Below are positions 1 to 23,848 of a DNA stretch of 23,848 nucleotides, piece by piece. The DNA comes from a virus. Position 1 is the first letter of the stretch, and every line of letters starts with the position of its first letter. Location: positions 1 through 23,848 of IMG/VR virus record IMGVR_UViG_3300050014_000157; one strand, given 5' to 3'. The translations under genes and the position numbers were made by a program. The notes below the pieces were generated by a model. That model had not been told where the DNA came from, did not search any database, and worked only from the letters and a program-made list of their open reading frames with translations.

Positions 1-84
1 TTTTCCATTATTAAAAGTTATCACATTCTGCTCTGTGGTCTTTTTGAAGTCCCATTTAGATTGTAGGTATTGTTTGATGTTCAT
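1..84 (-). CDS. Partial hypothetical protein, N-terminus only
   Basis: The first 28 codons of a leftward gene are present and the rest lies outside the window. The peptide begins MNIKQYLQSKWDFKKTTEQN and is hydrophilic; I recognise no family. The ATG follows the upstream fibre-like gene's TAA after one base, giving a TAATATG junction that recurs elsewhere in this operon and supports the start. Its position downstream of tail-fibre genes suggests a tail, host-adsorption or lysis role, but that is only inference from context. Confidence 0.6.
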   Translation of the reverse strand, partial: MNIKQYLQSKWDFKKTTEQNVITFNNGK

Positions 85-85
85 A

Positions 86-643
86 TTAAGCATTTTGTCC
101 CACAACGTAACCTGTATAAGTATCTGCCCCGCTACGAATAAAACCAAATGTGTCAGTTTTTCCCAATCCAGTTGAAAGAGTAGGAGCTGTTCCTCCACAC
201 CAAGAAACCGTATTAAACCACGCAGTTATCGTTGAAGCAGTAGAAGCACCTTGTTTTATAATTACAATAAATGCTTGTGAATTAGTAATATTTGCTACTG
301 TAAATGTAAGAGCTGAACCATTTGCGTGGCAGTTTACAAGATGAACGTTATTTAATGCTCCATCTAAAGCAACTGTTTGATTACCAGTAGCGGGTGCGTA
401 AGTTTTACCAACTTCGCTAGAACCTGCTGTTACGTTTTTGCCTGTAAAAGTATTACCACCCAAAACTGCTGCTGTTCCAACTACTCCTGCTGCTGGTAGT
501 CCAGTACAAGATGTTAATGTTCCTGCCGAAGGTGTGCCAAGATTAGGGGTTACTAATGCTGGTGATGTTAATGGTGCTTTCAATGCAAGGGTTGAGTTGG
601 TGGCTATATTTGCCTCCGTTAATATTTTATATCTTGTTGCCAT
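86..643 (-). CDS. Short tail-fibre-like phage protein
   Basis: This 185-residue protein is rich in T, A, G, N and S and low in charge. Residues 20-60 carry the motif LTSPALVTPNLGTPSAGTLT followed by a CTGLPAAGV segment, a pattern I know from many environmental phage tail-fibre or tail-associated proteins. The C-terminal half (from about residue 75) looks like a beta-rich domain ending in SGADTYTGYVVGQ. It probably forms part of the distal tail or adsorption apparatus. It lies immediately downstream of an HNH endonuclease gene with a one-base stop/start junction. The role comes from composition and context, not from a diagnostic motif. Confidence 0.6.
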   Translation of the reverse strand: MATRYKILTEANIATNSTLALKAPLTSPALVTPNLGTPSAGTLTSCTGLPAAGVVGTAAVLGGNTFTGKNVTAGSSEVGKTYAPATGNQTVALDGALNNVHLVNCHANGSALTFTVANITNSQAFIVIIKQGASTASTITAWFNTVSWCGGTAPTLSTGLGKTDTFGFIRSGADTYTGYVVGQNA

Positions 644-644
644 A

Positions 645-1133
645 TTATTTATTATTTAATAATTTATTAAAATATTCTTTCCAAGAATCTCTATTAAAGT
701 TTGTTTTAGTATGACAACTTTTACAAAGAGTTACTAAATTATCAGGGTTACAATTTTCTTTATTGTAATCTATGTGATGAACATCTAATGATATATCTCC
801 CTGTGGTTCTCCACATATTCTACACATATATTTATCTCTTTCTCTAATAGACCTCTTAAGAGTTATAGTCCAATCTATTGAATAGGGTAATCTTGATACT
901 CCGCCTTTCCAATTAAAATGTTTTTCTCCAGCCATCTGCCCTTTCTTGAAGGCACTCTTAGGAACTAATCCTGTTTTTTTATTCTTATTCCATACAGTAA
1001 TTTCACCACTTGAATATTTTTGCTTCATTATTTCAGAATGTTTTGAATTAAAACCAGTTTTAATACCTGCATTCCAAGAAGGTTTTCCTTTATTCGTATG
1101 GTTATTAATATGGTTATAAATTCCTGTTGGCAT
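645..1133 (-). CDS. HNH homing endonuclease, free-standing
   Basis: This 162-residue protein has a typical HNH nuclease at its C-terminus. A first zinc pair, C104-x2-C107, is followed by the catalytic DVHH motif (117-120), then PDNLVTLC and a second pair, C137-x2-C140-H141. The N-terminal region (1-75) is rich in G, N, K and W (GIYNHINNHTNKGKPSWNAG) and resembles the modular DNA-binding segments (NUMOD type) of phage homing endonucleases. Such enzymes cut cognate DNA lacking the insertion and spread themselves. The gene sits between two tail-fibre-like genes in the virion operon, with no intron visible around it, so it appears to be a free-standing intergenic insertion. Confidence 0.88.
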   Translation of the reverse strand: MPTGIYNHINNHTNKGKPSWNAGIKTGFNSKHSEIMKQKYSSGEITVWNKNKKTGLVPKSAFKKGQMAGEKHFNWKGGVSRLPYSIDWTITLKRSIRERDKYMCRICGEPQGDISLDVHHIDYNKENCNPDNLVTLCKSCHTKTNFNRDSWKEYFNKLLNNK

Positions 1134-1138
1134 ATATA

Positions 1139-3181
1139 TTATATACTAATAAATAAATCAGTTCCATCAAACTCTATTGTTCCAGCGACTGCAGTTGTTA
1201 GATTAGTTCCTGCAACAAATTTTAATGGAGCTAAAGTTGTGGTACCTGTTGCTAATGTTTGAAGACCAGTGAATGTATTCGCTACTAGACTCGCTTTCAA
1301 AAGTAATGCGTCATAAACGGAGTTTCCACTAGGAGCAATAGTTGTGTGTCCATCTGTAATAGAATCTTCTACTTGAGAAACAATATCAGATGTCATTGCT
1401 ACTGTTCCGTCTTTGGCTGGGAAGGTAGCAGTATATGAAGTTGCAGAAGTATTTGCTGTAGTTAAGTTTGTAGTTCCAGTAGAAGTTCCTTTTACAAGTA
1501 GTTTATCCTTAGTGAATGTTTTAGTTTCAGTTACACTTTGTGCTATTCCTAATAACATATCACCATTACCTGTTCCTTTTGCATTAAGTTGTGCTTGAAT
1601 ACCAGAAGTAACTCCCTTAACATAACTTAATTCTGTTAATGATGGGTAAGTTGCTGTTGCGAGAGAACCAAGTGTATTAGTTCCACTCCAGTAAGTAAGT
1701 TCATTAGCAACTCCTGTTCCTACTGATGTTAAGTAAGTTGAATTATCAAAACTAATAACAGTTCCATTTCCTTTTAAAAAGCCTGTTCCGTTAGTAGTAG
1801 TTCCAGTTGTAATATTGTCAAAAGTGAAATCTCTTGCTGGTAATATGTTTGTGTAAGATGTAGCAGAAGTATTAGCAACTGAAATAGTATTAACTCCAGT
1901 ACTTGTACCCTTCATCGCTAACATGTCTTTATCAAATGTTTTTAATCCTGTAACAGATTGAGAAGCATTCAAAACCATATCTCCACCTCCAGCAGTAACA
2001 GCACTCCAAGCACCATTTTTTCTTCCATAAGTATTTCCATCAGAAGGAGCATCAGTTAAATAAGAGCCTGCTACTTGAAAATATGCTGTATCATGTCCAT
2101 CTAATAAATCTGAATCGGCAGCCTTAGCTCCTATTCCCAAGTAAAGCAAATCAGCTTGTGTTTTTGTTGAGTAAGCAGAAAGGTCAGTTGCATCAGCACT
2201 TAATACTCCTGAACCATTAATAGATAATCTAGTTCCAACTTTAATTCCTCCTAAAACAGAAGCACTAGCAGTTGGTAATGAATATGGAGTTGGATTAGTA
2301 TTTGTAATAACTAATTTATCAGCATCTCCACCAGTACCCTCTGAAAGAGTAATACCAGTTCCAGCTACTGTCTTAGCACCAAGATAACCAGCAGAAGTAT
2401 CAGCAGCATCATACTTTACTTTTTCATCAGAATCGGTAGTTGTATAAAACTCTAATCCAGTTGCACTTCCATTAACTCTTACTCCTTTTCCTGCTGCACT
2501 TGCATAACTATTAGGAACATCGGTTAATTCTGTAAATTTAGTAACACCACCAGCAACTCCCACTAAAGGATTGCCAGGTGTTCCATCTCCAGTTATGGTT
2601 ACTCCGTCTGTAGTTGCTTTAGATAATCCACCACCGTGCCATCTTAAATCAGCCATATTTGGCTTTCCCTGAATATCGTTGTAGTTTATTTGTTTAGAAA
2701 GAGATTTAACTCCACCTTTCAAAACTTTTAAATCTAAAACATCTTCTAAGGTATTTAACTTAGTGGCAATAGATTCTGGTGTTTCTGGTTCAGCATTTTG
2801 TCCATCTTCTCCTGGTTTACCTGGCATACCTGGTATTCCTTGGTCTCCTTTCTCTCCATCTTTATAATCTACCCCCTTGACAGGAGTAGCCATTTGTATT
2901 AGAGTATGTGCTTCATCATTAGTGAAGTAATCAACACCTTTAACTGGTTTGGCTCGTGAAACTATTGTATCTACTTCTTGAGAAGTAAAATAGTCTTTTC
3001 CTTTAATAGGTGTATATCCAGGTTCTCCTGTTTCTCCCTTATCACCTTTTAGTTTTTCAACTCCATCTACCCTAATTAAATGTTTATCAAGTTTTTCTTG
3101 TAAACTTAAAGCCTCCTCATATTGAGCTAATTGAGGATTAAGATTGAATAACTTTCTTTTAAGAAGCTTTTTAGCATCCAT
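1139..3181 (-). CDS. Tail fibre protein with collagen-like repeats
   Basis: This 680-residue protein has clear fibre architecture. Residues 10-45 are charged and probably coiled. Collagen-like Gly-X-Y stretches lie at about 46-56 and 107-128, with a thrice-repeated KGxDY unit (near 60, 81 and 102) between and before them. The remainder is a long beta-rich shaft of G/T/S/N repeats. A unit of about 51 residues starting GDM(V/L)L occurs twice, at about 400-451 and 540-591, sharing SVT..KTF.KD..L.KGTSTG and ANTSATSYT. No peptidase or chaperone domain is visible at the C-terminus. It probably forms a trimeric fibre for host adsorption. It is followed by the HNH gene and preceded one base away by a small beta-rich protein. 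Confidence 0.85.
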   Translation of the reverse strand: MDAKKLLKRKLFNLNPQLAQYEEALSLQEKLDKHLIRVDGVEKLKGDKGETGEPGYTPIKGKDYFTSQEVDTIVSRAKPVKGVDYFTNDEAHTLIQMATPVKGVDYKDGEKGDQGIPGMPGKPGEDGQNAEPETPESIATKLNTLEDVLDLKVLKGGVKSLSKQINYNDIQGKPNMADLRWHGGGLSKATTDGVTITGDGTPGNPLVGVAGGVTKFTELTDVPNSYASAAGKGVRVNGSATGLEFYTTTDSDEKVKYDAADTSAGYLGAKTVAGTGITLSEGTGGDADKLVITNTNPTPYSLPTASASVLGGIKVGTRLSINGSGVLSADATDLSAYSTKTQADLLYLGIGAKAADSDLLDGHDTAYFQVAGSYLTDAPSDGNTYGRKNGAWSAVTAGGGDMVLNASQSVTGLKTFDKDMLAMKGTSTGVNTISVANTSATSYTNILPARDFTFDNITTGTTTNGTGFLKGNGTVISFDNSTYLTSVGTGVANELTYWSGTNTLGSLATATYPSLTELSYVKGVTSGIQAQLNAKGTGNGDMLLGIAQSVTETKTFTKDKLLVKGTSTGTTNLTTANTSATSYTATFPAKDGTVAMTSDIVSQVEDSITDGHTTIAPSGNSVYDALLLKASLVANTFTGLQTLATGTTTLAPLKFVAGTNLTTAVAGTIEFDGTDLFISI

Positions 3182-3182
3182 A

Positions 3183-3455
3183 TTATCTTGACCAAATTAT
3201 AGTAATGTCAGAAGCAGCAGCAGTTACAATTCTGATACCAGCTCCCATTGCGATACCATATTCATATCTACCAGGAGTAATTGAAGCAACAATAGAACCA
3301 ACATTAACTGTTGTTCCAGTTGTACCATCAATAATACCTATTGTTCCAGCAGCAGTTGTATTAACTACAATAGCTTCTAAAATACAAGGATCAGTAGCAA
3401 CTTGTGTAGTTGTATTAGTCGTAATGTATGTGTATTGTGCAGGATTTATTTGCAT
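3183..3455 (-). CDS. Small beta-rich virion-associated protein
   Basis: This 90-residue protein is made of alternating T/I/V/G segments (ATDPCILEAIVVNTTAAGTI, GRYEYGIAMGAGIRIVTAA) and ends in DITIIWSR. The pattern matches small beta-sandwich proteins often found among phage head or tail structural genes, but I cannot name a family. It is joined to the tail-fibre gene by a one-base stop/start junction, so the two are probably translated together. A hairpin lies in the 80-base gap upstream. Confidence 0.6.
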   Translation of the reverse strand: MQINPAQYTYITTNTTTQVATDPCILEAIVVNTTAAGTIGIIDGTTGTTVNVGSIVASITPGRYEYGIAMGAGIRIVTAAASDITIIWSR

Positions 3456-3486
3456 ATATTTTTATTATTTATAATTATTCTCATTT

Positions 3487-3511
3487 GGAAACGCTGTGTT
3501 TCAAGCGTTCC
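3487..3511 (-). promoter_or_regulatory. Intercistronic hairpin upstream of the small beta-rich gene
   Basis: Read leftward, GGAACGCT pairs with AGCGTTTCC (one bulged T) across an eight-base loop. It lies between the beta-helix-type gene and the 3183-3455 gene. No U-run follows, so it looks more like an RNA-processing or stability element than an intrinsic terminator. Confidence 0.5.
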
Positions 3512-3536
3512 CCATATGAAAATATTAAATTGTAAA

Positions 3537-4343
3537 CTAGGCAGCTAATACAGCAACACCAGAAGTAGCGGCTGTTGGAGTAGAAGTAGCAGTTGACCAT
3601 ACACCTACGTTCAATGTAGAAGCAGCAATCTTTGAACCAACACCAACGAAGGTATTAGCATCAAACATTAACTTACCTGTGATTGAAGTATTTGTAGCAA
3701 CTACAACTGTTGGAGCAACACTACCAGCACCAGCATTAACTACGTTGTCAAATATTGTTCCTCTAAAGTGATTAGAGAAGTTAATACAGTCACCTGTACC
3801 AGCTTTTATTTGAACTGATGTAACTTGTGTTGAGTTAGAACACCAAGTACAGTCATTAAAGTAGTTATCTTTAACTGGATTAGAAGCATCAACACCCATT
3901 AAAGATGTGTGTCTTGCAACAGTTCTTTGAGCTGTTGTTGTTCCAAATCTACAGTTGTTAAAAGTACAAGAGTCAGAAGCGAAAATTACATCGTAAGAAG
4001 TAGTCTGGTCTAATTGTGTTAGATTTTCTACACTAACATTGTTGTAAACATTAGCTTCACCACCAGCATATAATGCAGAAACATTCTGTGCTAGAGTATT
4101 GTTACTAATAATCTTAATGTTAGAGAAAGAACAACCAATTCCAGTTACCTTTACAGCAGCAACATCAGTAGTTGCAGTTGTAACTCCCATTGAAAGTTTT
4201 ACTCTCTGTCCAATCATACCACCCTGTGTTCCTAAACCTACAACGTGGAATCTTGACTTTGATAAGTCAGCCATTTCTGTTAAAGCGTAAGAAGTAGAAG
4301 TAGCTGCTAGAACGATAACATCATTTTTATTTGTTGTTACCAT
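3537..4343 (-). CDS. Beta-helix-type virion protein, main open part (gene broken upstream by TAA)
   Basis: This is the 268-codon open part of a longer gene. The sequence has a right-handed beta-helix flavour: repeated V/I-N-N-C/S rungs such as TGIGCSFSNIKIISNNTL, SDSCTFNNCRFGT and NDCTWCSN. It resembles phage head-region proteins annotated as pectate-lyase-like or hypothetical. The ATG at 4343 lies inside a conserved-looking segment (AVKTFAQAYSMVTTNKNDVI). Translation continues in frame upstream through a single TAA at 4374-4376 to an ATG at 4517, so the apparent start is probably not the ancestral one. The intact product would be about 326 residues. It lies just downstream of the major capsid gene, which suggests a decoration or connector-associated role. 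Confidence 0.7.
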   Translation of the reverse strand: MVTTNKNDVIVLAATSTSYALTEMADLSKSRFHVVGLGTQGGMIGQRVKLSMGVTTATTDVAAVKVTGIGCSFSNIKIISNNTLAQNVSALYAGGEANVYNNVSVENLTQLDQTTSYDVIFASDSCTFNNCRFGTTTAQRTVARHTSLMGVDASNPVKDNYFNDCTWCSNSTQVTSVQIKAGTGDCINFSNHFRGTIFDNVVNAGAGSVAPTVVVATNTSITGKLMFDANTFVGVGSKIAASTLNVGVWSTATSTPTAATSGVAVLAA

Positions 4344-4373
4344 TGAGTAAGCTTGTGCGAAAGTTTTAACAGC

Positions 4374-4517
4374 TTATTCAGGTGAACTACCATCATTACC
4401 ATCTACACCCGTTACAGCATCTACGAAAATGTATCTGCCTGTTTGAGCTGGAATACCTCCCCCAATCACTGGGATTCCGAAAGAGGATAAACCGTTTGAA
4501 TAATTTGTTAAAGCCAT
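4374..4517 (-). pseudogene. 5' fragment of the beta-helix-type protein gene, ended by an in-frame TAA
   Basis: From the ATG at 4517, 47 codons read MALTNYSNGLSSFGIPVIGG and continue to FVDAVTGVDGNDGSSPE before TAA at 4374-4376. The same frame then continues as AVKTFAQAYS into the 3537-4343 open part. The motif (F/Y)FVD..TG.(D/N)GN.G.SP followed by an A.(K/A)T.A(Q/A)A helix and a GDVI/NDVI strand is familiar as one continuous N-terminus in phage proteins of this kind. A CAA-to-TAA change would explain it. An assembly or sequencing difference, a true nonsense mutation, or readthrough/reinitiation at 4343 all remain possible. Confidence 0.75.
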
Positions 4518-4540
4518 TTTGTTTTTGTTATTTTATCTTT

Positions 4541-4562
4541 GGGACTTTTAAGGGTCAGTCCC
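4541..4562 (-). promoter_or_regulatory. Hairpin downstream of the major capsid gene
   Basis: GGGACT and AGTCCC form a perfect 6-bp stem with a 10-base loop, about 20 bases beyond the capsid stop codon. It has no trailing U-run on the leftward transcript. It may protect or set the 3' end of an abundant capsid mRNA; this is inferred from position only. Confidence 0.45.
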
Positions 4563-4582
4563 ATAACCTATATAACTAAGAA

Positions 4583-5506
4583 CTACTGTCCTAAACTTCC
4601 GACAGCTGCAATATAGTTTGCTACGTATACAGTTTCTCTGAAGTTAGCTTGGTATAAGTAAGTTCTGTTGTTAGACATTGACCAGTCTCTTAGAGCAGTC
4701 TGGATTCCCTGTCTTACTAAACGAGTTACAGCGTGGTTTCTTGCTAACAAGAACCAAGCAGTATCACTACCTCCTGCAACAGCATCTAAGTAAGGAGATG
4801 AGTATACGGTAATTCCGTATGCACTTCTGTAAACGTTGATGTCGTTGTTACCAGAACCACTAATTAAAGCAGACTCTGTGATTTGGATAGCTTGTTTGAA
4901 TAACTTAGAAGGAACTAATAGAATAGTACCAACGTTACCCATAATTACACCAGCCTCATCTTTCTGTTGTCTCAACATAACTTGGGCGTTGTAAAGAGTT
5001 GCCTCTGTTAAAGCACCTGTAGCTAGGTTAGTTTGTGTCTGTCCGTTCAATAGAGTGTGAGAGCTAATAAATGCAGCACCATCAGCTGTTAAAGTTGTAG
5101 TGAAAGCATTTCTGAACAATGCAAATGCGTTGTCATCCTGTGTGATTCTTGCTTTGATAGCAAAGTCAGCAACAGTCTTAGACCATACAGATTGCATATC
5201 GTCGTCAAACAAATTCTTAGAGATTTCAATACTGTTTGCGAAGTCTGAAATGTAAGTTGTTAATTTGTTTGCTACTCTTGGAGTAGTTGTAGGAACAGTA
5301 GTTGTTTCACCAATCTTTGGGAACAATCCTGAACCTTTGTAGATTTCTTCGATATATGCAGCGTGGTCAGTGTTGACTACTCTGAATAAAGCAACTGTAT
5401 TAGCAGTAGCGATACCAGGGAATGTTGCATCATAATCGAAATTTTGGAAGAACACGCTATCAAGCTCCGTCTGGACGATAGCGAAATTTTGAGATTCTGA
5501 AAACAT
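4583..5506 (-). CDS. Major capsid protein, HK97-type
   Basis: This 307-residue protein sits downstream of a scaffold-like and a decoration-like gene, the usual major-capsid position. The sequence fits a HK97-fold capsid protein without an N-terminal delta domain. It has an early F..VQTELDSVFFQNF segment, a long central part containing ISKNLFDDDMQSVWSKTVADFAIKARITQDDNAFALF (about 95-131), a strand segment VGTILLVPSKLFKQA, and a C-terminal domain with YGITVYSSPYLD, GSDTAWFLLARNHAVTRL and LYQANFRETVYVANYIAAVG. The AT-rich leader of about 48 bases contains an AACGC motif shared with other genes of this operon. I assign it from the overall pattern and gene order. Confidence 0.85.
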   Translation of the reverse strand: MFSESQNFAIVQTELDSVFFQNFDYDATFPGIATANTVALFRVVNTDHAAYIEEIYKGSGLFPKIGETTTVPTTTPRVANKLTTYISDFANSIEISKNLFDDDMQSVWSKTVADFAIKARITQDDNAFALFRNAFTTTLTADGAAFISSHTLLNGQTQTNLATGALTEATLYNAQVMLRQQKDEAGVIMGNVGTILLVPSKLFKQAIQITESALISGSGNNDINVYRSAYGITVYSSPYLDAVAGGSDTAWFLLARNHAVTRLVRQGIQTALRDWSMSNNRTYLYQANFRETVYVANYIAAVGSLGQ

Positions 5507-5554
5507 ATTATATTATATTATTTTAATTATTAGCGTTTAACTAATAGCTAATAA

Positions 5555-6088
5555 CTAGCTAATACCTGTTGCCCATCCCTTTGATGTAGCAGCGTTCCTA
5601 ATAGAGAATCTAACTTTACCAGGGAATCTTGCGATGTCCAATGGTTCAATTACGCAACCATATGCTGCATTGTGTGCGGCTAAGATTGTGTAAGTGGCTG
5701 TGCCAAGAGCGGCTGTGCCAGTTAAGTCTAATAGAACGAAAGAATCTACTAAAGCATCATACTTAGCTTGTGTGTCGAATGTGGCTGCTACCTTAGGTGA
5801 AATTAAGTAACTAACTATAGGTGACAATTTTGTGTATCTAACTGTTCCTGCGGCTGCTACTGTATCGGTTGAAGTGCTTGAAGCAATACCAGAAATGTTA
5901 CTAGCTGCATTTGCAGAACTAGGTAAGTTTGTGGCTAAAGCTGTGGCTACGTTGCCACCGTTAACTGCAATATATAGAGGTTCACCTGCCTTAATTTTTG
6001 AGGCAACTGTTCCTGAAGCTACTACAGCAATGTCATCACCAGGGTATCCGAAGGCACCCTCGTCATAAATTTGTATATCTCCTAACAT
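5555..6088 (-). CDS. Head decoration or capsid-associated protein
   Basis: This 177-residue protein is rich in A, T, S, V and G, with the segment DDIAVVASGTVASKIKAGEPLYIAVNGG near the N-terminus. That is the style of small beta-barrel head decoration proteins encoded next to the capsid gene. Its last part (CVIEPLDIARFPGKVRFSIR) is strand-rich. It lies between the scaffold and major capsid genes. No enzymatic motif is visible. The decoration role rests on order (scaffold, this gene, capsid) and composition. Its leader carries TTAAACGC upstream of the ATG. Confidence 0.6.
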   Translation of the reverse strand: MLGDIQIYDEGAFGYPGDDIAVVASGTVASKIKAGEPLYIAVNGGNVATALATNLPSSANAASNISGIASSTSTDTVAAAGTVRYTKLSPIVSYLISPKVAATFDTQAKYDALVDSFVLLDLTGTAALGTATYTILAAHNAAYGCVIEPLDIARFPGKVRFSIRNAATSKGWATGIS

Positions 6089-6102
6089 TTTGTTAATTGC
6101 GT

Positions 6103-6741
6103 TTAATTAACTAACTTCTTTTTATAATTTTCCCAAACTTTGTCTGGGTCTAAACCACGTTTCTTTAAATCTGCAATCTGTTCTTTTGTCCACTTGGATG
6201 TTTTTACTTCCACCTCGTCTCCACCAGAACTATCAGGCATATTTGAGATTTGTGATTTATTTTTAGCTGCTATTTTAAGTTCCTCATTTTGTTTGAGAAT
6301 CTTTTTCTTGTTAGCCATCGCCATAGCATCTTCTAGGTCAGCTTGAATATCACTATTAGATGTACCACTTTTAATAATTTTATTATCATAGTACCACTTA
6401 ATAAGATTCTTCTCACCTGCGTTAGAAGTCAAGGAGTCTAAGACAGTTTCAACTGTAGGTTTAATTGATGTAGTGGCTAAGGTAGCAATTTGCTCTCTTA
6501 GTGCTTTCATTTCTTCAAACAACTTTGTATCTCTATCAACTGTGTCGTCTTCAATCTTTCCTTTAGCAATCAAGAGTCCCTTTTTATAGTTATCTCTTTC
6601 ATTTTCAAGGATTGCATTTTTGGCAACCAAGTCTTTCAACTCACTATCGTAGTCAATATCAGCAACTTGACTTTCTTCTTCAACTGATTCTTCCTCAACT
6701 GGAGCAGGTTGAGCATTTAACTCCAATTCTTTTTCTTCCAT
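6103..6741 (-). CDS. Capsid scaffolding protein
   Basis: This 212-residue, highly charged protein is predicted to be almost wholly helical. An acidic N-terminus (residues 1-35, PVEEESVEEESQVADIDYDS) is followed by a coiled-coil-like region (35-100, LKDLVAKNAILENERDNYKK onward), a linker with a D/S/G-rich patch near 165-180, and a basic, helical C-terminus (WTKEQIADLKKRGLDPDKVW). This is the profile of phage scaffold proteins, whose basic C-terminus binds the capsid subunit. It precedes the decoration-like and capsid genes. No maturation protease fused to it is seen. Its leader contains a 72-base imperfect hairpin. Confidence 0.78.
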   Translation of the reverse strand: MEEKELELNAQPAPVEEESVEEESQVADIDYDSELKDLVAKNAILENERDNYKKGLLIAKGKIEDDTVDRDTKLFEEMKALREQIATLATTSIKPTVETVLDSLTSNAGEKNLIKWYYDNKIIKSGTSNSDIQADLEDAMAMANKKKILKQNEELKIAAKNKSQISNMPDSSGGDEVEVKTSKWTKEQIADLKKRGLDPDKVWENYKKKLVN

Positions 6742-6784
6742 TTATTTTAAAACGGGTTTAATGAGTCCGTTCCCTCTTAGCTGA

Positions 6785-6856
6785 GTGGCTAGAGTCCAGA
6801 TATAGAATCAAACAATAAACGCTAAAATTGTCAACCTATACCTGGAATCTAACCAC
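6785..6856 (-). promoter_or_regulatory. Long imperfect inverted repeat in the scaffold gene leader
   Basis: The 21-base arms 6785-6805 and 6836-6856 pair along their whole length with one mismatch and two G-U wobbles. The 30-base loop can form a further ACAAT/ATTGT stem. On the leftward transcript the 3' arm can instead pair with downstream sequence (CTCTAGC with GCTAAGAG, bulged A), so two structures exclude each other. The 123-base gap that contains it is the longest non-coding gap inside the virion operon. The same stretch includes TTGACA (6833-6828), but no convincing -10 at normal spacing. Confidence 0.7.
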
Positions 6857-6864
6857 CCAAATTA

Positions 6865-7251
6865 TTATTCTTCTACTATACTAACTTTTAAAGGTTCTAC
6901 TGTCTTTTTTTCTGGATAATAAAATTGTTTTATTAACTCCATTATCTTTGTTTGAATTTCTATATTCCTCAACATAGCCTTTCCTGTTCTCATATCTTCA
7001 AAACAGGTACTTTTCTCAAACATTACTTGTTTAGCTTGGTCATATAAAGTGTTGGTAAGTATTCTCCATACAACTGTTTGTTCTATGAACTTAACTTCCT
7101 CTTTAAGAGACATTAATTCTCTTTCACCTATTGGTTGACCATTTAAGAAGACTTGACCATTCTTGTTGGAGGTTATGACACTTTCATAATCTACCTCTGG
7201 TAACTTCTTAACTAACCAATTCTCTATCCACCTTTTGATTGCGTTTATCAT
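6865..7251 (-). CDS. Hypothetical phage protein, helical
   Basis: This 128-residue protein has an amphipathic N-terminal helix (MINAIKRWIENWLVKKLPEV), a short strand region (GQVFLNGQPIG) and a long helical C-terminal half. I recognise no family. It lies between portal-side genes and the scaffold gene, so it may be a head-assembly or virion-internal protein. The first codons ATGATAAACGC contain the AACGC motif that is found upstream of neighbouring starts. Confidence 0.6.
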   Translation of the reverse strand: MINAIKRWIENWLVKKLPEVDYESVITSNKNGQVFLNGQPIGERELMSLKEEVKFIEQTVVWRILTNTLYDQAKQVMFEKSTCFEDMRTGKAMLRNIEIQTKIMELIKQFYYPEKKTVEPLKVSIVEE

Positions 7252-7255
7252 AATT

Positions 7256-7414
7256 TTATTTAAGTGGTAACACTTCTACCTCATCATCTATTGACAATGG
7301 TGTATCCAATGATGACCTTAGTGATTCTATCATCTGGTCGGCATCTTCTTGGGTTTGTGCGTATCCAATTATTTCATTATTCCTTCTTACTAAGAAGTTT
7401 CTTTCATCTTCCAT
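7256..7414 (-). CDS. Small acidic hypothetical protein
   Basis: This 52-residue gene starts MEDERNFLVRRNNEIIGYAQ and continues with an acidic helical stretch (EDADQMIESLRSSLDTPLSI) and DDEVEVLPLK. Its ATG follows the upstream gene's TAG after one base, and it ends five bases before the next ATG, filling the gap exactly as expected for a packed operon. The product is acidic and soluble; its function is unknown. Confidence 0.65.
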   Translation of the reverse strand: MEDERNFLVRRNNEIIGYAQTQEDADQMIESLRSSLDTPLSIDDEVEVLPLK

Positions 7415-7415
7415 A

Positions 7416-7832
7416 CTACTTTGTATTTAAGAAATCTTTTAATGACTTGGCTTCCCATTCATCCATCATCTTCTTGTCAACTTCTGCGAATGTTCCTTGT
7501 AGAACCTTCATAGCATCTATTACAGTCTGGTCTTTTAAGACATCTAACATCTTTCTATACTTTTCAACACCTTCAAACTTATCATTCAACATTTCACTTA
7601 AACCCAATTCGCTTACCTTTACACTGGCTGCCTTAGATTCAAATGCTCTGTTAATAGAAGCTGTTAATGCTTCGGTAACCAATCTTGTATCTTTTAGATT
7701 CTCGGTTACTTCAGCTAGTAAGGGAAGGTACTGTTCGTTAATGAATGGAATCATTCTATCCATATGTTCCTTAGTTGCCAATTCATTAACTATATCTTGT
7801 TTACTTTTTTGGACTCTTTTTGGTTTTGTCAT
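7416..7832 (-). CDS. Hypothetical helical virion-operon protein
   Basis: This 138-residue protein is predicted to be mostly helical, with a basic N-terminus (MTKPKRVQKSKQD) followed by long amphipathic helices. It overlaps the upstream gene by 32 bases, and the upstream gene's own C-terminus is lysine-rich. The start has ATAAACGCAA directly before the ATG, the operon's AACGC leader motif. No family is recognised. Its position between portal and scaffold suggests a head-morphogenesis accessory. Confidence 0.6.
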   Translation of the reverse strand: MTKPKRVQKSKQDIVNELATKEHMDRMIPFINEQYLPLLAEVTENLKDTRLVTEALTASINRAFESKAASVKVSELGLSEMLNDKFEGVEKYRKMLDVLKDQTVIDAMKVLQGTFAEVDKKMMDEWEAKSLKDFLNTK

Positions 7833-8229
7833 TTGCGTTTATTGTTATTGTATATTCTTTTAACATAGGAACTTTATCTTCTTCAATATATAAGTCTATT
7901 ACTCCACATACTGCTTTAATAAGTTTCTTATCAACTGGTTTAAGTGGTTCAACTGGATTAACTTCAATTATCTTATCCAATTCACCTTTAATAGTTTCTA
8001 TGGTCTTATCCACCAACTCATAGAAATCTCCTGTTGCCTTTGTAAACTCCTCTAACTTCTCTTGTGTAATAACTGATAGGTCTGCGTTTGTTGTACCATC
8101 ACTTATTACTATATCATTCTCAACTATACTTCCACCTGTCATAGGAATAGAGAATATGTTTCTCATCCTAGTCCTTATTTCTCTAGGTATTGCTACCCAT
8201 TGTGGTTGAACGATTTGTCTTACTATCAT
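7801..8229 (-). CDS. Hypothetical protein of the portal-capsid interval
   Basis: This 142-residue protein begins MIVRQIVQPQWVAIPREIRT and continues with IFSIPMTGGSIVENDIVISDGTT. The middle (70-105) is a charged helix and the end (PMLKEYTITINANDKTKK) is strand-like and basic. There are no recognisable catalytic motifs. Its ATG is preceded directly by AATAACGCT. It overlaps the next gene by 32 bases, implying coupled translation. Confidence 0.6.
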   Translation of the reverse strand: MIVRQIVQPQWVAIPREIRTRMRNIFSIPMTGGSIVENDIVISDGTTNADLSVITQEKLEEFTKATGDFYELVDKTIETIKGELDKIIEVNPVEPLKPVDKKLIKAVCGVIDLYIEEDKVPMLKEYTITINANDKTKKSPKK

Positions 8230-8233
8230 AGCG

Positions 8234-8557
8234 TTATTTTTTCTTATTAAAATTATTTCTTACTGCTATTAACATTCCTTCTCTATTGGTTTTATTTGTA
8301 AATCCACCAATTTTATCTATTTCACTTTTAAAATGTATATCTAGATAATTAACAATAGCCATTTGTGCTTCTGCAATATGCTCTACTGTTCTTTCTATTC
8401 CATTGAGTCTTTGCCCAATCCTTAAATCACAAATTGTTTCTTCAAGGTCTTTAACTAAAATATTATTAGTTTCTACCATTTCTCTTTGTCCCATAGACAT
8501 ATAACAAGAGATAGAAATTAGTATTAACCAGATTGTTATTAATATTTCAAACATCAT
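8234..8557 (-). CDS. Small membrane-anchored protein
   Basis: This 107-residue protein has one clear N-terminal hydrophobic segment (FEILITIWLILISISCYMS, residues 3-21) and a soluble, helical remainder (about 25-75 looks coiled-coil-like). It is probably inserted in a membrane with the C-terminus soluble. It overlaps the portal stop by four bases (ATGATG over TGA) and the ATG is preceded by CAACAACGCT. Phage genes of this type in head operons are usually uncharacterised; a lysis-accessory (spanin- or Rz-like) role is conceivable but has no specific support. Confidence 0.6.
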   Translation of the reverse strand: MMFEILITIWLILISISCYMSMGQREMVETNNILVKDLEETICDLRIGQRLNGIERTVEHIAEAQMAIVNYLDIHFKSEIDKIGGFTNKTNREGMLIAVRNNFNKKK

Positions 8558-10560
8558 AGCGTTGTTGTTGGGGCTGATTGCGGTAATGCCTCTGATAAAG
8601 CCTCTACAGGACTTTTACCTGATTGCCTACCTTGAATCGGACCCTGATTTTTTATAGCGTTCTTATTAAAATACTTGTCTGGGTTCTTTTTAGATTGTGG
8701 ATATGCACCTAATAAGAACTCCTTTGTTACTTCTTCTTGGTCTAATAAAGGATTCATAATCGCTCTATCATACTCCTCTAATTTAAATGCTTTCTCCATT
8801 TCTTCACTCATTGGGTTAAGTATATCTGGACTAATTGTCGCTGTATATTTAATTTTCCTTATAAGTGATGGATTAACTTTAAATAGTTCAGTCTTTGAAG
8901 AAGGTCCTCCTTGTTCCTTTAGAATATCGTATGATTGTGACATCATTTCTTCGGGAGGTATTACTCCCTCTGGCATATTCATATCGAACTTAATCTTTCT
9001 AGTTCTATTCTTTCCTCCAGACATCTTGTCGTGTAAGAAGAATGTTTTATATGTTAGTTCACTATTTGCTGTTATATCACTAGCTTCAGCTAAGGTTAAG
9101 TATTGTAGAATATCTCCTAGTCTCAATTTACCAAATGCTCTAACGTGTCCTGCAATCATCTTTACAAACAATCCTAGTACAGTTGCGGCATTTTGTTCTT
9201 GACGACTAATCTGATAAGCTGTAGTATCTCCACCTTGGTCTGCACCTTGCATTATAGGCTCTACACTTCCAGATGAGATTGATTCCTCAACCTTGAATAG
9301 TGTATTCATACCAGATGTCAAGTTGATACTTGGCATTATTTGTTGTAGTTTTGCATTCGGGTCAGATAAGGTTGTAACACCTCCTGGGATAATAACACTT
9401 GAGTTAATTTCCTCTCCTCCAATGTTTGCCATTGGTGGCATAAGTGTTAAATAAGTTCCATCTACTATCATTGGGTAAAGAGTATTTACCAACTTAGCTT
9501 CTGGACCCATATGGAACGCTAGGGACTTACCATAGAAGCATCTTCCTTCATCAAATGCTGAGTAGAAGAACTTGTCAAATGGATACATCTTGTCATTCCT
9601 TGGGTTTGGGTTGTCAGCATCTGTTAACAGAACTCCATTAACCATTATAACCTTTAGGTCATCACTCTTTCTCCAGAAGGTAACTTCTTCCACCATATAC
9701 TGACGCATATTAGTATCATATACATCGTAGAAGGTCTGATTAGCATCGTTGTAGACTATTTGAATGTTCGGTTTAACATACTTGAAGTTTGGATACTTTA
9801 TTTCATATTGAGCACGAGCTAGAGAATAAGCCTTTACCTTTCTAAGAAGTAACCACCCTTGCTTCTGTATATCTTCTTCATAGAAGTTCTCAATGTATAA
9901 TTGGTCAACGGGTATAATCTCATCTACGAATCCAGATAGATTTTCATCCAGGATTTTCTCAGTCGTCCACTTACCGTTGACTTTCTCTCTCTTAACTTCC
10001 CTGTAGGTCTCTACATAATCAGTATGTACGATAGATGCTGGACTCCATAAGGCTGTTATAACTGCATTTAATGCTAACTTATTATAGTTAGATTGGTCAG
10101 CTGCCCATTCCATAAGAGATTCCAACACTGTTGCTGTTTCCACTTCTTCATCATTATTTTGATTGTAAGCAAATACCTTAGGGAATAATAGTCTAGCTGT
10201 AGCGTGAGCTGCAATAGACATAATCTTATTCCTAATAATAGGTTTCATTGCATTACTTCTCCACCCATTAATTTCGTCTCCCTCAAGAGAATCTCCATCA
10301 TTAGGCTGATAAGTGTTAAATCCCATCTTATCAATCGTGTTTCTTGAGATAAGTGATAGGTCATTAAACTCTCTACGAGGCTTAAACATATTGACGTGTC
10401 CAAGAGTGAACGCTCTCAATATTTCTTGACGCATATCCTTCTCATCTCCATCAGGTTGATAGAGTGATTTTTCAGATAGAACATCTCCTTTCTTGTTAAT
10501 CTCTGGTTTTAAGAAATCAACTTCGGATAGGTCTTTAGAATTTGTTGTTAATATTGACAC
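8554..10560 (-). CDS. Phage portal protein
   Basis: This 668-residue protein directly follows the large terminase, as portal proteins normally do, and is long enough for the portal family of podo- and siphophage types. It has a helical N-terminus, a wing rich in beta segments (YREVKREKVNGKWTTEKILD, VDEIIPVDQLYIENFYEEDI), and a central helical region (GEEINSSVIIPGGV, MQGADQGGDTTAYQISRQEQ) resembling the portal stem and clip. The C-terminus is polar and probably disordered (QGRQSGKSPVEAL). The start codon is GTG: the reading frame opens GTG TCA ATA TTA one base after the TerL TAA. The portal forms the dodecameric DNA channel at the capsid vertex. Confidence 0.85.
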   Translation of the reverse strand: MSILTTNSKDLSEVDFLKPEINKKGDVLSEKSLYQPDGDEKDMRQEILRAFTLGHVNMFKPRREFNDLSLISRNTIDKMGFNTYQPNDGDSLEGDEINGWRSNAMKPIIRNKIMSIAAHATARLLFPKVFAYNQNNDEEVETATVLESLMEWAADQSNYNKLALNAVITALWSPASIVHTDYVETYREVKREKVNGKWTTEKILDENLSGFVDEIIPVDQLYIENFYEEDIQKQGWLLLRKVKAYSLARAQYEIKYPNFKYVKPNIQIVYNDANQTFYDVYDTNMRQYMVEEVTFWRKSDDLKVIMVNGVLLTDADNPNPRNDKMYPFDKFFYSAFDEGRCFYGKSLAFHMGPEAKLVNTLYPMIVDGTYLTLMPPMANIGGEEINSSVIIPGGVTTLSDPNAKLQQIMPSINLTSGMNTLFKVEESISSGSVEPIMQGADQGGDTTAYQISRQEQNAATVLGLFVKMIAGHVRAFGKLRLGDILQYLTLAEASDITANSELTYKTFFLHDKMSGGKNRTRKIKFDMNMPEGVIPPEEMMSQSYDILKEQGGPSSKTELFKVNPSLIRKIKYTATISPDILNPMSEEMEKAFKLEEYDRAIMNPLLDQEEVTKEFLLGAYPQSKKNPDKYFNKNAIKNQGPIQGRQSGKSPVEALSEALPQSAPTTTL

Positions 10561-10561
10561 T

Positions 10562-11935
10562 TTAGTTTACGTTTATTTTGTTGCTTCTTAATTGGGGTCT
10601 GAACTGATGGGCGACACCACCTGTATCTTTATATTCGAAATACATTCTCATTACTAGACAGTCTCCATCATCAGGTGACCTACCAATAATCTCTTTAACT
10701 TCTTCCTTTGGAACAATCTTGTACTTAGAATCCTTATCGGTATCCTTAGACTTAATCTGTTCCAGTTCTTCAATAATTTTATCTTGTGTTTGCTTATCTT
10801 GAATATCAATAGAGATTTGGTGACTATTTACCTCGTCTGCCAATTTGTATGAACATTGTGCCTTTAAATTCATAAAGGGCTCTACAATGTGGTCTTTTCC
10901 CTTAAATGGTGTTGAATTAGCTATATAACGCTTACATCCTTTTAAGATGTCTGCTACACCTACTCCTAAACCATCACTATCTACTATTATTCTTGAATAA
11001 GGTACTACCTCTCTAAAAGCCAAGTCTTTAATCTTCTGTGCGACACTTGGTATATCTAATTTCTTAAATTCAAACCTCTTAATAAGTTTCTTACCTTCCC
11101 ATAAATGAATAACTGTAGAATCCACTCCTTGTCCTGCTACATCACAAACAATATACTTGTGACCTGTATCTACCACATTGGTAAATAGGTCTGTAATATT
11201 ATCGTAATCCATTAAGGTATTCAAATCACTATCATACTCCCAGTTTCCAAACATTAGACGTTCCTTGTTGGCTTTATCTTTCATTAGGGCTAACTGTTTA
11301 CCATAATCCTCAGCTGTATATTCATTATCCATATAAAGGGATTGAATAAATACAATGTTTTCTGGTAAGGTTCCTTCTCTGTATGGTTTATAGAACTCTG
11401 TATATGTCCAGTTCTTCTTTGGGTTACCTGTAATAAGAGTAGTAGGCTTGATACCTAATTCTTTATTCATATGTCTTCCAACCCTTGACTTTAATACATC
11501 ATAGGCTAGGAAATGAACTTCTCCTGCTTCTTCAATCGCTCCATCGGTAAACTCCATTGAACCAAATCTTTCATACATCGGGTCACTAGGTAAATACTTT
11601 AAGTCTAAAAGGTCTATTCTGGAACCGTTCTCAAACTGTATATAGTGATACTGACCATTAAGATGCCAATACTTATCTTTATACACTTTGTGATAGTTAC
11701 ATACCTTACACCAAGTCTCATATGTTGAACTCATTAAACGAGTCAATTCATCTCTGCCGATGTAAGATTTATAACCAGGGAACCTTAAAGCGTTAATCAA
11801 TCTACTTTCACAAATTGCCCAACTCTTTCCTCCACCTGCCCCTCCTCCTAAGAAAACTATATCTGTCTTGGGGTCTTTTAATGCCTCATAACATAGATGT
11901 TGCTTATACGTAGGCGAAATTTTTAATTCTATCAT
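10562..11935 (-). CDS. terL: Terminase large subunit
   Basis: This 457-residue packaging motor has both expected domains. The ATPase has a P-loop GGGAGGGKS at residues 30-38, a Walker B-type strand FTDGAIEEAGEV at 129-140 (E136/E137 region catalytic) and an ITGNP coupling motif at 168-172. The RNase H-like nuclease has its acidic residues in IVCDVAGQGVDST (D265), RIIVDSDGLG (D319) and SPDDGDCLVM (D422-D425). It hydrolyses ATP to drive DNA into the prohead through the portal and cuts the concatemer. The ATG is preceded by AAAACGCT. TerS-like and portal genes flank it. Confidence 0.95.
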   Translation of the reverse strand: MIELKISPTYKQHLCYEALKDPKTDIVFLGGGAGGGKSWAICESRLINALRFPGYKSYIGRDELTRLMSSTYETWCKVCNYHKVYKDKYWHLNGQYHYIQFENGSRIDLLDLKYLPSDPMYERFGSMEFTDGAIEEAGEVHFLAYDVLKSRVGRHMNKELGIKPTTLITGNPKKNWTYTEFYKPYREGTLPENIVFIQSLYMDNEYTAEDYGKQLALMKDKANKERLMFGNWEYDSDLNTLMDYDNITDLFTNVVDTGHKYIVCDVAGQGVDSTVIHLWEGKKLIKRFEFKKLDIPSVAQKIKDLAFREVVPYSRIIVDSDGLGVGVADILKGCKRYIANSTPFKGKDHIVEPFMNLKAQCSYKLADEVNSHQISIDIQDKQTQDKIIEELEQIKSKDTDKDSKYKIVPKEEVKEIIGRSPDDGDCLVMRMYFEYKDTGGVAHQFRPQLRSNKINVN

Positions 11936-11949
11936 AGCGTTTTGTTTAC

Positions 11950-12375
11950 TTACTCTCTACTTTCTGGTTTCTTTGGAACTATATAATTAATTGCTTCTAT
12001 TCTTTCTCCATTTGAAGTAATATCTGTTTCAATCTTTGACGAATACTTCTTCTTATTTAGTCTTTCTAGTGCGAAGCGTGTGTTTTCACTCTTAACTCTT
12101 AACTTACTATCACTATCTTCATCTAAATCTAGGAAGTGACTAAGGTTCTTTTCAGCCTTGCTCACTATGTTCATATCTTTAGAAGCTTCTGCTAACCATT
12201 CTAATTCCATACCTGTTATACATTCTGAATAATCCTTAGAATATCCAGCCTTTAATGCTGATTGTAAGGCATTACCAAAAGTCTCCGAACTAGGGTCGAA
12301 GTATAGAGTTATAAAAAGTAATTGTCTAGGGTTGAATATCATCTTCCCCTTCTTGTCTTTCCTTTGTGATGGCAT
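11950..12375 (-). CDS. terS: Terminase small subunit-like DNA-binding protein
   Basis: This gene sits directly upstream of TerL, the usual place for TerS. I choose the ATG at 12375 (MPSQRKDKKGK), one base after the preceding stop, rather than an upstream in-frame ATG that would overlap that gene. The product is about 141 residues. Its N-terminal part (NPRQLLFITLYFDPSSETFG then NALQSALKAGYS) resembles the helix-turn-helix of TerS proteins, with the familiar A.KAGYS turn. A helical oligomerisation region and a polar tail follow. It should recognise packaging sites and load TerL. Confidence 0.72.
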   Translation of the reverse strand: MPSQRKDKKGKMIFNPRQLLFITLYFDPSSETFGNALQSALKAGYSKDYSECITGMELEWLAEASKDMNIVSKAEKNLSHFLDLDEDSDSKLRVKSENTRFALERLNKKKYSSKIETDITSNGERIEAINYIVPKKPESRE

Positions 12376-12376
12376 A

Positions 12377-12559
12377 TTATTTACCAATATTAGATTTAGG
12401 CATTTCACCTTCTCTAACATCTGTTTTTAAATCTTCTTTGCTACCTTCATTTACTAATGATTCTGGAGAAAATTCTTCATAAAGGTCTTTCTTAAAAGAT
12501 TCTCCTTTACTCTTTTTTTGTGCCACTTCTCCATTGGCTAGTCTTGATGCACCTGACAT
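12377..12559 (-). CDS. Small charged hypothetical protein
   Basis: This 60-residue, highly polar and probably disordered protein contains MSGASRLANGEVAQKKSKGE and an acidic middle (DLYEEFSPESLVNEGSKEDL). It ends one base before the TerS ATG, again as TAATATG, so the two are likely coupled. No family is recognised. Confidence 0.6.
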   Translation of the reverse strand: MSGASRLANGEVAQKKSKGESFKKDLYEEFSPESLVNEGSKEDLKTDVREGEMPKSNIGK

Positions 12560-12563
12560 AGTT

Positions 12564-12917
12564 TTATTTTATTAACTTTTCTAATCTTCTAACTATTGAT
12601 TCTTCTACTATATTTATTTGTTCTTGAGTAGTAAACCTACTCTTGGCTAAGTCGTATAAGTCTGCTAGAATTAAGTGTATAGTTTCGTGCTTAGCAGAAC
12701 CTCTTGGGTCAATATATTGAGCAACTTCATCATCTAGTTCTTCTGCTATAGATATATTAGATACCCTCCCTTCATTATTATAGTGATTGTGAGCGAACTC
12801 ATTATTTAATTTGAACTTATCAACATATATTTTCCAGTCACTTAATCCAAATTCTTTTTGATAATGATATACCCACTTCTTAAATTCTTCTAGCTGTTTT
12901 AGCGTTATTTTCTTCAT
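12564..12917 (-). CDS. Small putative zinc metallopeptidase-like protein (HETIH)
   Basis: This 117-residue protein carries the HExxH zinc-binding signature HETIH at residues 77-81, in the helical context GSAKHETIHLILADLYDLA, and an acidic EE pair at 105-106 that could supply a third ligand. It is small compared with true proteases, closer to SprT-like or phage-encoded minimal metallopeptidase domains. The preceding region (EFGLSDWKIYVDKFKLNNEF) is typical of strands ahead of such a helix. Activity and substrate are unknown. It abuts the basic-protein gene and lies two genes upstream of TerS. Confidence 0.65.
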   Translation of the reverse strand: MKKITLKQLEEFKKWVYHYQKEFGLSDWKIYVDKFKLNNEFAHNHYNNEGRVSNISIAEELDDEVAQYIDPRGSAKHETIHLILADLYDLAKSRFTTQEQINIVEESIVRRLEKLIK

Positions 12918-13163
12918 TTATTTGCACTTTTTAGAAGTTCTCTTTTTAGATACTTTCTTTTCTTTCTTGGCTACCTTCTTCATCTTCTTCTTAGCTGGAG
13001 AATAAACATTAGTCTTTCCTCCTTCGGGTCCATTCTTGATTACCCTACCTCCTATCTTGAATCCATTCTTAGCGGCAGATTCTGCCTTAGATGGAAGCTT
13101 ATAAGGTTTAACAGGGGTTGACGAAGCTGTAGTATATGGTTTAGTATTAATTAGATTTTGCAT
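12918..13163 (-). CDS. Small lysine-rich basic protein
   Basis: This 81-residue protein has a proline-, serine- and alanine-containing N-terminal half and an extremely basic C-terminus (KKKMKKVAKKEKKVSKKRTS). It is probably disordered and could bind DNA or RNA, for example as a packaged DNA-condensing protein, but this is inferred from charge alone. It overlaps the upstream HEEEH gene by 17 bases, and its stop codon immediately precedes the next ATG. Confidence 0.6.
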   Translation of the reverse strand: MQNLINTKPYTTASSTPVKPYKLPSKAESAAKNGFKIGGRVIKNGPEGGKTNVYSPAKKKMKKVAKKEKKVSKKRTSKKCK

Positions 13164-13455
13164 ATTTATTTCTTAACTTACTCTTTACTTTCTTACTTAG
13201 TTTCTTGACTAACTTCTTTTCTCTTTTACGAACGGTCTTCTCGTGCATCTTAGGATGCTTACGGTGTTCTTCTTCGTGAATAATAGTGCTTATAATGGGT
13301 TCTTTATTCTTTTTATGAAGTTTCTTGTTTATAGTAATCTTCTTCTTAACAAAGTCTGTCTCACCATACGCCCCTTTGAGTTTATTACTATAGGTTCTTT
13401 CCCAACCTTTCCTTATTGCTTTTACTTGGTTCTTAGTGATTGTCTTAGTGACCAT
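13147..13455 (-). CDS. Small putative zinc-binding protein with HEEEH motif
   Basis: This 102-residue protein is the first gene of the leftward operon. Residues 60-64 are HEEEH, a HExxH match placed at the end of a hydrophobic helix (EPIISTIIHEEEHRKHPKMH), with further histidines at 67 and 71. The rest is very basic (KTVRKREKKLVKKLSKKVKS). It resembles minimal phage metallopeptidase-like proteins. A second HExxH protein lies two genes downstream. Its leader, at least 300 bases from the nearest promoter, contains several stable hairpins. Confidence 0.6.
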   Translation of the reverse strand: MVTKTITKNQVKAIRKGWERTYSNKLKGAYGETDFVKKKITINKKLHKKNKEPIISTIIHEEEHRKHPKMHEKTVRKREKKLVKKLSKKVKSKLRNKYAKSN

Positions 13456-13460
13456 ACATC

Positions 13461-13501
13461 AGCGGCTAATCCATATAGGATTGAAATGACTCGAAGCCGC
13501 T
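13461..13501 (-). promoter_or_regulatory. Stem-loop directly upstream of the first virion-operon gene
   Basis: AGCGGCT (13461-13467) pairs perfectly with AGCCGCT (13495-13501), and inside it AATCC/GGATT forms a second hairpin. On the leftward transcript the stem ends about six bases before the ATG at 13455, so it could gate ribosome access. Its GC-rich stem stands out from the AT-rich surroundings. Confidence 0.6.
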
Positions 13502-13510
13502 CGTGTATAG

Positions 13511-13553
13511 GCAATATGATTGTGCGACATTGTTTGCAATATTGTGCGACATT
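13511..13553. repeat. Tandem iteron-like repeat with GCAATAT and TTGTGCGACATT
   Basis: Two direct copies lie at 13511-13531 and 13536-13553, each containing GCAATAT followed closely by TTGTGCGACATT. An inverted partial copy, GTCGCACAAT, lies at 14117-14126 and is itself part of a GTCGC/GCGAC inverted repeat. They could be operator sites or replication iterons. They lie within the transcribed leader of the virion operon. Confidence 0.65.
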
Positions 13554-13697
13554 TCACTTACCTCCAGGGAACCCTCTCTCTCCTCCCCCCTACCCTCCTT
13601 CTCCCTCTCCTATCCTAGTAGCCATACCACCCACTTAGTTAATGCTAAGTCATTGTGTATTGTTCTAGTTGTAGTGTCGGTCGTTGTCGTTATGTAG

Positions 13698-13730
13698 GCT
13701 AGATACTACCTTAGAGAAACCCTATCTAGC
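13698..13730 (-). promoter_or_regulatory. 8-bp hairpin in the virion-operon leader
   Basis: GCTAGATA and TATCTAGC pair perfectly around a 17-base loop, about 30-60 bases downstream of the expected start of the 13794-13766 promoter. It lacks a U-run, so it is more likely a 5' stabilising or regulatory structure than a terminator. Confidence 0.6.
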
Positions 13731-13765
13731 AGGTCTTTAGTAAGTCTCTTTACCCCTCTATATAT

Positions 13766-13794
13766 AGTATAGCGTTTTAAAAACTTACTGTCAA
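13766..13794 (-). promoter_or_regulatory. Leftward promoter, TTGACA-17-TATACT
   Basis: On the minus strand the -35 TTGACA (13794-13789) is followed by a 17-base spacer and the -10 TATACT (13771-13766). Expected transcription start is near 13759, giving a leader of about 300 bases before the first virion-operon ATG. This is the promoter closest to that operon. Confidence 0.8.
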
Positions 13795-13848
13795 GTTTAT
13801 ATGGGGCGTGGCTTCACAGCTCTAAAATGACTAAAAAAGGAGCATTAT

Positions 13849-13877
13849 TTGACAATTAAGCATACTTATTTTCTAAT
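13849..13877 (+). promoter_or_regulatory. Possible rightward promoter, TTGACA-17-TCTAAT
   Basis: TTGACA (13849-13854), a 17-base spacer and TCTAAT (13872-13877) are present. The nearest downstream gene starts about 1 kb away, so it may drive a non-coding transcript, or be a chance match in AT-rich DNA. Confidence 0.45.
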
Positions 13878-14054
13878 ATATATCATCTAGAAATAGAGAA
13901 AAATTTAAAAAAAGAGGGTCATCTATTGGTTCACGCTAAAAGTGTCATAAGTATGGGTGGGATATACCACTATTATTACTATATCTAATCCCCTCCCCCT
14001 CCCCCCTTGTATTGTCAATCCATATTAGTTATGTTATAGTATGTTAATTATTAT

Positions 14055-14083
14055 ATTATAATATATATGTTATGTAATGTCAA
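14055..14083 (-). promoter_or_regulatory. Leftward consensus promoter, TTGACA-17-TATAAT
   Basis: A perfect match on the minus strand: -35 at 14083-14078, 17-base spacer, -10 at 14060-14055. Transcription would run leftward through a G-rich tract (13990-14006) into the virion operon leader. Confidence 0.75.
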
Positions 14084-14137
14084 GAGGGTAGTATGCTGGG
14101 GGCATATCAATGATTAGTCGCACAATGTACGTTAAGC

Positions 14138-14207
14138 GACACTTATTGACTACTAAGCCCTATAATGCCTTTTAAGAGTGTTTTAGGCTTATGATGTACT
14201 AAGTGTC
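14138..14207. repeat. Nested inverted repeat, 8-bp and 6-bp stems
   Basis: GACACTTA (14138-14145) pairs with TAAGTGTC (14200-14207), and inside it TAAGCC (14154-14159) pairs with GGCTTA (14186-14191). Both stems are perfect. Adjacent GTCGC (14117-14121) also pairs with GCGAC (14136-14140), which would compete. This could be a replication- or packaging-related cruciform or an RNA element. Confidence 0.6.
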
Positions 14208-14242
14208 AGCTACTTCCTATAAACAGCGTATAGAGGCTCGCT

Positions 14243-14270
14243 TTTATAACATTAGTCTATTACTTGTCAA
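14243..14270 (-). promoter_or_regulatory. Leftward promoter, TTGACA-16-TATAAA
   Basis: On the minus strand TTGACA at 14270-14265 and TATAAA at 14248-14243 are spaced by 16 bases. It is the most distal of three leftward promoters in this region. Confidence 0.55.
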
Positions 14271-14745
14271 TAGTAGTTGGCTCATCTGGATTAAGGCTTT
14301 GTGCACGGTTTGCATCATATTACCAATCTATTACAAGTATTTTCTTAATAGCTAATAACCTATCAATGCCTTTTAAAAGGCTTGTAAACACTAATGTTAA
14401 CCAATGATACCCTCTTAAAAGATCAGTATTCCTACTACTTCCTTTCCTATTGCTATTCCTTGTATCTCTTATATCATTAGTTCTTTATTTGGACGGCGAA
14501 AATGTATTCTATTTCCTTTTATCTATTACGTTTCTTGTTGTCTATTGCCTTCCTTTAATACTTGTTTTTATTCTATGTTTATTTAATGGAATTATAGCTA
14601 TTATAATGGAATAGTTTAATGTTTTATATCTATCTCTTTCTTACTTGATTTTATTAGTTTTATCTTTGGACGGCTTTTTTGTGTAAATTGGGGATAACTC
14701 AAATTGACCCCTATTTTAATCAATGTTTATATAGCTTAATTACTA

Positions 14746-14775
14746 TTGACATTTATACTCTCTTTATGTTATAAG
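14746..14775 (+). promoter_or_regulatory. Rightward promoter, TTGACA with TTATAA/TATAAG -10
   Basis: TTGACA (14746-14751) is followed after 17 bases by TTATAA, or after 18 by TATAAG. It points toward the small-gene island beginning at 14874. Confidence 0.7.
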
Positions 14776-14787
14776 TATTTGAAGTAC

Positions 14788-14815
14788 TTGACAATGCTTT
14801 TGTGTGTGATATGAT
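14788..14815 (+). promoter_or_regulatory. Rightward promoter, TTGACA-16-TATGAT
   Basis: TTGACA (14788-14793), 16-base spacer, TATGAT (14810-14815). Expected start is near 14822, giving a 50-base leader that contains a perfect 6-bp hairpin, before the ATG at 14874. It is tandem with the promoter 42 bases upstream. Confidence 0.65.
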
Positions 14816-14843
14816 TAGAGTATAAGAAAGTTAATTAAAAAAG

Positions 14844-14861
14844 TCCTTGATACTACAAGGA
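14844..14861 (+). promoter_or_regulatory. Leader hairpin upstream of the first small gene
   Basis: TCCTTG (14844-14849) pairs perfectly with CAAGGA (14856-14861) around a six-base loop. It ends 12 bases before the ATG at 14874 and hides the only AAGGA, Shine-Dalgarno-like, sequence in the leader. Confidence 0.5.
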
Positions 14862-14873
14862 TAATAAATACAA

Positions 14874-14969
14874 ATGACATTTAAAGAAGCATACGAACAC
14901 GATAAACATTTAGATGAGATTGGAAGCGATGAGCCAAGAATACTGTTTACAATCACAATAACAAAGTAG
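14874..14969 (+). CDS. Very small hypothetical protein (31 aa)
   Basis: The peptide starts MTFKEAYEHDKHLDEIGSDE and ends RILFTITITK with a TAG stop. It follows two tandem promoters and a leader with an AT-rich ATAATAAATACAA before the ATG, as for its neighbours. Function is unknown. Support is its position, start context and normal codon use; the short length limits certainty. Confidence 0.5.
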   Translation: MTFKEAYEHDKHLDEIGSDEPRILFTITITK

Positions 14970-14978
14970 TTTCATAGT

Positions 14979-15008
14979 CTTGCCATTAAGTAGTATATTA
15001 ATGGTAAG
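14979..15008 (+). promoter_or_regulatory. 10-bp hairpin between the first two small genes
   Basis: CTTGCCATTA (14979-14988) pairs with TAATGGTAAG (14999-15008) with one G-U pair and a 10-base loop. No U-run follows. It is a probable mRNA processing or stability element. Confidence 0.5.
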
Positions 15009-15061
15009 TAATGAGATTATAATAAGCCTTAATCCTTAACTGGACGGCAAGAATAAAAAGT

Positions 15062-15232
15062 ATGACAATAGAATTTTATAAAACTAATGTATACGGTAAT
15101 GAAACAATGTATATTAAAGATGAGGAATTGAAGCAAGTGGTCAGAAGAATATCAGGAAGAATAACATTGAAAGAAACTGATATAATCGCTTTTGAAAAGT
15201 TAGGAATACAATTTGTAGAAGTTAAGAAGTAA
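15062..15232 (+). CDS. Small conserved phage-type protein (56 aa)
   Basis: The product starts MTIEFYKTNVYGNETMYIKD and ends FEKLGIQFVEVKK. The YGN..MY..D opening and a C-terminal EKLGIQFVEV element resemble a small uncharacterised protein seen in many phages and bacteria, so I consider it real. It follows a TGGACGGC motif by 13 bases. No catalytic residues are evident. Confidence 0.7.
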   Translation: MTIEFYKTNVYGNETMYIKDEELKQVVRRISGRITLKETDIIAFEKLGIQFVEVKK

Positions 15233-15247
15233 ATTAATATATAGGGC

Positions 15248-15276
15248 TTGACAAGTTAAGAGTTGAGCCTTATAAT
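15248..15276 (+). promoter_or_regulatory. Rightward consensus promoter, TTGACA-17-TATAAT
   Basis: A perfect match: -35 at 15248-15253 and -10 at 15271-15276 with a 17-base spacer. The spacer and -35 can also fold (GGCTTGAC with GTTGAGCC, two wobbles). The transcript would start near 15283, include the TGGACGGC copy at 15319 and feed the cluster of five small genes from 15377. Confidence 0.8.
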
Positions 15277-15376
15277 TAGTTTATTAAAGGTCAATTAAAA
15301 AATAATAATATATTTACTTGGACGGCGTTCTGGCAACCATTGGAAGCTGGAAAACGGGCAAGAAGTATAAAATAAA

Positions 15377-15481
15377 ATGACAAGAGAAGAGATAGTTGAA
15401 GAGTTAAAAAGAATAGTTAGCGAAATTGAAGGAGATAGATACACCAGAGAGCAATTAGAGGAGTTGATTAATAATATATAG
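15377..15481 (+). CDS. Very small acidic helical protein (34 aa)
   Basis: The peptide MTREEIVEELKRIVSEIEGD continues to YTREQLEELINNI with a TAG stop. It is predicted as one or two amphipathic helices. It ends two bases before the next ATG, in a run of tightly packed small genes, which supports its being real. Function is unknown. Confidence 0.6.
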   Translation: MTREEIVEELKRIVSEIEGDRYTREQLEELINNI

Positions 15482-15483
15482 TT

Positions 15484-15600
15484 ATGAATTATCAAAAAAA
15501 GTATTTAAAAGCAAAAAGGGCTTGTCAATTATGGGTGTTAGTTTGGGCGGTCACAGTTATAGTTTTCGTAAGTATAATAAATAATTTAGTTAATATATAA
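15484..15600 (+). CDS. Small single-pass membrane protein (38 aa)
   Basis: A basic N-terminus (MNYQKKYLKAKRACQ) is followed by one hydrophobic helix (LWVLVWAVTVIVFVSIINNL). It is likely an inner-membrane peptide with its N-terminus in the cytoplasm. It is packed tightly between neighbours. Function is unknown. Confidence 0.6.
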   Translation: MNYQKKYLKAKRACQLWVLVWAVTVIVFVSIINNLVNI

Positions 15601-15602
15601 AT

Positions 15603-15773
15603 ATGACAAAACTATGCTCAAAATGTGGCAAGACCACAAACGGTATAAAAGTCGACAAGGGTACTTGGTTATGTTGGGAATGTTTCCAAGGGTTCTACTC
15701 TCAATATCAGCCAATAAATACCAAAGAAGTCAATAGTAAACATAAGAAAGCGGTTAAGGAGTTTTTAAAATAA
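15603..15773 (+). CDS. Small zinc-ribbon protein (56 aa)
   Basis: Residues 5-8 (CSKC) and 24-27 (CWEC) form two CxxC knuckles in MTKLCSKCGKTTNGIKVDKG and TWLCWECFQG, a minimal zinc ribbon. The C-terminus is basic (KHKKAVKEFLK). It may bind nucleic acid or a host protein. Its TAA overlaps the next ATG by one base (TAATG). Confidence 0.7.
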   Translation: MTKLCSKCGKTTNGIKVDKGTWLCWECFQGFYSQYQPINTKEVNSKHKKAVKEFLK

Positions 15774-15934
15774 TGAAATATAAACAATTAGAAAAAGTAA
15801 TAAAAGAGATTAAAAGTGTTAGATTATGGCAGAATGAGGACTATATTGAGCTACAAGACTACAAAATTGAGTTAGAAAGAAAACTCAAAGAAGTAAAAGA
15901 AAAGATTAAAATAAAAGAATACAACAATAACTAA
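15773..15934 (+). CDS. Small coiled-coil protein (53 aa)
   Basis: The product begins MKYKQLEKVIKEIKSVRLWQ and then runs as a charged helix (IELQDYKIELERKLKEVKEK). It is probably an oligomerising coiled coil. Translation is coupled to the zinc-ribbon gene by the TAATG overlap. Function is unknown. Confidence 0.62.
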   Translation: MKYKQLEKVIKEIKSVRLWQNEDYIELQDYKIELERKLKEVKEKIKIKEYNNN

Positions 15935-15935
15935 T

Positions 15936-16052
15936 ATGGACACAACATTTAATCCATTAGAAGCCTTTTACAAGCCTCGCAAGCCTTTAGACCTCGCTTA
16001 CCTTATCTTTCCTTTGTTGTTGCTTATATGGATATGGTTAGTAACCTTTTAA
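15936..16052 (+). CDS. Small membrane protein (38 aa)
   Basis: A polar N-terminus (MDTTFNPLEAFYKPRKPLD) precedes a strongly hydrophobic C-terminal helix (LAYLIFPLLLLIWIWLVTF). It starts one base after the upstream stop (TAATATG). It is the last gene of the small-gene island and is followed eight bases later by another TGGACGGC site. Holin-like size and topology are possible, but one helix is not diagnostic. Confidence 0.6.
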   Translation: MDTTFNPLEAFYKPRKPLDLAYLIFPLLLLIWIWLVTF

Positions 16053-16260
16053 AAAGATATTTGGACGGCTTATTTAACAAAGATATATTTACTATTTAAC
16101 ACTTTTAAAGGAAATATATAGTGTTTATATGACTTTTAAGACATTTATATATACAATATATTTAACAAAGCCAAAATATATAATTAACAATATTACAAAC
16201 TGAATTCTATGGTTTGTCAATAGTAAAGAAAGTTTACCATTAAGATAAAACTTGCCCCAA
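16053..16260. other. Non-coding gap between the small-gene island and the leftward nuclease gene
   Basis: These 208 bases hold one TGGACGGC copy at 16062-16069, very AT-rich sequence and the possible leftward promoter at 16220-16192. The two neighbouring genes converge here, but I see no intrinsic terminator with a GC stem and U-run. Confidence 0.6.
16192..16220 (-). promoter_or_regulatory. Possible leftward promoter, TTGACA-17-TGTAAT
   Basis: On the minus strand TTGACA (16220-16215) and TGTAAT (16197-16192) are spaced by 17. It would transcribe antisense to the small-gene island. AT-rich background makes a chance match possible. Confidence 0.35.
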
Positions 16261-16725
16261 TTAACAATATATTTTCTTAAACTTAAACTTCTTTTTCTTT
16301 TTAGCTTTCGGTTTTTTGGTGAATCTTGCTCTTAATCTTTCCATTGTCTTATTTTTAAGGCTAGAATATTTCTTAATAGCATTGATTCCCTCACTGGGAA
16401 CGGGTAAAGATTCTGGATAAAATAGCTTTAATTGCTCGATTATTTTAAGAATCTCTTTTGCCCCCGTAATAGCGAATAGGTTAATATGATTTTCCGCACA
16501 TCTTTTCTTTTTAATAGAATCTCTAGTTCTTCCGCAAACTGTTAAATGATAAATACCATTGACCTCAAAAGCAAGATTAAGGTCTGGATAATAAATATCA
16601 ATTTCAAGATTTCTTCCTGTTTGGGGATTCTTTAAAATATCTGGTCTCCAATTATAAATTACTTTTTCATTAGGAAAAACATAATTTAAAGTTGTTCTTA
16701 TTAAAGATTCTATTTGACTTAACAT
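16261..16725 (-). CDS. Putative PD-(D/E)XK / Vsr-like homing-type endonuclease
   Basis: This 154-residue protein has a restriction-endonuclease-like core: NLEIDIYYPDLNLAFEVNGIYH at residues 39-60, with E41, D43, E54 and H60 as likely active-site residues. It resembles Vsr/DUF559-type and EDxHD-type phage homing endonucleases. A short helix (about 66-80) and the segment LFAITGAKEILKIIEQLK follow. The C-terminus (130-154) is extremely basic, suitable for DNA contact. It is the only leftward gene right of 14 kb and is flanked by gaps of about 200 and 360 bases, which suits a selfish insertion. The exact subfamily is uncertain. Confidence 0.7.
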   Translation of the reverse strand: MLSQIESLIRTTLNYVFPNEKVIYNWRPDILKNPQTGRNLEIDIYYPDLNLAFEVNGIYHLTVCGRTRDSIKKKRCAENHINLFAITGAKEILKIIEQLKLFYPESLPVPSEGINAIKKYSSLKNKTMERLRARFTKKPKAKKKKKFKFKKIYC

Positions 16726-17086
16726 ATTAGTTATTATTGTTTCTTTTTAGACCCTGATTACAACTTTCCCCTACCCTAAAAGACTATTTAAGGTAAGGAA
16801 AATTGATAATCAAAGCATTGTTTCTTTTCTTTTTGAGCCCTGATATCCTCTTTAGGTTCGGATATAACCTCAACCACAACAACTTAAAACACAAATTGTA
16901 TCCGCCGTTTTGCACGGTCTTTATACTCGCAAGTTAGTGTTACGAAATTTCTATAATTTCCCCAACGAGTTCTAGAACATAATAACAAATAAAAACTTAG
17001 TTGTCAAATATGGGGGAGAGTTGAAATAGCTATTGACAAATAAAGTAAGGTGTGCCAATATTAAAATATAATCATAAATAAAAAGT
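16726..17086. other. Non-coding gap of about 360 bases with hairpin and repeats
   Basis: The gap separates divergent genes. An imperfect long hairpin lies at 16765-16801 (TTTCC..TACC.TAAA pairing with TTTA.GGTA.GGAAA). A direct repeat flanks it: ATTGTTTCTTTT ending in CCTGAT at 16736-16758 and, with a longer T/C run, at 16817-16844. A candidate rightward promoter lies near the right edge. I see no gene. Confidence 0.6.
17033..17061 (+). promoter_or_regulatory. Possible rightward promoter with TTGACA -35 and weak -10
   Basis: TTGACA (17033-17038) is followed at 17 bases by CAATAT, a poor -10. A good TATAAT lies further right but at too long a spacing (27 bases). It precedes the ATG at 17087, the first gene of the rightward region, so some promoter is expected here. 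Confidence 0.45.
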
Positions 17087-17296
17087 ATGACAGGAGAAAC
17101 ACACTATTATAAAATACCATTATTGACAAAACTATTTAATATAAAGTTTTATCGTCAATGGAGAGATGACAAGTTTTATTCTTTAGGATTTAAAAAAGAA
17201 AGAGTAATGTCTTTGGGGCAATGCATCGCAAGACTGGAAGCAAAAAGAATACGACAAGAGCAATATAAAAATGGTTCAATATTTCCAACAAGATGA
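17087..17296 (+). CDS. Small basic hypothetical protein
   Basis: This 69-residue basic protein starts MTGETHYYKIPLLTKLFNIK and contains SLGQCIARLEAKRIRQEQYK, a probable helix. No family is recognised. The leader is ATAAATAAAAAGT before the ATG, as for other rightward genes. Its TGA overlaps the next ATG by four bases (ATGA), so it is coupled to the zinc-binding gene downstream. Confidence 0.65.
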   Translation: MTGETHYYKIPLLTKLFNIKFYRQWRDDKFYSLGFKKERVMSLGQCIARLEAKRIRQEQYKNGSIFPTR

Positions 17297-17727
17297 AAAT
17301 ACCAAAAGAGGAACTAAAAAAAGAACTACACAAAGACTTCATTGAATTTGTAAAGGATAGGGAGGAGTTTGTTGATAGCCTTGCCCCTGACTATAACAAG
17401 TGGAGATGTCCCAAACATAATATTTTAATCTCTAATGATTGTAAGTGTCCAGAGTGTGAACACGAAAAGAGAACAAAGAAACATCAAAAGGAAATAATGG
17501 ACAAGGGGTTTTTTGGAAAGCAAAATGCAAACATAGAGGAACAAAAACAAAACGCTGACCAAATAAAAGAAAAAAGAAATAATCAATATACAAAGAACCT
17601 TTTACAAAGTAATTTATTAAAAAGAAAAAAGTATAAAGAGAATGAAGAATGGAGGGAGTATCAAATAGAATCAGTTAAAAAGTCGAGCCAAAAGAATAGA
17701 ATAAGAAAATTAGAACATAGTATATAA
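17293..17727 (+). CDS. Zinc-finger-containing, highly charged protein
   Basis: This 144-residue protein has a compact metal site at residues 39-55 (C39-P-K-H42 ... C50-x-C52-x2-C55, in RCPKHNILISNDCKCPECEH). The rest is strongly charged, helical and rich in K, E, Q and N (residues 60-144), possibly coiled or disordered. A role in nucleic-acid binding is plausible. It is coupled to the upstream gene by an ATGA overlap. Confidence 0.68.
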   Translation: MKIPKEELKKELHKDFIEFVKDREEFVDSLAPDYNKWRCPKHNILISNDCKCPECEHEKRTKKHQKEIMDKGFFGKQNANIEEQKQNADQIKEKRNNQYTKNLLQSNLLKRKKYKENEEWREYQIESVKKSSQKNRIRKLEHSI

Positions 17728-17735
17728 ATAAAAAT

Positions 17736-18041
17736 ATGAATAAAATATATAGGCACGGGGAAATAGCCTTTCTTAAAATAGATAAACTTCCCAAAAGTTT
17801 AGTAGAAAGCAAAACAAACATTATTGTTAGTGGTTCGCACGGTAATGCCCACACCTTTAGGGGTGGAAAATTATATCTTAAAAAAGAAGGGGAATATATT
17901 ATTGGATATTTAAAAGCACAAGGAACTCTTTTATATCACAATGAACATTCTCCAAAGGGAGTAAATATTCCTAATGGAAATTACGAGGTTAGAAAACAAC
18001 AAGAATTTATAAATGGTGAGTTAAAACAAGTCATTGATTAA
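17736..18041 (+). CDS. Small partner protein of the DUF6745-type module
   Basis: This 101-residue protein has YRHGEIAFLKIDKLPKSLVE at the N-terminus, then a SGSHGNAHTF turn, a beta-rich centre and a C-terminus NIPNGNYEVRKQQEFINGEL. I recognise the pattern (YR.GD/EV.L..ID.LP..., G(N/H)AH, a hinge with H.EH, then G.YEV.RQ.E/QF) as a small uncharacterised protein commonly encoded directly upstream of DUF6745 proteins. The HGNAH and HNEH histidines may bind metal. It sits one base before the DUF6745-like ATG. Function is unknown. Confidence 0.7.
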   Translation: MNKIYRHGEIAFLKIDKLPKSLVESKTNIIVSGSHGNAHTFRGGKLYLKKEGEYIIGYLKAQGTLLYHNEHSPKGVNIPNGNYEVRKQQEFINGELKQVID

Positions 18042-18042
18042 T

Positions 18043-18930
18043 ATGAAAAATAAACTAACAAAAAAGGAAATAGAATTAATGCCAAAAATTAGGGATAAAT
18101 GGATAGATATTGCTTTTAATACTAAGATAAATAAAGAAGAAGCAAGGGCTGGAGTTAAGTGGTTATACTATATTTCTAACTTAAAAGAGCCAAGTGTGGT
18201 ATTTGTAAATAGTCCAGAAGATTTTGCTAAAAAGTTTGGGGGTTCTGTGAGGGATTCTGTGTGGGATTCTGTGGGGGCTTCTGTGAGGGATTCTGTGGGG
18301 GATTCTATATCTTGGACATCTCTTTGCTATGATGCTGATTGGGCATCTTGGTATGATTATTTTAGAAAGATAAAAGTTGTAAATAATACCAAGGTAAATA
18401 AATATTTAGGATTCTTAAAATCTGGTGCTTTCTATTGTATGTTTTTTGAAAAGAAAGCTTTTATAATGTCTTGTCCGACAAGTGTAAAACAAGATGAAAG
18501 GAAAAGATTACACTCCTTAACTTCTCCAGCATTAGAATTTAAGGGAGGATTTAAAAAATATTATATTCACGGAGTTGAATTTACTAAAGAATGGTGGGAA
18601 AAAATAGTCAAAGGTAAATTAACCGCCCAAGAAGTATTCGCCATTGATAATATTGAACATAGAAGAGTTGCTTATGAGTGTATGGATAAATCAAAGATGA
18701 CCTCCTTAAAAGATTTTAAAGTCTTAGATGAACAAGTAGACGAAAAAGGAAATAAAATGAAAGTAGTTTCTTTTAATGTTCAAAATATGAAAGAGGACTT
18801 AATCTTTTTAAATGTAATTTGCCCTAGCACAAAAAGAGAATATTATTTAGGAACCGACCAAAAAACTTGTAAAGAAGCAAAAGCAAAATCATTTGGCTTA
18901 GATGAGATAGAATTTGTAGACGAGTGGTAA
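18043..18930 (+). CDS. DUF6745-type protein of unknown function
   Basis: I start this 295-residue protein at the ATG at 18043, one base after the upstream stop (TAATATG), not at a TTG nine bases earlier. The N-terminal helical part is followed by S-V-x-x tetrapeptide repeats (SVRDSVWDSVGASVRDSVGD, about residues 68-87), then YDYFRKI, a KRLHSLTSPALEFKGG segment, YYIHGVEFTKEWWEKIVKGK, a helix with NIEHRRVAYECM and a C-terminal REYYLGTDQKTCKEAKAKSF. That order, including the SV repeats and the RLHS..SPAL motif, matches what I know of DUF6745. Function is unknown. It forms a two-gene module with 17736-18041. Confidence 0.75.
   Translation: MKNKLTKKEIELMPKIRDKWIDIAFNTKINKEEARAGVKWLYYISNLKEPSVVFVNSPEDFAKKFGGSVRDSVWDSVGASVRDSVGDSISWTSLCYDADWASWYDYFRKIKVVNNTKVNKYLGFLKSGAFYCMFFEKKAFIMSCPTSVKQDERKRLHSLTSPALEFKGGFKKYYIHGVEFTKEWWEKIVKGKLTAQEVFAIDNIEHRRVAYECMDKSKMTSLKDFKVLDEQVDEKGNKMKVVSFNVQNMKEDLIFLNVICPSTKREYYLGTDQKTCKEAKAKSFGLDEIEFVDEW
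18243..18302 (+). repeat. Five in-frame 12-base tandem repeats inside the DUF6745-type gene
   Basis: Five consecutive 12-base units beginning TTCTGTG encode SVRD, SVWD, SVGA, SVRD and SVGD. The units are G-rich and use AGG and GGG codons in an otherwise AT-rich gene. Unit gain or loss would keep the frame and change repeat length. Confidence 0.85.
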
Positions 18931-18932
18931 AT

Positions 18933-18961
18933 TTGACAACTAAAGATTAGTATGATAGAAT
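18933..18961 (+). promoter_or_regulatory. Rightward promoter, TTGACA-17-TAGAAT with extended -10
   Basis: TTGACA (18933-18938), a 17-base spacer and TAGAAT (18956-18961), preceded by TG at the extended -10 position (TATGATAGAAT). It begins just after the DUF6745-type stop codon. It shares TTGACAACTAAA and TATGATA.AAT with the promoter at 21729, suggesting the same class. Expected start is near 18968, right at a cloverleaf-like leader. Confidence 0.85.
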
Positions 18962-18970
18962 AAGTATAGG

Positions 18971-19043
18971 TGGTTGGTATGGTGTAAAGGGCATAACATT
19001 TCAAGGCATTGAAGTTACCAGCTTAATAACTGGTTGCCAACCA
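18971..19043 (+). ncRNA. Cloverleaf-like structured 5' leader
   Basis: The terminal stem TGGTTGG (18971-18977) pairs perfectly with CCAACCA (19037-19043). Inside are a weak TATG/CATA arm (about 18979-18995), a TTCAA/TTGAA hairpin with a GGCA loop (19000-19013) and an ACCAG/CTGGT hairpin (19017-19034). The 73-base size and 7-bp end stem are tRNA-like, but there is no usable anticodon loop or T-loop. It starts about three bases after the predicted transcription start and ends 15 bases before the ATG at 19059, so it is probably a regulatory leader or a stabilising 5' cap structure. Confidence 0.6.
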
Positions 19044-19058
19044 ATAATAATAAAAAAT

Positions 19059-19232
19059 ATGAGTACTATGAGCACAGAACAAAATTTAATTTATTTAGAG
19101 GAGAAACAAAGAATGTTAGTTACTGCTATTCAATTAGGAGAAACCGCCCAAGCAAATGCTATTAGAGAAGAACTTATTGAGAGCGGTTTACTTTCAGCCG
19201 ACCAAGTAGAAGAATTATCAAGGTATAACTAA
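19059..19232 (+). CDS. Small acidic helical protein (57 aa)
   Basis: The product starts MSTMSTEQNLIYLEEKQRML and continues as a helix to ADQVEELSRYN. It is acidic and soluble. A second in-frame ATG nine bases on is possible as the start. It follows the cloverleaf-like leader and an ATAATAATAAAAAAT spacer. No family is recognised. Confidence 0.65.
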   Translation: MSTMSTEQNLIYLEEKQRMLVTAIQLGETAQANAIREELIESGLLSADQVEELSRYN

Positions 19233-19238
19233 AAACAT

Positions 19239-19367
19239 ATGCCAATAGAAAAATTAAAAAAACATAAACACTTTGGAGATACAGAAATGGGAATATTGAT
19301 TGGTCGTGCAATTATTATATTGGCAATGCTTTCTCCATTATTAGCAATCGTAATATGTATGAAATAA
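19239..19367 (+). CDS. Small membrane protein (42 aa)
   Basis: A basic N-terminus (MPIEKLKKHKHFGDTEMG) precedes one hydrophobic segment (ILIGRAIIILAMLSPLLAIV). It begins six bases after the upstream stop. The TAA overlaps the first arm of a hairpin (TAATCC/GGATTA) that opens the structured RNA region. Function is unknown. Confidence 0.6.
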   Translation: MPIEKLKKHKHFGDTEMGILIGRAIIILAMLSPLLAIVICMK

Positions 19368-19681
19368 TCCCTATTTAGTGGATTATCTCCTAGACATTAC
19401 AACTAGTACAGCGACCTTGAGCAAAAAGGTAATACCCTGTGGCTACCGAGGGGACAAAATTCGGTTAACGAGCTGGTTGTGAACAATACACGACGTAAAC
19501 AAGTATCGTTGTTTGTCTAGGCGTTAGTTCATTAAGTTAGTGGATAGTATTCTGGGGTGGTGTCAATACTTAACATAAGTTGCATCGCAACGTCATAGGG
19601 GGTAATTGCCCTAAAGAGTATCTAGTACTGGATAAATTATCGTTGCCCAATTAGCTGAGCGTTAAAATAGCTCCCCCAGAA
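19365..19681 (+). ncRNA. Candidate structured non-coding RNA with two closed multi-hairpin domains
   Basis: No gene fits here, yet the sequence is less AT-rich than its surroundings and full of pairing. Domain 1 is closed by CCTAGACA (19389-19396) with TGTCTAGG (19514-19521). It contains ACAG/CTGT with ACCTT/AAGGT (19408-19440), ACCGA/TCGGT (19445-19465), GTTGTG/CACGAC (19476-19494) and AAACAA/TTGTTT (19497-19514). Domain 2 is closed by TTCTGGGG (19550-19557) with CCCCAGAA (19674-19681). It contains GTTGC/GCAAC (19579-19591), TAGGG/CCCTA (19596-19613), TATC/GATA or AGTA/TACT near 19617-19634, and GAGC/GCTC (19657-19673). A small TAATCC/GGATTA hairpin precedes both. It could be an independent RNA or a long leader of the DGR-target gene. 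I do not recognise the class. Confidence 0.72.
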
Positions 19682-19716
19682 CAGTGTTCATTATAAGTTA
19701 AATAAATAAAATAAAT

Positions 19717-20214
19717 ATGGACAAACAAACAATCTTAAACAAAATAAGCGAATTACTAGACCAATATGAAGTACCTAATTCTATCGGTAAATTACAATTT
19801 GAAGACCATAACTTTAAGGTAGATTCAACTGGGTGGAAAAAAATAGTTGTTGATGACGACGCATATTTGGAAAACGATAAGGAAGACATCTGGGAATTTT
19901 TAGACGGTGAATGTAGTGGAGAGCAATTATTTACTCAAACATCTGCCTTAAGAGAAACCAAAAAAGCTGGTAAAAGAATGCCAACAGATGAGGAATTTAA
20001 TGAGATATTAAAGACTAAAGATGATTTGCCTAATATAGTTTATGCTGGTTACCGTCATTATGTCGGTGGTTCTTTCGCTAATCGTGGCACGTACTCGTAC
20101 TTGTGGTCTAGTTCTTCGGCGTTGTATCGTGCCTTGTATTACACAGAGTCTAGAGTCAGCCGTTACTCCTATTCTGCCGCCTCTGGCTTCTCCGTTCGTT
20201 GTCTTCAGGACTGA
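19717..20214 (+). CDS. DGR target (variable) protein, C-type-lectin / FGE-like fold
   Basis: In this 165-residue protein the N-terminus (1-75) is acidic and helical. From about residue 77 it follows the Fib_succ_major/FGE-sulfatase-like pattern used by DGR targets: RETKKAGKRMPTDEEFNEIL, then VYAGYRHYVGGSF (109-120), NRG (122-124), LWSSSS (129-134) and a terminal GFSVRCLQD (157-165). Between these anchors the codons for Y, S, R, A, L and T sit where related proteins have Asn-rich runs. By hand count, A makes up 24 of the last 174 bases, against 25 of the preceding 60, the footprint expected of adenine-directed mutagenesis. The protein would be a displayed, diversified ligand-binding domain. 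No reverse transcriptase lies in the window. Confidence 0.85.
   Translation: MDKQTILNKISELLDQYEVPNSIGKLQFEDHNFKVDSTGWKKIVVDDDAYLENDKEDIWEFLDGECSGEQLFTQTSALRETKKAGKRMPTDEEFNEILKTKDDLPNIVYAGYRHYVGGSFANRGTYSYLWSSSSALYRALYYTESRVSRYSYSAASGFSVRCLQD
20041..20214 (+). other. Predicted DGR variable region (VR)
   Basis: The VR covers the A-poor 3' end of the target gene, with anchors GGTGGTTCTTTC (about 20065) and GGCTTCTCCGTTCG (about 20185). The last 35 bases before the stop have almost no A, as expected for the homing-initiation end. The exact left boundary cannot be set without the template repeat, which I did not find. Confidence 0.65.
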
Positions 20215-20268
20215 TACTTTCTTCCAGACTATTTGACTATTACACACAGAGCATAAAATAATAACAAT

Positions 20269-20412
20269 ATGGAAATAATATTTCACACAGAAACAACAAC
20301 TAATGGTCAAAAATATCTCTATTGTTATGAAGAAAATTATCAGTATCCTTACAATAGTGGAACTGGAGATGTTAAAGTTTATATAATTAACCCAGATTTA
20401 AGTGAAGAATAA
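20269..20412 (+). CDS. Small hypothetical protein (47 aa)
   Basis: The product starts MEIIFHTETTTNGQKYLYCY and continues EENYQYPYNSGTGDVKVYII to NPDLSEE. It looks like a small beta-rich soluble protein. Leader ATAAAATAATAACAAT precedes the ATG. No family is recognised. It ends 12 bases before the next gene. Confidence 0.6.
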   Translation: MEIIFHTETTTNGQKYLYCYEENYQYPYNSGTGDVKVYIINPDLSEE

Positions 20413-20424
20413 TTTATTAAAGAT

Positions 20425-20811
20425 ATGAAAAATCTAATCAGCAAATGTTGTAACGAAAAACTAATTTGGGTATCGTTTGATAAAGTAAATGGTATTTGTA
20501 GCAAGTGCAACGATATTTGTGAAGTAATAGAACCCAAAGAGGAAAAATGTGATTATTGTGAAGGTCTTGGATTTAGAACAGAGAGTATTGAAAACGATAT
20601 TGGTGGAGGAGATATAGAACAGATTGAATGCCCTAAATGTAAGGGAACTGGAATTAAAGGTGGAAAACCCAAAGAAGAAAAGGATGAGGTAAAAGTAGGC
20701 ATTGATTGGGCAACTGGAAAAGATAAAACAGTTGAACAGATTATTAAAACCCCCACACCTAATGACAAGATAGAGGAGGTAAAGAAACAATTTTATAAAC
20801 AATTAACCTAA
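20425..20811 (+). CDS. Zinc-ribbon / DnaJ-type zinc-finger protein
   Basis: This 128-residue protein has two cysteine clusters. The first (about 8-32) has CC...CSKC...C, a small ribbon. The second has two CxxCxGxG-type repeats, CDYCEGLG (about 42-49) and CPKCKGTG (about 69-76), like the DnaJ zinc centre. The C-terminal part is charged (KEEKDEVKVGIDWATGKDKT). Such proteins in phages often bind nucleic acid or act as chaperone-like adaptors. No J-domain is present. It lies directly upstream of the RNA ligase gene. Confidence 0.75.
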   Translation: MKNLISKCCNEKLIWVSFDKVNGICSKCNDICEVIEPKEEKCDYCEGLGFRTESIENDIGGGDIEQIECPKCKGTGIKGGKPKEEKDEVKVGIDWATGKDKTVEQIIKTPTPNDKIEEVKKQFYKQLT

Positions 20812-20834
20812 CAGCCTAATAAGGCAAAGAAGAT

Positions 20835-21473
20835 ATGAAGGAATATCATAAAATAGAAACTATCTTTGAAAGAGATATGGAAGGTAATAAAAAACTCATT
20901 GAGGGTAAGTTTCGTAACCCATTAGTTGAATATCTTAAAGATAATGAGTGGATATTCACAGAGAAAGTTGACGGAACAAATATAAGAGTATTTTGGGACG
21001 GACACAAGGTTTCATTTAATGGAAGAACTGATAATGCTCAAATTCACGGACATTTAGTTGAAAAATTAAATGAATTGTTTATGGGAAGTGTTAATGAGGA
21101 AATATTTGAACAAAAGTTTGGAGAAAATGAAGTAATGTTTTTCGGAGAAGGTTATGGAGCAGGAATACAAAAAGGTGGTGGAGATTACATTGACGAGAAA
21201 GATTTTATTCTATTTGATGTAATGGTTGGTAATATATTTTTAGAAAGAGAAAACATTGAAGAAATAGCAAAATCTTTCAATATAAAATGTGTTCCTATCG
21301 TTCCTATCAAAACTATTAAAGAAGCATTAGATTATGTTAAGGCAAAACCAATTTCAATGATTGGAAAATGTATTAAAGAAAGTGAAGGAGTTGTGGGAAC
21401 TCCGACACAAAGAATAAAAGATTTTAGGGGAAATAGGGTGATAGTGAAGATTAAAGTTGAAGATTTTAACTAA
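20835..21473 (+). CDS. RNA ligase (Rnl2-like nucleotidyltransferase)
   Basis: This 212-residue protein shows all ligase nucleotidyltransferase motifs. Motif I is EKVDGTNIRV with the adenylated lysine K44. A GRTDNA segment follows. Motif III is FFGEGYG (102-108), IIIa is DFILFDVM (123-130), IV is ESEGVVG (182-188) and V is VIVKIK (K205, K207). It would seal 3'-OH/5'-phosphate RNA ends using ATP. Size is close to a stand-alone catalytic domain, shorter than T4 Rnl2 with its C-terminal domain. No polynucleotide kinase is visible nearby. Phages use such ligases to repair cleaved tRNAs or process RNA. An AAGG-containing leader precedes the ATG. Confidence 0.9.
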   Translation: MKEYHKIETIFERDMEGNKKLIEGKFRNPLVEYLKDNEWIFTEKVDGTNIRVFWDGHKVSFNGRTDNAQIHGHLVEKLNELFMGSVNEEIFEQKFGENEVMFFGEGYGAGIQKGGGDYIDEKDFILFDVMVGNIFLERENIEEIAKSFNIKCVPIVPIKTIKEALDYVKAKPISMIGKCIKESEGVVGTPTQRIKDFRGNRVIVKIKVEDFN

Positions 21474-21494
21474 CTCATTAAAAGATTAAAGAAT

Positions 21495-21743
21495 ATGCCA
21501 AACAAATCAATAGACCAATTATTTAAATCATTTTGTTTAGTCGGCAAGATTTCTAGTGTCCACGCCGACCAGATAAAGGAACAATTAGAAGAATTTGTAA
21601 AGCAAAGAGATGAAGATGTATCCGAGAAGATATGGCAAATGTTTGACTTAACAGTTGATGATATGCCAGCGTTTCCACCTAAAGAAGTTGATAAGATAGG
21701 ATTAGCATTGGCAATAGGTATTTCAAAGTTGACAACTAAATAA
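21495..21743 (+). CDS. Small helical hypothetical protein
   Basis: This 82-residue protein starts MPNKSIDQLFKSFCLVGKIS and has long helices (HADQIKEQLEEFVKQRDEDV). Its last codons (AAG TTG ACA ACT AAA TAA) encode the -35 element of the 21729 promoter. No family is recognised. Confidence 0.65.
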   Translation: MPNKSIDQLFKSFCLVGKISSVHADQIKEQLEEFVKQRDEDVSEKIWQMFDLTVDDMPAFPPKEVDKIGLALAIGISKLTTK

Positions 21744-21757
21744 TTTTATGATACAAT
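21729..21757 (+). promoter_or_regulatory. Rightward promoter, TTGACA-17-TACAAT with extended -10
   Basis: TTGACA (21729-21734), a 17-base spacer and TACAAT (21752-21757), in the form TATGATACAAT. It is nearly a copy of the 18933 promoter. The expected start, about seven bases past the -10, falls at or next to the A of the ATG at 21764, so the mRNA would be leaderless or nearly so. Confidence 0.85.
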
Positions 21758-21763
21758 AATACT

Positions 21764-21925
21764 ATGATAGAAGCAACAATAATAACAGGAATATGTACTG
21801 GAATAAGTTTAGTAATTCTAATAAATAGATATAGAGATATTAACTTTTTAGAATATATGGGATTACTGGCTTGGAACTCAATCTTTGTATTAATAGGAAT
21901 GATTATTGGTTATAATATAATTTAA
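21764..21925 (+). CDS. Small two-helix membrane protein (53 aa)
   Basis: Two hydrophobic segments (ATIITGICTGISLVILI, about 4-20, and GLLAWNSIFVLIGMIIGYNI, about 33-52) flank a short charged loop (NRYRDINFLEY). It is predicted as a membrane hairpin. It is the first gene after the 21729 promoter and may be translated from a leaderless mRNA. Size and topology resemble small phage membrane effectors or holin-like proteins, without specific proof. Confidence 0.65.
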   Translation: MIEATIITGICTGISLVILINRYRDINFLEYMGLLAWNSIFVLIGMIIGYNII

Positions 21926-21929
21926 TATT

Positions 21930-22133
21930 ATGGAAACACAAACAACATACGATGACGCCCAAAAAGATATTGTCCTTAATCAACTAATAATTGATATGGG
22001 TAATGCAAGGAAGTATTTAAGTATAGATGAGATGGCACAAGCTATTGCTGTTAATATGGACGACTTGGAAATAGATAGTTTGCAAAAAGCTTTGAACCAT
22101 ATTACACTAAACAGAGAACAAGATGATAAATAA
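21930..22133 (+). CDS. Small acidic helical protein (67 aa)
   Basis: The product starts METQTTYDDAQKDIVLNQLI and contains KYLSIDEMAQAIAVNMDDLE, predicted as a compact helical bundle. Function is unknown. It overlaps the nuclease gene by 11 bases, which suggests coupled translation and possibly a regulatory or partner role. Confidence 0.62.
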   Translation: METQTTYDDAQKDIVLNQLIIDMGNARKYLSIDEMAQAIAVNMDDLEIDSLQKALNHITLNREQDDK

Positions 22134-23022
22134 GATTAAAGAGGCTGTTGAGGATATGCAAAGTAAGGTAGTATTCCTTGATGGAAAAGGAGAACATCTT
22201 TATAAAGTTAAATCTAATGGCTGGTCTTTGCAAGGAGTTTCTACTGTTTCATCAATAATTCCTAAGCCTTGGTTAAGTGCTTGGGGGGCGAAAGAGGCAG
22301 TTAAATTTCTAGGATATTCTGATTACGAAGGAGATACTAAGAGGGCAGAAGAAGTATTAGAAATAATTAAGTCAATAGTTCCAGATAAAGAACCCAAAGA
22401 ACCCACCAAAAAGAAACCTAAAAGTATTGCTGAAAAGTTTATTCTATTCTTAAAAGAAGCTAAAGGTGCAAGTGCTAGAAAAGGAAAGACTGCACTAATT
22501 GACGGCAAAAGGGGACACGAATGGTTAGAAGAATATGTTAAAGCGAAAATAGAAGGAATTGAATTACCAAAAGTTCCAGAAGGAAATTTAGCAAGACCAA
22601 TTAATCAGTTCTTAGAATGGGAAAAAGAGAATGTTGATTATTGGATTCTTTCAGAAGTGTTGGTTGCTTATCCAGAAAAAGGATATGCAGGAACACTTGA
22701 TGCTATGTGTATGCTAAAGAATGGCAGATTAGCATTGATTGATTTTAAATTCGCAGCCCACATATCAGAAGATTATTACCTCCAGACTTCGGGATACCAA
22801 GCAACATTTGAACTTTATGGAATTAAAATAGATGATAGAATAATTATTAGATTCCCCAAAACACTACAAAGGGAAATGTATAATGAAAAAGAGTTCAAGT
22901 ATTATATGGTCGATGATAATCTTGAAGTAGAAATAATTAAAACAGATTACATTCTTGATAGAGACACTTTTTTCCACTGTCTCCACATCAAGAAATGGAT
23001 AAATCAATTTATAAAAAAATAA
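22123..23022 (+). CDS. PD-(D/E)XK exonuclease-like protein (RecB/Cas4-type core)
   Basis: This 299-residue protein has a nuclease core in its second half. H132 and E133 lie in GKRGHEWLEEYV, E178 in SEVLVAY, then GTLDAMCM (D193), LALIDFK (D207, K209), and a QTSGYQATFE segment (221-230), matching the order H, E, GxxD, DxK, QxxxYQ of RecB/Cas4-like nucleases. The first 100 residues (QGVSTVSSIIPKPWLSAWGA) resemble the N-terminus of phage exonucleases of this kind. A charged linker (88-100) separates the parts. It probably processes DNA ends in replication or recombination. Confidence 0.82.
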   Translation: MINKIKEAVEDMQSKVVFLDGKGEHLYKVKSNGWSLQGVSTVSSIIPKPWLSAWGAKEAVKFLGYSDYEGDTKRAEEVLEIIKSIVPDKEPKEPTKKKPKSIAEKFILFLKEAKGASARKGKTALIDGKRGHEWLEEYVKAKIEGIELPKVPEGNLARPINQFLEWEKENVDYWILSEVLVAYPEKGYAGTLDAMCMLKNGRLALIDFKFAAHISEDYYLQTSGYQATFELYGIKIDDRIIIRFPKTLQREMYNEKEFKYYMVDDNLEVEIIKTDYILDRDTFFHCLHIKKWINQFIKK

Positions 23023-23027
23023 ATAAT

Positions 23028-23507
23028 ATGAAAAACGCAATTAAGAAGTGGTTACATATACAAACAAAGGATGTTAGAAACACAGATAGGGGTGGTGTTC
23101 CAAATGATGATGGAAATCAAAACGAAATTAATATAGAAGTTGATGATAGGGTTAGTGAATTAGAATTAAAAGTATCAGATAGGGTTAGCGACAATGAAGA
23201 AACTCTAATTAAGGTTAATGAAAGACTATCAAAGATTGAAGAACAACTAAAACCAGAACCAATGTTTAAGGCTGGAGAATTAGTAAACTTCTTCTTAGTA
23301 GGTAATGAGTTTGAGGGAGAAATAGCTTATAATGATTATGAAGACTGTTGGCTTATAGAATATCTTGACAAAAATAATGTAGTTAGAAGTGCAACAATCA
23401 AAGAAGAAGATATTTGGGTAGATGAGTGTGATTGTATAGATTGCCTCCAAGACCAAATAGAAGAATTAAGTTTTAGATTAAAAGCATTAGAGAATAAAAA
23501 GAAATAA
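23028..23507 (+). CDS. Coiled-coil protein with C-terminal beta domain
   Basis: I start at the ATG at 23028 (MKNAIKKWLHIQTKDVRNTD), which has the AATAAATAAT leader seen at other genes. A start 33 bases upstream would overlap the nuclease gene. The product is 159 residues. Residues about 30-75 form a charged coiled coil with repeated DRVS elements (DDRVSELELKVSDRVSDNEE). Residues 80-125 are an SH3-like beta region (FKAGELVNFFLVGNEFEGEI). A final CDCIDCL motif and helix follow. The CxCxxC cysteines may bind metal. Function is unknown. Confidence 0.65.
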   Translation: MKNAIKKWLHIQTKDVRNTDRGGVPNDDGNQNEINIEVDDRVSELELKVSDRVSDNEETLIKVNERLSKIEEQLKPEPMFKAGELVNFFLVGNEFEGEIAYNDYEDCWLIEYLDKNNVVRSATIKEEDIWVDECDCIDCLQDQIEELSFRLKALENKKK

Positions 23508-23511
23508 ATTA

Positions 23512-23848
23512 TGGAATTGAGAACAAATAGTAACAAAGGTATTAAGTTCGTAACAGTATTAAGTGATGGAAAATTCCATCAAAGTGTAGAAGAAGGAACT
23601 CCAGGAAGTGTTATTCGTGAGTATGAAGATTCAAAAGGTGTAAAAGGTTCCAAAGTTGAATTAGTCTTTAGTGAAGCAAGTGGTAAAATTACCAACATTA
23701 AATTTGAAGATGGTGAATACGGAAAGAATATTCAAATTGAAATGGATGGTAATGGAGTAATTTCCCTAGGAACATCATCAAGTTTCGGTGAAGACTTTAT
23801 GAAGAAGTTCCCTAATATTGATTTAAGTGATGTAGCATTACTTAAACC
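23512..23848 (+). CDS. Partial phage protein, possible ssDNA-binding type
   Basis: About 112 codons are present and the gene runs off the right end. The product is beta-rich (GIKFVTVLSDGKFHQSVEEG) and contains YGKNIQIEMDGNGVISLGTS followed by SSFGEDFMKKFPNIDLSDVA. The FGEDFMKKFPNIDL segment is familiar from a conserved phage protein sometimes annotated as single-stranded DNA-binding. The context (after a nuclease and an RNA ligase) fits replication. The assignment is tentative. Confidence 0.6.

Follow-up and report, generated by a model that had tools for sequence, protein, structure and literature searches.

A tandem, stem-framed RNA between co-directional phage genes and the recurrence of its architecture in related phages

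Gene context of the noncoding gap

The window, i.e. the whole stretch of 23,848 nucleotides analysed here, is a phage fragment deposited in IMG/VR as an incomplete record (IMGVR_UViG_3300050014_000157). Its minus strand carries a terminase, a portal and a major head module, and a block of plus-strand genes occupies the right of the window. The closest named terminases belong mostly to Bacteroidota phages, at 35-45% identity, and further relatives of the enzyme are found in MAGs labelled Microgenomatus, Tenericutes and Mariniphaga; because the relatives span all of these groups, the host is not settled.

A noncoding gap of 349 bases separates a 42-codon ORF, with its stop at 19367, from a gene encoding a 165-aa protein, with its start at 19717. 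The RNA element described here extends from 19373 to 19693 and is thus embedded in a co-directional gene pair (Table 1). As originally predicted, the gap is richer in G and C than its surroundings: its GC fraction (19369-19716) is 0.39, compared with 0.337 in the window and 0.26-0.37 in the other gaps measured. An ORF running through the stretch, which would have spoken against an RNA, was sought and none was found.

The nearest strong promoter-like site lies about 430 bases 5' of the RNA, with two small ORFs in between, and the same stretch is repeated at 21729-21757; no promoter matching at least 10 of 12 positions is present in the 400 nt upstream of the element. On the other side, the spacer leading to the next gene has unpaired probabilities mostly of 0.5-0.99, falling to about 0.2-0.4 at the start codon. 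It contains no terminator, no Shine-Dalgarno sequence recognisable by eye and, in the minimum free energy (MFE) structure, no pairing to either domain of the element. The similarity of the downstream protein to Fib_succ_major (Pfam E=1.5e-4) is below the family cut-off. An RNA ligase gene (Pfam RNA_ligase, PHROG 548) is located on the plus strand at 20835-21473, 1.1 kb 3' of the RNA.

Table 1. Coordinates of the RNA element, its flanking features and the elements of similar architecture in related phages (D1 and D2, first and second domain; positions in the lower five rows refer to the respective phage contigs)
Feature	Position	Strand	Evidence and remarks
Nearest strong promoter-like site, TTGACA-17-TAGAAT, TG extended	18933..18961	+	11/12 match
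42-codon ORF, hydrophobic, membrane-type by eye	19239..19367	+	sequence; stop 5 nt before RNA
D1 outer stem, 5' strand AUUUAGUGGAUUA, partner 19525-19537	19373..19385	+	pair probabilities 0.79-1.0
D1 inner closing helix, 5' strand CCUAGACA, partner 19514-19521	19389..19396	+	folding
D1 core, 117 nt	19397..19513	+	MFE and pair probabilities
D1 inner closing helix, 3' strand UGUCUAGG	19514..19521	+	folding
D1 outer stem, 3' strand UAGUUCAUUAAGU, includes GTTCATTA at 19527	19525..19537	+	folding
D2 outer stem, 5' strand UAGUGGAUA, partner 19685-19693	19538..19546	+	pair probabilities 0.83-1.0
D2 inner closing helix, 5' strand UUCUGGGG, partner 19674-19681	19550..19557	+	folding
D2 core, 116 nt, MFE multibranched	19558..19673	+	folding
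D2 inner closing helix, 3' strand CCCCAGAA	19674..19681	+	folding
D2 outer stem, 3' strand UGUUCAUUA, includes GTTCATTA at 19686	19685..19693	+	folding
Spacer, A/U-rich, 23 nt, mostly unpaired, up to next start codon	19694..19716	+	unpaired probabilities
Downstream gene, 165 aa, putative DGR target	19717..20214	+	weak C-terminal Fib_succ_major match
L243 element	1442-1571		z=-6.09; directly past terminase stop, 16 nt before portal start
L115 element	12848-12996		z=-6.46; 9 nt past stop, 30 nt before start
L134 element	9869-9994	-	
L127 element	8381-8480	-	between two phage genes; encloses tRNA-Phe(AAA)
L245 element	15323-15434		z=-3.69; no Rfam match

Two frames around unrelated cores

The original prediction, made by eye, placed two domains in the gap, each closed by a perfect 8-bp long-range helix (19389-19396 with 19514-19521, and 19550-19557 with 19674-19681). 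Both helices are exact, and each of their 16 pairs has a probability of 0.82-1.0. Either helix makes up the inner half of a frame that is extended outward via a 3x3 internal loop, so that the D1 frame joins 19373-19396 with 19514-19537 and the D2 frame 19538-19557 with 19674-19693. Each internal loop holds one central pair (19387-19523 in D1, 19548-19683 in D2). The outer stem comprises 13 bp in D1, G-U pairs included, and 9 bp in D2, for a total of 22 and 18 frame pairs, respectively. Sequences common to the two domains occur in the outer stems, where TTAGTGGAT (19375, 19537) pairs with GTTCATTA (19527, 19686); the combined pattern has two exact matches in the window and 0.00 in shuffles. The recurrence of GTTCATTA had been noticed before, but its assignment to a position just after each domain has to be corrected, as it forms the 3' strand of the outer stem and lies inside the frame.

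The folding scan was confined to noncoding windows. The region as a whole folds with z=-4.07, and its opposite strand with z=-1.87; the G-U wobbles of the outer stems, which can form on the plus strand only, together with this poorer folding of the opposite strand, indicate that the sense strand is the structured one. D1 and D2 reach z=-5.10 and z=-3.63, and 0/200 shuffles fold as well in the case of either domain. The probability of obtaining such stems by chance was evaluated with a two-segment closing-stem scan on 1000 dinucleotide shuffles of 19368-19716: a stem at least as good as that of D1 was never found, one at least as good as that of D2 was found in four shuffles, and two tandem stems in none. 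When folded alone, the D1 core shows some structure (z=-2.26), and the D2 core has no significant gain in stability over shuffles (z=-0.87). As the cores alone give only modest values, the signal resides mainly in the frames; the two predicted domains are well founded, and the three or four internal hairpins attributed to each are less certain.

The D1 core contains a helix (19397-19407 with 19472-19482) and two hairpins (19414-19418 with 19426-19430, and 19490-19495 with 19507-19512). A possible H-type pseudoknot, read by eye, would pair CCCU (19435-19438) with AGGGG (19449-19453), crossed by ACCGA (19445-19449) with UCGGU (19461-19465), the second helix having a probability of 0.02 in a pseudoknot-free model. 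A common sequence for the two cores was considered and rejected, their similarity being no higher than that of shuffles, and the covariance model of D1 does not detect D2, nor the reverse. D1 and D2 are consequently tandem domains which share a frame and enclose unrelated interiors. Covariation is the recognised criterion of conserved structure (PMC11234323); seemingly compensatory differences between the inner helices of D1 and D2 were not counted as such, because the helices had been found by pairing.

Searches for relatives of the element covered several sequence collections. No homologue was recovered by blastn against phages and plasmids, by an 18-base motif search over IMG/VR, by blastn and nhmmer against up to 2.6 Mb of loci, or by the D1 and D2 covariance models over 1.15 and 0.48 Mb of loci. 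The outer-stem pattern returned 63 stretches from IMG/VR, none with a D1/D2-like fold. The R1 search over 380 genomes from the phylum of a Microgenomatus MAG and the R2 search over nine relatives were negative as well, both with a single-sequence model and hence insensitive, and no homologue was reached through the protein routes (target gene, DUF6745 gene, terminase, RNA ligase). These results do not prove that the element is unique, as the records nearest to the window may fall outside the searched set. In Rfam 15, no family matches the window at or above the gathering score, and at E<=10 the interval 19300-19760 yields only eukaryotic chance matches on the opposite strand. A stable fold is not by itself proof of a functional RNA. 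Taken with the folding statistics, the lack of an ORF and the lack of an Rfam match, the element looks like a real sense-strand, tandem stem-framed RNA that is unclassified, in agreement with the structured RNA originally proposed for this gene-free gap.

Other features of the window were recorded alongside. A further structured noncoding stretch is present at 14690-15062 (+), with z=-3.52. At 6770-6860 (-), just past the stop of a minus-strand gene and ahead of the start of the gene at 6103-6741, lies a second intercistronic hairpin, long and irregular, in which a 1x1 mismatch accompanies 13 + 12 bp (z about -6.5). Moreover, TGGACGGC occurs five times in 1.6 kb, at 14490, 14667, 15041, 15319 and 16062 (all +), against 0.03 copies expected window-wide; two of the copies lie shortly 5' of plus-strand start codons, and any other locus examined has at most two.

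The architecture in related phages

The scan for this architecture took in 288 noncoding gaps, from the window and from related phages, with shuffles for comparison; a whole-contig version of the scan was set aside, since it mixed in coding sequence and repeats. Five closing stems scored at least 39, that of D1 included, where shuffles predict about 0.2, and seven scored at least 33 where they predict 2.0, enrichment figures which are limited by the fact that shuffles are an imperfect model of real intergenic sequence. The enrichment of this architecture in the intergenic gaps of related phages is a new point. One strong apparent stem, at 1342-1483 of L155, was excluded as a near-perfect short tandem repeat (GGTCTA/GGTCTG/GGTCTT).

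In L243, L115, L134 and L127, the last two on the minus strand, the elements begin 0-12 nt past the upstream stop and end 16-39 nt short of the next co-directional start. L243 is the phage with the closest terminase (63%), and its element takes up the larger part of the terminase-portal gap; in the window, these two genes are 2 nt apart, without an element between them. L115 represents the phage with the homologous downstream gene (L002 and L003, see below), but its element precedes another gene. Within this element, two hairpins display complementary UUGGG and CCCAA, a possible kissing pair noted by eye. The elements of different phages have the architecture in common and, L245 excepted, also the position; no sequence is shared, and common descent is therefore not established. 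A long structured leader is found in L028 (284-630), where a long hairpin, a terminator-like hairpin and a pseudoknot domain precede a cysteine-rich gene; its H-type pseudoknot, read by eye, has a textbook-looking arrangement (CGCC/GGCG with GUAUCUC/GAGAUAC).

The L127 frame encloses a genuine tRNA-Phe with anticodon AAA (8393-8467), recognised by Rfam (52.3 bits) and by ARAGORN, with a stem extending beyond the acceptor arm; a frame of this type can therefore surround a stable RNA. It resembles the present element in its intercistronic position and in the extended closing stem, and differs from it in that D1 and D2 have about twice the length and, under normal thresholds, are not recognised as tRNAs. 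That one or both domains might be degenerate or interrupted tRNAs is very improbable. For D2, a cloverleaf-like drawing is possible in which a 7-bp acceptor-like stem, a D-like arm and a T-like arm surround a 51-nt insertion, its T-like loop TTAAAAT matches that of the L127 tRNA, and ARAGORN calls it at a relaxed threshold; at the same threshold, however, 16 of 300 shuffled cores are called (about 5%), and D2 as an interrupted tRNA was rejected on account of this near-chance level. Furthermore, ARAGORN makes no call at default settings, with or without introns, the Rfam tRNA model (RF00005) finds no match at E<=10, and D1 is never called as a spanning tRNA.

The L245 element follows a sigma-70 promoter matching at 12/12 positions (15280-15308) and is itself followed by a terminator-like site (15487-15504); judging from these signals, 15280-15505 is a candidate stand-alone phage small RNA gene. 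The long two-segment closing stem is of similar size to those of D1 and D2, whereas the promoter and terminator-like site of its own set it apart, and sequence similarity to D1 or D2 is undetected.

Proposed processing and protection, and competing roles

The original prediction considered an independent phage RNA, or a leader controlling the diversified gene downstream or the DGR. The last third of the downstream protein is the less conserved part, with 69 identical residues to L003 in positions 1-103 and 28 in positions 104-165, a distribution that fits a DGR target. The RNA, placed 5' of a gene with such a C-terminal third, could in principle serve this gene as a template RNA or homing cofactor. 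However, no reverse transcriptase (RVT_1) is encoded in the window or in 20 relatives, although the window is a fragment and the enzyme may lie elsewhere; no template repeat is found in the window or in the loci tested; and the architecture precedes unrelated genes in other phages, the portal gene included. Moreover, the homologous gene occurs without the RNA in L002 and L003, where an ORF abuts the start codon. No other homologues of the downstream gene were recovered (57% identity by tblastn, with one and the same gene in both contigs), and this phage has an RNA of the same architecture ahead of a different gene. A link of the RNA to protein diversification is thus unsupported, and a role as a DGR component is extremely improbable.

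Other known classes were considered and rejected. A retron msr-msd would be followed directly by a reverse transcriptase, and the gene found there is Fib_succ_major-like. In TIGR arrays, a Tas protein with a Nop domain accompanies dual repeats of 8-12 nt and spacers of 9 nt (PMC12045711); PF01798 is absent from eight records, and the units described here are of about 160 nt. Likewise, no PF07282 was found in eight records for a TnpB/IS605-type guide RNA.

The position of the element, 23 nt 5' of a start codon on the same strand, also suggests a cis-regulatory leader, riboswitch-like or protein-binding, which would respond to a signal and set the translation of the downstream gene. Tandem aptamers are known, and they offer a precedent for two domains ahead of a start codon. 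Tandem riboswitch leaders differ from the present element, in which closing stems are very long, no known aptamer is recognised by Rfam and no expression platform is seen, the terminator being absent and the spacer not predicted to be sequestered; on the last ground a riboswitch class was rejected. Stems of 18-22 pairs would hardly open as a switch, and the closest homologue of the downstream gene has no such element. A leader function is accordingly considered unlikely.

The elements could also be small insertable modules, landing between phage genes and tolerated since they are folded and noncoding. Their presence in one phage and absence at the equivalent junctions of relatives, both between terminase and portal and before the downstream gene, is consistent with this, as is the tandem duplication of the outer stems. 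On the other hand, no TnpB-type protein is encoded in eight records and the elements of different phages share no sequence, which makes mobility quite unlikely.

The main rival, given the tRNA and stand-alone cases, is that the two cores are independent phage small noncoding RNAs, excised from the operon by cleavage in the shared frame and acting in trans on targets of the host or the phage. The same frame around unrelated cores suits an arrangement of cargo and frame, and it agrees with the bona fide tRNA held by the comparable L127 frame, the promoter and terminator-like site of L245 and the partial structure of the D1 core. It is weakened by the D2 core, no more stable than expected, by the lack of a clear promoter or terminator of the element's own in the window, and by the failure of the searches to turn up a homologue of either core, since a conserved small RNA would be expected to have some. 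This explanation is possible, if tentative. More doubtful is a broader proposal, i.e. an undescribed class of phage noncoding RNA, with exchangeable cores set in a standard double-stranded frame, intergenic in one group of phages, either operon-embedded or stand-alone, and in tandem here.

An intercistronic position, long stems with an internal loop, an open A/U-rich start region and the absence of a terminator or switch are together best accommodated by a role in RNA processing. We infer, with a rough probability of 0.4, that the stem-framed RNA processes and protects the downstream mRNA, and that the framed cores are possibly released as small RNAs. The element would form part of a polycistronic phage transcript, in the sense orientation, and its functional part would be the frame rather than the cores. 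A double-strand-specific host nuclease, e.g. RNase III, would cut in or near the frames; the structure left after the cut would protect the 5' end thereby created on the downstream mRNA, and the largely unpaired spacer would keep the region of the next start codon accessible to ribosomes. Both cores may come free in the process. Pre-rRNA processing stems enclose the RNA to be released, much as the frames surround the cores of D1 and D2.

The closest known counterparts are the RNase III sites that separate early genes of phage T7. One of them, R1.1, comprises 60 nt between genes 1.0 and 1.1, with an internal loop of 4/5 nt (PMC6121014); it shares with the present element the intercistronic position and a long stem with an internal loop, but it is a single hairpin, whereas here two tandem frames surround about 117 nt each. 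Cleavage takes place in T7 and is putative here. The minimum target of RNase III is 22 nt (PMC5371410), and in comparison the frames offer 22 pairs in D1 and, slightly short, 18 in D2, each with its 3x3 internal loop. The RNase III reading has its limits: two cores of this length exceed the needs of a simple processing site, and a purely processing role leaves the candidate stand-alone gene of L245 unexplained.

If the element serves mRNA processing only, a T7-like principle would be extended to a group of phages without a model member. Should the pattern of frame and core hold, uncultured phages of this group would punctuate their operons with structured RNA. The pattern would also provide a route to phage noncoding RNAs which are missed by sequence searches, since their position and architecture recur and their sequence does not.
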